64,000 bases of DNA from Draconibacterium aestuarii (lineage in GTDB: Bacteria > Bacteroidota > Bacteroidia > Bacteroidales > Prolixibacteraceae), in contig JAPOHD010000067.1 in assembly GCA_026671195.1 (NCBI GenBank), forward strand, positions 124,001-188,000. Direction: 5' to 3'. Numbering within the stretch: the first letter of the stretch is position 1; each line of letters begins with the position of its first letter. The translations under genes were made by a program, and so were the position numbers. Below are positions 1-64,000 of this stretch, piece after piece. The notes under the pieces were generated by a model that worked only from the letters and a program-made list of their open reading frames with translations, was not told the origin of the DNA and ran no database searches.

Positions 1-2
1 GC

Positions 3-935
3 TGGCAACATGCCGAAGATCCGGAATGGGACTGGAAAGCAACAACCAGTAGCGATGAAGCGATCGGGCATATTTTTGTAATGGGAGCTTTTGCGGAGCT
101 GATCGATGTTGAACCCTACAGAACCAGGGCCGTTAAAATTATCGACCAGTTGATGCAGCATATTGTGGATAACGACTGGTATTTGGTAGATTATAACGGA
201 AAACCAACAACCTGGGGCCGATGGAATCCGGAATACGTAAATGCTTTCCCTATAAACGTTGGCGACAGGAAACTCAACTCGTCGAATATTGTGGCGATGT
301 TGCAAACGGCGTATCATTTCACAAAAAAAGAGATTTACAAAGAAAAGGCATTTGAACTGATGACTGAACAGGGGTATCTGGAAAACCTGATGCGTCCGAT
401 GAGCGAAATTGGTAAGGCGCCTGAAAATGCTGATGACTGGAGTAGAATGTTGTCGGAGGGATGGAATCATTCGGATGACGAGATGTACTTTCTAGGGTAC
501 TGGGGATTGTATCGTTATGCATTTAACGATGAGTTGAAAGCAATGTATAAAGAGGCAATTTTAGATCACTGGGAGGCAGAGCGCCCAGAAAAAGACGGTC
601 TTTGGAATTTGATTACAGCATTGGTAACCAACAATTTTGATCTGGAAAATGCAGCTTGGTATTTACAGAAATACCCGATGGATTTGATTACCTGGGATAT
701 AAAAAACAGCCACAGAAAGGATATTGAACTGCTGGATCCAAATTTCAGAAATCAAACAACCGCTGAGGTTCTTCCTCCTGATGAAATGCCAATTCAACGC
801 CATAACGGCAATACTTTCAGACTCGACAAAATGGGGAGTAACGGCAACTCGGAGTACAGCGCCGGAGACATCTGGTTATTGCCTTATTGGTTGGGAAGAT
901 ACCTGGGGGTAATAAGTGAACCTGTTCAGAATTAA
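3..935 (+). CDS. 5'-truncated toroid-domain protein, paralogue of the next gene
   Basis: The reading frame is open from the first bases of the window and its first residues (WQHAEDPEWDW, TTSSDEAIGHIF) match the middle of the next gene, so the ATG at 81 is internal and the true start lies left of the window. What remains is the C-terminal part of a helix-rich domain with the motifs SSDE, WGRWNPEY, GDRKLNSSN and a C-terminal GDIWLLPYWLGRYLG block. It is very similar along its whole length to the downstream gene, so this is a recent tandem duplication. I do not recognise a named family. Helix spacing and aromatic/acidic motifs suggest an alpha/alpha-toroid glycosidase or lyase fold, which is inference. 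It is 49 bp from the next gene and probably co-transcribed with it. Confidence 0.85.
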   Translation, partial: WQHAEDPEWDWKATTSSDEAIGHIFVMGAFAELIDVEPYRTRAVKIIDQLMQHIVDNDWYLVDYNGKPTTWGRWNPEYVNAFPINVGDRKLNSSNIVAMLQTAYHFTKKEIYKEKAFELMTEQGYLENLMRPMSEIGKAPENADDWSRMLSEGWNHSDDEMYFLGYWGLYRYAFNDELKAMYKEAILDHWEAERPEKDGLWNLITALVTNNFDLENAAWYLQKYPMDLITWDIKNSHRKDIELLDPNFRNQTTAEVLPPDEMPIQRHNGNTFRLDKMGSNGNSEYSAGDIWLLPYWLGRYLGVISEPVQN

Positions 936-984
936 AATTACAATCTGAAACGATTAGAATAGTATAACGTGAAAATCAACTAAA

Positions 985-3198
985 ATGAGAATTAGATTAA
1001 AAACAATGGTTCTGATGCTTGCTCTGTCGATGGGAATGGTAGCCTTGGGCCAGAAAACAAAAAAGCAGGCATTTATTACTGATAAACCGTTTACACAGGA
1101 ATACAGTATTAAATACAACTTCGACAATTCGCGGGTAAAACTAAAAACGGTGGCCTCCGACAGGAATGGCTACATTCAGGTTTTAACAAATCAGGGTTTA
1201 TTGCGTCCACGGGCCGGCGAAATGTTATTTCCCGGAGAACTTGTAAAAGATGTACAATATCGTCCAACTTCTGATAAAGGCTTAAAAAGCCTCGACAGAT
1301 ACAAAGATCAGCTGGTTTATATTGATGATAAAGCCGTGCTGAGTAACGCCTGGGCAGGAAAACTTTACACGCGACATAACATTCCTGATGCAAGTATTTT
1401 TGCTGCCGACGATGATTTTACATTCCTGATTTCAGACGGGAAAAAGCTTTGTCTTTTGAAAGATACTGATGTGCTTTGGGAAGGAACTGCTTCTGATGAA
1501 GTAAAAGATCTGAAATACGATGCGCTTAATCAGCAGTACTGGATTTTAGGGGCAAATTCGATAAGCGTATTTTCTCCGCAAAAGAAAAAAATTGATCAGG
1601 TAGTAAATCAGTCAACGCTCACTTGTATCGAGATTTATAAAAATGATCTGGTTGTTGGTACCAGCGACGGTTATTTTAAAATTGATACAAAAACACAGCA
1701 ACCCGGTGAAACCTTTAAAAAATTACCATGGACTGAGATTACAACAGTTGAAAATATTGATGGAGAACTGTGGTTTGGATCAACCTGGGGAGCCTTTAAA
1801 CTGAATGATACCAACAATTACAGTTATTATGCAGGTAAACGCTGGATTCCTTCAGATAATGTAATCGATATTGCCAAAGGTCCTGAAAATTCAGTTTTAA
1901 TTTTAACGGATAAAGGACTTGGCAAGATTTGCCGTAAAGAAATGACTTTGTATGATAAGGCCATGTTTTACGAGAAACAGGTACGCGAACGCCATATTCG
2001 TAACGGATTTAATGCTACCGTTTCAAACATGGTGGATGGCGACGTAACAACCGGTTCATTGGAAACATCGGATAACGATGGTCTGTGGACCACCATGTAT
2101 CTGGCCGGTGAAGTTTTCAGGTATGTAGTAACAAAATCAGACGATGCCTTGCAAAATGTACGCGAGTCGGTAGATGCATTAGAACGTTTGTATACTATTA
2201 ATCCTGTCCCCGGATTTCCATCGCGATCGTTTGAAAGACGCGGTTACAAATACCACGACTGGCCATGGAGAAGGGCAGAGGATCCGGAGTGGGACTGGAA
2301 ATCGACAACCAGCAGCGATGAGGCAATTGGTCATATTTTTGCTTTTGGCGCCATTGCCGAATTAATTGATGATGCCGAGTTGAAAGCAACTTCTATCGCT
2401 TTAATCGACACTTTAATGGCGCACACTTTAAAGCACAATTTTTATATGGTCGACTGGGATGGAAATCCAACGAAATGGGCACGCTGGAATCCCGAATACG
2501 TAAATGCGCGCCCGATTATGGTGGGTGACCGTAAAATAAACGCATCGAATTACATTGGTATGTTACAAACAGCCTACCATTTTACGGAAAAAGAAAAATA
2601 CAAAGAGGCTGCTTTTTACCTGATGGAAGAGCACGGTTACCTTGAAAACCTGATGCGCCCAATGAATGAGATTGGAATGGCACCCGAAGATGCCGACGAA
2701 CTAAGCCGGGAATTATCGGATGGCTGGAACCACTCGGATGATGAAATGTATTACTGCGGGTATTGGGGACTTTATCGTTATGCGTTTAATGATGAATTGA
2801 AGGCCAAATACAAAGAAGCGATCATCGACCACTGGAAATATGAAAGACAGGAAAAAGAAGGACTCTGGAATATTATGACGGCTTTGGCAGGTCCCGATAA
2901 TTACGACTTTGAAGAAGCGGTTTGGTACCTGCAAAAATATCCGCTTGACCTGGTAAACTGGACGGTTTTAAACAGCCACCGAAAAGACATTGAGTTTGTT
3001 GAACCTAATTTCAGGAAGCAAACAATTAAAGAAGTTTTGCCGGCTAGCGAACTGCGTATTTCAAGGCACAATGCCAACCGTTTTGATTTGGATAGCCGGG
3101 GCGATGGCCGTTCCGAAAACAGTGCAGGAGATATCTGGCTACTTCCATACTGGATTGGTAGATATTTGGGAGTAATCAGCGAACCTGTTCAGAAGTAG
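985..3198 (+). CDS. secreted beta-propeller plus alpha/alpha-toroid protein, function unknown
   Basis: A 737-residue secreted protein. Residues 1-22 are a signal peptide ending ALGQ. Residues about 30-330 carry recurring short beta blocks with Trp-Gly and D-G turns (WFGSTWGAFK, ITTVENIDGELWFG) like the sensor-type propellers of two-component regulators. Residues about 340-737 are helix-rich, with DNDGLWTTMY, the TTSSDE motif (D445, E446), ARWNPEY, a WNHSDDEMY block and a GDIWLLPYWIGRYLG end. The same C-terminal domain occurs in the truncated gene before it, in the gene at 6072 and in the gene at 14766. Neighbouring GH28 and GH172 genes suggest polysaccharide breakdown. The propeller could bind substrate and the toroid could be catalytic, but I see no diagnostic signature of a named CAZy family. 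A hairpin terminator follows. Confidence 0.85.
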   Translation: MRIRLKTMVLMLALSMGMVALGQKTKKQAFITDKPFTQEYSIKYNFDNSRVKLKTVASDRNGYIQVLTNQGLLRPRAGEMLFPGELVKDVQYRPTSDKGLKSLDRYKDQLVYIDDKAVLSNAWAGKLYTRHNIPDASIFAADDDFTFLISDGKKLCLLKDTDVLWEGTASDEVKDLKYDALNQQYWILGANSISVFSPQKKKIDQVVNQSTLTCIEIYKNDLVVGTSDGYFKIDTKTQQPGETFKKLPWTEITTVENIDGELWFGSTWGAFKLNDTNNYSYYAGKRWIPSDNVIDIAKGPENSVLILTDKGLGKICRKEMTLYDKAMFYEKQVRERHIRNGFNATVSNMVDGDVTTGSLETSDNDGLWTTMYLAGEVFRYVVTKSDDALQNVRESVDALERLYTINPVPGFPSRSFERRGYKYHDWPWRRAEDPEWDWKSTTSSDEAIGHIFAFGAIAELIDDAELKATSIALIDTLMAHTLKHNFYMVDWDGNPTKWARWNPEYVNARPIMVGDRKINASNYIGMLQTAYHFTEKEKYKEAAFYLMEEHGYLENLMRPMNEIGMAPEDADELSRELSDGWNHSDDEMYYCGYWGLYRYAFNDELKAKYKEAIIDHWKYERQEKEGLWNIMTALAGPDNYDFEEAVWYLQKYPLDLVNWTVLNSHRKDIEFVEPNFRKQTIKEVLPASELRISRHNANRFDLDSRGDGRSENSAGDIWLLPYWIGRYLGVISEPVQK

Positions 3199-3224
3199 TA
3201 AATTATTTTTTCAGTTGAATAGAA

Positions 3225-3266
3225 AAAAGGCGTACAGAATTGTGAATTCATTTTGTGCGCCTTTAT
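3225..3266 (+). terminator. intrinsic terminator after the propeller-toroid gene
   Basis: A 14-bp stem (3227-3240 with 3250-3263, one G-T pair in the core and another near the loop) closes a 9-nt loop and is followed by a short T-rich run. It begins 26 nt after the stop codon. The upstream ATG at 3255 of the next reading frame lies inside this hairpin, which argues for the internal start at 3300 in that gene. Confidence 0.7.
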
Positions 3267-3299
3267 TGTTTCAGTAAATTTATACGCAAAACCTATAAA

Positions 3300-4640
3300 A
3301 TGAAGTGTACAACTATAAACCTGATCCTGCTTCTCGTTCTGTTAATCACGTTTACGCAAAAGTTGCAATCACAGGAACCATTCTCGCCCCGGCAATTGGA
3401 TCCCAATCAAATTTTACAAGATATTTCGGAACCCGAATTTCCGGAATCTGTTATTGTTATTAAAAAAGACGATTTACAGAAGGGGAAAGTAAATGAGCTT
3501 ATCAATAAAAAGATTTCAGAATGTTCGAAATCCGGCGGCGGGAAGGTTGTACTTAAACCGGGAGAGTATTTCTGTAAAGGTCCAATCGTTTTAAAAAGTA
3601 ATGTTAATTTGAACCTCGAAAGAGGAGCCAGACTGGTTTTTAGTCAAAACCCTGAAGATTATCTTCCGGTGGTATTTGTGCGTTGGGAGGGTACCGAAGC
3701 CTGGAATTATTCGCCCTTTATTTATGCGCTGGACGCTGAAAATATTGCCATTACCGGAAAAGGAATTATCGATGGAAATGGAACTGCCCAAAACAGTTTC
3801 AGAGCCTGGCGGGGTAAACAGAAAAAAGACCAGAACAAACTGCGCGAAATGGGAAAAAATGGTGTGCCGGTTAAAGAAAGAGTGTTTGCCGAAGGCCATT
3901 TTTTACGGCCACAACTTATCCATTTGATGAATTGTAAAAATATTTTACTTGAAGATTTTACGCTTGTGGATGGTGCATTCTGGCTTATTCAACCCACTTA
4001 TTGTTCCAATGTTATTATACGCGGATTGACTGTCGATAGCCGTTTTATTAACAACGATGGAGTAGATTTAGATTCCGATACAAATGTATTGATCGAAAAT
4101 TGCCGGTTTACTACCGGCGACGATTTTATTGCCATAAAATCGGGGCGCGACCAGGATGGCTGGCGTGTAAACAAACCTTGTAAAAACATTATCATCCGTA
4201 ACTGTATTTCTGAAAACTGTTTACACGGCATTTCTTTTGGAAGCGAACTTTCGGGGGGAATAGAAAATGTGTATGCCGAAAATCTTGAATTTAAAAAGAT
4301 CCGTCAGTACGGGCTTCAGTTTAAATCGAACAAAGACCGCGGTGGCTATATCCGTAACGTTGTTTTAGATGGTATTCAAATCGATTCGGTTAAAACCTGT
4401 ATCAGTTTTACCAATCAATACCACAGTTACAGCGGTGGAAACAGTCCTTCTGTTTTCGAAAATATAGCGCTGAAAAATGTAAGCTGTAATGTGGCAGAGG
4501 GAAGCGCTGTAAGCATGATTGGCCTTCCTGAAAAACCAATACGAAATATCAGTTTGGAGAATGTTACAATTTCAAAATCAGGCGAACAATCGATTATCGA
4601 CAATGTAATAAATACGCGTTGGGTAAACGTAAAATACTAA
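3300..4640 (+). CDS. GH28 family polygalacturonase-like glycoside hydrolase
   Basis: A 446-residue secreted protein with a signal peptide ending KLQSQ. The start at 3300 is chosen because the frame's earlier ATG at 3255 lies in the preceding terminator hairpin and would put 15 extra residues before the signal peptide. The parallel beta-helix shows GH28 landmarks: NNDGVDLDSD and GDDFIAIKSG (the acidic residues of the NTD and DD motifs), LHGISFGSE (the GHG region) and QYGLQFKSN (the RIK region). GH28 enzymes hydrolyse polygalacturonan or rhamnogalacturonan by inversion, outside the cytoplasm or in the periplasm. The exact substrate cannot be told. It sits 27 bp before the GH172 gene and is probably co-transcribed with it. 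Confidence 0.88.
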   Translation: MKCTTINLILLLVLLITFTQKLQSQEPFSPRQLDPNQILQDISEPEFPESVIVIKKDDLQKGKVNELINKKISECSKSGGGKVVLKPGEYFCKGPIVLKSNVNLNLERGARLVFSQNPEDYLPVVFVRWEGTEAWNYSPFIYALDAENIAITGKGIIDGNGTAQNSFRAWRGKQKKDQNKLREMGKNGVPVKERVFAEGHFLRPQLIHLMNCKNILLEDFTLVDGAFWLIQPTYCSNVIIRGLTVDSRFINNDGVDLDSDTNVLIENCRFTTGDDFIAIKSGRDQDGWRVNKPCKNIIIRNCISENCLHGISFGSELSGGIENVYAENLEFKKIRQYGLQFKSNKDRGGYIRNVVLDGIQIDSVKTCISFTNQYHSYSGGNSPSVFENIALKNVSCNVAEGSAVSMIGLPEKPIRNISLENVTISKSGEQSIIDNVINTRWVNVKY

Positions 4641-4667
4641 ACTCGATAACAACTAAAACTAAAACAA

Positions 4668-5834
4668 ATGAAAATCAAGTTAACAGTATTCTTTATGATT
4701 TTTGCTTTTGCTGCATTAGCTCAGCAAACCGGTAATTTTAATGGCATGGACCTGAATATGGGTAACCTTTATCGTTTGTCAAATGCCGAATCGCGTTCCA
4801 TTAGTCCAGAAAATTTTACGGGTGAAAAAGGGAAAGGCGGCATGGCTACACTTGAAGAAGGTAGTGCAGCACGTGCGGCTCGCGAATTGGGGCAGGGCTG
4901 GAAAGTAAATCCTTATATAAACATTAAACCGGGCGAAACTTTTGTCCTCGGTGAAATAGATGGAGAGGGCGTAATTCAGCATATTTGGATGACACCTGCG
5001 GGCGATTATCGCGGAAACATTCTTCGTATTTATTGGGATGACGAGGAAACTCCCTCGGTTGAAGTGCCGCTGGGCTACTTTTTTGCGGCAGGCTGGGGAA
5101 GGAATTACGAGCCACGGATCACATCGAATGCCATTTGCGTAAATCCTCGCAGCGGATTTAATTCGTACTGGCAAATGCCTTTCCGTAAAAAGTGTAAAAT
5201 AACCATGGAAAACATCGACCAGAAAGGTTTACGTTTGTATTATCAAATTGATTATGCGCTTACCGATGTGCCAAAAGATGCAGCCTATTTTCATGCGCAG
5301 TTTCGCAGAACAAATCCACTTCCCAAAGGCGAGGTTTTTACTATTCTTGATGGCGTGAAAGGGGCAGGACATTATGTTGGGACTTACATTGCGCGAGGTG
5401 CTTTTAACGAAGGCTGGTTTGGCGAAGGTGAAGTAAAGTTTTACATCGACGGTGACACCGAATTTCCAACCATTTGCGGCACCGGTGAAGAGGATTATTT
5501 CTGTGGATCGTACGGGTACGAAGAGCGAAAAGGTGCCGACGGATTTGAAGATTATACCATGTTTAGCGGCCCTTATACCGGCTTTCACTATTTCAGAGAT
5601 CGAAAAAAGAGACCCGACTACAGGAATATGATTGGCCAGTACAGGTGGCATATTATGGATCCGGTTCGTTTTAAAAAAGATTTTAAAGTTACCATTCAAA
5701 GTATTGGCTGGAAAAGCGAAGGGCGATACAAATTGCTCGAAGACGATATTTCTTCGGTGGCTTACTGGTATCAAGGCGAACCACACAACATTTTTCCGGA
5801 ATTACCCAATGTGAAAAATATTGTAATTGAATAA
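4668..5834 (+). CDS. GH172 (DUF2961) family glycoside hydrolase
   Basis: A 388-residue secreted protein with a short signal peptide (residues 1-18, ending LAQ). Typical DUF2961 blocks are visible: DGEGVIQHIWMT, RIYWDDEETPSVEVPLG with Gly-Tyr-Phe after it, and the acidic GTGEEDYFCGSYG block near residue 275. The family was renamed GH172 after members were shown to act on alpha-D-fructofuranosyl or D-arabinofuranosyl linkages; length and motif order fit a full member. Its placement directly after a GH28 enzyme suggests the two strip a pectin-like or arabinose-bearing polymer together, which is inference. A strong terminator follows, so this is the last gene of its transcript. Confidence 0.88.
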   Translation: MKIKLTVFFMIFAFAALAQQTGNFNGMDLNMGNLYRLSNAESRSISPENFTGEKGKGGMATLEEGSAARAARELGQGWKVNPYINIKPGETFVLGEIDGEGVIQHIWMTPAGDYRGNILRIYWDDEETPSVEVPLGYFFAAGWGRNYEPRITSNAICVNPRSGFNSYWQMPFRKKCKITMENIDQKGLRLYYQIDYALTDVPKDAAYFHAQFRRTNPLPKGEVFTILDGVKGAGHYVGTYIARGAFNEGWFGEGEVKFYIDGDTEFPTICGTGEEDYFCGSYGYEERKGADGFEDYTMFSGPYTGFHYFRDRKKRPDYRNMIGQYRWHIMDPVRFKKDFKVTIQSIGWKSEGRYKLLEDDISSVAYWYQGEPHNIFPELPNVKNIVIE

Positions 5835-5860
5835 GCAAAATCTGAGTGATACCAGTATGG

Positions 5861-5894
5861 AAAACCGTTTTTAGAAATAGAAACGGTTTTTTTT
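5861..5894 (+). terminator. intrinsic terminator after the GH172 gene
   Basis: A perfect 10-bp stem (5861-5870 with 5881-5890) around a 10-nt loop is followed by an uninterrupted T run. It lies 27 nt after the stop codon and separates this transcript from the gene at 6072. Confidence 0.85.
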
Positions 5895-6071
5895 CGATAT
5901 CAAAAGTAAATTGTCTGAAATTTTATGCCGAAAATAAAATTTTCCCTCTATATAGTTAATATACCTTAGGCTTTGAGTAAAATATCGGAAGCTATTTATC
6001 GCCCGATCAACTTTCTTTGTAAATAGCGAGATTACGCTTGAATTTTAAATAGTAATAAGATTTAAAAGAAT

Positions 6072-8384
6072 ATGAAAATGAAGCTCATTTTAAAAGCCTG
6101 TATTATTCTGATTATACTATCGAATACAGCAATTGCCCAAAGGTTATACAATACTTCTGAAAAACTATGGAAACCTCAAAAAGATGAAGCTTTTTTGCAG
6201 GAGATAGCTACAACAATTCCGACCAACGAACCAGTTGTTTCCGTTGCTGAAACCAACGAAACGTGTTTTGCTTTAATGAGCGGAAATATTTATGCTCTTA
6301 AGTCAGGAAAGCTTAATAAAGACAATTCTGCACCAGCAGGAGTTACCGAACTGAAAAACAAGAATGGAGATATTTGGGCACTGACCGATAACGGAATATT
6401 CCGCTTTCAAAATGACAGGTGGAAAAAAATTGACGACAAAAAATATGTCGATTTGTGTATGCACGCAGGCAAATTACATGCGGCAACAAGTGAAGAAATC
6501 TATCGTTTGGAAGGCGACCGGTTTGTTACAACAAAACCAGAAAATGGATACTATTCAAGTAATATGACCATGTTGATGGAAGATGGCACTCAACTACACG
6601 ACGATCCGGTTCGCCTTGGCCCCATCTCAAAAATTGAATCATATAGCGGAACTTTGTATGTTTTGCGTCCCGGGAAACTGGTACTTTTTGATGGCCTTAT
6701 AGTTAACGAAGACTTTATTGACTGGGGCTTGTTGCCTTCGAAAAATACGCGTGATATGTTGAGCTTTGGCAGGCGTTTGTTTATTTCAACCGATCGTGGA
6801 ATGGGGGTTTTGCAAGGAGCAGCCTTGAAGACTATTAAAGGTGAAGAGGGGCTGCCTGTAGAAAATACGACTTGTCTTGAAAGAGGATTCGATCAGGATA
6901 TATGGATTGGTACAGAAAGAGGTGCAGTTCGGATGTTAAAAGACGAGTGGCATTACTTTGGCGCCGACATGTGGCTTCCTGACAATAAAGTAAATGATAT
7001 TGCTGTTGGTAACAATGTGGTTTATATTGCCACTGAAGGAGGTCTGGGGGTAATAAACTTCGAACCATTCACACTTCAAAAAAAAGCTGATTTTTTTGAA
7101 CGTCATTTGGAAGAGTGGGGGCACAAGCGACTTGGTTTTATCCATACCGTTTATCAGAAAGATGGTGAATGGGTACGCGAAATTAGTGATAACGACGGAG
7201 GCCACACTGCTCCGTATTTGGCGGCTATGTGCTATAAATATGCGGTTACAGGCGATCCTGAGGCCCGAAAAGAGGCAGTTGAATCGTTTAATGCCATGTT
7301 GTTTCTCGAAAAGGTTTCGCCTATTGACGGCTTTTTTGCCCGCTCTATTTGGTCAACCACCGGCGATAAAGACGAAATGGGACGCCACGGTTCTGGAGGT
7401 CTGCCTGCCAAATGGTATAAAACAGCCGATGGTAAATGGTACTGGAAAGGCGATACTTCAAGCGACGAGGTAACTGCTCACTTTTATTCGGTTTCGCTCT
7501 TTCATGATTTGGTAGCGAAAGGAAAGGAAAAAGAAATGGCCAAACAGCACCTTGAAAAAATTGCCGCTTACATAATTGATTGCGGTTACACTTTGCACGA
7601 TATGGACGGAAAACCTACCCGCTGGGGGCGCTGGGATCCGGAGTATCTGCTTCGCCCGTATGGTTATGTAGACAGGGGAGTGAATGGGCTGGAAGCGCTA
7701 ACTTTTATGCAAACGGCCTATAATTTAACCAACAATAAAAAATTTGACGATAGCTATAATCAACTTATAAAGTGGGGTTACGCAGCCAATACTATCCGGC
7801 AGAAAAATGTATTCCCACCCGAGAACCTGGCTCCCTGGGATGATAATCTGGCTTTTGAAAGTTATTATACGCTGTTGAGATACGAAGAGAATCCGGCATT
7901 ACGTTCGACCTATTTACGCAGTTTGGAACGTACCTGGGAAGTAAAACGAATGGAACATATTTCGTGGTTTAATTTTGCATATGGTGCAATTACCGGTAAT
8001 GATTGCGATTTGGAACAATCGATAAAACATTTGCGTGAATGGCATCTGGAACCGATAGAATACAATTTCAGAAATTCGCACCGCGACGATTTATTTGTGG
8101 AACCCGGTTATACTTCTTATGAAGGAGGATTAAAAGCAATCTCTCCACGTGAAAAAAATATTACCAGGGGAAGCCGTAATGCAGTTGCATTGGATGGCGG
8201 GCAAAACGGAAGAAGAATTATGGAACCGACCGGATTTATTCGCGACTACTGGATGGCTCGTTATCACGGCTTTCTTGAAGCGCCCGAAACCAACGATCCG
8301 GAATTAACTTCTGTAAAAAGAAGAACAGAACAGCAGTTTGGTGCTGAGCCCTATAAAGGACTGGAAAAACCTGTTTTTTATTAG
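6072..8384 (+). CDS. secreted beta-propeller plus alpha/alpha-toroid protein, diverged paralogue
   Basis: A 770-residue protein with signal peptide 1-22 (ending AIAQ), a propeller-like N-terminal half (repeats such as IWALTDNGIFRF, WIGTERGAVRM, VYIATEGGLGV) and a toroid-like C-terminal half. The second half has DNDGGHTAPYLA, DTSSDEVTAH (D465, E466), RWGRWDPEY and a C-terminal FIRDYWMARYHG block, matching in order the motifs of the genes at 3 and 985 while the rest has diverged clearly. A C-terminal tail of about 35 residues is extra. The changes around DNDGG bring it nearer to the domain in the gene at 14766. Function unknown; context suggests a carbohydrate-active enzyme, probably periplasmic. 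It opens a new transcript that runs through the phosphoesterases to the transporter. Confidence 0.85.
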   Translation: MKMKLILKACIILIILSNTAIAQRLYNTSEKLWKPQKDEAFLQEIATTIPTNEPVVSVAETNETCFALMSGNIYALKSGKLNKDNSAPAGVTELKNKNGDIWALTDNGIFRFQNDRWKKIDDKKYVDLCMHAGKLHAATSEEIYRLEGDRFVTTKPENGYYSSNMTMLMEDGTQLHDDPVRLGPISKIESYSGTLYVLRPGKLVLFDGLIVNEDFIDWGLLPSKNTRDMLSFGRRLFISTDRGMGVLQGAALKTIKGEEGLPVENTTCLERGFDQDIWIGTERGAVRMLKDEWHYFGADMWLPDNKVNDIAVGNNVVYIATEGGLGVINFEPFTLQKKADFFERHLEEWGHKRLGFIHTVYQKDGEWVREISDNDGGHTAPYLAAMCYKYAVTGDPEARKEAVESFNAMLFLEKVSPIDGFFARSIWSTTGDKDEMGRHGSGGLPAKWYKTADGKWYWKGDTSSDEVTAHFYSVSLFHDLVAKGKEKEMAKQHLEKIAAYIIDCGYTLHDMDGKPTRWGRWDPEYLLRPYGYVDRGVNGLEALTFMQTAYNLTNNKKFDDSYNQLIKWGYAANTIRQKNVFPPENLAPWDDNLAFESYYTLLRYEENPALRSTYLRSLERTWEVKRMEHISWFNFAYGAITGNDCDLEQSIKHLREWHLEPIEYNFRNSHRDDLFVEPGYTSYEGGLKAISPREKNITRGSRNAVALDGGQNGRRIMEPTGFIRDYWMARYHGFLEAPETNDPELTSVKRRTEQQFGAEPYKGLEKPVFY

Positions 8385-8422
8385 TGACTTATTCTCAAAT
8401 CATAAATAGTAAAAATTAGAAA

Positions 8423-10198
8423 ATGGAATTTAAAAATAGCTTAAAGGTTTTATTGGTCATTGTTGCCGGAGTGGCTCTCGTCTCCTGTTCCGAAAAACAA
8501 CAGGCAGAGGTAACGGTAAAGCAGATTATTAGTGATAAGGTTACCGGGCTTTATCAAACAAAAACGCATGAAGAGCTGGAGGCAATTTCCTATGATCAGG
8601 CGTTTAATATGTTTTCCGAAGAAGAACGCCAGGTTTTAGCCACCGGACATTGGATGTTTGATGTAAATGTACCGGCAGTAGTTTCGGTAATGCGAAGTAA
8701 AAAACAGAAGATTGTTCCGTTTTGGTTGGCAAGTGAAGGTTTTAAAAGGACCAACATGACGCTTCAAAACGAAATGACGGAATACGAAATTTGGCAAAAA
8801 CGGTTTGATGCCGGAAAAGTAGGTCTGGGAATAAATGGGTTCGAAAACTATGGACTGCACTATTTTGTTTGTGTTGGTCCGCAAAACAAAACCGATAAAC
8901 TCGAATTAAGTAATTTACATCCTGCAAATCAATATGTGGGGGTAATGGATAATGGTGCTTTTACCTATCACGACTGGGATGAATTGGTTTTATTTGATGT
9001 TCCGGAAGAACTGAAAGGACAACAACTTTTAACCACCGTACGCGGACGGGGAACCGAATCACATTTTGTGGGAGCTTTCCGAAAAACGGCGTTTCCTTCC
9101 TCTGAAAAACCCGACCAGGTAATGTTAACCTGGAGTGACGATCCGGCCACAACCATAGACATACAGTGGCGTACAAATACTACTGTAGAAACCGGAACAG
9201 TAAATTACCGCCTAAGTGGAAGTAATGAAGTATCAACTGTTGAGGCGGATAAATTTGTAATGGAAGACCTTTTGTTAATGAACGACAGGTACATTCATCG
9301 GTTTACCGCTCAACTCAAAAATTTAATTCCGGGCAAAACGTACGAATATAAAATATCGGGGCAAAGCAATTGGAGTGAGAAGCAAACTTTTTCAACTGCA
9401 GCGAACAACGATTCTTTTTCGTTTATCTGGTTTGGCGATACACATCATTCGCCGGAGTGGGGCGAAATTGCCAATGCGGCCTTTAATGCACATCCCGATG
9501 CAGCATTTTATTCCATTGCGGGAGACCAGGTCAGCGACGGTCTGTATCGTAACCAGTGGGACGATTTGTTCGGTTTTTCCTCAGCTATTATTAGCCAGCG
9601 ACCTTTTATGAATGTAATTGGGAATCACGATAACAGGGCAGGGCTTGGAGCCTGGATGTTCCGCGAAATGTACAGTTACCCCAAAAACGGACCAAAGGAT
9701 GTTCACAAAGAACACACTTATTCTTTTACCTACAAGAATGCTTTGTTCCTGATGATTGATGCAACAGCAAAAGACGAGTTGCAAACGGCCTGGATCGAAG
9801 ATCAGCTGAAAAATACGGAAGCCACATGGAAATTCGCATTTTTTCACTTTCCTCCATACAATTGGGAAGAGCCGTATTTTAATATTCAAAAAGAATGGAT
9901 TCCGGTGTTCGACAAATATCATGTTGATATGGTATTTAGCGGGCATATTCATTACTACATGCGCTCAAATCCTATGAAAGCAGGCGAGGTGGTCGATTCG
10001 TATAACAATGGAACGGCTTACATTATTTCAATAGGAATTAACAGCCGGTCGCGCGATATTGGCGAGGAGCCTTATGCCGCAGTTCGTAAAGCAGAAGGGC
10101 AGTTTTACCAGTATCTGAAAATTGAAGGAAACGAACTGAAGTATTCAGCAATAGACGCTGATAACAAGATCATTGATTCAATTCATATTAAAAAATAG
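8423..10198 (+). CDS. calcineurin-like metallophosphoesterase lipoprotein (purple acid phosphatase type)
   Basis: A 591-residue probable lipoprotein: the hydrophobic N-terminus ends in LVSC (Cys22). Residues about 230-320 form a fibronectin III-like purple-acid-phosphatase N-domain (VMLTWSDDPATTIDIQW). The metallophosphoesterase domain follows with every metal-binding motif visible: GDTHHS, AGDQVSDG, GNHDNR, FFHFPPY and SGHIHYY. The first about 200 residues, including a region that handles FVGAF at its end, look like a separate beta-rich domain. The enzyme should remove phosphate from an extracellular or periplasmic ester with two metal ions. Its place between carbohydrate genes suggests a phosphorylated glycan or glycan-derived sugar phosphate. 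Only 3 nt separate it from a second phosphoesterase. Confidence 0.85.
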   Translation: MEFKNSLKVLLVIVAGVALVSCSEKQQAEVTVKQIISDKVTGLYQTKTHEELEAISYDQAFNMFSEEERQVLATGHWMFDVNVPAVVSVMRSKKQKIVPFWLASEGFKRTNMTLQNEMTEYEIWQKRFDAGKVGLGINGFENYGLHYFVCVGPQNKTDKLELSNLHPANQYVGVMDNGAFTYHDWDELVLFDVPEELKGQQLLTTVRGRGTESHFVGAFRKTAFPSSEKPDQVMLTWSDDPATTIDIQWRTNTTVETGTVNYRLSGSNEVSTVEADKFVMEDLLLMNDRYIHRFTAQLKNLIPGKTYEYKISGQSNWSEKQTFSTAANNDSFSFIWFGDTHHSPEWGEIANAAFNAHPDAAFYSIAGDQVSDGLYRNQWDDLFGFSSAIISQRPFMNVIGNHDNRAGLGAWMFREMYSYPKNGPKDVHKEHTYSFTYKNALFLMIDATAKDELQTAWIEDQLKNTEATWKFAFFHFPPYNWEEPYFNIQKEWIPVFDKYHVDMVFSGHIHYYMRSNPMKAGEVVDSYNNGTAYIISIGINSRSRDIGEEPYAAVRKAEGQFYQYLKIEGNELKYSAIDADNKIIDSIHIKK

Positions 10199-10201
10199 AA
10201 G

Positions 10202-11200
10202 ATGAAGTTATTCGCAAAACTACTGGTATTTCTGTTGGTTTTTAGTTCTGTTGTACAGGCACAGAACAAAGCAGATTTGAGGTTTAACAAAAAAGGTGAG
10301 TTTAAGATTGTACAGTTTACCGATACACATGTGAACCTCTCGAAAAACACAAATCTGAATGTTTACGATATTGTGGCAGATATTATGAAAGCTGAAAAAC
10401 CTGATTTGGTGGTACTAACCGGCGATATTGTTACCGGCGAAAATCCTAAAAGAGGATACGAGCGTTTTGAAAATGTGTTTGCCAAAGCAGGAATTCCGTG
10501 GGTAGTGACTTTTGGAAATCATGACTCGGAATCCAATTTCCCAAGACAAGAAGTGGCTGAATTACTTCAGCAGTTTCGCTGGTGCCTGAATAATGATACC
10601 GGAGAAACAGAAGGCAATTCGAACTTTACTTTAACGGTTGCCGGCAAAAAGAAGGAGAACAATGCTTTGCTCTATTTTATGGATTCTCAGGAGTATAGTA
10701 CGCTTAAACCGCTGGTAGACGGTTGGGGATGGTTTAAACATGAGCAGGTAGATTGGTACCGCAAAAAAAGTAAAGAGTTTACCTGCTTAAATAATGGAAC
10801 GCCAATGAATGCCCTGGCATTTTTTCATATTCCTTTGCCTGAATATATACAGGCCTGGAACAATAAAATAAATCCACCGGTTGGTGTTAGAAACGAAGAC
10901 GAATGCAGTCCCGAAATAAATACAGGTATGTTTGCAGCCATGCTCGAAAGTGGCGATGTCATGGGTACTTTTGTTGGTCACGACCATATTAACGATTATA
11001 TTGGTGTGCATTATGGAATTGCACTGGCTTATGGTCGCGTTACCAAGGTGATGAAAAATCCTGAAGAAGATCCGCTGGCGGGTGGCCGCGTTATTGTACT
11101 TACCGAAGAAGAGCGTAAATTCGATACCTGGATTAGAGACATGAATGGCAAAAAAGAACTGGAGTGTTCGTGGCCGGCCTCCTTTTCAAAAACAAAATAA
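10202..11200 (+). CDS. secreted calcineurin-like metallophosphoesterase
   Basis: A 332-residue protein with signal peptide 1-20 (ending VQAQ). The metallophosphoesterase motifs are FTDTHV, LTGDIVTGE, FGNHDSES, FHIPLPEY and VGHDHINDY, so all metal ligands are present. The layout resembles the DCR2-like single-domain secreted phosphatases. It is tightly coupled to the larger phosphoesterase upstream (3-nt gap), and the MFS transporter follows after 36 nt, so all three are likely one transcript. Dephosphorylation of a sugar before uptake by the transporter is a reasonable inference. The substrate is not readable from sequence. Confidence 0.85.
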   Translation: MKLFAKLLVFLLVFSSVVQAQNKADLRFNKKGEFKIVQFTDTHVNLSKNTNLNVYDIVADIMKAEKPDLVVLTGDIVTGENPKRGYERFENVFAKAGIPWVVTFGNHDSESNFPRQEVAELLQQFRWCLNNDTGETEGNSNFTLTVAGKKKENNALLYFMDSQEYSTLKPLVDGWGWFKHEQVDWYRKKSKEFTCLNNGTPMNALAFFHIPLPEYIQAWNNKINPPVGVRNEDECSPEINTGMFAAMLESGDVMGTFVGHDHINDYIGVHYGIALAYGRVTKVMKNPEEDPLAGGRVIVLTEEERKFDTWIRDMNGKKELECSWPASFSKTK

Positions 11201-11236
11201 AATGAACCAATAAGAAATCAAATAAACTTTATCAGT

Positions 11237-12391
11237 ATGACAACAGACAAAACACAATGGAATAAACTTATTCCGGTATTATTAACCTTTGTAGTAATGG
11301 GATTTGTTGATATTATTGGTGTTGCAACCAGTTATATCAAACAGGATTTTGAGTTGACTAATTTTATCGCTCAGTTTCTGCCCATGATGGTTTTAGTGTG
11401 GTTTTTTATCTTGTCGGTTCCGGTGGGGATTTTACAGGATAAATACGGCAAACGAAACATGTTAAATCTTGGAATGGTTATTCAGGCCGTGGGTTTGGGG
11501 GTACCCTTTCTGCATTATTCGTTTGGAATGATGTTCGCATCGTTTATACTGCTGGGTATTGGGAATACAATCATCCAGGTGTCGGCAAATCCGCTTTTGC
11601 AGGATGTTTCACCGGCCGATAAACTGGCTAGTTTTTTAAGCTCCTCGCAGTTTATTAAAGCTATTATTTCTTTTTCGGGGCCGCTTATTGCAGCTTTTAT
11701 GGCATCGCAAATGGGCAACTGGCGTTTGGTGCTTGCGGTGTACGGTGTTGCCTCTATTTTAGTGGCAGTCTGGCTTTCGTTAACACCCATTGTTGAATCA
11801 AAACCCGATCGTAAACCGGCCACTTTTGCCTCTTGTTTTGGTTTGCTGAAAAACCGTTTTGTGGCTTTTATGGCCCTGTCGATATTTCTTATTGTGGGTA
11901 TTGAAGTGGCTATTAATACAAATATTGCCACAATTCTTATTTCGAAATACGGTATTACCATGGAAAAGGCAGCGTTGGGAATCAGCATCTTTTTTGCCGG
12001 GGAAACCATTTCGAGGTTAATTGGCGCCATTGTGCTGAACTGGATTAAACCACGTGTTTTTCTGTTTCTGACCGTGTTGATTTCGCTCCTGGGCGTTGCC
12101 GGAATTTTTGTAGCTCCCGGATTTACAACAGCACTGGTAGCTATCTTTTTAATTGGATTGGGAGCCGGGAATTTGTTTCCCATTATTTTTTCGCTTTCGC
12201 TTGAAAAAATGCCCGACCGTGCCAACGAAATTTCAGGCTTGCTGATTATGGCCGTTTCGGGTGGGGCAGTCATCCCTCCAATAGTTGGCCTTGTTAGTAC
12301 AATGGTTTCGCCTCTGGCAAGTATGCTGGTGGTTGCAGGTTGTTTATTCTACCTTTTGTGGGTATCGTTTTACGTACGGAAAGAAAAATAA
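11237..12391 (+). CDS. MFS sugar transporter
   Basis: A 384-residue membrane protein with about twelve hydrophobic helices and the MFS loop motif DKYGKRNM between helices 2 and 3. The overall pattern (FVDIIGVATSYIKQDFELTN at the start, GNTIIQVSANPLLQDVSP in helix 4) is like the FucP/NagP/GluP type of proton-coupled sugar permeases of Bacteroidota. It would import the monosaccharide released by the enzymes upstream across the inner membrane. It is the last gene of the transcript and is followed by a strong terminator. A long open frame antisense to it (11515-12273) is a by-product of its codon composition. Confidence 0.88.
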   Translation: MTTDKTQWNKLIPVLLTFVVMGFVDIIGVATSYIKQDFELTNFIAQFLPMMVLVWFFILSVPVGILQDKYGKRNMLNLGMVIQAVGLGVPFLHYSFGMMFASFILLGIGNTIIQVSANPLLQDVSPADKLASFLSSSQFIKAIISFSGPLIAAFMASQMGNWRLVLAVYGVASILVAVWLSLTPIVESKPDRKPATFASCFGLLKNRFVAFMALSIFLIVGIEVAINTNIATILISKYGITMEKAALGISIFFAGETISRLIGAIVLNWIKPRVFLFLTVLISLLGVAGIFVAPGFTTALVAIFLIGLGAGNLFPIIFSLSLEKMPDRANEISGLLIMAVSGGAVIPPIVGLVSTMVSPLASMLVVAGCLFYLLWVSFYVRKEK

Positions 12392-12412
12392 AGAAAGGAT
12401 CAGAATTTACAG

Positions 12413-12450
12413 AAGGTTGTATTGGTGTTTACCGGTACAACCTTTTTTTT
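12413..12450 (+). terminator. intrinsic terminator after the MFS transporter gene
   Basis: A 9-bp stem (12413-12421 with 12436-12444), with a further GGT/ACC pairing inside the loop, runs into a T8 tract. It closes the carbohydrate transcript 22 nt after the stop codon. Confidence 0.85.
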
Positions 12451-12899
12451 GCCTCAAAATAGTTGTTCACAAAATTTCAGTAAGCCTTGGTTTTAGGTTG
12501 GAGATGGAAATATTTGTTCATGAAGAAATATCCAATAATCAATAATCAAATTCCAATAACCAATGCCATAATCTTACTATGCACACGCTTTGTATCTGGT
12601 TCTTTGCTTTAAGCCCCCACCTGCTAATAAACATAAACAAAACTTCGTTTGTTACGCAACCTTTTTTTACTTTTAAACATCTAAAACACAAAACCAATAT
12701 AACTAATCATGAACAACTCCTCGTAATCCACAACAAATACAAACCATTTGTTTTGTAGCAAGGCTACATAATATACAAACCCAAAGTTGCTAAGGCAACA
12801 GTAACCCGACCTTTTAATACGCTCTTTTTACGATGCTTTACGCTAAGCACTCGTTTTTAAGTACGCAGTACTTTATACTCATTACTAAATTTTAATAAA
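12451..12899. other. intergenic region with a run of short perfect hairpins
   Basis: No credible gene. There is an AT-rich patch with CCAATAA/ATAATCAAT direct repeats near 12530-12566, followed by six small inverted repeats within 240 bp: 12636-12653 (AACAAA/TTTGTT), 12732-12752 (AACAAAT/ATTTGTT), 12754-12768 (TGTAGC/GCTACA), 12786-12799 (GTTGC/GCAAC), 12830-12854 (ACGATGCTT paired with AAGCA and TCGT around a one-base bulge) and 12859-12873 (AAGTAC/GTACTT). None has a T tract placed like a terminator. Whether it is a structured RNA, a leader for the lipoprotein gene or a decayed element cannot be decided here. Confidence 0.6.
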
Positions 12900-13313
12900 A
12901 TGAGACCAAAACTTTTTAAATTAAGTGTAATAACCCTGCTTCTGCTTTTTGCCGGGGTAGGGTGTGAAAACGACGAACCACAGGAAACTGATCCAGCCCA
13001 AATTATCCTAGGGAAATGGGAATTAATTGAAATGGGTAATTATCCAAATATGGAACAAGTGGAAACTCCTTCTGGTTATAAAGAATATTTGCCAGACAGT
13101 GTACTCCGTGAATATAATTATGAAACCAGTAGTTTTTATTACAAAACATACTGGATTGATTCGCTCCTTCATGAAGGAGTCTATCGTTCTGACGGTTATT
13201 TGGTAGCAACAAGATACAGATATAATTTTATACGCATGAATAATAAGGTAGAGCTAGAGCTACATAATGCCGCCGGGATTTATAACAATTTCATCTATCA
13301 ACGAATAAAATAA
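12900..13313 (+). CDS. small secreted lipoprotein, lipocalin-like
   Basis: A 137-residue probable lipoprotein: the N-terminal hydrophobic stretch ends at GVGC (Cys22), and the next residues are acidic (ENDEPQETD) as is common after the modified cysteine. The body begins with ILGKWELIEMGNYP, the opening strand seen in small Bacteroidota lipocalin-like lipoproteins, and continues as alternating short beta strands ending YNNFIYQRIK. Function unknown; the protein probably sits on the periplasmic or outer face of a membrane. The lipobox is not ideal. It lies downstream of the hairpin-rich intergenic region and 90 bp before the palindrome array. Confidence 0.65.
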   Translation: MRPKLFKLSVITLLLLFAGVGCENDEPQETDPAQIILGKWELIEMGNYPNMEQVETPSGYKEYLPDSVLREYNYETSSFYYKTYWIDSLLHEGVYRSDGYLVATRYRYNFIRMNNKVELELHNAAGIYNNFIYQRIK

Positions 13314-13403
13314 CCAATCTTTTAATCAGTATATTTATGTTATATAACTGGGGGGGTACGCCCAGCAGTCCAATAACCCGGTTACGCCAAAATTTTGAGG
13401 CTT

Positions 13404-13436
13404 ACCTTTTCCAAAGTTCGGAACTTTGGAAAAGGT
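13404..13436. repeat. 33-bp near-perfect palindrome at the head of the repeat array
   Basis: Two perfectly complementary 16-nt arms (13404-13419 and 13421-13436) flank a single central G. It would be a very stable hairpin in RNA or a cruciform in DNA. There is no T run after it, so it does not look like a terminator. It lies 38 bp before the first 42-nt array unit. Because of the symmetry, both strands can encode the same peptide (LFQSSELWKR). Confidence 0.85.
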
Positions 13437-13473
13437 TTGTAACGAAAAACCCTGAAAATCTGAATAAAACAAG

Positions 13474-13701
13474 TTTCCCAACAACAGGAAAGTCCCAACA
13501 AAGTTCCCGGCAGGTTTTCCCGGAGGTGGGAGACTCCCGGCTAATATTCAAAGACGGTTTCCCATTGTTGGGAACGTTAAAAATAAATTTACAGCAAGAT
13601 TTCCCATTGATGGGAAAGTATGCCATGAACTTTAGAGAAGGTTTCCCAATCATGGGAAAGTTAAATCCGTGACAATGGGAAAGTTTCCCAACAGAAGGAA
13701 A
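13474..13701. repeat. array of six palindromic units with exact 42-nt spacing (FPxxGK repeat)
   Basis: Units of 18 nt begin at 13474, 13516, 13558, 13600, 13642 and 13684, exactly 42 nt apart. The consensus is TTTCCCA-N4-TGGGAAA, for example TTTCCCATTGATGGGAAA at 13600. Units 3 to 5 are the most perfect, while 1, 2 and 6 have one degraded arm. An extra inverted copy, TGGGAAAGTTTCCCA, spans 13676-13690. The 24-nt spacers differ. On the + strand the frame from ATG 13337 reads FPxxGK every 14 residues and stops at 13670-13672, yet the sixth unit stays in the same frame. The - strand frame (13402-13740) also reads FPxxGK every 14 residues. A small repeat protein is possible. A DNA- or RNA-binding site array for the gene downstream is at least as likely. 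A G7 run lies at 13350-13356 near the start of the + frame. Confidence 0.85.
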
Positions 13702-13746
13702 AAAAGTACAGATAATCCATTTTTTTAACCAATAATTCAAATTATT

Positions 13747-14469
13747 ATGGAAATTAAAAGTTTATACCTGCATGCACTTCGCAACGAAGAACACTTCAAC
13801 TATCACACCGAGGTAAACGAACTGGTGTTACGTTTTACGGTTGAGGCCTTAAAAATTCAAAAGTATTACCCGGCCTTTGAGGCGGCTTTGGCCAACGAAA
13901 GCGAAGCGCTCGACGTGGTGCGCAAAAGTATGTTTACCGGTCCCATTGCCGATGCCGACCACGTGCGCGACACCACAACCCTGGGCATGGAAGACATGGT
14001 TGATGCCGCCCTGCGTCATTTCCGCCCCGAAGTGCGCGAAGCGGCCCGCCGCCTGAAGATTGTATTCGACAGTTTCGATGGACTTACCACCAAACCCTAC
14101 GACCAGCAAACTGCGGGTACTGACAAGCTGGTTGAACTGCTCGAAACCAAACATGCCGACGATGTGGCGCTGGTTGGCCTTGCCGAGTGGGTTACCGAAC
14201 TAAAAGCCAATAACCAGGCGGTAAAAAACCTGGTGGGCGAACGTTACACCGACGATTCGGGCAAAACACCCGTTAAAATGAAAACTGCCCGCAAACAGCT
14301 CGACACCGCTTACCGCGATGTTACCCGTTTGGTGGATGCACTGATTATTGTGGAAGGCCCGGAAGCTTACGAAGCATTTGTTGGCGAACTGAACGAGCGC
14401 ATCGATAAATACAACACCCGCCTCAACCAGCGCGATGGCCGTAATAAAAAGGACAACGAGGAAGAATAG
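13747..14469 (+). CDS. DUF6261-type helical protein
   Basis: A 240-residue protein with no signal peptide and no hydrophobic segments, almost wholly helical, opening with MEIKSLYLHALRNEEHFNY, a start I associate with the Bacteroidota family DUF6261. The C-terminus is strongly charged (RDGRNKKDNEEE). The charged basic/acidic helices would fit a nucleic-acid or protein-binding role, but no catalytic motif is visible. The gene differs from its neighbours in composition: I counted 58% G+C over 13861-13980, against 48% in a sampled line of the carbohydrate locus and about 30% in the capsule locus. It starts 45 nt after the last palindromic unit and is followed by its own strong terminator, so array plus gene form a self-contained module. 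Function unknown. Confidence 0.8.
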   Translation: MEIKSLYLHALRNEEHFNYHTEVNELVLRFTVEALKIQKYYPAFEAALANESEALDVVRKSMFTGPIADADHVRDTTTLGMEDMVDAALRHFRPEVREAARRLKIVFDSFDGLTTKPYDQQTAGTDKLVELLETKHADDVALVGLAEWVTELKANNQAVKNLVGERYTDDSGKTPVKMKTARKQLDTAYRDVTRLVDALIIVEGPEAYEAFVGELNERIDKYNTRLNQRDGRNKKDNEEE

Positions 14470-14496
14470 TGGCAGTATTTAGTCTCAGCTGGCAGT

Positions 14497-14541
14497 AACA
14501 AAGGGATCTGATCTCTTGAAAAGATCGGATCCCTTTGTTTT
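14497..14541 (+). terminator. intrinsic terminator after the DUF6261-type gene
   Basis: A long stem pairs 14497-14508 with 14528-14539 (12 bp) and continues inward through GATCT/AGATC, followed by a TTTT run. It lies 27 nt after the stop codon and is one of the strongest hairpins in the window. It is nearly symmetric and may also work on the other strand. Confidence 0.85.
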
Positions 14542-14700
14542 AATGATCCACTCAAAAAAATACATATTCAACTAACTCCTTTCATCAGGCTGCCTGCATT
14601 TGTTTTGCCCGGCTTTATAAAGTTCGTACTAAAAGCTGCAATTTATTTAGCACAACCTACCACAAAATGTCAAAAAACTGCGTAGTGTGGGTTAATATTG

Positions 14701-14734
14701 TTGCAATTTTATAAAAATATATCACGTACTTTTG
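14701..14734 (+). promoter_or_regulatory. Bacteroidota-type promoter for the toroid-FGE gene
   Basis: TACTTTTG at 14727-14734 matches the -7 consensus TAnnTTTG of the Bacteroidota primary sigma factor. A TTG at 14701-14703 lies 23 nt upstream, a little further than usual for the -33 element. The start codon follows 31 nt after the -7 box. Confidence 0.5.
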
Positions 14735-14765
14735 ATGATTAACCGAGTCATTAAATTGCTGAAGT

Positions 14766-16718
14766 ATGAACAAAAATCTTACAAAATTTACAATAATTGT
14801 TGCTGTTATCGCATTTCTGTATGCGAATTGTAATGCGCAAACAAAACCTTCGATTACAGAATATCCTTACCCGGGATATAAAAACCTGGCTGCCAAGGCT
14901 GCCTGGTTGCAGGAAGATATGCACAAGTATAATCGTCAGTATGGTATTATAATGCCACGTGTTTTACTTCCTCCCGAAGGAAACGAAGACCTTTCATCGG
15001 CACACCAGGAAGATGGTGGAAACCGGACAGGACCTTATCTGGCGGCTTTGAGTTTTCAATATGCTGTAACAAAAGATCCGGAGGTAAAAACATGGGCCGA
15101 CGAAACCTTCGAAGCCATTGAGATACTGGAAAAAGTAACCGGAGTGGAAGGAAGTATTGCCCGAAGCTTTAATAAGTCGGACAAAAAACAACGCCACGAA
15201 GACTGGTTCTTTTTTCCCATGGAGTGGCATCAGTCAACAAGTATGAAGGGATACCGGTGGCTGGGCGATCCAAGTTCCGATACCTATTCAAATCTGATAT
15301 ATGGATTGGGTAATTATTATGATTTGGTTGCCGATGAAAAATACAAACCAAGGGTGCGCGAATGGATTACAAAAGTTATCGATCGTATTATCGAAAATGA
15401 TATGCGATTGGTTGATACAGATGGAAAAATGACGCTTTGGGGAAATTATAGTCCATCCCTGGATCATGAAAATCTGAATTCGCTGCTGGCACTTTATCAT
15501 TTAAAAGTTGCTTATCATATTACCGGAAACGAAAGGTATCAGCAAAAGTATTTTGAGCTTATTAACAAACACGGCTACATTGAAGATGCCATTATGACGG
15601 CTTCTTACAAACCACCGTATGTGCCGTGGGATACATATCATTTTATGAAAGGTATATTTATGTTGCTACGTTACGAAACCGATCCGTTGCTACGCGATCA
15701 GTACCTGGCATCGCTCGAACGTTTCTGGCTGAAGGAATATCCCTGCAAAAATCTTACGTTTCAGTTAACCTATAATCATTATGTTCCTGAAGAAGGAGGA
15801 TTTGATGAAGAATCGATAAAACAAATGGAAGAATGGCACGGAGCCTGGCGAAGAGAGTCGGATCAACATCTTAGAAAAGGAAATAGCACTGAAAGGGTGC
15901 AGGGAACATGGATAGAACCTTCGCATTTTTTAGTGTTGGCGTACTGGAAAGCACGCTATTTAGAATTACTAACTGCCGATGGGAAAATCGGGCCGGGGAA
16001 TCCTCCTGAATGGGCTGTAAAAAAGCCGGATGTTGTTGACGGAATGGTTTATGTTCCTGCCGGAGAGTTTGTTATGGGTAGCAATATTGGCGACCGCGAT
16101 GAGGGGCCACAACAAAAGGTTTACGTTGAAGCGTTTTATATCGACCGATTTGAGGTAACCAACCGCGAATATGCACGTTTTAAAAAAGGATATAAATACA
16201 ATACCAAAACAACGGATGAAACCGTTCGTAAGGAGCAATGGAAAGATGAGGATAGACCTGTGGTAAATATTAGTTGGGAAGAAGCTGTTGAATATTGCGA
16301 ATGGGCAGGCAAACGCCTTCCTACCGAAGCCGAATGGGAAAAAGCTGCCCGGGGGACCGATGGAAGAAAATATCCCTGGGGTAATTTTCATGATATGAGT
16401 TTTGCCGAACCTGACGGAATTGCAGAAACGGCTGCCTGGAGAGCAGGTAAAAGCACGTATGGCGCATATTGGATGGCCGGTGGCGCATGGGAGTGGACAG
16501 CCGACTGGTACCAACCTTATCCGGGAAATGAGGTGGATTCTCCTGCTTATGGCGAAAAGTATAAAGTAATCAGGGGGGCATCCAATTTTGCCGATCCGAG
16601 TATGCAACGCTGTGCACATCGTTATTACCTCGATCCGAAAATGAAACAGAGTGGTTATCCCGTTGGATTCAGGTGTGTGATTTCGGAAAAAGATGTTGAA
16701 AAATTGAAAAATAAATAG
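14766..16718 (+). CDS. secreted toroid-domain protein fused to an FGE/SUMF1-like domain
   Basis: A 650-residue protein with signal peptide 1-24 (ending CNAQ; a lipoprotein is unlikely). Residues about 60-400 are the same probable toroid domain as in the genes at 3, 985 and 6072, but without a propeller: EDGGNRTGPYLA, GDPSSDTYS (D172, with Thr in place of the Glu), LWGNYSPSLD and a VLAYWKARYLEL end. Residues about 425-642 are a sulfatase-modifying-factor (FGE) fold: MVYVPAGEFVMGSN, IDRFEVTNREYARF, VNISWEEAVEYCEW, RLPTEAEWEKAARG and YPVGFRCV. The active-site cysteine pair of true FGEs is absent in the RGASNFADPSMQRCA stretch, so it probably binds rather than oxidises. A BNR protein follows 2 nt later, almost certainly in the same operon. 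Confidence 0.85.
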   Translation: MNKNLTKFTIIVAVIAFLYANCNAQTKPSITEYPYPGYKNLAAKAAWLQEDMHKYNRQYGIIMPRVLLPPEGNEDLSSAHQEDGGNRTGPYLAALSFQYAVTKDPEVKTWADETFEAIEILEKVTGVEGSIARSFNKSDKKQRHEDWFFFPMEWHQSTSMKGYRWLGDPSSDTYSNLIYGLGNYYDLVADEKYKPRVREWITKVIDRIIENDMRLVDTDGKMTLWGNYSPSLDHENLNSLLALYHLKVAYHITGNERYQQKYFELINKHGYIEDAIMTASYKPPYVPWDTYHFMKGIFMLLRYETDPLLRDQYLASLERFWLKEYPCKNLTFQLTYNHYVPEEGGFDEESIKQMEEWHGAWRRESDQHLRKGNSTERVQGTWIEPSHFLVLAYWKARYLELLTADGKIGPGNPPEWAVKKPDVVDGMVYVPAGEFVMGSNIGDRDEGPQQKVYVEAFYIDRFEVTNREYARFKKGYKYNTKTTDETVRKEQWKDEDRPVVNISWEEAVEYCEWAGKRLPTEAEWEKAARGTDGRKYPWGNFHDMSFAEPDGIAETAAWRAGKSTYGAYWMAGGAWEWTADWYQPYPGNEVDSPAYGEKYKVIRGASNFADPSMQRCAHRYYLDPKMKQSGYPVGFRCVISEKDVEKLKNK

Positions 16719-16720
16719 AT

Positions 16721-17908
16721 ATGAAGATGATGTTAATCGTATTACTGCTATTTGCTGCGGGAGTGGCAGTTGGCCAGCAAAAAAACGAGTACAATTCAGT
16801 TTTGAAGGAAGAATTGATTTTTCTTCCTCAGCACGAACATTCGCACGGAAGCAGTATTGTTGCTTTGCCCAATGGCGATATTCTGGCATGTTGGTTCCAG
16901 GGAAGTGGCGAACGAACAGCCGATGATGTGCGAATTATGGGATCTCGGCTGGTAAAAGGGAAAAGCCAGTGGGAAGAACCCTTTTTAATGGCCGATACGC
17001 CAGGCTTACCCGACTGTAACCCGGTTCTTTTTCTGAACAACAAAAATAAACTCTTCCTGGTATGGATCGCTGTTCAGGGCAACCGGTGGGAAGGTTCGAT
17101 TTTACGCACGCGCACCTCCATGAATTACAATAAAAAAGGAGCACCGGTTTGGGAGTGGCAAGACAATATTCTGTTAAAACCGGGTGAAGAGTTTGTAAAA
17201 GAGATAGATCAAAAATTCGACGAAATGCCTGAACTGAATCACGGCTGGGCTGAATATGCTCCACTTTACGATGACATGATCAGGGGAAACAGTAAAAACC
17301 AGGTGCTGCGAAGCATTGGTTGGATGACGCGTATTAAACCGGTGATTCTTGAAAGCGGCCGCATTGTTTTGCCACTTTATTCCGATGGATATAACTTATC
17401 GTTGTGTGCCATTTCCGACGACGATGGCGAGTCGTGGAAACCGTCGAAACCCATTGTGGGAAGAGGCCCCATTCAGCCAGCACTGGCAGTTCGCAAAAAC
17501 GGCGATATTGTGGCATACATGCGCGATAGCGGTGATGCACCGGCTAGGGTGCATAAAAGTATTTCGCACGATAACGGTGAAAGCTGGAACTATACGGTTA
17601 AAACCGATATTCCAAATACGGCCAGTGTTGAATTGCAAGTGTTAAACGATGGACGCTGGGCTTTTGTTGGCAACGACATTACCGACGGACGTTACCAGGT
17701 GGTTTTAATGCTTTCGGATGATGAAGGCGAAACCTGGAAATGGAAGGAATACCTCGAAAATGACAACAAACAGGGGGGGGGAAGTTATTCGTATCCATGT
17801 GTTATTTTAACCGACGATGGATTGCTGCACATTACGTATTCGTCACGAACCGGTGAAACTGAAAAATCGATAAAACATCTGGTGGTTGATCCGTCGAAAA
17901 TTAAATAA
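16721..17908 (+). CDS. secreted BNR-repeat/sialidase-like protein
   Basis: A 395-residue secreted protein with signal peptide 1-18 (ending AVGQ). Asp-box repeats SDDDGESW, SHDNGESW and SDDEGETW mark a six-bladed sialidase fold. HEHSHGSSIVALPNGDILACW and the late SYPCVILTDDGLLHITYSSR block match the predicted-neuraminidase (COG4692) type widespread in Bacteroidota glycan loci. Members are not all sialidases, so specificity is open. It follows the toroid-FGE gene by 2 nt, so the pair is probably translated together and acts on the same glycan. A G9 tract at residues 351-353 could slip and remove the last 40 or so residues. A terminator follows. Confidence 0.8.
   Translation: MKMMLIVLLLFAAGVAVGQQKNEYNSVLKEELIFLPQHEHSHGSSIVALPNGDILACWFQGSGERTADDVRIMGSRLVKGKSQWEEPFLMADTPGLPDCNPVLFLNNKNKLFLVWIAVQGNRWEGSILRTRTSMNYNKKGAPVWEWQDNILLKPGEEFVKEIDQKFDEMPELNHGWAEYAPLYDDMIRGNSKNQVLRSIGWMTRIKPVILESGRIVLPLYSDGYNLSLCAISDDDGESWKPSKPIVGRGPIQPALAVRKNGDIVAYMRDSGDAPARVHKSISHDNGESWNYTVKTDIPNTASVELQVLNDGRWAFVGNDITDGRYQVVLMLSDDEGETWKWKEYLENDNKQGGGSYSYPCVILTDDGLLHITYSSRTGETEKSIKHLVVDPSKIK
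17773..17781 (+). repeat. G9 homopolymer inside the sialidase-like gene
   Basis: Nine consecutive G encode part of KQGGGSYS. Other G runs I saw in the window are six or seven long, so this is the longest. A one-base slip would frameshift the last blade. It could be a contingency tract or a sequencing/assembly uncertainty. Confidence 0.9.
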
Positions 17909-17946
17909 AGGCAATGAGCTTATCTGATTGTACAGATGCCATTATA

Positions 17947-17984
17947 AAAGAACGCTTCGGAATCCCGAAGCATTCTTTGTTTTT
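17947..17984 (+). terminator. intrinsic terminator after the sialidase-like gene
   Basis: A 14-bp stem with a single C-A mismatch (17947-17960 with 17965-17978) and a 4-nt loop is followed by a T-rich run beginning at 17979. It lies 38 nt after the stop codon. Confidence 0.8.
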
Positions 17985-18326
17985 ATATATCCAGATCTTT
18001 TTAACCAGTTAGAAATCAGTCGTTTTGTAATCGCTTTTTCCGCGTTCTTACATTTCTGCAATAATCCGATCGATTAATGTCAATAAGTATTAGAAGTTGA
18101 AAGATATAGTCAATTCTCTTCTTTATTTGTTTTATGAATTGTAGTTTTTTGAATACATTTGCAACCTCTGGGAGTGAAAATATCCTCGATTTCGAGTAAT
18201 TAACAATTAAATGTTAATTGTTTTCGCAAAAACTTCTCAATCTCCTTGATTATTTTCCAAAAAAGTATTTTCTTTGCACACCGTTTTAGTAACGTGTTTG
18301 TTTGAACATCAAGAAATTATAAAGAA
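17985..18326 (+). promoter_or_regulatory. upstream region and leader of the rpmB operon
   Basis: No gene here. Two promoter candidates face rpmB. The distal one is TACATTTG at 18154-18161, a full match to TAnnTTTG. The proximal one is TTG (18246-18248), 20 nt, then TTTCTTTG (18269-18276), one base off. Transcripts from the distal site would carry a leader with two adjacent hairpins, CTCGA-TT-TCGAG at 18185-18196 and ATTAACA/TGTTAAT at 18199-18218. These could be a ribosomal-protein leader structure, which is inference. Confidence 0.5.
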
Positions 18327-18569
18327 ATGTCACGAGTTTGTCAAATAACAGGAAAGAAAGCAATGGTGGGAAACAATGTATCTCACTCAAAGAGAAGAAC
18401 TAAAAGAAAGTTCGATGTAAACCTGTTTAAAAAGAAATTTTATATGCCTGACGAAGATCGTTGGGTGCAACTAACTGTATCTGCTGCCGGTATGCGCACA
18501 ATTAACAAAAAAGGCGTTAAAGCTGCTTTAACCGAAGCGCAGGGAAAAGGTTATATCACTAAATATTAA
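18327..18569 (+). CDS. rpmB: 50S ribosomal protein L28
   Basis: An 80-residue basic protein starting [20 protein letters not shown], the standard L28 opening, with the [13 protein letters not shown] block and the [12 protein letters not shown] block. Length is normal for the family. It is part of the large ribosomal subunit. It heads the conserved Bacteroidota cluster rpmB-rpmG-DUF4295-ftsY; rpmG follows 11 nt later. Confidence is very high. Confidence 0.98.
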
Positions 18570-18580
18570 AAGTATTAGAG

Positions 18581-18769
18581 ATGGCTAAAAAAGGAAAAGG
18601 CAATAGGGTTCAGGTAATCTTAGAATGCACTGAGCATAAAGATAGTGGTATGCCGGGTACTTCGCGGTACATTACTACTAAAAATAGAAAGAATACTACT
18701 GAAAGAATGGAATTGAAAAAATACAATCCTGTTCTGAAGAAAGTTACAGTACATAAAGAAATTAAATAA
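18581..18769 (+). CDS. rpmG: 50S ribosomal protein L33
   Basis: A 62-residue basic protein with the L33 pattern [27 protein letters not shown] and [17 protein letters not shown]. The four zinc-binding cysteines of the C+ type are missing (only one Cys is left), so this is the zinc-free form. It lies between rpmB and the DUF4295 gene with short gaps and is co-transcribed with them. Confidence 0.98.
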
Positions 18770-18777
18770 ATTTAGAC

Positions 18778-18930
18778 ATGGCAAAGAAAGCAGTAGCATC
18801 ATTACAAAAAGGTGCCGGTAAAGGTTATGCTAAAGTAATCAAGATGACTAAATCGGAAAAAACTGGTGCATATACTTTTAAAGAAGAAATTGTGCCAAAC
18901 GACGACGTTAAAACTTATTTTAAAAAATAA
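18778..18930 (+). CDS. DUF4295 small basic protein
   Basis: A 50-residue frame beginning MAKKAVASLQKGAGKGYAKV and ending VPNDDVKTYFKK. It matches the small DUF4295 protein that follows rpmG in most Bacteroidota. It starts 8 nt after the rpmG stop and ends 24 nt before a strong terminator, so it completes the ribosomal transcript. The basic composition and constant linkage to L28 and L33 suggest a ribosome-associated role, not shown by sequence alone. Confidence 0.92.
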   Translation: MAKKAVASLQKGAGKGYAKVIKMTKSEKTGAYTFKEEIVPNDDVKTYFKK

Positions 18931-18953
18931 GAAGATATATCTGTATAACAGGG

Positions 18954-18986
18954 AAAGCTTTCATGTACTATGAAAGCTTTTTTTGT
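18954..18986 (+). terminator. intrinsic terminator after the ribosomal protein operon
   Basis: A perfect 11-bp stem (18954-18964 with 18970-18980) with a 5-nt loop is followed by T run 18978-18984. It ends the rpmB-rpmG-DUF4295 transcript and separates it from ftsY. Confidence 0.88.
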
Positions 18987-19183
18987 GTTATATGCTTGCT
19001 TTGTGTAAGAACTCCTGCCACTAAGTAGAGACTTTACTTCTTTTAATTGGTAGATTTTTTATTGTTACAGGATCCAATATTCAGGATTCGTTTAAGGGAT
19101 GGTTTTTAACCGATGATTTTTAATAGAACATCCGTTCCTTATCAATTATTGTATTATTTTTAGAGCTCGCAAATTGTATTATT

Positions 19184-20134
19184 ATGGCCATATTTGGAAG
19201 TTTCAATAGAAAAAAGAAAGAAAACCTGGATCAGGGACTTTCAAAAACAAAAGAAAGTGTTTTTAAAAAACTGAGCCGGGCAGTTGTTGGTAAGTCGAAA
19301 GTCGACGATGAAGTATTGGATAACCTGGAAGAGGTGTTAATTACTTCTGATGTTGGTGTTGATACCACTCTGAAAATCATTCAACGCATCGAAGAACGCG
19401 TAGCCGAGGATAAATATATGGGAGTTAGTGAGTTGAATAAAATTCTAAAGGAAGAGATTTCTGGTCTTTTGGAAGAGAATAATTCAGCTGATGTTTCTGA
19501 TTTTGAACTTCCTGAAACTGAAGGTCCGTATGTGATTATGGTTGTGGGAGTAAATGGAGTGGGAAAAACTACTACCATTGGCAAGTTGGCCTACAACTTT
19601 AAACAAGCAGGTAAATCGGTTATGCTTGGGGCCGCTGATACATTCAGAGCGGCAGCAATAGAGCAATTGGAAGTTTGGGCCGAACGTGTTGATGTGCCAA
19701 TTGTAAAACAAAAAATGGGTTCCGATCCGGCGTCTGTTGCTTACGATACACTGGCGTCGGCCAAAGCGAATAATGTCGATGTAGTTATTATCGACACGGC
19801 AGGTCGTTTGCACAATAAGGTGGGTTTAATGAATGAACTTTCGAAAATTAAGAAAGTTATGCAAAAACTGATGCCTGATGCTCCTCACGAAGTATTGTTG
19901 ATTTTAGATGGATCGACCGGGCAGAATGCCTTCGAACAAGCCAAACAATTTACAAAAGCTACCGAGGTGACTGCTTTGGCACTGACCAAACTCGATGGAA
20001 CAGCAAAAGGTGGAGTAGTAATCGGTATTTCCGATCAGTTTAAAATTCCGGTAAAGTATATTGGAATTGGAGAAAAACTGGAACATCTTCAAATCTTCCG
20101 TCGTACTGAATTTGTCGATTCTCTTTTCTCGTAA
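19184..20134 (+). CDS. ftsY: signal recognition particle receptor FtsY
   Basis: A 316-residue SRP-type GTPase. The N domain (about 1-100, four-helix bundle with SRAVVGKSKVDDEVLDNLEE) is followed by the G domain: P-loop GVNGVGKTTT near residue 125, GAADTFRAAA, DTAGRLHNKVGLM, and TKLDGTAKGG for guanine recognition. The acidic A domain of E. coli FtsY is absent, as in other Bacteroidota, so membrane contact depends on the amphipathic N-terminus (MAIFGSFNRKKKE). It docks Ffh-bound ribosomes at the inner membrane. A DksA-type gene follows 10 nt later. Confidence 0.98.
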   Translation: MAIFGSFNRKKKENLDQGLSKTKESVFKKLSRAVVGKSKVDDEVLDNLEEVLITSDVGVDTTLKIIQRIEERVAEDKYMGVSELNKILKEEISGLLEENNSADVSDFELPETEGPYVIMVVGVNGVGKTTTIGKLAYNFKQAGKSVMLGAADTFRAAAIEQLEVWAERVDVPIVKQKMGSDPASVAYDTLASAKANNVDVVIIDTAGRLHNKVGLMNELSKIKKVMQKLMPDAPHEVLLILDGSTGQNAFEQAKQFTKATEVTALALTKLDGTAKGGVVIGISDQFKIPVKYIGIGEKLEHLQIFRRTEFVDSLFS

Positions 20135-20144
20135 GCTACGCTGA

Positions 20145-20474
20145 ATGGCATTGGATAAGCTTGAAATACGTGCAAAAATAGAGGTAGAAATCCGCAAGAC
20201 TGAAGAGTCAATAGCTGAGTACAAAGAGCTAACCCAGCCAGTTGAACCTGAAAATGCTATCGGCCGCATTTCGAGAATGGATGCTATAAATAATAAAAGT
20301 GTTACCGAAGCCGCTCTTCGAAAAGCGAAAGACAAACTTGAAAAATTGTATTTCGCATTATCAAAACTCGATGATGATGATTTTGGATTGTGTGTTAAGT
20401 GCAGGTGTCCCATTCCATTAGGGCGAATATTATTAATGCCACAATCGCGGACTTGTGTAAAATGTTCGCATTAA
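20145..20474 (+). CDS. TraR/DksA-family C4 zinc finger protein
   Basis: A 109-residue protein with an N-terminal helical coiled-coil (about 5-80) and a C-terminal zinc finger CVKC...CVKC (LCVKCRCPIPLGRILLMPQS ending in CVKCSH). This is the TraR/DksA layout; such proteins enter the secondary channel of RNA polymerase or are related regulators. The coiled-coil tip (ISRMDAINNKS) does not show the two-Asp DxxDxA motif of true DksA, so direct ppGpp-linked activity is uncertain. It starts 10 nt after ftsY and ends 15 nt before the stop of the convergent sensor kinase gene. Confidence 0.85.
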   Translation: MALDKLEIRAKIEVEIRKTEESIAEYKELTQPVEPENAIGRISRMDAINNKSVTEAALRKAKDKLEKLYFALSKLDDDDFGLCVKCRCPIPLGRILLMPQSRTCVKCSH

Positions 20475-20489
20475 TTCTTTACTGATTAT

Positions 20490-22565
20490 CTATTCCTGAG
20501 CGATTAATATTTCCTGTTTCTTGTAGGTAGAAATTATTTCAAAAAGTTTTTGTTGCGAAATCGGTTTTGAAATATAAGCGTTACATCCAGCTACCCGAAC
20601 TTCTTCAATGTAATTATCCTGCGCATATGCGGTTTGAGCAATAATAAATACTGTTTTATTAAATTCCCTTATTAATTCAGTGGCTTTAAAACCATCTAAC
20701 TCAGGCATTTTTATGTCCATTAGAATAATTTCAGTATCCGGATTATTTTTGATCAACTCAACAGCTTCTTTACCATTTTTGGCATGAAGTATACTTTCTG
20801 CCACATCGTTTAGAACTTGTTTTAAAATGTTGAATGATATCGGATCGTCTTCGGCTATAAGTATTTTGTACTTCGATAAAATTGGTTTAATTTCTAGAGG
20901 CTCGAAACCGTTGCCGGAAGTATGGTTTGATTCCATTAAATTGTTGGGAATACGAAAACTGAATGTCGTTCCTTTACCCGGTTCTGATTTCAGGTATATG
21001 TCTCCATCTAAAAGCTGAACATATCCTTTCGAAATTGATAATCCCAGCCCTGAACCTTCGTAACCTCTTGCATGTGACGAGTCAGCCTGTACAAACTGGT
21101 TGAAAATGGCAGCCTGTTTGTTTTTGGCAATGCCAATTCCTGTATCGACTACTGAAAATTCGGCATGTGTATTGTTTATTGAGTAGTTAACTTGTACTGA
21201 TCCTTTTACGGTGAATTTAAGTGCGTTTTTTATCAGGTTCGTGAGTATTGAATTGAGCTTGTACTCATCGGTATAAAAATTACAAGTTGAAGATGTTGTA
21301 TCTTCATTAAAAATGAGTTGTAAGCTTTTTGAGGTTGCTTCGGGCGTGAAAAAACTTTGCAGTTCATTCATTATCTTCTTAATGTTTACCTGGCTGATTT
21401 GTTTTTTTTCGGCTCCCGATTCCAATTTTGATACGTCAATAATATTATTAATTGTACTCAATATTCTTTCGCCACTCTGAAGAATTATATTTACAAATTG
21501 CAGCTGTTCTTCATGCTTGTAGTCTTTTAATTTAAGTAGTTCTGCAAAACCTAAAATCCCATTCATCGGTGTTCTTATTTCGTGGCTCATATTTGCCAAA
21601 AATGCCGATTTCATTTTGTCACTTTCTTCAGCCCTGAATTTTTGCTCTTCAAGTTCAATCATAATTCTGGAGTTCAGTTCCAGTTGTTGCTGAAGATCTT
21701 CGGTTCTCTTTTTAACCTTTACCTGTAAAATCCTGTTTATAATTAATAGTAACGACAGTGAGGTTAATACAAGAAATCCGGCTAAAAGAATATATTTCAG
21801 GTAGTCGTGCCAGTCGCTTTCAGTTCGGTTATATTGTTTAATCCATTTATCGTAAATATGCTGATATTCTCCATTTGATAGAATAACTTCAAGTCCGTTA
21901 TTTAGAATTTCGGCCAACTCAGGTGAATCTTTAGAAACTTTAAAACCCATATTACGTTCCAAAATGCGGTGGTCACTCGCACGAACATAACTTTTACCAA
22001 GTTTTTTAGCGTAGTACATGCTGCCAATTCTTTGAGCAATAACGCAGGTTACATCTTCTCTATCGAGGGTATTCAACAGTTCCTTATAGCTGCTTACAAA
22101 TATAAATCGGGCCGATGGATTAACGGAAAGAACATAATGAACAAGAACATCATTTTCCCATAAGGCAACAATTGGCTGTTTAATTGATCGTAGCAGTTCA
22201 ATTGTAAATCTGTTATAGTATTTTTTATTGTATAGAAAGCAATGCGAGGTGTTAATTGTTGATCTGGTGTAAATGTAATCGTTGTCTTGATTATCATAGT
22301 AGTGAGTTCCTCCGATTGCTTGTATCTTACCACTTTCAAGGGCTTCGTTAATTTTTTTCCATCTGCCGCCATTTACTTCTATGGGGGTATTGTATAAGTT
22401 TTTAATTGCATTTATAATATCAACATTAAAACCAACGAGTTCGTCTTTTTCGTTTGAATAATGATAAGGTGGATAATTGTTGCTAAACATTACTTCGTAT
22501 TGCGCCCATGCTTTGGTTGAAGTAATGAGTACAAATATTACAAATAATAAAATACAATTTCGCAT
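20490..22565 (-). CDS. hybrid sensor histidine kinase with periplasmic SBP domain
   Basis: A 691-residue membrane protein. Signal peptide 1-21 (ending WAQ) is followed by a bacterial extracellular solute-binding family 3 domain (about 23-245; YEVMFSNNYPPYHY, GFNVDIINAI), one membrane helix near 255-277, a short coiled coil, a HisKA domain with MSHEIRTPMN (His328), an HATPase domain (TNLIKNALKFT, DTGIGIAK, GSGLGLSISKG) and a C-terminal receiver domain with phosphoacceptor Asp617 in LMDIKMPELDGF and the ISKP lysine. It should sense a small amino-acid-like ligand and phosphorylate itself. No output regulator lies next to it. It is convergent with the DksA-type gene and divergent from the kinase gene at 22748. 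Confidence 0.92.
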   Translation of the reverse strand: MRNCILLFVIFVLITSTKAWAQYEVMFSNNYPPYHYSNEKDELVGFNVDIINAIKNLYNTPIEVNGGRWKKINEALESGKIQAIGGTHYYDNQDNDYIYTRSTINTSHCFLYNKKYYNRFTIELLRSIKQPIVALWENDVLVHYVLSVNPSARFIFVSSYKELLNTLDREDVTCVIAQRIGSMYYAKKLGKSYVRASDHRILERNMGFKVSKDSPELAEILNNGLEVILSNGEYQHIYDKWIKQYNRTESDWHDYLKYILLAGFLVLTSLSLLLIINRILQVKVKKRTEDLQQQLELNSRIMIELEEQKFRAEESDKMKSAFLANMSHEIRTPMNGILGFAELLKLKDYKHEEQLQFVNIILQSGERILSTINNIIDVSKLESGAEKKQISQVNIKKIMNELQSFFTPEATSKSLQLIFNEDTTSSTCNFYTDEYKLNSILTNLIKNALKFTVKGSVQVNYSINNTHAEFSVVDTGIGIAKNKQAAIFNQFVQADSSHARGYEGSGLGLSISKGYVQLLDGDIYLKSEPGKGTTFSFRIPNNLMESNHTSGNGFEPLEIKPILSKYKILIAEDDPISFNILKQVLNDVAESILHAKNGKEAVELIKNNPDTEIILMDIKMPELDGFKATELIREFNKTVFIIAQTAYAQDNYIEEVRVAGCNAYISKPISQQKLFEIISTYKKQEILIAQE

Positions 22566-22644
22566 TGCGGGATCGCTTTAGTTATATAAAAATTGCGATA
22601 ATAAAAACTGATTTAAAAGTTTGTTCTAATATAATTTAAATTCG

Positions 22645-22675
22645 TTGTGAGAACGAATAATTTTTATACTTTTTG
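22645..22675 (+). promoter_or_regulatory. possible promoter for the fructosamine kinase gene
   Basis: TTG at 22645-22647, 19 nt, then TACTTTTTG at 22667-22675, which has one extra base compared with TAnnTTTG. The start codon is 73 nt further on. Weak match, but it lies in the divergent gap where a promoter is expected. Confidence 0.3.
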
Positions 22676-22747
22676 TTACTTTCGAAAGAATATTATATCA
22701 ACTTATCTGTTTGAGTTTACACTCTAAAACCGTGTTAGTATTAGAAG

Positions 22748-23632
22748 ATGAATAATAGTTTGTTAGAAATAGTGGAAAGGTACCTGGCAGAAGAGTTAGA
22801 TGAACCTGTGAAAATATTTTCGACAAAACATTTAGGGGGAGGCTGTATTAATCATGCCTCGAAGTTGGAAACAAGTATAGGACCACTTTTTTTGAAATGG
22901 AATGCTAATTGCAACTCCGATATATTTTTACGAGAAGCAGAAAGTTTAAATGAGCTTTCCAGGGCTACAACTGATTTATTAAAAGTACCAAAAGTCTTTT
23001 GTGCCAAACCAGTTGATGGCACACCCGGATTTATGGTACAGGAATATCTTCAGGCGGCATGTGCTAATGATGAAAATGATGAGAAACTTGGACGTGGTTT
23101 AGCAATTATTCATCAGTTTAGAAATGAAAAATTTGGGTTTTATAACAATAATTATTGTGGTGCAACAACTCAGAATAATTCATGGGCAGATAATTGGGTT
23201 GATTTCTTTGTGAATAAACGACTCAGATTTTTAGTGGACTTAATACAGGTAAAAAGGCCACTCCCTTCCTCCGAAATTTTAGTTTTAGAGAAATTATTTG
23301 CTAAAATTCCTTCTCTAATTCCCTCTGAATCCAAGGCAGTTCTTATTCATGGTGATTTATGGTCGGGGAACTACATGAATACACAAGATGGCCCCGCATT
23401 AATTGATCCTGCTGCCTATTATGCAGACAGGGAAATAGAATTTGCCATAATGACAATGTTTGGTGGGTTTTCTTCCCGCTTTTATTCAGCTTATAACGAG
23501 GTGCATCCATTAGAGCCTGATTGGCGAAGCCGCAATGAGTTGTACCAACTGTACCATGTATTAAACCATTTTTGTCTTTTTGGTGGATCTTACCGAATGC
23601 AAGCCCTCTCGATTGCCAAAAGGTTTATTTAG
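22748..23632 (+). CDS. fructosamine-3-kinase family protein
   Basis: A 294-residue cytoplasmic protein of normal family length. The N-lobe has KHLGGGCINHASKLET (the G-rich loop with the Asn-His characteristic of fructosamine kinases) and LFLKWN (ATP-binding lysine). The C-lobe has VLIHGDLWSGNYM (catalytic loop) and ALIDPAAYYADREIEFAIM (metal-binding Asp). The family phosphorylates ketosamines (Amadori products of protein or amino acid glycation), or ribulosamines and erythrulosamines, on O3. The SIS-domain gene following after 82 nt could act on the phosphorylated product. Expression is likely joint, since no terminator is seen between them. Confidence 0.88.
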   Translation: MNNSLLEIVERYLAEELDEPVKIFSTKHLGGGCINHASKLETSIGPLFLKWNANCNSDIFLREAESLNELSRATTDLLKVPKVFCAKPVDGTPGFMVQEYLQAACANDENDEKLGRGLAIIHQFRNEKFGFYNNNYCGATTQNNSWADNWVDFFVNKRLRFLVDLIQVKRPLPSSEILVLEKLFAKIPSLIPSESKAVLIHGDLWSGNYMNTQDGPALIDPAAYYADREIEFAIMTMFGGFSSRFYSAYNEVHPLEPDWRSRNELYQLYHVLNHFCLFGGSYRMQALSIAKRFI

Positions 23633-23714
23633 ACGAGAATTAATTTATTTTGGAAATAGTTGATTTGTAAAGTCTGCTTTTGTAACTTATACTATAATTC
23701 AAAAGTTTATAGCG

Positions 23715-24638
23715 GTGAAAAGCGAGATTTACGAAATTCCTTACCGGGCAGAGTTGTGTTATCAGAAAAATAAAGGTATAATTTTACCCGAAGATGTTCC
23801 CTACATTGGAATGGGAGCTTCGAATATAGCCACCAAAGCATTTCGTTACCTGGGAATAAATATATTGTCGGAAAAGGCAGCCGAATATTATAATTATCTG
23901 ATAAAATACAAGCATCCTAAAAATGGTGTGCTTATATCTCAATCGGGACAAAGCTCGGAAACCTTGTGGTGCGCCGACTATTTTGATTCTTTTATTGCCA
24001 TAGTAAACAATGAAGAAAGCCCTTTGGGAAAGCATGAAAATTGTACTCAGAGAATTTTGCTTTATTCGGGTGAAGAAAGAGAAATAACAGCTAAAACATA
24101 TATTAATACCTTGCTTGTTTTGTATTTGGGTTTTGGATTCGATCCTTTGGAAACTATCACGGCTTTGAAAAGCCACATGTCGCATTTCGAACAAATTGGT
24201 ATTAAAATTGGTGAATTGATTAGAAGTACAATGGGATGGCGAAAAAAGTGCTCCATCTATATTTTGGGGAATGGTCCTAATATTGCAACAGCCAATATCG
24301 CTGCAATGGTTTTAAGCAGGGTGATAAAAATACCCGTACAGTCCATGTCTGTCTCTCATTACGATCATGGTTTCAAGGAGACAGCAAAAGATTCGGTAGT
24401 GATTGCCGTAAATCACATTGGGCCTGAACAAAAAAGAACAAAACGCTTGTTAAAAACAATTCAAGGTGCAGGAGCCAAAGTTTTTGAAGTCAATAATACG
24501 CTGGTCGAAAGCGTTTACAGTCCGTTGACTTTACCTTTGCCTTTTTATTTTGCAGCTGAATATCTTTCCAATAAACTTAAGGTAAGACCTTTATTCGAGG
24601 CAGATAGAAATATCACGAATATCGAACCGGAAGAATAA
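23715..24638 (+). CDS. two-SIS-domain sugar isomerase/deglycase/deaminase-like protein
   Basis: A 307-residue protein starting at a GTG (no ATG near). It has two SIS (sugar isomerase) folds, about 25-155 and 180-300. The first has YIGMGASNIA and SQSGQSSETLW, the phosphosugar-binding Ser/Thr loop; the second has IYILGNGPNIATANIAAM. There is no glutaminase domain, so it is not GlmS. Related proteins are FrlB-type fructoselysine-6-phosphate deglycases, NagB-II glucosamine-6-phosphate deaminases and AgaS. Placement after a fructosamine kinase favours a role in splitting phosphorylated Amadori compounds, which is inference. Specificity cannot be read from sequence. Confidence 0.75.
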   Translation: MKSEIYEIPYRAELCYQKNKGIILPEDVPYIGMGASNIATKAFRYLGINILSEKAAEYYNYLIKYKHPKNGVLISQSGQSSETLWCADYFDSFIAIVNNEESPLGKHENCTQRILLYSGEEREITAKTYINTLLVLYLGFGFDPLETITALKSHMSHFEQIGIKIGELIRSTMGWRKKCSIYILGNGPNIATANIAAMVLSRVIKIPVQSMSVSHYDHGFKETAKDSVVIAVNHIGPEQKRTKRLLKTIQGAGAKVFEVNNTLVESVYSPLTLPLPFYFAAEYLSNKLKVRPLFEADRNITNIEPEE

Positions 24639-24708
24639 AATGAGTAATCGCATTGCAGGCATTTGCTCGAATGTTTAAATTAGCAGCAAAACCAAATACC
24701 TGTTTTAC

Positions 24709-25854
24709 ATGATTACACAAAAGGCAAGAGATATTACACCATTTATTGTTATGGAAGTTTTAGAAAAAGCTGCTGAAATGGAGCGGAAGGGGATTGATGT
24801 GGTTCATCTTGAAGTGGGGGAGCCTGATTTTAATGTACCGGCTTGCGTTTCAAAAGCAGTTCAAACTGCGTTTAATGAAGGACGAACACACTATACTCAT
24901 AGTTTGGGCGATCCGGAATTACGCGAACAGATTGCACAAAAATATTGGCAGGAATATGGTGTTTCAGTTTCTCCCAATCAGATTATAGTTACTTCCGGAA
25001 GTTCGCCGGCAATTTTGTTAACGTTAGGGGTTTTGTGTGAAGCGGGTGACGAAATTATTATTTCTGATCCGGGTTATGCCTGTTATTCAAATTTTATAAA
25101 ATTTATTGAAGCCAAACCTGTGCGTGTTCCGGTTTTTGAAGAAGATGGATTTCAGTATCGCAGCAGCGAAATTCAAAAACGGATTTCAGCAAAAACAAAA
25201 GGAATAATGATTAACAGCCCGATGAATCCTACCGGGAATTTGCTTTCGCCAGAGGTAATGAAGGAACTTACGTATTTGAATATTCCTATTATTTCCGACG
25301 AGATTTACCATGGGTTGGTTTATAAAGGCAGGGCACATTCAATTTTAGAAGTTACCGACAATGCTTTTGTGTTGAGCGGTTTTTCAAAACTGTATGCGAT
25401 GACCGGGCTTCGTTTGGGGTATGTAATTGCTCCCAAAGAATATATGCGATGTATGCAGAAACTTCAACAAAACCTGTTTATTTGTGCCAGTTCAACAGCA
25501 CAAAGGGCAGGTATTGAGGCTTTGAAATATGCCGGAATAGAAGTGGAACAAATGCGGATGACATATGACAAACGCCGAGCTTATTTAATTCAGAGGTTAA
25601 AAAAAATGGGATTTTTGATTAAAGTTGAACCAACCGGTGCTTTTTATGTATTCGTTAACGTAAAACATTTATCAAACGATAGCTATAAATTAGCGTTTGA
25701 TATACTTGAAAAGGCCCACGTTGGCGTGACGCCCGGTATTGACTTTGGCGAAAACGGAGAAGGTTTTATTCGATTTTCGTATGCAAATTCAATCGAAAAT
25801 ATTGAAGAAGGAATGAACCGCTTGGAAAAATATTTAGCTGAATACTTTAGTTAA
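24709..25854 (+). CDS. class I/II PLP-dependent aminotransferase
   Basis: A 381-residue fold-type I aminotransferase of normal length. It has VGEPDFNVP, the TSGSSPAILL phosphate-binding turn, NSPMNPTG, ISDEIYHGLVY (the Asp contacting the pyridine nitrogen) and the PLP-binding Lys227 in SGFSKLYAMTGLRLGY, with the substrate Arg in FIRFSYANS. It resembles the aspartate/aromatic aminotransferase AspC-like subgroup. The exact substrate is not determined. It lies 70 nt after the SIS gene and its stop overlaps the convergent nitroreductase gene by 8 bp. A link to amino-acid handling after deglycation is possible but unproven. Confidence 0.9.
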   Translation: MITQKARDITPFIVMEVLEKAAEMERKGIDVVHLEVGEPDFNVPACVSKAVQTAFNEGRTHYTHSLGDPELREQIAQKYWQEYGVSVSPNQIIVTSGSSPAILLTLGVLCEAGDEIIISDPGYACYSNFIKFIEAKPVRVPVFEEDGFQYRSSEIQKRISAKTKGIMINSPMNPTGNLLSPEVMKELTYLNIPIISDEIYHGLVYKGRAHSILEVTDNAFVLSGFSKLYAMTGLRLGYVIAPKEYMRCMQKLQQNLFICASSTAQRAGIEALKYAGIEVEQMRMTYDKRRAYLIQRLKKMGFLIKVEPTGAFYVFVNVKHLSNDSYKLAFDILEKAHVGVTPGIDFGENGEGFIRFSYANSIENIEEGMNRLEKYLAEYFS

Positions 25855-26374
25855 AAGCATTGCCAAATGTATTTAGGTGAACGAATTCTGATAAAGATTT
25901 TCGTTTTTTAGGGGCATTTTCAATATCTGGATATCCCAGGGGAATTAAAACGCATGGTTCAATATGGCTTGGCAATTTAAGTACCTCAGAACATTTCTTA
26001 ACAGAAAAGTTACAAACCCAGCAAGTTCCCAGACCTAATTCTGTGGCCATTAACGTCATGTGATCAACTGCAATGGCAATATCGATGTCGGCCGAGTCTT
26101 TTCCATCGGAACTTCGCTTCCACGATTGAGAATGGTCAGCACCGGCGACAATAATTACAGGAGCTTTTTTAATCCAGTCTCTCTGATAAGTCTGATGTAT
26201 TTTTTCAAGCGTTTCGGTTTCTGTTACTACAATAAAATGCCAGGGCTGAAAATTAACGGCTGACGGGGCAACTTGCCCTGCTTCAAGAACTTTTAACAGT
26301 TTATCATCTTCAACTGGAGTAGTTTTGTATTTCCGAACCGAAAAGCGCGATTTTGCAAGTTGAAAAAAGTCCAT
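25847..26374 (-). CDS. nitroreductase family FMN oxidoreductase
   Basis: A 175-residue protein. I chose the start MDFFQLAKSRFSVRKYK because 15 extra residues from a farther ATG at 26419 precede the conserved SRFSVRKYK opening and are low-complexity. Family marks are SRFSVRKY (FMN phosphate contact), GQVAPSAVNFQPWHF, DIAIAVDHMTLMATELGLGTCW and PLGYPD. These enzymes reduce nitroaromatics, quinones or enones with NAD(P)H through FMN. The physiological substrate is unknown. The gene is convergent with the aminotransferase gene and overlaps its end. Confidence 0.92.
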   Translation of the reverse strand: MDFFQLAKSRFSVRKYKTTPVEDDKLLKVLEAGQVAPSAVNFQPWHFIVVTETETLEKIHQTYQRDWIKKAPVIIVAGADHSQSWKRSSDGKDSADIDIAIAVDHMTLMATELGLGTCWVCNFSVKKCSEVLKLPSHIEPCVLIPLGYPDIENAPKKRKSLSEFVHLNTFGNAFN

Positions 26375-26644
26375 AATGTAATTTTTTTTGTTTTTAGTTG
26401 AAAATAAAACTGAAAGCAAAAATAGGGAATTGCTTTCAGTTTTAAACCTTGTTGTTTTATTTATGTGTTGAAAAGATTTGAATCTTGCTGTAGTGGTTAA
26501 AAATATTAATTGTCAGGTTGTTATGTGAGTTGTGTGTGTGTTTTAAAGCATAGTTTGTACTACGATGTATATCAGAAAAATAACGTCATTTGCAGCCAAT
26601 ATTAGAATAACAAAGAACAAAATGTTTAACCAATAAAAGGAAAA

Positions 26645-27118
26645 ATGATGAGAAATTTGAACTATGCTACAATTATTTTAGTAGGATTACTTTTTGTAAC
26701 TATTTCTGTACAAGCAACAAGTTTACGTAATGGTTTTAATGAGTATGAATATATAATGGTAAATGATATTCACATCGGTAAAAACGTAAAAGCTATTTGG
26801 ACCTTGAGTTATAGTGATAGCGAGGCTCCTGTTACAGTAGTAAAAAGGAAAACTTTGGAAGGAATAGAATATGTAGTGCAGTCCCGGTATTTCGCTGTTA
26901 GTTATGTTTCATCTGTGAATGGTTTTGGTGCAAAAGAAGTGAGGAACACATGGAGTAATGTTCCTAAAAAAATAAATTGTGCTGTAATTTGTAAGAAAGA
27001 ATTAGCTAACCAGGCACTTATTACTCCCAATAAAGTAGATGATAAGCAAGCTTTAGGTTTAATTGCCAGCTATTTACCCGAATTGATAAACGATGGCTAT
27101 AAGCATGTGCTAAATTAA
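26645..27118 (+). CDS. small secreted protein, copy 1 of a tandem pair, unknown
   Basis: A 157-residue protein with signal peptide 1-24 (ending VQA). I recognise no family. The second gene (27535) has the same layout and a closely similar body: VKAIWTLSYS, PVTVVKRKTLEGIEYVV, YFAVSYVS, VNGFGAKEVR, ITPNKVDD, ALGLIASYLPELINDGY. The body is predicted beta-rich at first with a helical end. It stands alone with its own terminator of the same sequence type as copy 2. The pair is probably exported to the periplasm or outside. Function unknown. Confidence 0.75.
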   Translation: MMRNLNYATIILVGLLFVTISVQATSLRNGFNEYEYIMVNDIHIGKNVKAIWTLSYSDSEAPVTVVKRKTLEGIEYVVQSRYFAVSYVSSVNGFGAKEVRNTWSNVPKKINCAVICKKELANQALITPNKVDDKQALGLIASYLPELINDGYKHVLN

Positions 27119-27142
27119 GCAACTGCTTAGTAGGAAAAATAT

Positions 27143-27167
27143 AACCGCAAGTAATTGCGGTTTTTTT
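27143..27167 (+). terminator. intrinsic terminator after paralogue copy 1
   Basis: AACCGCAA (27143-27150) pairs with TTGCGGTT (27155-27162) around a GTAA loop and continues into a T run. It lies 24 nt after the stop codon. Confidence 0.88.
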
Positions 27168-27534
27168 ATGTCTTAAATCTGAAGTTAACACTAAAATCCT
27201 GATTTCTGATATAACCTTCTATTCGTACCTAAGGCAATTTTGTCGATAAAATCTGCAATTAATACACATTATTGTGTTTTTAAGTGAAATGGAATGTAAG
27301 TAAATGTCTATAAAATACAGAAATATAAAAGTGAATATGGATTAAATCGATATTAATGTTATAAATAACGCGTTAAGCGATTTAATATGATATATACAAC
27401 TATTTTCTACCAATGAGCTGTGTTTTTAAGCAGAGTATCTACCTGTCACGAGTTTGTAATTCGAGCGTCTATAGGGTACAAATACTTTAGAAAACAGAAA
27501 ACAATTTTAAAACGAAAACTAAAAAATTAAAGTC
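27168..27534 (+). other. intergenic region between the paralogue genes
   Basis: No open frame of note and no RNA gene found. The region is AT-rich. TACTTTAG at 27483-27490, 45 nt before the copy 2 start, is one base from TAnnTTTG, but I see no well-spaced TTG before it. It should hold the promoter of copy 2. Confidence 0.4.
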
Positions 27535-28005
27535 ATGAAAAGAATCAATTATTTCACAGTTATTTTGGTGACAATCTTCTTAATGTCAGTATCAGCAAGT
27601 GCAACAGGTACCCGTACAGAATTTAAAGCGTACGAAATTGAAGAATTAGATAATCTTTATATGGGGAAAGAGGTGCGAGCACTATGGACTTTGCGTTACA
27701 GTCTGAATGAAGAGCCCGTAACAGTGGTAAAACGTAAAACGTTGGAAGGGACAGAATACGTAGTTCATTCGAAATTTTTTGAAGTAAGTTATGCTTCTAC
27801 TGCTGATGGTTTTGGCACAAAAGAAGTTCGCAGGGCCTGGAGCGATGTACCTAAAAAGATTACCAGAGCGGTAATTAATGATGAAGAACTGGCACGCCAG
27901 CGGATAATAACACCCAATAAGGTGACCGATGAAAAGGCTTTGGGATTAATTGCCAGCTACTTGCCCGACTTAATTAATGATGGATACACTCATCTGTTAA
28001 ATTAG
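27535..28005 (+). CDS. small secreted protein, copy 2 of a tandem pair, unknown
   Basis: A 156-residue protein with signal peptide 1-22 (ending ASA). It is a clear paralogue of the gene at 26645: VRALWTLRYS, PVTVVKRKTLEGTEYVV, FFEVSYAS, ADGFGTKEVR, ITPNKVTDEKALGLIASYLP and DLINDGYTHLLN. The start is preceded by a long spacer and no neighbour. Copy 2 is nearer to average codon use than copy 1 by eye. Function unknown. No catalytic motif is seen. Confidence 0.75.
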   Translation: MKRINYFTVILVTIFLMSVSASATGTRTEFKAYEIEELDNLYMGKEVRALWTLRYSLNEEPVTVVKRKTLEGTEYVVHSKFFEVSYASTADGFGTKEVRRAWSDVPKKITRAVINDEELARQRIITPNKVTDEKALGLIASYLPDLINDGYTHLLN

Positions 28006-28032
28006 TGCATGTTAGAGAACAACGACAAATAT

Positions 28033-28057
28033 AACCGCGGGAAACCGCGGTTTTTTT
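28033..28057 (+). terminator. intrinsic terminator after paralogue copy 2
   Basis: AACCGCGG (28033-28040) pairs with CCGCGGTT (28045-28052) closing a GAAA tetraloop, and is followed by seven T. It lies 27 nt after the stop codon. The similar stem to that after copy 1 suggests gene and terminator were duplicated together. Confidence 0.9.
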
Positions 28058-28097
28058 ATCTTAACGATAGAAATCGATAGTTTGCATATATCGCGAA

Positions 28098-28280
28098 TTA
28101 AATACACCCACAAACGAAACCATCTGCTAAGCTTTCCAGAACTTCTTTTTCAACTCTTTTTTCATTATCGGTGCCATAACAATCCATACAAACCGGCATA
28201 TTAACAACCTGATTCAATACAGATGTTTCCTGTGTAATTTCTTTTTTACAAACGAAACAAGTGTTTTTTATATTTCCCAT
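28098..28280 (-). CDS. small Cys-rich zinc-ribbon-like protein
   Basis: A 60-residue cytoplasmic protein with two CxxC pairs (CFVCKK and CMDCYG) that could bind one zinc ion, and a further CGC near the end (VCGCI). Between the pairs is QETSVLNQVVNMP. No closer family recognised; small treble-clef/zinc-ribbon proteins of this size are common and often hypothetical. It lies convergent with paralogue copy 2, 92 bp after its stop. The dense spacing of cysteines favours a real gene. Confidence 0.6.
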   Translation of the reverse strand: MGNIKNTCFVCKKEITQETSVLNQVVNMPVCMDCYGTDNEKRVEKEVLESLADGFVCGCI

Positions 28281-29057
28281 TTTCCTTTTAAAAGATTGCG
28301 GTCGTTAAGTCTTAATAATTTAATATCAGCTAAAATTTTATCAATAATTTTTTCTGCCTTAAAGTGATTATACAAAAATATAAAATTTATATGGACAAAG
28401 ATGTAACTTGTAAAATGGTAGGCGTGAAGCGCACTACATTTTATGATCATTAATTGATTAATGAAAATTTTTAGTAGAACTTGAAATGCCAGGTGTGTTT
28501 AATGAATTATGACAACATTTGGAATACATGAAACTCAAAATTCTTGTTGGTTTGGTTTAAAATTCTGAGTTAGAGCTAATCTTTTTGCTGAGCAACTAAA
28601 ATGATTGACTTCAAAATTGCTGAGATAAGTGCAAATGACTATGTGGAATGAATCTAAATTGCGTTTCTTAACAATTTTTTATTCGATATTTTTTTGTTAA
28701 ATCGTTTGGTAGCCAGAGTGATGGCTGCTATTTTAAAATAACTGATTTTCTAAATTTTTCTAAAAAAATGTTTACACATTTTAAAACTTAAAACGATGCA
28801 ACTTCAATTATTGTAAACAAGATCAATATTTATTTATACTCAACTAAATGTTTTTTAATAGAAAATTCGTAATTGGAAAATTCTAATATTATTTAAGAAC
28901 AGAATAAACCTTAAAGTAAGTTAGCATAAGATTAATAATTTATATAATTGATGAGATGTCTTGCTTGTGTTAACGATCTGATAGAGTGAGTATTATCATT
29001 CGTGCTGCTTTTGGCATATATTTGCGACGATTTACAAACCTATTAAGTTGTTTTAAA
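28281..29057. other. AT-rich intergenic region before the large T9SS gene
   Basis: No convincing gene. A 20-codon frame at 28390-28452 (MDKDVTCKMVGVKRTTFYDH) looks like part of a helix-turn-helix but stops at once; it may be a remnant. The rest is AT-rich without clear hairpins or tRNA. The -7 promoter box for the next gene is at 29017-29024. Confidence 0.5.
29017..29024 (+). promoter_or_regulatory. -7 box of the T9SS beta-helix gene promoter
   Basis: TATATTTG is a full match to TAnnTTTG. I do not see an evident TTG about 20 nt upstream. It lies within the frame of an alternative GTG start at 28986, so it supports the downstream ATG at 29058 as the real start. Confidence 0.5.
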
Positions 29058-32000
29058 ATGAAGACGCTAGTAAGATTTATTTTGAATTTTTTTGGTATGA
29101 GGGATTTTAACATCAGTGTTAAAAGTTTGGGAAGAAAATTGAACGTCAATAGAGATATCAGATATCTTTTTACGTTGTTGTTTGTGTTGTTGGTAAGTTT
29201 CAGTAATGCAACAGTTTATTATGTAAGTGTATCCGGGAATGATGCAAATACTGGAACAAGTGAAAATCAACCATGGCAAACTTTAGCCAAGGTTAGTGGT
29301 ACTAACTTTAGTCCGGGCGACCAGATCTTATTTAAAAGAGGGGATGAGTGGTCTGGATCTATTACGGTTACTTCTTCGGGAAGTACAGGAAGCCCTATTG
29401 TTTATGGAGCTTACGGTTCAGGTGAAAAACCAAAAATTTATGGTTCAGAAAAAATTACAGGCTGGATACAACATTCGGGTAATATTTATAAGGCTACATT
29501 TGGGAAAAAAATAACTCAGTTATTTTTAAATGAGGATAGAACAAGATTGGCCCGATATCCGAATAGTGGATATTTCAATATTAGCTCGGTTCAAAGCACA
29601 AAACAATTCACATCAAATGAACTTAATGCCGGGATAAATTACACTGGCGCCAAATGGATTGGCAGAACTTCAGCTTATCGTTTTTCTTCATCAGATATAA
29701 CTGCATCCAGTTCTCAAACATTAACATTGGCATCAACACCAATATTTAGTATGGATAAGGATGAAGGATTTTTCTTGTGTAACAAATTAGAGTTTCTGGA
29801 TCAGGCAGGAGAGTGGTACTATGATGCTAATTCACAAACCATTTATGTATGGACTCCTAATGGACACTCACCTACAGAATATGAAGTAAGAGGAGCTGTT
29901 TTTGAAAACGGATTTAACATTGAAAACAAAAATTATGTAACAATTCAGAATATTGAAATAAAGCATCATAAAGGTATTGGAATTTTTTCAGCCAATAGTT
30001 CGTATTTGACTTTTGACAATAACGTTATTCTGAACCCCGATGCATATGGAATTAGAATAAATGGTTGGAGCTCAAATAATGTAGTTTCAAATAATATTAT
30101 TTCCGGTGCAAATGCTGATGGAATTGTCAACTACTCTGCAAATTCTGTTTTTAGGGACAATCACATTTCTGAAATATCTTTACTTGATAATATTGGAATT
30201 GGTAAATTGGAAACGTCAATAGGTATTCGAAGCAGGGGGGAAAATGTATCCTTTACGCATAATAGAATTACTAATTCAGCCTACATAGGAATCTATTTTT
30301 ATGGTGCCAACAATCTAATACAATATAATTATATTAATGAAGTGTGCAAGGTATTGGATGATGGGGGAGGTTTATACACCTATTCTGGAGACTACAGTGA
30401 AGTGGGATCTGCAGGTTCAAAAGTAATAGATAATATTGTACTAAATGTTCATGGAAATAGAGTAGGGTACAAATATGGATTTGAAGAAGGATATGGTATT
30501 TATATCGATAATTTTATACATGATGTTGAGGTTGCAAATAATACAGTAGCATATTGTGATGCTGGCGGTATTTTTTTACATGAAGATGGAAATATTGATG
30601 TAAACAATAATACACTTTTAAGTAACGGTATTGGTTTGAAATCGATAAAACAAAAAGCTAAGAGTTCATTTACAAACAATATTGTTTATGGAGCCGACAG
30701 ACCTGTGGTAATATCTGGAGGATTGGGAGATGTTCATCAAATGGCATATCAAGAATTTGGTGCAGAAGCTAACTATAATTATAATAAATATTACAATCCT
30801 TATGAGTCGAATAATGTTTTTCAAAGAAATCTTGATTTTAACGCATGGAAAAGCAATACTAGTCAAGATACCGATTCAAGATTTAACGGAACATCTCTAG
30901 GTGCTGATGAAACAGAAAAACTATTTTATAATGACACAAAACAAATTAAAACAATATCATTAGGATCAGTAATTTATCGAGATCTTGACGGGAATACAGT
31001 GTCCGGATCTATAACTTTGGAACCATTTAAATCCAAAATATTAATAACGAAAAATAACGTGGACGGTGGAGAAAATCAAAAGCCGGAAATGGATAATCAA
31101 ACGTTTGGAATATTAGGTGATAAACAAGTTGATGATTTTATTGCACAAGTTGTGGCAAGTGATCCAGATGAAGGCCAGATACTTACCTATGAAATTGAAG
31201 GAGGGAATGAAGAAGGATTATTTTATATTGATGCAACATCAGGAGCGATTTATGCAGCTTCAGTAATATATGAAACGAGTGATAAAACAATTCAGTTGGT
31301 TGTTACAGTTACTGATAATGCCACTGAACCATTATCTGCTTCTGCGATAATTACAATTAATATAACCGGTGTTGATGATAGTACTCCTCCGGATGGGGGC
31401 ACTCCTCCCAATATTATATCGTTTGCAATACCGTCAACTTCATCTTCGTTAACTGTACCTATCACATCGTTTACTACTGATGGAAACGCAACAGGTTATA
31501 TGTTAAGTACTTCGTCAGAAGATCCTACAGATAATGATAGTAACTGGACGACGTCTGTTCCAACATCCTATGTTTTTAGCGAAAGTGGGACACATACTCT
31601 ATTTGCCTGGGTAAAAGATAATAGTGCCAATATATCAACATCATCAAGTGCTACAACAACTATTACTCTGGATGATGTAGATTTAACACCAATCTATTCT
31701 GAATATAGGTTTGAAGAAGTGTCAGGGGCAACTGTTATTGATTCCAGAAGTTCAAATGATGGAATGCTTTTCAATGAAGACTTAAGAGTAGAAGGTGTAA
31801 GAGGACAAGGATTACAGTTGACAGGAACGGGTTATGTTGGTCTAGGACAATGTTTTGGCGAAAATGTTACATATGGGGTAACAATAAGTACATGGATTAA
31901 ACCAACCTCTTCTTCAGGTGATTACCAGGGGCTTGTAATGCACGGTGGTCCGGTTGATGATTCTTTCGCTTTATATATAAAACATGACTCAAAAACCGTT

Positions 32001-34184
32001 GCTTTTAAAACTACTTCGACTTCTGCATCCTGGACAGCAATTGATAATGTGGATATTATATGGGATGGCAATTGGCATCATGTTGCAGTAACTTATAATG
32101 GAGCTGAAAAAGTAATTTATATTGATAATCAGGAGTTCGCAAATGTTTCAGCTAACGGAAAGATTGTATCGGGTATTGGGTACAACTTATATATTGGGGC
32201 AGGAAGAGACCAGGCATCGCCAATAGCTCTTTATACTGGATATATTGATGAGGTCAGAGTATACAATTATGGATTAACCAGTTCAGAAATTGAGGATATT
32301 TACAATTCAATAATTAACGATAGAGATACTGTATATACCTCGGAAGAAATTAATATTTGTGAAGGTGAGTCGTATAATGGCTGGACATCCGCAGGCGAAT
32401 ACCAAAGGGTACTGCAGAGTAGTACTGGGGGAGACAGTATTGTAACTACCTATTTATTAGTTAACCCGGTTTATGATTTACTTGAAAATATTGTAATCCA
32501 GGCAGGAGAAGATTACAATGGTTGGACTACTTCGGGTCAATATGTTCGTAATTTAACGACTGTTTTTGGATGCGATAGTACGATTACAACGAACCTGTAC
32601 GTCGGACAAGATCCTAGACACTTTATTCCGGTCTGGGATGGCGAAAATGGTCAGAATCATATGACCTTTGTTATTACCGAGGCACTTGTTGATAGTGTTA
32701 AACTTGGTAAAGGTGATGAAATAGCCGTTTTTGACAATGACTTGTGTGTTGGTGCCATGGTTTTATCTGCGAGTATAAATATCGATGACGAAAATACCTA
32801 TGTTTTTATATCCGCATCGCAGGATAACGGGAGCTCGAATGGTTTTACAACCGGTAACAATGTAACCTTCAAGATTTGGGATTCAACTGAAAAAGTTGAA
32901 AAAGTAATAAACAACGTTATTTATCATGATGACTTGGAAGAATGGATTACTACTGGTAAATACGTGCCAGGAGGAACTTCTGTAGTTGAAATTGGATATA
33001 TCTACGAAGATCCAATTATAACTCAAACCATTAAGCTGGATAAAGGATGGAACATTTTTTCTGCTTCCGTTGTCCCTGATGATCCAGACATGAAAGTAAT
33101 TCAGCAAGAATTACGTGACAGTGATTTTCTTTTTAAGGTTCAGGATGAAATAGGAAGAACTTATGAGAAAATTAGAAACGTTTGGATTAATAACATTGGA
33201 GACATGGAACAAGTAGCAGGTTATCGTATCCGGGTAAAGACTGCTTGTAACTTAGATATTATCGGTACTCAGGTTATTCTGCCAATGAATATTAATGTTA
33301 GAACTGGTTCAAACCTGATTTCATTCCCATATAATGGATCAGTTGATGCGATGCAAGTCATTCAACCATTAATTGGTGCCGGAATTCTTGAAAAAGTTCA
33401 GGATCAAAAAGGTAATTCAATTGAGTACTGGGGATCAACAATCGGCTGGTTAAACGGCATCGGTAACTTTGTTGCCGGTCAAGGATATATGGTTCAGGTA
33501 AATGCTGATGGTGTCTTGCCAATCAATGATGTGTATGAAAAATCAGTATTAGTTAGTGAATATGTTGAAACGGTATATTTCAAGCCTGCTTTTGAAGGTA
33601 ATGGATCAAATCATATGAATATAAATTTGTATGGCTTGAGTGAAACCAATTTAAAAGTAGGTGATGAAATAGCCGCCTATGATGGTGATATTTGTGTAGG
33701 TGCAGTTACTTTAACCAGTACGAATTTTAATAATAATGTGGCTAGTATAAGTGCCTCAGAATCTGATCTTGACGAGATTAATGGTTTTATTAATAACAAT
33801 GATATTGCATTGAAATTTTGGAGTTCTGAGGCAAATGAGTTAATGGACTTTGATTTAACTTTATTAAGTGGAGATATGTTATACAATAATCATTCAAGCG
33901 TTTTTGTAAAGCTTAACGATCAGCTTCTTCCTGATGACGATGAAGGTATCACAATAGGCATGTATCCAAATCCAGCCACAATAAATGTTAATGTAAGGTT
34001 TTCTCAAATTCCTGACAGTAGAGCTCGAATAATTCTTATGGATATTAATGGAAAGCAATTGCAAAGTCGTCAGGTACAATCTTCGCTCGAGGTTTTTGAT
34101 GTTCGTAGTTATCCAACAGGAATTTATTTTGTGAAAACGATTATGGGAGACATCATAAAAACTCATAAGTTAGTTAAGAATTAA
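29058..34184 (+). CDS. large T9SS-exported beta-helix/cadherin/LamG protein
   Basis: A 1708-residue protein from ATG 29058, chosen because a -7 promoter box lies upstream of it and after the farther GTG. The N-region is long and the signal helix (LFTLLFVLLVSFSNA, about 39-51) may start from an inner Met. Domains: right-handed parallel beta-helix (about 55-640, many Asn-ladder turns), cadherin-like repeat (about 670-770, ASDPDEGQILTYEIEGG), Ig-like (about 780-870), LamG/concanavalin-like (about 878-1085), two YNGWTT/SxGxY repeats (about 1095-1185), two copies of a GDEIAxxDxDxCVGA module (about 1195 and 1510) and a T9SS type A sorting domain (MYPNPATINVNVRFSQIPDS onward). A polysaccharide-binding or lyase role is plausible but unproven. 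Confidence 0.88.
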   Translation: MKTLVRFILNFFGMRDFNISVKSLGRKLNVNRDIRYLFTLLFVLLVSFSNATVYYVSVSGNDANTGTSENQPWQTLAKVSGTNFSPGDQILFKRGDEWSGSITVTSSGSTGSPIVYGAYGSGEKPKIYGSEKITGWIQHSGNIYKATFGKKITQLFLNEDRTRLARYPNSGYFNISSVQSTKQFTSNELNAGINYTGAKWIGRTSAYRFSSSDITASSSQTLTLASTPIFSMDKDEGFFLCNKLEFLDQAGEWYYDANSQTIYVWTPNGHSPTEYEVRGAVFENGFNIENKNYVTIQNIEIKHHKGIGIFSANSSYLTFDNNVILNPDAYGIRINGWSSNNVVSNNIISGANADGIVNYSANSVFRDNHISEISLLDNIGIGKLETSIGIRSRGENVSFTHNRITNSAYIGIYFYGANNLIQYNYINEVCKVLDDGGGLYTYSGDYSEVGSAGSKVIDNIVLNVHGNRVGYKYGFEEGYGIYIDNFIHDVEVANNTVAYCDAGGIFLHEDGNIDVNNNTLLSNGIGLKSIKQKAKSSFTNNIVYGADRPVVISGGLGDVHQMAYQEFGAEANYNYNKYYNPYESNNVFQRNLDFNAWKSNTSQDTDSRFNGTSLGADETEKLFYNDTKQIKTISLGSVIYRDLDGNTVSGSITLEPFKSKILITKNNVDGGENQKPEMDNQTFGILGDKQVDDFIAQVVASDPDEGQILTYEIEGGNEEGLFYIDATSGAIYAASVIYETSDKTIQLVVTVTDNATEPLSASAIITINITGVDDSTPPDGGTPPNIISFAIPSTSSSLTVPITSFTTDGNATGYMLSTSSEDPTDNDSNWTTSVPTSYVFSESGTHTLFAWVKDNSANISTSSSATTTITLDDVDLTPIYSEYRFEEVSGATVIDSRSSNDGMLFNEDLRVEGVRGQGLQLTGTGYVGLGQCFGENVTYGVTISTWIKPTSSSGDYQGLVMHGGPVDDSFALYIKHDSKTVAFKTTSTSASWTAIDNVDIIWDGNWHHVAVTYNGAEKVIYIDNQEFANVSANGKIVSGIGYNLYIGAGRDQASPIALYTGYIDEVRVYNYGLTSSEIEDIYNSIINDRDTVYTSEEINICEGESYNGWTSAGEYQRVLQSSTGGDSIVTTYLLVNPVYDLLENIVIQAGEDYNGWTTSGQYVRNLTTVFGCDSTITTNLYVGQDPRHFIPVWDGENGQNHMTFVITEALVDSVKLGKGDEIAVFDNDLCVGAMVLSASINIDDENTYVFISASQDNGSSNGFTTGNNVTFKIWDSTEKVEKVINNVIYHDDLEEWITTGKYVPGGTSVVEIGYIYEDPIITQTIKLDKGWNIFSASVVPDDPDMKVIQQELRDSDFLFKVQDEIGRTYEKIRNVWINNIGDMEQVAGYRIRVKTACNLDIIGTQVILPMNINVRTGSNLISFPYNGSVDAMQVIQPLIGAGILEKVQDQKGNSIEYWGSTIGWLNGIGNFVAGQGYMVQVNADGVLPINDVYEKSVLVSEYVETVYFKPAFEGNGSNHMNINLYGLSETNLKVGDEIAAYDGDICVGAVTLTSTNFNNNVASISASESDLDEINGFINNNDIALKFWSSEANELMDFDLTLLSGDMLYNNHSSVFVKLNDQLLPDDDEGITIGMYPNPATINVNVRFSQIPDSRARIILMDINGKQLQSRQVQSSLEVFDVRSYPTGIYFVKTIMGDIIKTHKLVKN

Positions 34185-34213
34185 CCTTATCAGGTAATAA
34201 ATAGATTAATAAA

Positions 34214-34510
34214 ATGTTTAACAAAGAATCAAAACTTGAGGCAGTTTTATTGTCTTACCTCAGGAATAATGTGGATGAGGTTGCGTCTGATTTAAAAATC
34301 GATAGTGCGCAGTTGTATCGTTGGCGTAAAGCATATGGAGATTCAGATAGAATTCGTTTTTTTACACAGAATAAACTAGATCAAGATGATTTAGAATATC
34401 AGAATGCAAGATTGAGAATTCTTATACAGGATGCAGAAAATGAACGAGATATGCTACGTCAATTAATAGATTCCATGTCCGAAGATGGATATTCTCCTGA
34501 AAACAAATGA
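34214..34510 (+). CDS. IS3 OrfA-like helix-turn-helix protein, standalone
   Basis: A 98-residue protein: KLEAVLLSYLRNNVDEVASD, DSAQLYRWRKAYGD (helix-turn-helix like transposase OrfA) and a C-terminal leucine-zipper-like helix. It lacks the OrfB transposase partner, terminal inverted repeats and a frameshift signal nearby. It starts 29 nt after the T9SS gene and could be co-transcribed with it. It could be a domesticated DNA-binding regulator or a remnant of an insertion sequence. It is convergent with the dehydratase gene of the capsule locus. Confidence 0.65.
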   Translation: MFNKESKLEAVLLSYLRNNVDEVASDLKIDSAQLYRWRKAYGDSDRIRFFTQNKLDQDDLEYQNARLRILIQDAENERDMLRQLIDSMSEDGYSPENK

Positions 34511-34537
34511 TATAAAAACATATAATTAACATATAGG

Positions 34538-34564
34538 GGGCTATTTTTCATTGAGAGATAGCCC
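34538..34564. terminator. hairpin between the HTH gene and the capsule locus
   Basis: GGGCTAT (34538-34544) pairs with ATAGCCC (34558-34564), 27 nt after the HTH gene. The T content after it is weak, so it is a modest terminator or a boundary element. Confidence 0.45.
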
Positions 34565-34657
34565 TTGTCTATTTCGTTGTTTAGGTTTAGATTAAAGCAA
34601 TTATAACAACTCAAAATAGTTTGTTTTTTTTGAAAATTGAAGTCGGATCTAAAGAAA

Positions 34658-36670
34658 TTAGAAGAAATTAAGTTGATGTTTTTGTTGAGCTTGTTTTAGC
34701 CTGTTTATATGTAGTACCTTTTTTCTATTCTTTTGAGTTCCATTTATTTTCCTAGTCTCAAATACATTTTTGCCATTTATGTCTGTTTTGTATTTTGAAT
34801 TTGAGGAAGTGTATTCAGGAACAATATCCTTCATTTTCGAATATAATTCAGTAAAATCAAGTTCATCGAGGTTTTCTAATAATCTTTTAACTTTTTTGTG
34901 TATAACGTGGAAATGGAATGTCTCGGTTTTCCCAATCATTATTTTATCATTATGAGTTTTGGTTAATACCTCACTTCTTCCCAGTAATTCTTCGTACAGT
35001 TTTTCACCGGGTCTTAATCCAATTTCTTTTATTTGAATATCTTCTCCCGGAACATATCCAGATAGTGAGATCATTTTTTTTGCAAGATCGTATATCTTTA
35101 TAGGTTCTCCCATGTCGAAAACAAAAATTTCACCACCTTTCCCAATAAAACCAGCTTCCAACACCAGTTGGCATGCTTCGGGAATAGTCATGAAATATCG
35201 GGTAATATCTTTATGTGTAATGGTAACAGGGCCTCCCTTTTCAATCTGTTTTTTAAATAAAGGTACCACCGAACCGTTTGAGCCTAAAACATTGCCAAAA
35301 CGCGTGGTTATAAACTGTGTAGTTCCCATATTGGCTTGAGCCAACGATTGTACGAAAATTTCACTAATTCGCTTTGTAGTGCCCATAACATTAGTTGGAT
35401 TTACGGCTTTATCGGTTGATATCATTACAAATTTTTCTACTCCAAATTCTAACGACAGCTCAGCCATATTTACAATCCCACCTACATTTACACGTAGTGC
35501 TTCATGAGGGAAATCTTCCATTAAAGGCACATGTTTATAGGCGGCTGCATTGAATATGATGGTCGGCCAATGTTTTATAAAAATATTACGAATACTGCTC
35601 TTATTCGTCACATCTGCTATAATGATCTCAAAATTAACAGTGGTTCCTGAGGCAATTAATTCTTGTTGAAGGTTGTAAAGATCTGATTCGGCCTTGTCTA
35701 ACAGAATAACCTTTTTAACTCCAAAATCTATCAGTTGTCGAACAATTTCGGAGCCGATTGACCCAGCTGCTCCGGTTACCAGAACAACTGAATTTTTTAG
35801 TCCATTTTCAATTTTATTCCAATCCAGTTGAATTGAATTCCTTCCTAACAAATCTTCAATTTTTATTAAGTGAATGGCATTTTCCCGAAGTTGGCCATTT
35901 ATCCAGGATTCAACAGGTGGAACTTCTTTTACCAGCAGATGCAGTTTTAAAAATTGGTCTGTTATTTTTCTTTTCCGTTTGTATTTTAATTCTGATTTCT
36001 CTGTGGCAAAAATAATTTCTGAAACATTATTTTTAGGTATTATTTCTTTAATCGCTTTCTTTACCGAGTAAATTGGGTAGCCCGACAAAAATTTATTTTG
36101 CATGGACTCATTTTCATCAATTATCCCAATTATTTTAAAATTGAGGTTATCACTGGTTAAGGCGTTTAGGGTTGTTTGTCCAAGTTTTCCGGTACCAAAA
36201 ATCAAAACCTTTTTGGTATCTTTTTTTTGCATAATCCAGTGCTGATAAAGTATTTTTGCAAACAAACGCGATATTACCATAAACGTTGTAACTAGAAGAA
36301 CAAAAATAACTATTACAGATAAGGGCATATTAATAAAAGAAGGAGCATCTACATGTCTTGCTATCAGTGATATAATTGCAAGCATAGCACCAGTGCAAGG
36401 CACCGATAATATAATATTCTTAATATCTTTAACTGTGGTATGACGTAAAATGACAGAATAACAGTTCGCTTTCCAACAACAAATTGCGAATAGTGGTAGA
36501 ACAATTGTAAGATGCCACGGTGTTATCACTTCTTCGACGCCTGACAAATTGAAATTAAGCCTTAACACAAAAGCTATAAACCAGGATAACATCGCAATAG
36601 ATATATCGAACAAAAGGATTGCCCACCGGGGCAGATAATTTCGGGTAAAGTAACGCTTAAATGTTTTCAT
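34658..36670 (-). CDS. FlaA1/WbpM-type nucleotide-sugar 4,6-dehydratase (CapD-like)
   Basis: A 670-residue membrane protein. I chose MKTFKRYFTRN as start because the 12 residues before it are not family-like. Four or five N-terminal membrane helices (FDISIAMLSWFIAFVLRLN) lead into a nucleotide-binding domain (VLIFGTGKLGQTTLNAL) and an SDR domain with VVLVTGAAGSIGSEIVRQL, YKHVPLMEDF and STDKAVNPTNVMGTTKR, which carries the Ser-Met-Lys catalytic type of WbpM. Products are 4-keto-6-deoxy-UDP-sugars such as precursors of QuiNAc, FucNAc or bacillosamine. This is the last gene of the leftward locus. Confidence 0.92.
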   Translation of the reverse strand: MKTFKRYFTRNYLPRWAILLFDISIAMLSWFIAFVLRLNFNLSGVEEVITPWHLTIVLPLFAICCWKANCYSVILRHTTVKDIKNIILSVPCTGAMLAIISLIARHVDAPSFINMPLSVIVIFVLLVTTFMVISRLFAKILYQHWIMQKKDTKKVLIFGTGKLGQTTLNALTSDNLNFKIIGIIDENESMQNKFLSGYPIYSVKKAIKEIIPKNNVSEIIFATEKSELKYKRKRKITDQFLKLHLLVKEVPPVESWINGQLRENAIHLIKIEDLLGRNSIQLDWNKIENGLKNSVVLVTGAAGSIGSEIVRQLIDFGVKKVILLDKAESDLYNLQQELIASGTTVNFEIIIADVTNKSSIRNIFIKHWPTIIFNAAAYKHVPLMEDFPHEALRVNVGGIVNMAELSLEFGVEKFVMISTDKAVNPTNVMGTTKRISEIFVQSLAQANMGTTQFITTRFGNVLGSNGSVVPLFKKQIEKGGPVTITHKDITRYFMTIPEACQLVLEAGFIGKGGEIFVFDMGEPIKIYDLAKKMISLSGYVPGEDIQIKEIGLRPGEKLYEELLGRSEVLTKTHNDKIMIGKTETFHFHVIHKKVKRLLENLDELDFTELYSKMKDIVPEYTSSNSKYKTDINGKNVFETRKINGTQKNRKKVLHINRLKQAQQKHQLNFF

Positions 36671-36750
36671 GTTTAAAATATTTAGGTTAACAAATTTGAT
36701 TTTCAATTATTTACCAACCGGAGAATAATAGTCGATTCGTTCTATGTCGA

Positions 36751-37716
36751 TTAATAAGAGTATTTCCAGTTAATGGCCTTTTGTATCTTGTATCTGAGAA
36801 CCAGGTAGCCTGCCGATAAAACTGATACAAAAAATAATAGTACAATATGGTTCATATGGTTGTTTGCAATGAGTTGAATTACAATAATGTTAATGACACA
36901 CTGAATAAAACCGTAAATCAAGGATACTTTTATGTGTGACCATTTGTATTCGTTACTTAAAAATTGATACAAATGAGTACGATGTGCCTTAAAGATATTT
37001 TCGCGTCGGGCTAAGCGCATAAGAATAGTAACAACTGAATCGATTCCGTAAACAGCAAAACATAAAATATAACCCAGCTGACCTGTTTTCTGTATTAATG
37101 AGATTATGAACCAGGATAGCAAAAAGGCTAAACTAATGCTTCCAACATCTCCTGCAAATGTTTTTGCCCGTTTACGAAAATTGAAAAATAAAAATATAAT
37201 TAAGGATAAAATTAGAGCTACTAACAATTGTGATGATACAAAATGAATAGATTTGTTGAGCCATAAGAATGTGCCCAAAGCGACCAACCCGTATATGCCT
37301 GTAAGGCCGTTTATTCCGTCCATGAAATTAAAGGCATTGATCCATCCTAGCGTGATTATATAAATTAAGGTAAGAACATACCATGGAATACCCAATAGTT
37401 GTAATTGCCAGAATAGAACAGTGGTTGCTATAAGTTGAACCAGTATTCTGATGCTCGAACTTAGTGGTATTAAATCGTCAATAAAACTAATGGTTGCTAT
37501 AAAAAATAACGCAGCAATAATCCAGGGTGCTGAATATCCATAAAGAAAAAACCATAGAAATGCGGCAACAGGAAAGATTATTCCACCGCCACGAACAGTT
37601 ATATATTGATGAGAGCTTCTACTGTTTGGTCTGTCTAAGATATTTGAATATTTGGCAATTCTGATATACGTCAGAATAATTATTATCAGAGCAAAGAAGG
37701 TTATTATATAAAGCAT
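36751..37716 (-). CDS. WecA-like undecaprenyl-phosphate sugar-1-phosphate transferase
   Basis: A 321-residue membrane protein with about ten hydrophobic helices, of MraY/WecA (glycosyltransferase family 4) type. It has DRPNSRSSHQ and RGGG in the first loop, SFIDDL (DDxxD-type metal site), NAFNFMDGINGLTG and AGDVGSISLAF, all diagnostic. It transfers a sugar 1-phosphate to undecaprenyl phosphate to begin polysaccharide repeat-unit assembly at the inner membrane. It lies 10 bp from the epimerase gene. The two are likely co-transcribed. Confidence 0.9.
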   Translation of the reverse strand: MLYIITFFALIIIILTYIRIAKYSNILDRPNSRSSHQYITVRGGGIIFPVAAFLWFFLYGYSAPWIIAALFFIATISFIDDLIPLSSSIRILVQLIATTVLFWQLQLLGIPWYVLTLIYIITLGWINAFNFMDGINGLTGIYGLVALGTFLWLNKSIHFVSSQLLVALILSLIIFLFFNFRKRAKTFAGDVGSISLAFLLSWFIISLIQKTGQLGYILCFAVYGIDSVVTILMRLARRENIFKAHRTHLYQFLSNEYKWSHIKVSLIYGFIQCVINIIVIQLIANNHMNHIVLLFFVSVLSAGYLVLRYKIQKAINWKYSY

Positions 37717-37726
37717 CTTCTTATAA

Positions 37727-38662
37727 TTAGAATGATAAAAGGGTTTTTGAAATGCCTTTTTCAGCTTTCATTGGCATTTTTTTTATGCCTAAAGCTTTTT
37801 TAATTTTTTCGTTAGAGACGACATACGAATCGGTTAATTTTTTTAGCCTTTCGCTATTGATGGGTAAGTGAACAGCATTACCTAACAAGGCAAGCGCGTA
37901 TACAATTTTTTTATTGATGTGCCATATGAGAGCTTTTTTCCCTTTTGATCTTGCAATGAGTTCAATAAGCTTATTGGTTGAGAGAACTTCGTCATCTGCT
38001 ATCTGGTAAGTACCAGGCTCTACATCTTTTTCAAGTATGGTATTAATAACAAACGTAAGATTATCGATAGCTGTGAACGATCGTTTGTTTTCAAATTTTC
38101 CCAAAGGCCAAGGTATTCCGCTAACAACATGTTTGTAAAGCAGATTTAGATTCCCTTTATTCCCGGGGCCATGAATCATACAAGGACGCAGAATATATAC
38201 TTTTTTATTTATAGGTAATGTTTGGTTTAATAAGTAGTTTTCAGCTGCAAGTTTAGATTTTCCATAAGGAGTTTGTGGATTAGGAGTATCAGACTCATTC
38301 AAATAACTCCCAATTACTTTATCGGCAACGGCTTTCACTGAGCTAAGAAATATAAATTTTGATGCTGTGGATTGAAGGAAATATTCAAAAATTTGTTTAG
38401 TTAATTCCACATTTACCTCAAAATAAGTTGCTTCGTTTGTCGTGTTTTCTATATCGTGCGCTATCCCTGCCAAATGTATAATTGTATCAATTTCTTCGTT
38501 TTTTCTTTTATTTAATTCACCCCAAAAAATGAATTCGTCGTAAGAGTGATTCGGAGGTTGATATATATCCACTGCAACCAACTGGGCATTTAAATCTGAT
38601 TTTATTGATTTCGCAAGATTAGAACCAACAAAACCAAAGGCTCCGGTTATTAATACTTTCAT
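37727..38662 (-). CDS. NAD-dependent epimerase/dehydratase (extended SDR)
   Basis: A 311-residue extended SDR protein of normal size. It has GAFGFVGSNLA (NAD-binding GxxGxxG), DTIIHLAGIAHD, LSSVKAVAD (catalytic Ser) and TPYGKSKLAAEN (YxxxK). The closest kind is the UDP-GlcNAc 4-epimerase or WbpV/FnlA-like group paired with a WecA-type transferase. It would supply the donor sugar for the initiating transferase next to it. Substrate not readable. Confidence 0.88.
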   Translation of the reverse strand: MKVLITGAFGFVGSNLAKSIKSDLNAQLVAVDIYQPPNHSYDEFIFWGELNKRKNEEIDTIIHLAGIAHDIENTTNEATYFEVNVELTKQIFEYFLQSTASKFIFLSSVKAVADKVIGSYLNESDTPNPQTPYGKSKLAAENYLLNQTLPINKKVYILRPCMIHGPGNKGNLNLLYKHVVSGIPWPLGKFENKRSFTAIDNLTFVINTILEKDVEPGTYQIADDEVLSTNKLIELIARSKGKKALIWHINKKIVYALALLGNAVHLPINSERLKKLTDSYVVSNEKIKKALGIKKMPMKAEKGISKTLLSF

Positions 38663-38718
38663 CTGTTATTAATAATTATCTGAATGAGTATTTCTTTTAA
38701 AGAATAGTTTACGGTAGC

Positions 38719-40155
38719 TTACCATTCTTTGGTAACCGAGAGTTGCACTCCCAGATTGCTGTTGACGGAATTACCCGAGTCGAAGGCTATTGAGAAGCTC
38801 ACTTGAACTGGAAATTTATTGTTTATGTATTGAATGTCTAAAAGACCTGATAATTGTTTATGTTTGAATTCGTAGGGATTAGGAATGGTGCCAAGATGTT
38901 CTATATAAGTCAACAATCCTTTCCATTTAATTGCTTCTGATAAATGGCCTGAAATACCCACATGGTGTGCAAAAAAACGATTCGATTGCAGAGAAAACCA
39001 GGTGTTACTTATTTCGTCTGTTCTTTGAACCACAGGAAAAAAAAGAGGAGATCCCATACTATTGTGATGATAAGTAAATCCCGATTTATAAAGTAAATGT
39101 ACAAAGTAGTCTTCGTATAAGTCATGCATCCACTCTTCATCACCTTCATTTGTTACAAAATCATTTTTTAAATTTTGATGTCTGGTGTTTATTACTTCAT
39201 AAACAAAATCGTTGATTAGCTTTGTTTTATTCTTAACACTGACATGTACGCCAATTAGATTGTCTGGCCAATTTTTCCAGGTTAATCCCGGATGATTTTC
39301 GAATGGATGACTCAGATAAAAGGATATATCCAATTTATCCAGATATTTTGAATAGGCCAATTGATATGTACTTACGTGGTTTCCTGAGACATTCCCTTTA
39401 TCATGCTCCTGAGAATTATTGCTTCCGCCAGGAATACTAAAAATGTAGCGCAAATATTGACCAAAACTTATAGGGAAACGGCCTATTTTCGGATCTTGTG
39501 AAGTACCTCCCCACATTACGTAATGCTCTATTCCGAATGCAGCATCCCAGCTTTTCTTCGACTTTATCAATAAATACAACGATTTATGATGAAGATGTGT
39601 ATTTTCTACATATCTATCATCTTCTAAAAGACCTTCATCAAATTCAAATTTAAAGTAAAGCCACTCTGCAATAAAGGCTAAGGGTTTATAGTTGTTATTA
39701 TAAAAACGCAGGTTAGGATGGGGGCGTGCATTACCACTTCGAACAAGATTCCCATTTGTTGAGGATAGCCCTGCATAAAGAACTGGATCATAAAATAATC
39801 CCCCCTTTAAAGCCCATCCATTAAATGAAATACCTGTATAGGCTTGGTTAATCTGTAAATAATTATCGTTACCAAAAGCATAAATGACCTCGCCTCCCCA
39901 GTTCCAGCTTATTATATTCACCTTCCTTTCTGTTGCGGAATTTGATATAAATATTTCAGAAATGTTTAAATATTGATTTGTTGCCTGAACTTTACCATGT
40001 TGGTTGGCATGAAACCACAGTGGAAGTTGATTATTATTTGAAATTATTGTTGAGTTTCTAATTCTAAAATTTGAAGGTTCTTGGGCACTTGTAATAATAC
40101 TACATGATAATATCCAGTACAGAAGAGTTAATCTGGCGAATATTCTGATATTCAT
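38719..40155 (-). CDS. Wzi-family capsule assembly outer membrane protein
   Basis: A 478-residue protein with a signal peptide ending SAQ (about residue 24). The body is beta-strand rich with alternating hydrophobic positions ending SVTKEW (final aromatic, typical of outer membrane barrels). RIRNSTIISNNNQLPLWFHA and NYLQINQAYTGISFNGWALKG match the Wzi-like capsule assembly family common in Bacteroidota. In E. coli, Wzi is a barrel that anchors capsule chains on the cell surface. Its presence supports a capsule or surface polymer fate of this locus. Confidence 0.82.
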   Translation of the reverse strand: MNIRIFARLTLLYWILSCSIITSAQEPSNFRIRNSTIISNNNQLPLWFHANQHGKVQATNQYLNISEIFISNSATERKVNIISWNWGGEVIYAFGNDNYLQINQAYTGISFNGWALKGGLFYDPVLYAGLSSTNGNLVRSGNARPHPNLRFYNNNYKPLAFIAEWLYFKFEFDEGLLEDDRYVENTHLHHKSLYLLIKSKKSWDAAFGIEHYVMWGGTSQDPKIGRFPISFGQYLRYIFSIPGGSNNSQEHDKGNVSGNHVSTYQLAYSKYLDKLDISFYLSHPFENHPGLTWKNWPDNLIGVHVSVKNKTKLINDFVYEVINTRHQNLKNDFVTNEGDEEWMHDLYEDYFVHLLYKSGFTYHHNSMGSPLFFPVVQRTDEISNTWFSLQSNRFFAHHVGISGHLSEAIKWKGLLTYIEHLGTIPNPYEFKHKQLSGLLDIQYINNKFPVQVSFSIAFDSGNSVNSNLGVQLSVTKEW

Positions 40156-40298
40156 ATATAAAACTATAATCTTGCGTTAGCTTCAGTTATATAGCATTAC
40201 TTTGTTGCTGTATATTGTAAGAAATAAATTTCATTAAGAAGTGTGTTTCTAAGTATTTCAGATTTTATGGACCAAATTCATATCTGCTCGCTACAAAA

Positions 40299-41021
40299 CT
40301 ATGTTTCACTATTTTCGAGGAAAAATATCCTGGGGTAGTATCTTATAATTTTACAAACTCTACTTAGCTGCTTTTTAGGTTCGGTAAAAATTCGATAAAT
40401 CCAAATTAAATTAAGTTTTGTTATCCAGTGAGGAATATCTCTTATATCTCCTGAAAAATAATTTAAAGCTGCCCCAACTCCAAGCATTACACCAGAATTC
40501 AAATGTGGAAGTAATTTTGACATGAAAATTTCTTGTTTAGGTGCGCCTAATGAAATCCAAATGTATCTTGGTTGTATGGTATTTATATGTCTCGCAATAG
40601 ATATATAATCAAATTGATTCGGTTCCATATAGGGTAAAGGAATAAAATGTAGTTCACTATCTTTATGTGATCTTTCAACTTTTCTCTTTATTTTTTGAAA
40701 AACATTATCAGTATTTCCAACAATACAATGTTTTACCGGGTGTAGTATAAACTTGTTGAAAAACTGAGGGCCATTATATGATTTTAGACTTTTATGATAT
40801 ATTAATGAAGCGAACTTGGCTATATAGCTTCCATCGCATGAATTGATTAACGAATTATTAAGGATATCAAGTATTTCGTTGTCCCTCTTTTTGTGCGCCT
40901 CAATTAACATATTGCTATCAATAAAACAACAATAACCTTTACCTTTTTCAGAGGTTTCAATAATTGTTTGTTCTAACTTTTTATGGTCAAATTCAAATTG
41001 AATTTTAAAATATTTTTCCAT
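40299..41021 (-). CDS. WecG/TagA/CpsF family glycosyltransferase
   Basis: A 240-residue GT26-type protein: IWISLGAPKQEIFMSKLLPH and VMLGVGAALNYFSGDIRDIP are the conserved core. It is near normal family length; an N-terminal segment (about 1-90) is poorly conserved. The family transfers a sugar (ManNAcA, ManNAc or glucose) onto the lipid-linked first sugar. It probably makes the second step after the WecA-like enzyme. Flanked by Wzi and the HAD protein, with 143-bp and 249-bp gaps; no terminator seen. Confidence 0.88.
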   Translation of the reverse strand: MEKYFKIQFEFDHKKLEQTIIETSEKGKGYCCFIDSNMLIEAHKKRDNEILDILNNSLINSCDGSYIAKFASLIYHKSLKSYNGPQFFNKFILHPVKHCIVGNTDNVFQKIKRKVERSHKDSELHFIPLPYMEPNQFDYISIARHINTIQPRYIWISLGAPKQEIFMSKLLPHLNSGVMLGVGAALNYFSGDIRDIPHWITKLNLIWIYRIFTEPKKQLSRVCKIIRYYPRIFFLENSET

Positions 41022-41270
41022 GGGTACTGATCGTTTTAATATAGAATATGCTTAATCCCATAAATAAGGTTTATTTTGAACGAGGATAAATAATCTTTGC
41101 CTTATAGGAGTGACAGACCCGAAATGATATTAAAGCTTTTATCTCGTATTTGCTTAAGCGGATGTTGTTTGGACTGTGTGGGGATTGTATGTGGTATCTA
41201 AAAAATATAATAGTTTGGGAAAAATTATTCCACTATTATTTTATATGTGTTATAAATATAAATTACAATT

Positions 41271-41642
41271 CTAATCCTCTGATTCTGTACTATTTTTAAT
41301 CGATTTTCCCTCAATCAATAAATTGTATATTGTTTCCCACTTTGGAATTCCTAAAATATTTCTATCGTCAATGTAAATATCAGCATATATTTTGCGACTG
41401 ATTGTTACGTCAAGTTCTTCACCTTCATAGTTACTATTAATGGCGTAAAACGTCAAACCTTTTTTTTTACAAAAATTAACCGCCTTATCCAATTCCTTTC
41501 CCGATCGATATGTCCACAATATTACTCGATGTCCTTTTTCCTGAAATAGTTTTAAGGTTTTAATGGCATATGGAATTTCTTTACCAATGGATGGATACCT
41601 GTGTTTTACAATCGTTCCATCAAAATCAACCGCAATTATCAT
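41271..41642 (-). CDS. small HAD-superfamily hydrolase-like protein
   Basis: A 123-residue protein. I start it at MIIAVDFDGTIV because the 17 residues before it overlap the end of the Wzc gene. Motif I is DFDGT, motif II could be LWTYRSG, and the late DIYIDDRNI block carries the last acidic pair. It is a compact HAD fold with no cap, like the unassigned BT0820-type phosphatases in Bacteroidota. Role in the locus unclear; dephosphorylation of a sugar or of phosphotyrosine on Wzc are both guesses. Confidence 0.75.
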   Translation of the reverse strand: MIIAVDFDGTIVKHRYPSIGKEIPYAIKTLKLFQEKGHRVILWTYRSGKELDKAVNFCKKKGLTFYAINSNYEGEELDVTISRKIYADIYIDDRNILGIPKWETIYNLLIEGKSIKNSTESED

Positions 41643-41685
41643 TAATTTTAAATTTTGGGTGTTGGTTATTTTTGAATATAATGTA

Positions 41686-44040
41686 CTACGCAATACTCAT
41701 TTTATGTTTGTAACCTCCGTATCCTTTTTTCCAATACTTATTTCCATAGCCGTAACCCCGGTCTGGTGCATTATTAATTACTATGGCAGAACGTTTTATG
41801 CGATTAAAATTTACAATTTTATTTATTTGTTTTATTTGATCTTTATGGCTGTGGTTAATGCGAAGAACAAATAAACTTACATCGGAGAAATCGCTAGATA
41901 ATATGGCGTCAGGAACCAACAAAAGAGGTGCATTGTCGATAATAATGTAATCATATATTTCACGCGCCTGACCAACCAGTTGTCCGAATTTTTCAGAATC
42001 AAGTAAATCTGACGGATTAGCAGGAATAGGACCCGCCTGAATAAAATGTAAATTCGGAATGGAAGTTGGAAATAGAATATCTTCAATTTTTTGTTCATTT
42101 TTCAAATAGTTGCTTAATCCAATCGATTCTTCCACTCCCAGAAATTTATGAAGGGTTGGTTTGTGTAAATCGGCGCCAATTAATAATACTTTCTTCTTCG
42201 ACTTTGTAAGAATGACTGAAAAGTTAGATGAAATAAAAGATTTTCCTTCACCCGGAATAAGAGAGTTAATAGATACAACTTTTGAGCCAGGCTGTTCCAA
42301 TATTGTGTTTAAATTTGATTTTATGCCTCTGAAACACTCAGCAATTCCTGAACGTGGATGGTTTATAACAGGAAGCTTTGCTTTGTATTTGTGGCGAACA
42401 ATTCCTTCCAATACCGGAATTTTGCTATTTCGTTCTATCTCTTCCCTGGTTTCAATTTTATTATTAAAAAAACTTATCAGAAATATAAATACAAAAGGAA
42501 TTACTGCACCTGAAATAAAGCCGGCCATTACATTCACTAATAGACTTGGTCCGATTAGTACTGCAGCTTCAACAAGTGCTGCGTCAATTACTTGTACTTC
42601 AGATGCAATTGAAGCTTTAGAAATTGAAGCTTCTGCCTTTTTTTGCAGCATGTAAGTATATAATTCATTATTAAGATCGAATTCACGTTGAATTCCAATT
42701 AATTTCTTTTCAGTTTCGGGTAATTTTTTCAATCTCGATTGTATTGACGTGTATCTTTCCTGCATACTAATCATTTTTGATTCGGTCGCTTTCAACTGGT
42801 TCTTTAAGGTTTCTTCCAATCCATCTCTCGATATCTTAATCTCCTTTTCTATTAGAATTAAGGTTGGATTTTTATCTTGAACGCTATAAGAAAGAACTTC
42901 GCGCCGACTATAGAGATCCATTAGTTTCGATAACATAGTACTCAAATTGGGATCGGTTATTCCAATTACGGATGGATTAACCATTTCTTCAATCTTTTTT
43001 GAGTCGTCAAGGTATTCTTGTAGATTTTTGTAATAATCAATTTGCAATTGGGTTAAATATTGTTCCTGCTCAATTTCTTCGAGTTTGGAGTAAACAGATT
43101 GAGCTTCTTGTCCCAGATTCATTACCTGGTTGTTTTTACGATAACTACTAAACCTTTCTTCTGCAACGCTTAATGATTTTTTTATTCTTGAAAGTTGAGA
43201 ATCAATAAATTCTAGTGAATTTTCAGAGTTTTCATTCTTATTTTGAACTCCAAAATTAATAAAAACACTATTAAGCTCATTAATAAAATCAGCTTCTTTC
43301 TGTGGAATCTCACCATCTATGGCTATTGAGATAATATCCGAGTATTCTTCTTCCAGTTCGATGTTCGTTTTTGTCAAATAATCAGAAGTTAGTTTATTAA
43401 TATTGTTAAATATAAGCAAGTATGTTTCTCTTGGTGTTTCATATTTATTATTTAGTGTGAAATTGAAAAACTCGTTAGCAAAAGGTTCTCCAAATTGTAC
43501 AATTCGTTCGATATTAATTATTTGAGAGTAACCGTTTTGAAGCGTTGTCCCCTTGGCTGTTATCTTATATTCAGTATCATTCAGATTTTCAATTTCTACA
43601 AATATGTTGTTCGCATTTATGCCATTTGGGGGGATTACCAGTTCAAAAGGATCATTATTATAAAGATCCGCTTTGTACAATGGTTTTTTTAAGTACCATG
43701 AATAATTCCATTTGAGATTGGTCAAAGCTTTCCGAAATAAAGTATAAGAACGAAGTGTACCAATTTTATTTTCTATGTTTGAGTTTTTTCCCATACTCAT
43801 CATTTGTTTATCAAACGATAGTACTGAGCTCATTGACTTTTCTTCTTGAGTAATTAAAATACGACTTTTTACCTGGTATATGTTTGGTGAATTTTGGGTA
43901 TAGAAGTATCCGGCAATTACGCCAAGAGTACAAAAAGCCACAAACCAAGGCCATTTTTTTAAGTGTTTTACTATTAGGTTTTTTGCGTCCTCTTTTTCTT
44001 TATTATCTATTAAGCTAATAATTTCTTCTATTTTTTCCAT
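41686..44040 (-). CDS. wzc: Wzc-type polysaccharide copolymerase with tyrosine autokinase
   Basis: A 784-residue inner membrane protein. Residues about 25-55 hold the first membrane helix (WFVAFCTLGVIAGYFYT). A long periplasmic Wzz domain with coiled coils follows (about 70-490), then the second helix near 510 and the BY-kinase domain: Walker A PGEGKSFISSN near residue 600, Walker A' LLIGADLHKP, Walker B YIIIDNAP. The C-terminus is tyrosine-rich (RGYGYGNKYWKKGYGGYKH), the autophosphorylation cluster. Together with Wza it controls chain length and export. It is directly downstream of wza (11-bp gap). Confidence 0.95.
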   Translation of the reverse strand: MEKIEEIISLIDNKEKEDAKNLIVKHLKKWPWFVAFCTLGVIAGYFYTQNSPNIYQVKSRILITQEEKSMSSVLSFDKQMMSMGKNSNIENKIGTLRSYTLFRKALTNLKWNYSWYLKKPLYKADLYNNDPFELVIPPNGINANNIFVEIENLNDTEYKITAKGTTLQNGYSQIINIERIVQFGEPFANEFFNFTLNNKYETPRETYLLIFNNINKLTSDYLTKTNIELEEEYSDIISIAIDGEIPQKEADFINELNSVFINFGVQNKNENSENSLEFIDSQLSRIKKSLSVAEERFSSYRKNNQVMNLGQEAQSVYSKLEEIEQEQYLTQLQIDYYKNLQEYLDDSKKIEEMVNPSVIGITDPNLSTMLSKLMDLYSRREVLSYSVQDKNPTLILIEKEIKISRDGLEETLKNQLKATESKMISMQERYTSIQSRLKKLPETEKKLIGIQREFDLNNELYTYMLQKKAEASISKASIASEVQVIDAALVEAAVLIGPSLLVNVMAGFISGAVIPFVFIFLISFFNNKIETREEIERNSKIPVLEGIVRHKYKAKLPVINHPRSGIAECFRGIKSNLNTILEQPGSKVVSINSLIPGEGKSFISSNFSVILTKSKKKVLLIGADLHKPTLHKFLGVEESIGLSNYLKNEQKIEDILFPTSIPNLHFIQAGPIPANPSDLLDSEKFGQLVGQAREIYDYIIIDNAPLLLVPDAILSSDFSDVSLFVLRINHSHKDQIKQINKIVNFNRIKRSAIVINNAPDRGYGYGNKYWKKGYGGYKHKMSIA

Positions 44041-44051
44041 TGTAAAATAAT

Positions 44052-44843
44052 TTAGAGTGCAAGTATTGAAACGGCAACTAAAATAACCGATAACGTACCG
44101 AGTAGTTTTGAGTAAGTATCGCTGTTTTCGCTTCTTCTTTTTAATTTGCTTGGTGGAATATAAACAAGGTCATTGGGCTGTAAATAGTACACCTCCGATG
44201 AATAGAGGTTGCTGTTGGTAAAGTCTACTGTATAGGTTTGGATTTTATTTTCTTCTTCTCGATGCACTAACACATTTTTTAGGTCGGCATAGTTTGTAAT
44301 TCCATTCGCCATACTAACAGCATCAAGAATATTTATACTCCCTTCATAGTTATAATATATACCTGGTTTTTGAATTTCTCCACTTACATTTACCTTATAA
44401 TTTAAAATTTTAACCTGAACTACCGGATCTTTCAAATATTCTTCTGCACGTTGTTTCAAATGTTGTTCAGCTTTCTCTAAGCTAAGGCCAACTAAGTTTA
44501 CACTACCGAGTATTGGCAAACTTATCGTTGAGTCTGTGGATATCCTGTATCCATTAATATATTTGCTAGTTGGATCACCAAACATTTGCTGTGTTCCTGA
44601 CGAAAAACCGTTGCCGGCAAGACTAGGATTGAATAGTTTATTGACCTCTGTATCAAGTGTTAATATGCTTATGTATAAGTTGTCATAAGGTTTTATCTTG
44701 TGTTCGGGAGGAGTTCTGGATACATAGAAATTTCTTTGCTGATTTTGGGATTCCTGAAACATGGCAATGTTTTTAATATTGCTGCATGATAATTGAAAAA
44801 GTGCAGCTAAAAAAGAAAGGTAGAATATATGTTTATTTTTCAT
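44052..44843 (-). CDS. wza: Wza-type polysaccharide export lipoprotein
   Basis: A 263-residue lipoprotein with a signal peptide ending LSC (Cys20). The polysaccharide export (Poly_export) domain spans PYDNLYISILTLDTEVNKL and PDLTYTDSTISLP-like strands (about 55-150), followed by SLBB domains VNVSGEIQKPGIYY and DAVSMANGITNYADLKNVLV. A hydrophobic helix at the end (LLGTLSVILVAVSILAL) may be the outer membrane helix. It forms the outer membrane channel for the polymer. Shorter than E. coli Wza (379), as is normal in Bacteroidota. Confidence 0.92.
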   Translation of the reverse strand: MKNKHIFYLSFLAALFQLSCSNIKNIAMFQESQNQQRNFYVSRTPPEHKIKPYDNLYISILTLDTEVNKLFNPSLAGNGFSSGTQQMFGDPTSKYINGYRISTDSTISLPILGSVNLVGLSLEKAEQHLKQRAEEYLKDPVVQVKILNYKVNVSGEIQKPGIYYNYEGSINILDAVSMANGITNYADLKNVLVHREEENKIQTYTVDFTNSNLYSSEVYYLQPNDLVYIPPSKLKRRSENSDTYSKLLGTLSVILVAVSILAL

Positions 44844-44998
44844 TTAGTACAACTTTAATTGGTTAATTAATAATCCATGTTGTCGTATTATTTTCATGAA
44901 TTAGGGTTTCAACTTATCTTTTTGTCAAATAATAATCATTCATTAATAATTGTTGATTTAGTAACTGATATTAGGGGTATTATGATGTTTTAATAGTG

Positions 44999-46120
44999 TT
45001 ATTTTGTTGATGTTTTGACTAATATTTCATTCAGTCTGTTTTCAAAAGTATTTAATGTATAATTATTAATATATTTTGTATAGGCAGCTTTCCCCATTTC
45101 TTTACGAATGTTAGAATTAGTAATTAAAACCTCTAATCTCTTTGCTAATGCTTCTGAGTTTTTTGATGGAATTAGAAATCCTGTTTTCCATTCATCTACA
45201 ATCTCTGCAATACCTCCTTCAAACGTTGAAATGACGGGCAATTTATTTTGCATTGCTTCCAAAAGTACCAAAGGGAAACATTCCTTGGGATAATAGGTTG
45301 GGAATGCAAAAATATCGGTTTTTGCGAAAAGGGCTTGTTTCTCAACTCCATATTTTTTTCCAACATATTGTATCGTACCATTCATATTTAATGTTCGAAT
45401 TTTGTTTTGAATCTGCTTTTTTGAAATATCTCCTTCGCCACCAACTAGAGTGCAACGAAACCTAAGTTCTTTATCATAAAGTATTTTACACGCGTCAAGT
45501 AATACAAATACGCCTTTAGTTTGAATTAAATTTGATAGATACAGTATTTCAACGTATTTATTCTTTTCTTTTTTTGAAATTTCCCCTTTTATCTTTTTCT
45601 GTTTCTCAGGAATGCCGTTTGGGCAATAATACACAGAGTCTTCTGTTACATATTTTTGAATATCTGGGTATAAATATTTTGAGAGTAAAATGACGTTTGT
45701 GTTTTTAAATACAATTCTGTACAATAAGTTATCAATAAAATGATTTTGTCTGGTACGTACTCCTTTGTTGTGAAGGTGATATATAAGTTTTACTCTAAAT
45801 AGTTTTAAAAGCATAACAGCTATAGAATCTTTATAAAAACCAAGTCCTATGGTTGTAATGGCGAGGTAGCACAATTGCGGCTTAAATCTTATAATTTGCA
45901 CCGATATTTGAAGCAATACAGTAGCGTATGTAAAAAGCTTTTTTATATTCTTTTTACCAATATCATTCATTTTTGTTGATGTACTCAGATTGATGTAACG
46001 ACAATTAAAAGTCGAATTAATAATCAGACTATTTTTAATGTATTGCCCGACAACCGATGAGCCATGAACGGGTGGAGGAACATGAAGAATAAACAAGATT
46101 TTTGTTTTAGCTGAGTTCAT
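44999..46120 (-). CDS. GT4-family glycosyltransferase
   Basis: A 373-residue GT-B protein. The N-domain opens KILFILHVPPPVHGSSVVGQ; the C-domain has LSNLIQTKGVFVLLDACKIL, the LVGGEG turn, YVGKKYGVEKQALFAKTD and the EX7E motif KECFPLVLLEAM with EGGIAEIV after it. It transfers an NDP-sugar to the growing lipid-linked unit on the cytoplasmic side. Its start overlaps the stop of the upstream gene by 4 bp, a sign of translational coupling. Donor and acceptor are unknown. Confidence 0.9.
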   Translation of the reverse strand: MNSAKTKILFILHVPPPVHGSSVVGQYIKNSLIINSTFNCRYINLSTSTKMNDIGKKNIKKLFTYATVLLQISVQIIRFKPQLCYLAITTIGLGFYKDSIAVMLLKLFRVKLIYHLHNKGVRTRQNHFIDNLLYRIVFKNTNVILLSKYLYPDIQKYVTEDSVYYCPNGIPEKQKKIKGEISKKEKNKYVEILYLSNLIQTKGVFVLLDACKILYDKELRFRCTLVGGEGDISKKQIQNKIRTLNMNGTIQYVGKKYGVEKQALFAKTDIFAFPTYYPKECFPLVLLEAMQNKLPVISTFEGGIAEIVDEWKTGFLIPSKNSEALAKRLEVLITNSNIRKEMGKAAYTKYINNYTLNTFENRLNEILVKTSTK

Positions 46121-46998
46121 ATAAATAATTTGTCTTTTAAACGATTAAGAATCGAGTATTTATTGCGTAACTCGTTAGTTATTTGTTCGTTAATGACGGG
46201 GTTTGTGTCGAATTTAAATGTGGTTTGGTTACTCGAATCCAGGTCTGTATAAAATCTATTCGTCTTTTTAGTGTGTGTGGCTTCAAATGTAAAACCAATG
46301 CTTATTAGTTTCGATCGTGATGGAAAAACGGTTAGTGTGTTTTGCTTAAATTGATTATAACACCATCTGATTGCCCATGAATCTATTCTGCCATTCATCT
46401 GATTTTTTAGCATTGAGGGCATATCGCTTCCACCTCTCATAAAACGGCACTGATCCGAAAAATTGTACTTAAAATGATTGTAGTTTTTAACCTCCCAGTC
46501 AACAGAATCCCATCTATTCTTCCATGTTCCCCAACCCCACGATGAGGCTCGATACCCTAAATAAAAGTCTTTGTTGTACGTTTTTAATTTTGGCAAATTC
46601 AAAGAGTATCCTGTTATTGAAAATATTTTAGGATTGTTGACATAAAAATCTAATGCCTGGTTCATAAAATTTAAAAAATTCGGTGCAGTAACTAAATCGT
46701 CTTCTAAAACAATTATCTTTTCATGTTTCCTTATAATTTGGGTTGCTCCATAAATAATTGAGTTTGCAAGGCCCTTGTTATAAGAAGACTCCTCTATTCT
46801 TATCGATTTAAATCCATTAACTGTTCTTAAAAAGTCTCGTATTTTAATTACTTTGTTTTTCGATATTTCGTTTTTCCATCCATCAGAAAAAACATATAAT
46901 TCACTTTCCGATGCCAGATAGTTGTTTTTTAAGGCTTCAATAGTTTGTTGGGTTTCTTTTAACCTGTTGTATGTAAATAAACATATCGGAGCTAACAT
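46117..46998 (-). CDS. GT-A glycosyltransferase, GnT-I/GT2-like
   Basis: A 293-residue protein opening ICLFTYNRLKETQQTIEAL with the GT-A nucleotide fold and IIVLEDDLVTAPNFLNFMN (the metal-binding EDD triplet), and GYRASSWGWGTWKNRWD, a block typical of the GnT-I-like bacterial group. It adds one sugar to the repeat unit. It is tightly coupled to the GT4 gene downstream by a 4-bp overlap. Donor unknown. Confidence 0.85.
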   Translation of the reverse strand: MLAPICLFTYNRLKETQQTIEALKNNYLASESELYVFSDGWKNEISKNKVIKIRDFLRTVNGFKSIRIEESSYNKGLANSIIYGATQIIRKHEKIIVLEDDLVTAPNFLNFMNQALDFYVNNPKIFSITGYSLNLPKLKTYNKDFYLGYRASSWGWGTWKNRWDSVDWEVKNYNHFKYNFSDQCRFMRGGSDMPSMLKNQMNGRIDSWAIRWCYNQFKQNTLTVFPSRSKLISIGFTFEATHTKKTNRFYTDLDSSNQTTFKFDTNPVINEQITNELRNKYSILNRLKDKLFI

Positions 46999-47057
46999 GT
47001 AATTTTATAGTTTAAATTTATAACGATTCAACATATAGTAGATTTCTATATTGAATA

Positions 47058-48296
47058 TTAATTGGTAATATATTCTTCTTGTAAAGTAATGGGAACCAGG
47101 TTTAATTCATCTTCCATCATTTGTTTTAGTGGACCAATTTCAATTTTTACGTCGTTATACATCCCTGAACTGATATCGTCTGATTTGTTAATATTCTTTC
47201 CAATCAAATAATGATAGTCAAGTTTTTTTTTCATTGCAATATCATAGTAGAATCTAAAATCAACGAATTGATCGCCTGATAATTCAAGAACCGTTGTTTG
47301 TCCTTTACAGAAAAGTATATTTGTGAATCCGGCCGTTCCTAACGAAATAATTAATTGGGCGTTAGCAAACAGATCTATTTTTTCCTGAAATGTTAGTCGG
47401 CTTAGAATTACGGTTTCAACATTATACTGCGCCAAAAAACTACTTACTTCATCTTCGTTGACTATTCTGCGTGTGTTTGCATCTTTTCTACTTATGAAAA
47501 ACTTTCTGGTTTTATATTTTGGTTCTTTTCGTGGAGTAAAATCACACGCAAAAAAATCAACAATCCATTGAGGAATATGCCTGTGTTTTCCTCTGGAATA
47601 ACTAGGAGCCAATAATACATCAGCTTTAATATGAGGATGTATTCTCCCATCGATAATTTGATGTTCAGTAATTCCAAGTGCTCTTAATGAATCAATATGA
47701 TAATCATATTCAGTTGTTGGAACATAAAACCAATCAACTTCGTTAAATAATCCTGACTTTTTTAAAATATGGATTTTCGAAATAGAATCGATAAGCCAGT
47801 GAAAGTAGTTTACATAGGAGCCTCCTCCTGCAATGGTGTGAAAAACTGTTCCTTTATAGTAATCAATTTTAGGATAATATTTGCGTTTAAAAATTGTACT
47901 GTCCTTTAACGTTTGTCCATTCTTTAAATGCAGATCAAGCGAAACATCACCGATTATCTTATCATCTGCATCAAAAATTGCAGTGGTATAAAAATAATCT
48001 GCCAGTATTCTACCATTCTTTATTTTTAATATATATTTTGCTGATTCGGTAATTGTTGGATAATAGGTTAAATATTTCGAAGATACTTTTAATAAAGAAT
48101 CCGGAATATCTAATTCTGAAATTGTCTCGGGATATACTTCGTAATAAAGTTTACCTGATTCTGTATTTTTCTGTAAATAGTCTTTTATCGTTAGATGAAC
48201 ACCTTTGGGCCTGCAACTAAAGTTGTGATAGATGAAATTATGCATGTATCTTTTCCAAAATAATGAACTCTTTTTTTTTAATTTATTAATAATCAT
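47058..48296 (-). CDS. GT61-family glycosyltransferase
   Basis: A 412-residue protein with the glycosyltransferase 61 block AGGGSYVNYFHWLIDSISKI (about residue 150), RIIVNEDEVSSFL-like turns and QLIISLGTAGFTNILFCK (the SxxGAxxxN-like nucleotide loop). GT61 members in bacteria include capsule xylosyl- or related transferases. It sits alone between 60-bp and 140-bp gaps. Specificity not known. Confidence 0.82.
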   Translation of the reverse strand: MIINKLKKKSSLFWKRYMHNFIYHNFSCRPKGVHLTIKDYLQKNTESGKLYYEVYPETISELDIPDSLLKVSSKYLTYYPTITESAKYILKIKNGRILADYFYTTAIFDADDKIIGDVSLDLHLKNGQTLKDSTIFKRKYYPKIDYYKGTVFHTIAGGGSYVNYFHWLIDSISKIHILKKSGLFNEVDWFYVPTTEYDYHIDSLRALGITEHQIIDGRIHPHIKADVLLAPSYSRGKHRHIPQWIVDFFACDFTPRKEPKYKTRKFFISRKDANTRRIVNEDEVSSFLAQYNVETVILSRLTFQEKIDLFANAQLIISLGTAGFTNILFCKGQTTVLELSGDQFVDFRFYYDIAMKKKLDYHYLIGKNINKSDDISSGMYNDVKIEIGPLKQMMEDELNLVPITLQEEYITN

Positions 48297-48437
48297 ATGA
48301 CAGACTTTTGTTAGGTGATTGGTTATACGTTTTGGCAGTAATTGCTACTACGTTGTAATTTTTGATATTAGCAGAAATAATTGGCATTCTGACAGTAAGT
48401 TAGTCGTTCCGTTAAAATGAATGATGTTGATAGTATT

Positions 48438-49298
48438 TTATGAGTTAAATATTTTCCTATTCAGATATTTATAAGTTTGCTTTGTTATGCTTAACATGGT
48501 TTTTACAGGCCCCTCAATTTTTAGTGAAAATAACAATGGGCTTTGAAGCTTATTTGAAAGCTTTTCTAATTCATTTATTGGGTAATTTATAACATAGTTT
48601 AAACTTGATTTCAAGAATGGTATTCCATGATGACTTGTTCTGAATGGAATATAATTTACCTGCAAATCTGATACATGTTTAAATTGGTTAACATCGCAGG
48701 CAGAACGATTTGAAAAGAAATAGAATATTTTGGAGCCGTTAACATATGGTCGAAGACTGTAATATTTATTTATAGCAGGATTATCTTTTTCTCTAAAAAT
48801 TATAGGATCTGTTTTTTGCGTTGATCTTTTTAGTAAATCATTCAATAAAAACTGTCCATTAAATGAATATATCGTTTCAGCATTAAGTAAGGACCCAAAT
48901 AAAACTGCAGCAAAACCACCTGCAGAACTGCCAATTGCAATCGTTTTATATCCTTTTGTTTCGGTTCTAAGAAACTCAACAACTTTTTCAATACTATTTA
49001 ACTTTTCATTTATTCCATTCAAATACCATTGTTTTTTTATGTCTCTGATAAAAATATGCTTTGAGCCTCTCTTTACTCTCGTGTTGTACCACTCAAATCT
49101 GTTTCTTTCAACTATTTGTACTTTGAACATATGAACGTTGTTGGGATAATATATGTCGTTACTGCTAAAGTATATTGCACAATACTTATCAGGAGAATCA
49201 ACATTCTCATCGTATTCAATCAAATAATTTGGATTGAATCGGAATGTATTGGTAATTATTTTAGAATCAGTTTGAAAAACAAAATTTACTGTTTCCAT
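48438..49298 (-). CDS. alpha/beta-hydrolase-like protein in the polysaccharide locus
   Basis: A 286-residue cytoplasmic protein. The nucleophile elbow TIAIGSSAGGFAAVLFGSLL centres on Ser125, and a late His (RTSHHGIPFLKSS, about residue 228) fits the triad. The start of the protein (FIRDIKKQWYLNG before the elbow) resembles uncharacterised proteins of Bacteroidota capsule loci. Deacylase, acyl transferase or polymer-release roles are all possible. It overlaps the upstream GT2 gene by 13 bp, so it belongs to the operon. Family not securely named. Confidence 0.65.
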   Translation of the reverse strand: METVNFVFQTDSKIITNTFRFNPNYLIEYDENVDSPDKYCAIYFSSNDIYYPNNVHMFKVQIVERNRFEWYNTRVKRGSKHIFIRDIKKQWYLNGINEKLNSIEKVVEFLRTETKGYKTIAIGSSAGGFAAVLFGSLLNAETIYSFNGQFLLNDLLKRSTQKTDPIIFREKDNPAINKYYSLRPYVNGSKIFYFFSNRSACDVNQFKHVSDLQVNYIPFRTSHHGIPFLKSSLNYVINYPINELEKLSNKLQSPLLFSLKIEGPVKTMLSITKQTYKYLNRKIFNS

Positions 49299-50119
49299 AA
49301 GCTGGGATAAAAAGCTCTAAAATGTATCGATAAAAAATGTTTTAATGCACTCAACAAACCAAAATGGCGTGAATCGAATATGAAATAATATTTTGGGTGG
49401 CTATTACCAAGCGGAGAATATAAAACCTTTAGTCTGGTTAAAAGGTCATATTTAGGGTAACACCATTTGGGTAAAGATGGATTGCTTTCGCAAATACCTA
49501 AATACCCAGGGGAGACTATTGTTTGAATACCCAATTTTTTTGCTCTTAGAGAATAGTCGAAATCGCCAATTGCATGTGGAAATACAGGATCGAGATAACC
49601 AACTTTTAAAAACACATGCTTTGAGATTAAAACCAGATTTCCATTACAAAGTGAACACAACCGGGTACTGTTATTCGGTGTTAAAATTTTTCCGTTTCGA
49701 TCCCTTCCTCCATAAGTAGGAATTTCTTCATTTTTTGATCGCAATGTGCCACAAATAATAGATTTTGGATATTCACGAGCAGTGTGCAAAAGTGATTTTA
49801 ATGACGTAGGATATAAAATTACATCATCATTTAACCAAACATAATAGTCGTATTCGTAATGTTGAGCTGCAGTGGTCCAGGCTAAATACATTCCTTTATT
49901 CCAGTAAAGATTTCCGTTCCCAACAATTATCTTTACCTGAGGAAATTCTTTTCTAACAGCGTCACTAGTACCGTCGATCGATCCATCATCTACCAGAAAT
50001 ACCTCGAACTGATAGTTTTCAAATAAGCTCACTTTAAATAAGTACTTCAGACAATTTAATGTTTTTTGTCGCCGATTGTGGCAAGTAATCAATATTGCAA
50101 TTTTATAGGTATTTATCAT
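49286..50119 (-). CDS. GT2-family glycosyltransferase
   Basis: A 277-residue GT-A protein: ILITCHNRRQKTLNCLKYLF, EVFLVDDGSIDGTSDAVRKE, GNGNLYWNKGMYLAW and the YVWLNDDV metal site. GNLYWNKG resembles rhamnosyltransferase-like GT2 proteins. The later IGDFDYSLRAKKLGI block supports this. It lies between the polymerase gene (4-bp overlap) and the hydrolase-like gene (13-bp overlap). Confidence 0.9.
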   Translation of the reverse strand: MINTYKIAILITCHNRRQKTLNCLKYLFKVSLFENYQFEVFLVDDGSIDGTSDAVRKEFPQVKIIVGNGNLYWNKGMYLAWTTAAQHYEYDYYVWLNDDVILYPTSLKSLLHTAREYPKSIICGTLRSKNEEIPTYGGRDRNGKILTPNNSTRLCSLCNGNLVLISKHVFLKVGYLDPVFPHAIGDFDYSLRAKKLGIQTIVSPGYLGICESNPSLPKWCYPKYDLLTRLKVLYSPLGNSHPKYYFIFDSRHFGLLSALKHFLSIHFRAFYPSLWKQ

Positions 50120-51429
50120 AGTCGCTGATCAAATTCTGGAGTAATTTTTGGCTGTAATTTTTGTAGTGTATATGCTTGATAAGCACTGAAATATCTTTTT
50201 TCAAAGATTGCTCTAACCCATAACTTCACTTCTAAATTATTCATTTTCCTAAAGGAAGCAGAATAACAGGCTCCAATCATTAACCAAATTACCAAATAAT
50301 TTAAATCAAATGCATACGGATCTTCTACCCAAGCATAGGCCCAGCGAAAGGCAACAAACAGGCCAATTAATTTGATATAGATATTATTGGAATGATTTAT
50401 TGCAAGACTGGACGCCTGAAAGAAAACAAGAAAATAAAGAATTATTCCTATAATACCGGTCCAGGTAAATACATTAAGAATATTTGCTTCATTTCGTCCT
50501 CTTTCTTTTCTCTCTTTAATTAAATCGGTTACAAAAATATTGGTATCATTACCTCTAGCTGGAGTACGCCCTAAAAGCCAGTAGTTATTTTCTAATGCTG
50601 ATTCTAATACTTCCTGGTAAAGTGGAGTTCGCGTGTCTGATGTCAGATCTTGTTTCATTTGTACTCCATTCTGGTATTCTGTTGTTGTTTCAAAATCACT
50701 GTGGATATATTCGTCCATTTTGAATACATTGAATATCCCGTTAATAGCTAAGACGAAGAAAACCCAGGGAGCAAACATAACAACCTTTTGAATTGTCCTA
50801 ATAGCCGTATTAGCCCATGGAAAGATTCTGATATAATAGAATGAAATTAGTATAAACGGCATTCCATATTTGAAGATGAAACTCCTTGTTCCTAAATCGC
50901 TGATAATAGCAAAAATCGTTATAAATAGAATAAGTCCTTTCCATCGGAAGTTTAGTGCAGGTAAAAATAACATCAATAAAGTGACAGGAAATAAATACCA
51001 GGCCCAGGCCCCTATAGGTAATATGGGAAATATAACAATTGCAAAAGGAAGCGTGTATTTCAAAAAGAATGCTAATATTGACTGTAAGCTCTCTTTATTT
51101 GTTGCTGCATAAATTACAATAGGGATTAGTAAATTGAATAGGTTTTTTATTAGTTCTTTCCACTCCCAATAATAATTAGCAAAAAATATCCCTCGTACCA
51201 AACTAATAATATTCCATATAATATACCATTTCACAATTTGAGTAGCTTGCCTATTTTCCTTTTCAAATAGAAAGAAGCTAGCCATCCAAAAGCTAAAAAC
51301 GATTAATGCTTGTATAATCCACCAAATAGATGTGGTCCCCAGCGGAATTTTTGAGAATCGTTCAATCGAGATTATCGCAATAGGGAATATGGTAAATGGG
51401 ATGATTCTAGACAACAGATATTTAGGCAT
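50116..51429 (-). CDS. Wzy-type polymerase / O-antigen ligase-like membrane protein
   Basis: A 437-residue polytopic protein with about ten hydrophobic helices and a large periplasmic loop (about residues 220-310; TSDTRTPLYQEVLESALENN, LLGRTPARGNDTN). The Arg-rich loop followed by a hydrophobic C-terminal half is the Wzy/O-antigen ligase arrangement. It would join repeat units delivered by the flippase in the periplasm. Overlaps the GT2 gene by 4 bp. Assignment is from topology, as this family is too diverged for motif proof. Confidence 0.75.
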   Translation of the reverse strand: MPKYLLSRIIPFTIFPIAIISIERFSKIPLGTTSIWWIIQALIVFSFWMASFFLFEKENRQATQIVKWYIIWNIISLVRGIFFANYYWEWKELIKNLFNLLIPIVIYAATNKESLQSILAFFLKYTLPFAIVIFPILPIGAWAWYLFPVTLLMLFLPALNFRWKGLILFITIFAIISDLGTRSFIFKYGMPFILISFYYIRIFPWANTAIRTIQKVVMFAPWVFFVLAINGIFNVFKMDEYIHSDFETTTEYQNGVQMKQDLTSDTRTPLYQEVLESALENNYWLLGRTPARGNDTNIFVTDLIKERKERGRNEANILNVFTWTGIIGIILYFLVFFQASSLAINHSNNIYIKLIGLFVAFRWAYAWVEDPYAFDLNYLVIWLMIGACYSASFRKMNNLEVKLWVRAIFEKRYFSAYQAYTLQKLQPKITPEFDQRL

Positions 51430-51474
51430 GAAAAATACTGTAATTATGTTGAAAAATACGTTGAAGTTTACTTT

Positions 51475-52791
51475 TTATAGAATTGCAGGAACTGTTTTTT
51501 TTTCTGAAACCGGATAAGTATTTTCTGCAATTAATGAATTATTAATTCCAACTATATTGGAATAAATCTGATATAATTGTTTTCCATTTTTAGCTCTATT
51601 ATGTCGTTCCCCAGCACTTATTCTTCCATTCTTCGATAATTCCTGAGCTAATTGATCATCTGAAAATACTTTACAGATATGGGATGCCAGCATTTCTATC
51701 TCTTCGAATCTATATAACAGACCATCTTTCCCATGTTCAATCATGTCAGGAGTCCCTCCGGCATATGATGCGATACATGGGACACCTAAAATTTGAGCTT
51801 CACCAACCGAATTTGGACTATTTTCAATTGCGGAAGAACTAATAAATAGATGTGAATCAATATATTGCTGACACATAGTTTCCTCTGTAAGTAAACCGAG
51901 AAAATGAATATAGCCAGTTAATTTTAATTTTCCGATTAACGTATTTATGTACTTCCCATACCCGTTGATTTTTAATCCTCTATTCGTGAAAAAATTATTT
52001 CCGGCAACATATACTTTTGTGTCGGGGAAATATTTAAGAACCATTGGTAAGGCTTTAATAAATTTATGAAATCCCTTTATTGGGTAATAGGCCTGACTGA
52101 GGAATATGCTATTTCGTCTGCAACGGTTTATCGACCATTGCCTTTCATAAAATGATTGACGTAAAGATTCGTTGCAAAAGTGATAATTTATATTGGGATT
52201 AATAGCTAATGAGTGATCTCTGTCCCATGATGTTCGTCCCGAAATGTGATCTATTTCTTTGATGAGGGATATTTCAGATGCGCTACGCTTAGACATTTCT
52301 CTGTAATGATGAAACATTGTATCTAATCTTACAATATCTCTTAGTGTAATAGATTTAATTATTTCGGATAATTTTATGTCAGCAAAATAATACCGTGTAA
52401 TAGCACTTACTAAACCTTGAATTGATACTAAAACATTTTCGGGACCACATGCTTTAACGAATGCATATGAGTGAGAGTATTCGGTACCATGTATGTGTAT
52501 AATGTCAGGCTGAAATTCGTTTTTTATGCGTTGCCAAAAAATTGCATTTTTTCGATGATTAAGATTTTCTCCGATTTTATATGGGATGATAAAATGCGTG
52601 ATTCCATTTTTATTGATTTGAGTAAACTTATTAACAAAACTGCAAGATGCAACTGCAAGTTTAATGTTATTCCCTTGATAGAAAAGTGATTGGGCAGCTG
52701 AACTGACGTAGCCTACTGTAACAGAAGCTTGTATTTTTAGTTCAGAATAAACTTCGGGGAAAGGTGTATTGGTGATCCAAAGTACTTTCAT
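51475..52791 (-). CDS. GT4-family glycosyltransferase
   Basis: A 438-residue GT-B protein. It has WITNTPFPEVYSEL at the start, IIHIHGTEYSHSYAFVKACG, AYYPIKGFHKFIKALPMVL at the C-domain opening and SSAIENSPNSVGEAQILGVP (EX7E) with SYAGGTPDMI following. The C-domain is followed by a stretch ending NSLIAENTYPV. It adds a sugar to the repeat unit. It lies 45 bp from the polymerase gene. A ten-A run upstream of its start is visible on the + strand. Confidence 0.88.
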   Translation of the reverse strand: MKVLWITNTPFPEVYSELKIQASVTVGYVSSAAQSLFYQGNNIKLAVASCSFVNKFTQINKNGITHFIIPYKIGENLNHRKNAIFWQRIKNEFQPDIIHIHGTEYSHSYAFVKACGPENVLVSIQGLVSAITRYYFADIKLSEIIKSITLRDIVRLDTMFHHYREMSKRSASEISLIKEIDHISGRTSWDRDHSLAINPNINYHFCNESLRQSFYERQWSINRCRRNSIFLSQAYYPIKGFHKFIKALPMVLKYFPDTKVYVAGNNFFTNRGLKINGYGKYINTLIGKLKLTGYIHFLGLLTEETMCQQYIDSHLFISSSAIENSPNSVGEAQILGVPCIASYAGGTPDMIEHGKDGLLYRFEEIEMLASHICKVFSDDQLAQELSKNGRISAGERHNRAKNGKQLYQIYSNIVGINNSLIAENTYPVSEKKTVPAIL

Positions 52792-52865
52792 AAAAAAAAA
52801 ATAATTGTATTATAAATGCCATATTGTTACACAATAGGTATATTTTAATTTTGACGGAGTAAAGT

Positions 52866-53681
52866 TTAATTCCATATTTCCGAAATGTGTTTAAATGATG
52901 ATAATTCAATTTCCTTATTTGGATTTTCAATGAAATTTAGTGGTGTATTTCCGTAATAAGATGCCCAACCTGAAAAAGTGGATGGCGGTCCGATAATGTA
53001 ATCTGAAATACTCAAACCATATAAATCCTTGGTTGGAGTGGAATTGGTTATGATAAAACAATTACAATCTGTAAATAAAGACAAATCAATTTTCTCGTTA
53101 CTAGAAATAAAGAAGGCGATGGAACGTCCGGGGAATAATCGCTTAATGTTCAGCATTAATTCGTGGTATTGTTCTTCAGTGTAACAATATTTTCCGTGTA
53201 GCCAAATCCTATAATCACCGTAGCGTAGATGAACTCCACAAATAAGATCAAAGTCGGTTCTTTTGCTTTCGAAAATAGAATTAACCTCTGACATTATTTG
53301 AAAGCGAGGTGTAAATAGCTGTTTTAGTTTAATTTCATGGATGAATCTTTTTTTACTTTTATATGAACCTGTGGCAGCTTTTATAAAACGTACAGATGGA
53401 AATATTTTAAATAGATATAGTAAAAATCTCAGACTATACGTGTTTCCTAATACCTTTTGTAAAAACTTGATATACGTATCGTATCCTACCAATTTGACTA
53501 GGATATCAGAATAGAATGGAAATTTCAGAATATTTAAATTTCTTAAATGAGGATAATCTTTAAAAGATACATCAGGAGCAAGAATGACTATTTTTTCTCC
53601 GGTTTCAAAACTATCAGCTATAAAATTCAAATAGGTGAAGAACCTGTTACATGTTTGACCTTCAGCATGAAGAATTATCAT
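52866..53681 (-). CDS. GT11 fucosyltransferase-like protein
   Basis: A 271-residue protein from MIILHAEGQTCNRFFTYLNF. I set the start at 53681 because the 28 residues before it form an unrelated hydrophobic stretch. HLRYGDYRIWLHGKYCYTEE is the HxRxGDY motif of alpha-1,2-fucosyltransferases (GT11), and SISDYIIGPPSTFSGWASYYG matches their acceptor/GDP block. The family transfers fucose from GDP-fucose. The HxRR form is changed to HLRYG, so fucose specificity is only suggested. Confidence 0.7.
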   Translation of the reverse strand: MIILHAEGQTCNRFFTYLNFIADSFETGEKIVILAPDVSFKDYPHLRNLNILKFPFYSDILVKLVGYDTYIKFLQKVLGNTYSLRFLLYLFKIFPSVRFIKAATGSYKSKKRFIHEIKLKQLFTPRFQIMSEVNSIFESKRTDFDLICGVHLRYGDYRIWLHGKYCYTEEQYHELMLNIKRLFPGRSIAFFISSNEKIDLSLFTDCNCFIITNSTPTKDLYGLSISDYIIGPPSTFSGWASYYGNTPLNFIENPNKEIELSSFKHISEIWN

Positions 53682-53809
53682 AGTTGAGTTGTTTGAGTAT
53701 AAAATAATAAGTTGGAAAAGAAGGACAATTATTAGGCATCTAAGCTTATTTGATTGCGCAAGCAATATTTTAACAGTTGTGAAGTATTATTTTTTGCCTA
53801 AAACATGAA

Positions 53810-55360
53810 TCATGTCCGGGCAATGATATATCTATTTTTTATTTTTCTTACAACCCTAAAATATATTGAAATAACCAATTGCTTTTCGTTCTCTTTCAAT
53901 CCTATTAAGAATAAGAATAAGATAAATGCGATTGTATTGATAAAAGTTACTAATAGAAGTCGAATAATGCCCGGATCCATAATAAATAGTGGAATACTTG
54001 CAAGTATGAAAGTTAATATTGAAGCACTCATACAGCGTGAAACAACATTTACTAAAAAATCTTTTATGGAAAGACCTCCTAAACGTTTAATAAAATAAAC
54101 ACTAATAATAGAAAGTGCTATATAGACTGCAATAAATACGAAATAAAGATATTCGGGTGGAGCACCAAATTTAAAAAGCACGTAACTAGCAGGAAGCAAT
54201 AATGCCCATATAACTGAATTCCACGAGCTAAACTGTTTAATATTTCCAATAGCACTTATGGCTGTAGGAAAAGTAACTGTTAATTGACCAATGTACATTG
54301 CAATTAGCCTTAATCTACAAAATTCGATAGAATATTCAGGAACATCTTTTAACCACAATTTTAGTATAAAAGGCATTTCAAGTAAAGCCGGTATTGCAAA
54401 AAAGGCAAGTAAAAAAAAAGACAACTTGTTGCCTGTCATCGATGCTTCTAACATTTGGTAACGATTTTTCCCTCCTTCACTTTTTACTATAACCGGATTA
54501 AGTGCTTTAAGCATAGTATTTGAAAATGCCATCAATTGGCCTGAAACTTGGGCGGCAATACCTTGTGCAGCATTAACTACGACCCCGAAAAATGAATTCA
54601 GAAGAACTGAAATTCCTTGCATCGTAATTAAACTTGCAGAACTACTTAACAAGGACCATCCAGCAAAACTGGTCATTTGAAAAAAGAGTGATTTATTAAA
54701 ATATTTTCTAAAATTGAATTGAACTTCATTGTACTTGTTATGACAATATATACCACGAATGACCAAAAGAAGGATGGATAGTGTGACCATTAAGAACCCA
54801 TAAATAATTAATTTGTCGATTGAAATAAAACTGATGTATATTGCAATTGCTAATTTTACAATGGACTCAATAATTCCCAGTATTGCAACCACAAGCATGT
54901 TTTCATGTGCATTGATGACAGCATCATATGGAACAGAAATAATGATTAAAAAGGTACTAATAAGCATAAACTGAAAGATCAGTTTTGCTGCGTATATTCT
55001 TTCAGGTGGAATATCTAAGATTTCATTGAATAAAAAGTAACCAAGAATTTCGAGTAATATTATTACAATAATGGCAATAATAAAATGTAATATTACACTA
55101 ACATTAAAGATGTATTTTTGCTTTTTTAGATCTTCTTCTCCCTGAGCATAAGACATAAAGCGTTGTGTTGCCGCCGCCATCGCTAAATTCAAAAAAGTTA
55201 ACATTGCAATGCTGCCTCCTACAAGGTTGAATATGCCAAAGTCATTTTCTCCCAGTGCGGCCAAAATTAGTCTAGTAACATAAAGAGAAATAAAAACAGT
55301 AATGGTCATTCTTCCATAAAGAATACCAGTATTTACTGCCACACGTTTTGCAGGTTGCAT
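53810..55360 (-). CDS. Wzx-type oligosaccharide flippase
   Basis: A 516-residue membrane protein with about twelve to fourteen hydrophobic helices and the PST/MATE start (GRMTITVFISLYVTRLILAA, LGENDFGIFNLVGG). It carries the lipid-linked repeat unit across the inner membrane to the polymerase. It follows the T9SS cargo gene region after a 230-400 bp gap. An A9 run (54411-54419 region, + strand) lies within the gene. Confidence 0.88.
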   Translation of the reverse strand: MQPAKRVAVNTGILYGRMTITVFISLYVTRLILAALGENDFGIFNLVGGSIAMLTFLNLAMAAATQRFMSYAQGEEDLKKQKYIFNVSVILHFIIAIIVIILLEILGYFLFNEILDIPPERIYAAKLIFQFMLISTFLIIISVPYDAVINAHENMLVVAILGIIESIVKLAIAIYISFISIDKLIIYGFLMVTLSILLLVIRGIYCHNKYNEVQFNFRKYFNKSLFFQMTSFAGWSLLSSSASLITMQGISVLLNSFFGVVVNAAQGIAAQVSGQLMAFSNTMLKALNPVIVKSEGGKNRYQMLEASMTGNKLSFFLLAFFAIPALLEMPFILKLWLKDVPEYSIEFCRLRLIAMYIGQLTVTFPTAISAIGNIKQFSSWNSVIWALLLPASYVLFKFGAPPEYLYFVFIAVYIALSIISVYFIKRLGGLSIKDFLVNVVSRCMSASILTFILASIPLFIMDPGIIRLLLVTFINTIAFILFLFLIGLKENEKQLVISIYFRVVRKIKNRYIIART

Positions 55361-55503
55361 AAAACTTTTTTAATATTTAGGTTGAAATTTGTTTAAAAAT
55401 CTGGATTTACTCTTATGTTATGTCACCAATTTTATAGGTATTCGATACTTTTACAAGTTTTTATATTAGCTATGTACAAAGTTTTTCTAAATTGATCTTT
55501 TAA

Positions 55504-55511
55504 TAAATTTG
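55504..55511 (+). promoter_or_regulatory. possible -7 promoter box on the + strand
   Basis: TAAATTTG matches TAnnTTTG in full. It lies 79 nt before a 49-codon frame on the + strand, opposite to the genes on both sides. No clear TTG at the usual spacing. A chance match is possible in AT-rich DNA. Confidence 0.3.
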
Positions 55512-55590
55512 CAGTGATCTGAATAAGCTTTAAAAAAGGAAACAACGGTTCCCAGTGAAAAATCTTTTACAATAAAATTAAGTTGCTTTT

Positions 55591-55740
55591 ATGGAAGAAA
55601 GATTAGACCTGGAAACCATCATTTCCTTGCTCCAGAGAGGAGCGATAAAAAACAAGGGTGTCTTTATTTGTATTTTATCTGAAGACTATCTTTTCAATTG
55701 GATCAAACACCGGCACCCAAATGAATCTCCAGCAGTTTAG
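55591..55740 (+). CDS. possible 49-residue small protein
   Basis: A frame of 49 codons from MEERLDLETIISLLQRGAIK to RHPNESPAV. Composition is protein-like (mixed charged, hydrophobic and aromatic residues) and a -7 box lies upstream. It runs against all neighbouring genes. No family recognised. It fills most of the gap between the flippase and the T9SS cargo gene. Confidence 0.35.
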   Translation: MEERLDLETIISLLQRGAIKNKGVFICILSEDYLFNWIKHRHPNESPAV

Positions 55741-55763
55741 TTGATTAGTTTATCAGGCCATTT

Positions 55764-57284
55764 TTATCTGTTAATAATAATTTTTTTGGTTTGTCTGTTT
55801 GATTCATTTTGAATAACAAGTAAGTATAAACCTTCATTATATCGAGAACTTTCAAAATTCATTGTTTCATTAATATTCTGATGTACAGTTTTGTCGAATA
55901 GTCTTGTAACCTTTTGTCCTGTTGAATTATATAAATCGATAGTCAAATTACCTGTAAATTCAGGATTAAATGAAATTGTAGCTTTCCCTTTAACCGGATT
56001 TGGATAGACTAATAATTCTCCGGATTTAATGAGCCCTTCGTTTGTTGAAATTGCAGCCGATTTTTCCATGTACATGTCTTCATCCTCGCAATGACCGGGA
56101 CCAATCCTACCTTCATTGTAATCGGCAAGAATTGAAGCAAGGTCGGTTAATTCTTTAATCTCAGTCTGACTTGCTTCTGATTTTCCTTTTACTTTTTCAT
56201 AGTAAGCAGGTTCATTAACTTCAAAAATAGCGGTTGCATCTGTTAAAGCGTTTTCTACTTCAGCAGGAACATAAATTCCTTTTAATGTATTCAGGTAGGC
56301 AGCCATAAACTGATGGGCTAATTTAAAATAGGCATTTCCGCCAACAGGAGTGTTAAAAACATCTATCCAGCTCATTCCTGATAAATAAAACTCACTGTCG
56401 GGGCCATTGGGCAGTTCATCCCAGGTAGCGTCGGGTTTACTTGCAGGTCCATATTCCGAATGGGTCTTCCAATAACCCTGAGTATAGGTACATCCTTGAT
56501 TAACAGTAGTCGTTAATAAAATGGCTCCTGTAATAAACGAGTCTCCATTTTCTCCATCAATGGCTTCGGTAGGAGAGTAGATTTCCAATGTTATATTAGT
56601 TAAATCTCCAGCGACATTAGCCAGCATAATAGACTGAATGTTTAATAAGTCTCCAAGGTTGTTTGAATCAAAATCCAAAACAGTAGATGTTCCTCCTGCA
56701 TCCAATGAGATGACTACATGCCTGCCATCTTCAGTTAATTCGCTAATAGGTATTTTAATATTAATATCGCGTGGTTCCATACTCCACGGTAGCGTAAAAT
56801 TGTAAATTAAAGGATCAGCTGAACTATTATGGAACACAAATGCGTGATCGTACTCAATCATACTATATACGTAAGGATCTCCACCTGTTCTGTAAATGTA
56901 TGCCGTAAAGGAGATTACGTTTTCGAGTTGGTTGTAATTTTCCAGTGTAATTCCACTCGCATCAACATCGCTGAAGGTTGCCGTGTAATATCCCCAGTTT
57001 TGGGTTACACCATTAGGAACTGTTGGTGCAAAATCTTGTTCTGCAAGATTAAACGAAACGGTGTAGCTTTCGTTAACATCGGAAAAAGTTACATCAACTG
57101 GGGTGGTTCCTCTAAATACCGCAGCAGCTTCTACTACAACATGATCAACTGTTCCCGGATCAGAAATGTAGAGAGTTGAAGGATTGACATTTTCTACACC
57201 AATCCCAATTAGTTCGATAACCTGAGAATTTGCAAATTGTACCAATGCAATACTCAAAACAAGTAGAAGTAATTTTTTTTTCAT
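55764..57284 (-). CDS. T9SS-exported protein with a CTYTQGYWKTH domain
   Basis: A 506-residue secreted protein with signal peptide 1-20 (ending ANSQ). Residues about 25-260 are beta-rich with no named family. Residues about 265-395 open with CTYTQGYWKTHSEYGPASKP and continue helical (a conserved region of unknown function seen in secreted proteins), ending GPGHCEDEDMYM. The C-terminus is a T9SS sorting domain (LLVYPNPVKGKATISFN to KKIIINR). It probably reaches the cell surface or medium. Its position inside the capsule locus, on the same strand, is unusual. A structural or adhesin role is possible. Confidence 0.82.
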   Translation of the reverse strand: MKKKLLLLVLSIALVQFANSQVIELIGIGVENVNPSTLYISDPGTVDHVVVEAAAVFRGTTPVDVTFSDVNESYTVSFNLAEQDFAPTVPNGVTQNWGYYTATFSDVDASGITLENYNQLENVISFTAYIYRTGGDPYVYSMIEYDHAFVFHNSSADPLIYNFTLPWSMEPRDINIKIPISELTEDGRHVVISLDAGGTSTVLDFDSNNLGDLLNIQSIMLANVAGDLTNITLEIYSPTEAIDGENGDSFITGAILLTTTVNQGCTYTQGYWKTHSEYGPASKPDATWDELPNGPDSEFYLSGMSWIDVFNTPVGGNAYFKLAHQFMAAYLNTLKGIYVPAEVENALTDATAIFEVNEPAYYEKVKGKSEASQTEIKELTDLASILADYNEGRIGPGHCEDEDMYMEKSAAISTNEGLIKSGELLVYPNPVKGKATISFNPEFTGNLTIDLYNSTGQKVTRLFDKTVHQNINETMNFESSRYNEGLYLLVIQNESNRQTKKIIINR

Positions 57285-57460
57285 GTCTTTTTTTTTAGTG
57301 AGATAATAACTGTTTTAATTAATAATCTGCATATAATCAGCTATATAGGTGTGTGTAAATCCTTTGTTTGTAAATGGGTATATTTAATATTTTAAGGAAT
57401 AAGAGGGGCCCCGATAATTCTTGTGATTTGTTGTGGTAATATATTTAGAAATGGCCTTGT

Positions 57461-58633
57461 TTACAAGCATATTAGCTTAGGATCCAGATCCATCTCAACC
57501 AACATTTTTTTTATTTCGTTTTTATACACCTCATTCATTATTATAATGGTATCGGGTTTAAATGATTTAAGAAAAGTTGGATGAACATATTGAATTCCGA
57601 TACCAGGTATATAATTACCCTGAATATGTGGATTTATATCAACAACATGTTTTATTACTTTCAATTCATCAAAATGAGTTAAAAATCCCACAGATTTAGA
57701 TCCTCCACCCCAGAGTACGACTTTTTTATTCTCATTTTTTAATTTTAAAAGCAGCTTTCTATAATTACTTAGCTGCCGGTTTATTCCTGACACAAATTTG
57801 TTAACGTAAGCCCGAAGTTGTTGTATACTTTCTTCAATGGGGTGTACCTTTAGAGAGTTATTTTTAGTTGGTTTTGCTTCCAAAAACAAATATTGGTTGT
57901 CATATTCCAAATAAACATCAAGCAATTCAAAACCACACATTCTGAAAAAGCGACCTAGTGAACCAGGACTAAAATAAGAACAATGTTCGTTAAAAATATC
58001 CCAAAAGGCGTGCACTTTTAAAATTCTCACAATGCTTGGTACTTCAATTAGAAGAATTACATCATTCTTCTTGAGAATCGATTTTCTGATGGTTTGTATA
58101 AAAGTTTTTGTATCGTGAATATGTTCCAGTGTATGTCGGCATAGTATTACATCGTTTGGTAAACTACCGTGTTTGTCAGAATAAAATTCTTTAATAAATG
58201 ACACGTTTGGATTTGACTCTGATCGTCCGTTAACATAAGCAGGATCAATTCCGATGCCTCTATTGTTGCCAAGTTCACAAACCAGATTAAGGAAATCTCC
58301 TTTCCCACATCCGATTTCTACCACATCCTTATTACGTACGTCGTATTTATTGATGAACTTGTTGGTTATATCGTTAATCCACTTCGTAAATACGGGTGAA
58401 AAACCTTGTTGGTCTTCATAGCCTTTTGTGTAATAATCAATACTTATATCAAATGAGCTGTTGTATATAAAACCACAAGAATTACAAAACGTAAGAGTGA
58501 TATCCATCCTTGGAATTGAAATTGCTTCTTCGTGTGATTTTATAGTAACGATACTTTGTACAGGAGCATTACTTACCTTAAAGAATTCTTCTGTTTTAGT
58601 GCTATTACAGCATGGGCAGAATGCTTGGTTCAT
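57461..58633 (-). CDS. C-methyltransferase-type SAM-dependent protein (zinc-binding N-domain)
   Basis: A 390-residue protein with three parts. Zinc cysteines CPCCNS and CNSCGF come first (about 1-60). A SAM domain follows with VVEIGCGKGDFLNLVCE and CRHTLEHIHDTKTFIQ. The C-terminal domain has VVLWGGGSKSVGFLTHFDEL and ends KKMLVEMDLDPKLI. This is the NDP-hexose C-methyltransferase (TylCIII-like) architecture. It adds a methyl to a ketosugar carbon. A second protein of the same architecture is encoded at 60146. Neighbours are PIG-L and cytidylyltransferase genes. Confidence 0.85.
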   Translation of the reverse strand: MNQAFCPCCNSTKTEEFFKVSNAPVQSIVTIKSHEEAISIPRMDITLTFCNSCGFIYNSSFDISIDYYTKGYEDQQGFSPVFTKWINDITNKFINKYDVRNKDVVEIGCGKGDFLNLVCELGNNRGIGIDPAYVNGRSESNPNVSFIKEFYSDKHGSLPNDVILCRHTLEHIHDTKTFIQTIRKSILKKNDVILLIEVPSIVRILKVHAFWDIFNEHCSYFSPGSLGRFFRMCGFELLDVYLEYDNQYLFLEAKPTKNNSLKVHPIEESIQQLRAYVNKFVSGINRQLSNYRKLLLKLKNENKKVVLWGGGSKSVGFLTHFDELKVIKHVVDINPHIQGNYIPGIGIQYVHPTFLKSFKPDTIIIMNEVYKNEIKKMLVEMDLDPKLICL

Positions 58634-58644
58634 ATGTCAATTAA

Positions 58645-59286
58645 TTACAGTATTAATTTATGGGCGTAAAAAGCTTCTGCAAAAGTTGTTGCTGATTCAA
58701 TGCCTCGCAAGCGGGGAAGGGCATTAAGGGTTTCTTCATCAAACCAGTGCTTCTCCCGCTGCGAAACAAAGTTATCCAGCATTATTTTATTTCTTTTGGC
58801 AAGTATTTTTTTTTCGAGCGGTACATATAAATTTGGGATGCCTAAATCACCATCGTATTTGGGTATTTCATACTCAAGTATCATGTGATTTCGCCAGGTA
58901 TTCCAGGTTAAATCACTAATGATTCGGTGATCCTGATGACGATCGTTTCGGTAATGTGTGAATATTATATCAGGTTTAATTATACTTTTTATTTTTTCAA
59001 AATATTCCTTTATTTCTGTCGATTTGGCTTTTAAAAATCCATCTCTAAATGAATTTACAGTAATCTTCTTATTCGTGACATTTTCGAGAACTTGGTTTGC
59101 GCTGGAGATTGCCTCCGTTCTTCTTGTTTCATCGGATGAAAAAACGATCCAGTTTACCTGTCCTATTTTATTCTCCTGAATTAATTTTAGTAATGTTCCA
59201 CCCGTTCCAAGCTCTATATCGTCGCAATGTGCTCCTAAACATAAGATGTTTAAAGGTGTGTCTTTCTTAAATTTAAACGACAACAT
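58645..59286 (-). CDS. PIG-L family deacetylase
   Basis: A 213-residue protein with the LmbE/PIG-L signature LCLGAHCDDIELGTGG (AHxDDxE) and FTHYRNDRHQDHRIIS (HxxDxHxDH) for the zinc site. The family removes N-acetyl groups from GlcNAc-type or other acetamido sugars. It overlaps the upstream cytidylyltransferase gene by 14 bp, so the two are coupled. It may deacetylate a sugar nucleotide of the locus. Confidence 0.88.
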   Translation of the reverse strand: MLSFKFKKDTPLNILCLGAHCDDIELGTGGTLLKLIQENKIGQVNWIVFSSDETRRTEAISSANQVLENVTNKKITVNSFRDGFLKAKSTEIKEYFEKIKSIIKPDIIFTHYRNDRHQDHRIISDLTWNTWRNHMILEYEIPKYDGDLGIPNLYVPLEKKILAKRNKIMLDNFVSQREKHWFDEETLNALPRLRGIESATTFAEAFYAHKLIL

Positions 59287-60115
59287 ATTTCGAAAATCTC
59301 TTAGTTAATCTAGTTTTCTTCTTCTCTTGATTTTCCAGGTGAGTCCAAACTTCCCATGGAGGATCACCATGAGCATAAATATCATCAAGAGTCTTTTTAT
59401 CTTTAAATGTATCCATGCTGGCCCAAAATCCTTCATGTTCCCATGAAAGTAGTTTTTCATTTTGTATTAGTCGATTGAATGGTTCGTCTACCAATTCTTC
59501 TCCATGATCGATGTAATCAAATATTTCTTTGCGAAGGATAAAATATCCTGTATTTATATGTAATCCGGCAGATCCGATATGACTGATATTTTTTACAATT
59601 CCATTATTTTTACGTTCTACTATATGGAAACTTTGTGTTGGTTTATAGGCCATAATTGCAGCTACTTTATCTTTTTGGTTGTTAAACCATTCGATCATAT
59701 CAGGGAGGTGGAGATCCGTTAATCCATCACTGTAATTGGCCAGAAACATGTCCTCATTCTTCAAGTATTCTTTAACTTTCACTAAACGTGTTCCAATATT
59801 TGAGCTTAGTCCTGTATCTACAAACGTTATTTTCCAATCATCAATATCGGAATTCAGAAGTTCTATTTCGTTGCCGCCCTTGGTGAAAACGAAGTTATTG
59901 GAAAGCGTTTCGTTGTAATTAATAAAATAGTCTTTTATAGAGTCTGCTTTATATCCTAGGCAAAGAATAAAGTCTTTATGACCGTAACTGGCATAATATT
60001 TCATTACGTTCCAAAGAATTGGTCGGTAGCCAATCAGTACCATAGGTTTTGGTATCTGGTCTGAATATTCTCTTAGCCGGATACCCTGACCTCCACAGAA
60101 TAATACTACTTTCAT
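59273..60115 (-). CDS. rfbF: glucose-1-phosphate cytidylyltransferase-like nucleotidyltransferase
   Basis: A 280-residue protein with the sugar nucleotidyltransferase signature VVLFCGGQGIRLREYSDQIP followed by KPMVLIG, FVDTGLSSNIGTRL and FWASMDTFKDKKTLDDI near the end. This matches RfbF-type enzymes that make CDP-glucose, first step of CDP-dideoxy- and branched sugars. The first glycine-rich loop has FCGGQG in place of LAGGxG. A second gene of the same family is cut at the right edge. Confidence 0.82.
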   Translation of the reverse strand: MKVVLFCGGQGIRLREYSDQIPKPMVLIGYRPILWNVMKYYASYGHKDFILCLGYKADSIKDYFINYNETLSNNFVFTKGGNEIELLNSDIDDWKITFVDTGLSSNIGTRLVKVKEYLKNEDMFLANYSDGLTDLHLPDMIEWFNNQKDKVAAIMAYKPTQSFHIVERKNNGIVKNISHIGSAGLHINTGYFILRKEIFDYIDHGEELVDEPFNRLIQNEKLLSWEHEGFWASMDTFKDKKTLDDIYAHGDPPWEVWTHLENQEKKKTRLTKRFSKYVVV

Positions 60116-60145
60116 AAGGGGTGCTTTAAAATGAATAAAAAATGA

Positions 60146-61453
60146 TCAAAAATATTTATCAGATACGTTTACGATATTATACTGATTATTTAATGGATAA
60201 GCATGATCAATTACGTGCAGTTTGGGGATAGGAACTACAAATTTACCTCCCCAATCAAATATGTACTTATGGTGGCTGATAATTTCACTTTTTAGATTCC
60301 AGGGAAGAATAAAAACATAATCTGGTTTTGTCGATTTTAGCATTTTCGGATGATATACCGGAATATGTGAACCAGGTAAAAAGGTGTCTTGTTTGTGTGG
60401 ACTTCTGTCAACAGTGTAATCCAAAAAATCCGATCTAATTCCACAATAATTAAGCAGTGTATTTCCTTTACCGGGAGCTCCATACCCAACAATTCGTTTA
60501 CCTTCCTTTTTTGCCTGAATAAGAAATTCTAAAATGTTACGTTTGGTTTCTTTTACCTTCTCGTTAAACGAATCGTAATACTCCAATTCATTCATCCCTG
60601 CTTTATCCTCTTCTTCCAATAAGTTAAATACACTTTGTTGAACAGTTCTTTTTTTATCTTCCTTATGATGAGCATAAATTCTTATTGAACCTCCGTGCGT
60701 TGATAGCTGGTCAACATCGAATAATTCCAGATGGTGTTTTGCAAATATTTTTTGAACAACCGAAAACGAGAGATAGGAAAAATGCTCGTGATAAATGGTG
60801 TCAAACTGGTTTTCTTCCACAAGTTTGAGCAGATGAGGAAATTCCATTGTAATAACTCCGTCAGCTTTTAGAAAAATCTTCATACCTTCCACAAAGTCGT
60901 TAATGTCGGGGACGTGTGCCAATACATTATTTCCAATAATTAAATCCGATTTACCGTATTTACGAAGCAGTTCTTTCGCTGTATTAACACCAAAAAATTC
61001 AATTTCAGTTCTAATATTTTTCTCATTTATCGCATATTGTGCAACTCCTACAGATGGCTCAACACCTAGAACAGGTATATCATTCTCAACAAAATATTGT
61101 AACAAATAACCATCGTTACTGGCAATCTCAGTAACCAAACTATCTTTAGTTATTTCAAATTCTTTAATTGCATGGTTAACATACTTTTTTGCATGATCGA
61201 GCCACGTATCGGAAAAAGAAGAGTAGTAGCCATAATCGCGATAGATTTGTTCGGGGGAAGCACTTTCCGGAACCTGGGTAAGGAAACATTTGTCACAAAT
61301 ATAAACCTTCAGAGGGAAATGTGGTTCCATTTTACTTAGGTCTTCAGGCTTTATTCGATCCTGGCAGAGTGGTTGCATGCCAAGGTCGGTTACCTCATGC
61401 GTCAGAGAAGAATTACAAAAGTTACATTTGTTAAATACGGTTTTCATTTTCAT
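60146..61453 (-). CDS. C-methyltransferase-type SAM-dependent protein (zinc-binding N-domain)
   Basis: A 435-residue protein: zinc cysteines CNFCNS and CDKCFLTQVPES, SAM motif LVTEIASNDGYLLQYF (about residue 108), HVPDINDFVEGMKIFL, YHEHFSYLSF and C-terminal domain RIVGYGAPGKGNTLLNYCGI. This is the complete form of the NDP-hexose 3-C-methyltransferase (TylCIII-like) family. The start could be 61453 or 61447 (two close Met). It is preceded by the oxidase gene and followed by the cytidylyltransferase gene. It likely methylates a 3-keto-6-deoxyhexose made by the neighbouring enzymes. Confidence 0.88.
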   Translation of the reverse strand: MKMKTVFNKCNFCNSSLTHEVTDLGMQPLCQDRIKPEDLSKMEPHFPLKVYICDKCFLTQVPESASPEQIYRDYGYYSSFSDTWLDHAKKYVNHAIKEFEITKDSLVTEIASNDGYLLQYFVENDIPVLGVEPSVGVAQYAINEKNIRTEIEFFGVNTAKELLRKYGKSDLIIGNNVLAHVPDINDFVEGMKIFLKADGVITMEFPHLLKLVEENQFDTIYHEHFSYLSFSVVQKIFAKHHLELFDVDQLSTHGGSIRIYAHHKEDKKRTVQQSVFNLLEEEDKAGMNELEYYDSFNEKVKETKRNILEFLIQAKKEGKRIVGYGAPGKGNTLLNYCGIRSDFLDYTVDRSPHKQDTFLPGSHIPVYHPKMLKSTKPDYVFILPWNLKSEIISHHKYIFDWGGKFVVPIPKLHVIDHAYPLNNQYNIVNVSDKYF

Positions 61454-61486
61454 AAAATTGTGTGTTATTATTTGTGCTATTTGAAA

Positions 61487-62689
61487 TTAGTAGCTTAGTT
61501 TTGCAATGGCTCTGGTTGCAATAGTTTCACCAATTGCCAACGAAGCGGTTGCGGCAGGAGATGGTGCATTTAATACGTTCAGGATACATTTATCTTCTGA
61601 GATTAGAAAATCATCAATGAGTTTCCCGGTGCGATCGCATGCCTGAGCCCGTACTCCGGCACCTCCTGATTTTATATCATTGTATTGCACCTCGGGCACC
61701 AATTTTTGCAGTGCTTTAACCAATGCAGCTTTATTGTACGATCTATAGTATTCACCCAGTCCCATTTTCCAATACTGGCGTATTACCTTCCTAAACCCCG
61801 GCCAAGCAAGCGATTCGCGAAATTCACTACACTTGAATGAAGTCTTTTTATAACCTTCGCGTTTAAATGCCCAAACGGCATTTGGTCCGGCCTCAACACC
61901 TCCATCAATCATTCGTGTAAAATGAACACCTAAGAAAGGGAAATTTGGATCAGGCACAGGGTAGGTCAGGTTGTTTCCCAAATGACTTTTAGCTTCGGTT
62001 AATTCGTGGTATTCTCCACGGAAAGGAATTATTCGAACATTTAGTTTGGTTTGAGTTAGGGCGGCAATTTTGTCACAATACAGGCCTGCAGTATTAACAA
62101 GAATTCGAGATGAATATGTGTCCTGATTTGTTTCAACATCGACCCCATTATTAATCCTGATTTTTTGTACTTTGTTATTCAGTTTAATTTGACCGCCAAA
62201 CCTTTCGGTAAATATTTCAGCATACTTCTTGCTTACATCGCTGTAATCGATTATTCCTGTATAGGGTACATGAATCGCTGCTATTCCGGTAGCATGTGGT
62301 TCGTAAGCTTTAATCTCGTCTCCCGGAACTTTTTTCATGTCGACCAGCCCATTTTGAATACCTCTTATCCATAGGTTTTCAAGCCTGGGTAATTCATCTT
62401 TATCGGTTGCAACTATGAGTTTCCCACAGAAATCATATTTGATATTTTCTTTTTCGCAGAAATCAATAAGCTTTTGATATCCTTTCCGGCAATTAAGAGC
62501 TTTCATACTTCCGGGTTTGTAATAGACACCGGCATGAATCACACCGCTGTTATTACCCGTTTGATGTTGAGCGATTTTATTTTCTTTTTCGAGTAAAGTA
62601 ATTTTAAGTGAGGGATTGTTCTCTGCTAGCTTTATGGCGGTAGCTAATCCAACTATCCCACCTCCGATTACAATTATATCTTGTCTCAT
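61487..62689 (-). CDS. lhgO: L-2-hydroxyglutarate oxidase homologue (FAD-dependent)
   Basis: A 400-residue flavoprotein. I start it at MRQDIIVIGGGIVGLATAI; the 27 residues before are non-homologous and overlap the end of the next gene. FAD fold GGGIVGLATAIKLAENNPSL, then HQTGNNSGVIHAGVYYKPGS and the C-terminal GAGVRAQACDRTGKLIDDFL are close to LhgO of E. coli. LhgO oxidises L-2-hydroxyglutarate to 2-oxoglutarate at the membrane. Its repeated presence in a sugar cluster suggests a related oxidation of a sugar or a repair role, which is inference. Confidence 0.85.
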   Translation of the reverse strand: MRQDIIVIGGGIVGLATAIKLAENNPSLKITLLEKENKIAQHQTGNNSGVIHAGVYYKPGSMKALNCRKGYQKLIDFCEKENIKYDFCGKLIVATDKDELPRLENLWIRGIQNGLVDMKKVPGDEIKAYEPHATGIAAIHVPYTGIIDYSDVSKKYAEIFTERFGGQIKLNNKVQKIRINNGVDVETNQDTYSSRILVNTAGLYCDKIAALTQTKLNVRIIPFRGEYHELTEAKSHLGNNLTYPVPDPNFPFLGVHFTRMIDGGVEAGPNAVWAFKREGYKKTSFKCSEFRESLAWPGFRKVIRQYWKMGLGEYYRSYNKAALVKALQKLVPEVQYNDIKSGGAGVRAQACDRTGKLIDDFLISEDKCILNVLNAPSPAATASLAIGETIATRAIAKLSY

Positions 62690-62741
62690 TAAATAAAATT
62701 TATAGGATACTTCCGTTTTGGAACTATCCCAATTGAGGGTA

Positions 62742-63788
62742 TTACCATGTCCAACGTAAATTACTGTCAAGTAGATTAACCTGACGTAATTGGTTTAAAA
62801 CATTTAATCTGATGAGTGACGATTCTCGGAAGTTCGGGTCGTTAAATCCTGTTGCATTTAAACTATCATAAAGGTTCTGAATACTTGGCTTTAAACTATG
62901 CACGGGCTGATGGTTTGGAGCCAATTTTTTGAATAAATCAAAACTTACTTTGTATGAACGTTTGTCTGGTGGTGCATCTGTGTTAATAGAAACTTTGCAT
63001 CCTGGAACAACCTCTGCTACTACTTCTGCTAATTCTTTTACCTGATAATTCCATTCGTTACAACCAGTATTTATTGCAAGGAAATTGCCCCCCTGTTCTG
63101 GTTTTCTCGCAACAGACCAATCAATCGCTCTTGCCATGTCTAACACATTAATAAGGGGTCTCCATGGTGAACCATCACTTAAGATATCGATTCGTTTTGA
63201 TGCCACTGCTCCTGCCACAAAATCGTTTACAACCAGATCGAGTCGTAAACGATTACTTGCACCACAGGCAGTTGCAAAACGATGACACGTGACGGTGAAA
63301 AAGTCGTCCGCTAAAGTTTTCAGATCTGTCTCTGCTGCAATTTTTGATCGAGCATATGCAGTAAGTGGATTTAATGTGTCAGTTTCAACTTTCGCATTGT
63401 TATCTGCAGCACCATATACACTGCAACTCGAAGCGAAAATGAAGGAACGAACCCCTTTGTTTTTTCCGACCTTGGCCATTTCTACTGCTGCTTTATAATT
63501 AATGTCCATGGTGATATCTTCAAATTTATTTCCCATAGGATCGTTTGAAATAGCAGCCAGATAAACAATGGTATCAACCCCGTTAATTAAATCGTAATTA
63601 AAATTTCGAACATCACCGAAGATTTGTTGATTTAGTTTGTTTTCTGGTAAAATTGTTGAATTTGTTAGTTGCCTGGCAAAAAAACCGGTATCGAAGCCGA
63701 TTAACTCAGAATTGGGATATGTTTTTCGGAGCTGACTTATTACTCCCGGACCGACATAGCCCATGTTGCCTGTAATTAATATTTTCAT
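62742..63788 (-). CDS. NAD-dependent epimerase/dehydratase (extended SDR)
   Basis: A 348-residue extended SDR protein. ILITGNMGYVGPGVISQL is the NAD loop, DTIVYLAAISNDPMGNKF and ASSCSVYGAA give the catalytic Ser, and TAYARSKIAAETDL gives YxxxK. The insertion FARQLTNSTILPEN after the fold's second strand and the CHRFATACGASNRLRLDLVV block place it with dTDP/CDP-hexose reductase or epimerase types in branched-sugar clusters. The exact reaction is unknown. Gene order with cytidylyltransferase and C-methyltransferase fits CDP-sugar modification. Confidence 0.85.
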   Translation of the reverse strand: MKILITGNMGYVGPGVISQLRKTYPNSELIGFDTGFFARQLTNSTILPENKLNQQIFGDVRNFNYDLINGVDTIVYLAAISNDPMGNKFEDITMDINYKAAVEMAKVGKNKGVRSFIFASSCSVYGAADNNAKVETDTLNPLTAYARSKIAAETDLKTLADDFFTVTCHRFATACGASNRLRLDLVVNDFVAGAVASKRIDILSDGSPWRPLINVLDMARAIDWSVARKPEQGGNFLAINTGCNEWNYQVKELAEVVAEVVPGCKVSINTDAPPDKRSYKVSFDLFKKLAPNHQPVHSLKPSIQNLYDSLNATGFNDPNFRESSLIRLNVLNQLRQVNLLDSNLRWTW

Positions 63789-63889
63789 TACTTAAGTTTA
63801 TTATAGTTGATTAAAAAGCAAATGGATTTTTGATATTTCCCCTTGGGCCAATAGCTGAAGAGATCTAACTAACTATTATCTTTGCTCTA

Positions 63890-64000
63890 TTAAAAATAAC
63901 TTGGGATAGCCACTTTTTTCCATACCATCCATGGAGCAACTCCTTTGTTTATTAATTTTTCCAGATGCCTCTTATCTCGGGCTGTATCCATTGGAATCCA
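63890..64000 (-). CDS. 3' end of a second cytidylyltransferase-like gene (cut by window edge)
   Basis: Only the last 36 codons and the stop are in the window: [16 protein letters not shown], then [15 protein letters not shown]. The MDTxxDKxxLE and PWxVW motifs match the C-terminus of the RfbF-like protein at 59273 (MDTFKDKKTLDDI, PPWEVW). So a second CDP- or NDP-sugar nucleotidyltransferase heads this part of the locus. The stop lies 101 bp before the start of the SDR gene. Confidence 0.8.

Follow-up and report, generated by a model that had tools for sequence, protein, structure and literature searches.

Arrays of palindromes at a 41-42-nt step accompany DUF6261 genes, a probable family of sequence-specific DNA-binding proteins

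A DUF6261 gene of Draconibacterium aestuarii is preceded by six palindromes set at equal distances, which raises the question of what this array does and whether it belongs to the gene. The locus lies in a stretch of 64,000 nt, which is called the window here. A preliminary description of this DNA had offered three readings of the array: a set of binding sites for the neighbouring protein, a structured RNA, or a small repeat protein.

The array itself stands as it was described. Six dyads of the type TTTCCC-N6-GGGAAA span 13474-13701, their TTTCCC starts falling at 13474, 13516, 13558, 13600, 13642 and 13684, and all five steps are exactly 42 nt. Only units 4 and 5 are exact matches to the proposed consensus TTTCCCA-N4-TGGGAAA; units 1, 2, 3 and 6 each carry at least one arm mismatch. 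The features of the locus are the following.

13474..13491, no strand: dyad unit 1, TTTCCCA-ACAA-CAGGAAA, imperfect
13516..13533, no strand: dyad unit 2, TTTCCCG-GAGG-TGGGAGA, imperfect
13558..13575, no strand: dyad unit 3, TTTCCCA-TTGT-TGGGAAC, one mismatch
13600..13617, no strand: dyad unit 4, TTTCCCA-TTGA-TGGGAAA, perfect
13642..13659, no strand: dyad unit 5, TTTCCCA-ATCA-TGGGAAA, perfect
13684..13701, no strand: dyad unit 6, TTTCCCA-ACAG-AAGGAAA, imperfect
13747..14469, plus strand: DUF6261 gene, 240 aa (PF19775, E 3.3e-40)
13756..13782, plus strand: codons 4-12, immediately preceding the LRN motif and proposed as a DNA-reading arm, as suggested by co-variation in related loci, with residues 7 and 10 as the proposed reading residues
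About 14498-14541, no strand: terminator-like hairpin after the DUF6261 gene, from sequence reading

The lag of 42 nt upstream of the gene exceeds shuffles with z of 12.5 and 8.3 in two runs. The genome (6.37 Mb in 69 contigs) holds the exact TTTCCCA-N4-TGGGAAA twice, both copies inside the array and none outside it, and Rfam at gathering thresholds gave no match across the whole window. An FPxxGK-like pattern on both strands was correctly noted before, as was the TGA at 13670-13672, which ends the plus-strand ORF 13337-13672. A separate near-perfect palindrome lies at 13404-13437 around TTTTCCAAAGTTCGGAACTTTGGAAAA, with similar copies at many places in this genome and in those of the genus.

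The gene starts 45 nt after the last unit and belongs to DUF6261, as had been supposed, with 138 bits against PF19775 where the Pfam cut-off is 27; the strong terminator reported behind it corresponds to the hairpin listed above. An AlphaFold2 monomer of the product is all-helical (pLDDT 90.3, pTM 0.57), with residues 1-7 lacking regular structure and the first long helix starting from residue 13, and a Foldseek search of this model against solved structures gave no match at E<=0.001. DUF6261 proteins are mostly acidic (median pI 5.05). In a Pfam scan the window protein showed no recognised DNA-binding domain, no ParB-type hit up to E 0.1, and neither a ribbon-helix-helix nor a transposase domain match; a CHAD match remained below threshold (E 0.027). 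Nothing matched in NCBIfam or PADLOC, the matches in PHROGs were weak (the best, 'sigma-K factor', at E 0.011), and the best hit of a PDB sequence search had E 0.14. Five neighbouring genes in the window were scanned with Pfam and comprise a metallophosphatase, an MFS protein, an FGE-sulfatase, a BNR protein and one without match; none is a partition ATPase or a cas gene.

The array and the gene go together far beyond this locus. Lags of 20-119 nt in the 800 nt upstream of each gene were compared with shuffles, and a pass required z>4. In a first set, from searches of the own genome, the family and the phylum, 53 of 63 genes passed upstream, at a lag of 41 (n=27), 42 (n=18) or the doubles 81-84 (n=8) and at no other lag; downstream, three of 63 passed (lags 42, 56 and 98). 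In a second set, from Sunxiuqinia, Prolixibacter, Draconibacterium, Mangrovibacterium, Maribellus, Gaoshiqia and Bacteroidales MAGs, whose species partly overlap those of the first, the upstream test was passed by 27 of 33 at 41-43 or 83-85, and the downstream test by one of 33 (lag 87). For genomes of the window's genus, the figures were 24 of 30 upstream (41, 42, 84, 85) and three of 30 downstream (21, 42, 42). Three of the seven downstream passes (L013, L228, L236) belong to a DUF6261 subgroup of about 226 aa that has its 42-nt array downstream of the gene instead of upstream.

The same test was counted by lineage (<90% identity, at least 600 nt of upstream sequence); of the 99 loci L252-L350, those 63 were included whose N-terminus is of the LRN type. 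Of the 129 lineages, 13 failed and 116 passed; the passing lag was 41-43 or 81-85 in 113 and had another value (23, 33, 37) in three. The control drew on 40 tiles of the own genome (G000) and a second one (G039), with 400 ORFs that are 200 aa or longer: 15 passed at 41, 42 or 81, of which six are DUF6261 themselves by their N-terminus, leaving nine of 394. The earlier proposal was to be given up if arrays elsewhere were not linked to DUF6261 genes; with 113 of 129 lineages against nine of 394 control ORFs, they are linked, and the window locus exemplifies a general DUF6261-array pattern. Arm sequences differ among DUF6261 paralogues. Eight DUF6261 matches in the own genome exceed the cut-off, and the other five complete ones have palindromes upstream with arms unlike those of the window. 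Two of its contigs (C45 and C60, loci L006 and L007) end inside a DUF6261 gene whose final 29 residues share 86% identity with those of the window protein, which suggests that the assembly has collapsed additional copies of nearly the same sequence.

The step of these arrays bears on the coding question. Four or more chained units were present in 80 of 96 loci, and their 440 steps measured 40 (n=13), 41 (n=229), 42 (n=189) or 43 nt (n=9), with a mean of 41.44; only 40-43 were allowed in this count, a limit that the lag test does not have. A step of 41 is about as frequent as one of 42, and the step is kept at 41-42 while the sequences differ. Four turns of B-DNA at 10.4 bp make 41.6 bp. A small repeat protein of 14-residue units had been considered. 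In its favour, 42 nt is the length of 14 codons, and most of the window array can be read through in either direction without a stop. We reject the coding array, because a 41-nt step, found in 229 of 440 cases, shifts the frame at every unit; the TGA also interrupts the plus strand in the window, and the repeat protein is left with next to no probability. Midway from one unit to the next there is a weak second dyad (mean pairing 0.30, compared with about 0.25), from which no conclusion is drawn. At three places, 42-nt arrays stand beside unrelated genes (L125 800-1330, L135 5733, L140 7387), and where both strands are open their translations resemble 14-residue repeat proteins. Among viral_contigs, 116 stretches have the peptide pattern and none is a relative.

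The dyads could act as DNA or as RNA. In arrays with clear dyads, 1404 standard pairs were counted against mispairs of the types G-T (44), A-C (47) and other (123); this lack of a G-U bias argues against an RNA stem, which should favour G-T on one strand. For 198 TTTC-anchored units, arm pairs 4, 5 and 6 are paired in 108, 97 and 96 cases. Shuffles across arrays gave at most 72, 68 and 75, and shuffles within arrays gave means of 108.7, 91.1 and 98.1, that is, hardly any compensation within an array. The dyad is conserved between arrays, and the units within one array drift without compensation, as expected for a dimer site. Nine orthologue pairs changed at 38 of 514 arm positions (7.4%) and 248 of 1435 spacer positions (17.3%; arm versus spacer p 1.1e-8), where arm positions had been selected because the units of a single orthologue agree there, and where the dyads of two pairs (L019/L021, L053/L063) are doubtful; the centres changed at 98 of 471, the flanks at 720 of 3618 and the coding parts at 621 of 6501. 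Promoter-like sequence, by uncalibrated scores that we use as support only, stands between array and gene at six loci (L010, L014, L018, L024, L031, L043), and L047, L057 and L059 have a conserved promoter-like stretch before the array instead; a role as DNA fits both layouts. We read the dyads as probable DNA sites for a dimer and not as RNA hairpins, because the mispairs lack a G-U bias, compensation within arrays is lacking and the arms change more slowly than the spacers. RNA hairpins find no support in the mispair types or the within-array shuffles, and the structured RNA that had been suggested is disfavoured on these grounds and by the promoter-like stretches that separate the array from the gene at several loci.

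Genes related to that of the window, with 75-77% identity in DNA, have the arms TTTCCGC (L224, L230) and TTTCGGG (L218, L219) where the window has TTTCCCA, and the residues ahead of the LRN motif change along with the arm. The residues KIDLSR precede the LRN motif in L218, L219 and also L213 (67% DNA identity), and the arm is TTTCGGG in all three; L022, at 25% protein identity, has SIDLAK before the motif and again a TTTCGGG arm, in a training case whose array of three units fails the lag test (z 2.9). A rule was set before new loci were fetched: for arms of the form TTTC-x1x2x3, a basic residue before LRN goes with a purine at x1, and an acidic or neutral one with a pyrimidine. Among the 99 new loci L252-L350, 63 have an LRN-type N-terminus and 28 of these a TTTC chain of at least three units; 11 were dropped as at least 90% identical to training members, leaving 17 lineages. 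The rule was correct on the left arm in 15 of 17 (basic with purine 10/10; H, N, P, S or Y with pyrimidine 5/7; Fisher p 0.0034), at most 16 of these lineages being unseen, since L312 is the gene of L103 from an earlier sample; the misses are L298 and L341. With pairing of at least 0.55 it held for 6/6 basic and 3/4 non-basic lineages (p 0.033), and in clusters at 60% identity, training and new pooled, for 6/6 and 8/10 (p 0.007). L316 and L318 are 83-85% identical to training members, five of the K-type lineages are one subfamily, and the matches at L334, L322, L270 and L331 are weak, with poor dyads in the TTTC register and, in L331, a right arm that disagrees. L321 (KIDLSH) is equivocal, its four units being split evenly between C and G.

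Mutual information was ranked over 237 columns, eight N-terminal ones entered twice, in 26 TTTC-type lineages, and this column ranking is the best control used because all columns share one phylogeny. Residue 10 came top for x1 (z 6.3, next 4.6) and residue 7 top for x3 (z 6.2, next 5.5); for x2, residue 7 was fourth behind E133, Y167 and P175. Asp at residue 7 goes with GG in 9/9 lineages and Arg with GC in 3/3, but for Lys (3) and Asn (4) the pair of bases varies among lineages. Thus, the DUF6261 N-terminus co-varies with the arm in one clade. In other clades, to which the same relation may extend, inspection showed one arm shared by L050 and L058 and another in L061 (81-82% identical), the three differing near the N-terminus and elsewhere.

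Arrays also occur away from DUF6261 genes. In 862 kb of G039 and the own genome, in tiles chosen partly to include DUF6261 genes, 20 arrays were found, 13 of them at a step of 41, 42, 82 or 84; of these, seven have a DUF6261 gene beside them and six are solo. Two of the six solo arrays resemble linked ones of the same genome (S139 and L048, 73% over 237 nt; S141 and L051, 80% over 138 nt), and those of S168 and L011 are similar by eye only. The own genome has a solo array on contig C20 near 426.7 kb (L243) with six TTTCC-type units, two TTTCCC and four TTTCCG; between the same two neighbour genes, G343 has a DUF6261 gene with array and one further ORF. The 1.77-kb module of L051 is absent from G006 and decayed in G027. 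The family is patchy, found in 14 of 41 sampled family genomes and six of 296 phylum genomes, and with an LRN-clade profile in 76 of 140 family and 36 of 344 order genomes; a single genome can have up to 14 DUF6261-array pairs, and plasmid and phage protein searches returned two records each. Two genomes without a DUF6261 match gave three short lag-41 arrays in 400 kb (G011) and no arrays in 180 kb (G010); in G342, whose four DUF6261 genes lie elsewhere, 220 kb contained two arrays with lags of 42 and 84. The 41-nt spacing is therefore not exclusive to the DUF6261 family. At L187 11803, in a genome without a DUF6261 match, a HipB-like gene follows TATACC-type dyads 41 nt apart.

We propose that DUF6261 is probably a family of sequence-specific DNA-binding proteins and that the adjacent array would be the protein's own set of sites, its dyads being read by an N-terminal arm. 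The general linkage, the 41-42-nt step and the co-variation of N-terminus and arm in one clade point to the binding-site array first suggested for the neighbouring protein. In a DUF6261 dimer, the short stretch of about residues 4-12 that precedes the conserved (L/M/F)(R/Q)N motif would serve as the N-terminal arm and read both arms of each dyad. Because 41-42 bp from one site to the next make four turns of B-DNA, bound dimers would lie on one face of the helix and may assemble into an ordered complex of many dimers. What such binding would lead to is a guess; the likeliest candidates are regulation of the own gene, clustering or bridging of the DNA at these places, or both. To judge from the predicted model, an N-terminal reading arm is compatible with an all-helical, mostly acidic protein, and a ribbon-helix-helix-like dimer is possible. 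Regulators of that type pair their N-terminal strands in the dimer, and two helices come after each strand.

Counting against direct binding are the acidic protein, its lack of a recognised DNA-binding domain and of a structure match at E<=0.001, the 13 of 129 lineages without an array, the six of 13 arrays without a DUF6261 neighbour, and the arrays in G011. Several of these would suit an operator array for another regulator, DUF6261 being merely a regulated neighbour: the protein is acidic and without a known DNA-binding domain, arrays without a DUF6261 neighbour exist, and short arrays of dyads at 41 nt, one of them preceding a HipB-like gene, occur in a genome in which no DUF6261 was detected. 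However, each paralogue has its own arm, which would call for an equal number of unknown regulators, and a mere neighbour would not explain why the DUF6261 N-terminus co-varies with the arm; we consider this alternative unlikely.

A unit like type III toxin-antitoxin systems, in which RNA repeats from the array bind or inhibit the DUF6261 protein, draws on a layout shared with ToxIN, in which tandem repeats stand immediately before a single gene (PMC8860590), and on the conserved promoter-like stretch that precedes the array at three loci. We find it quite improbable, since the dyads show neither G-U bias nor within-array compensation, promoter-like sequence lies between array and gene at several loci, and the all-helical model has no match at E<=0.001. 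Functionless satellite-like repeats, kept in step by unequal crossing-over and lying by DUF6261 genes by chance, would account for units that are alike within an array, for arrays replaced between relatives and for arrays without DUF6261. They would leave unexplained the constant 41-42-nt step across unrelated sequences, the slower change of the arms, the strength of the linkage and the co-variation with the protein, and we give them very little chance.

If DUF6261 proteins do bind their adjacent arrays, an uncharacterised family gains a function, and dozens of natural protein-array pairs offer a readable protein-DNA code for testing. The pairs would also be a natural experiment on four-turn site spacing and on the joint change of specificity in a binding protein and its sites. 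A broader picture is tentative, and we offer it as a possibility: Bacteroidales chromosomes might carry up to 14 private pairs as small centromere-like addresses, in which a few N-terminal residues set a fast-changing specificity while the four-turn step stays fixed, arrays of the same motif elsewhere act as additional sites in trans, and the family marks and organises loci.

Several known systems invite comparison. REP sequences and RAYT genes are a case of a gene with its own palindrome type; in contrast, the window's exact palindrome occurs twice in the genome, both times in the array, and the protein has no transposase domain match; a REP/RAYT-like dispersed palindrome was not found for this motif in the own genome. 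A CRISPR array would have near-identical repeats, unique spacers and cas genes; the array is not of this kind, as its units drift and no cas gene was found among the Pfam-scanned neighbours. The 'orphan CRISPR' of B. fragilis, which stands before hipB, was rejected as the same element, having 24-nt repeats and 39-nt spacers (PMC5704556). ToxIN repeats act as RNA pseudoknots, whereas the DUF6261 dyads behave like DNA sites: besides the missing G-U bias and compensation, Rfam holds no match for the array as a structured RNA. In pSM19035, omega2 is a small dimer bound to arrays whose short repeats overlap promoters, among them its own (PMC4498918); omega2-parS is a ribbon-helix-helix system with contiguous heptad sites, and DUF6261 has no Pfam match of that type. 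A literature search whose scope left outside most subscription journals and all bioRxiv preprints returned, among the papers listed, no account of DUF6261 arrays and one passing mention of DUF6261; the name appears in a variant table in PMC10376253.

The closest layout is that of the F-plasmid centromere, where a ParB dimer binds the 16-bp inverted repeat contained in each of twelve 43-bp repeats (PMC9178275). Like sopC (parS_F) with SopB (ParB_F), a tandem array of 43-bp units with its protein encoded adjacent (same source), the DUF6261 arrays have units of 41-42 bp with a dyad. They differ in that the array usually lies upstream of the gene, several paralogous pairs occur per chromosome, and DUF6261 has no ParB-like domain match. 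As to what would make a partition system, the array is present and linked and binding is suggested by co-variation only, while Pfam found no NTPase among the five window neighbours and no ParB-type helix-turn-helix. We withhold that label because there is no ATPase among the five neighbours, no ParB hit, and up to 14 pairs per genome. Our best reading of the layout, by analogy, is one like the F-plasmid centromere on a chromosome, and we would thus say that the DUF6261 protein and its array may work like a multi-site centromere or operator array.
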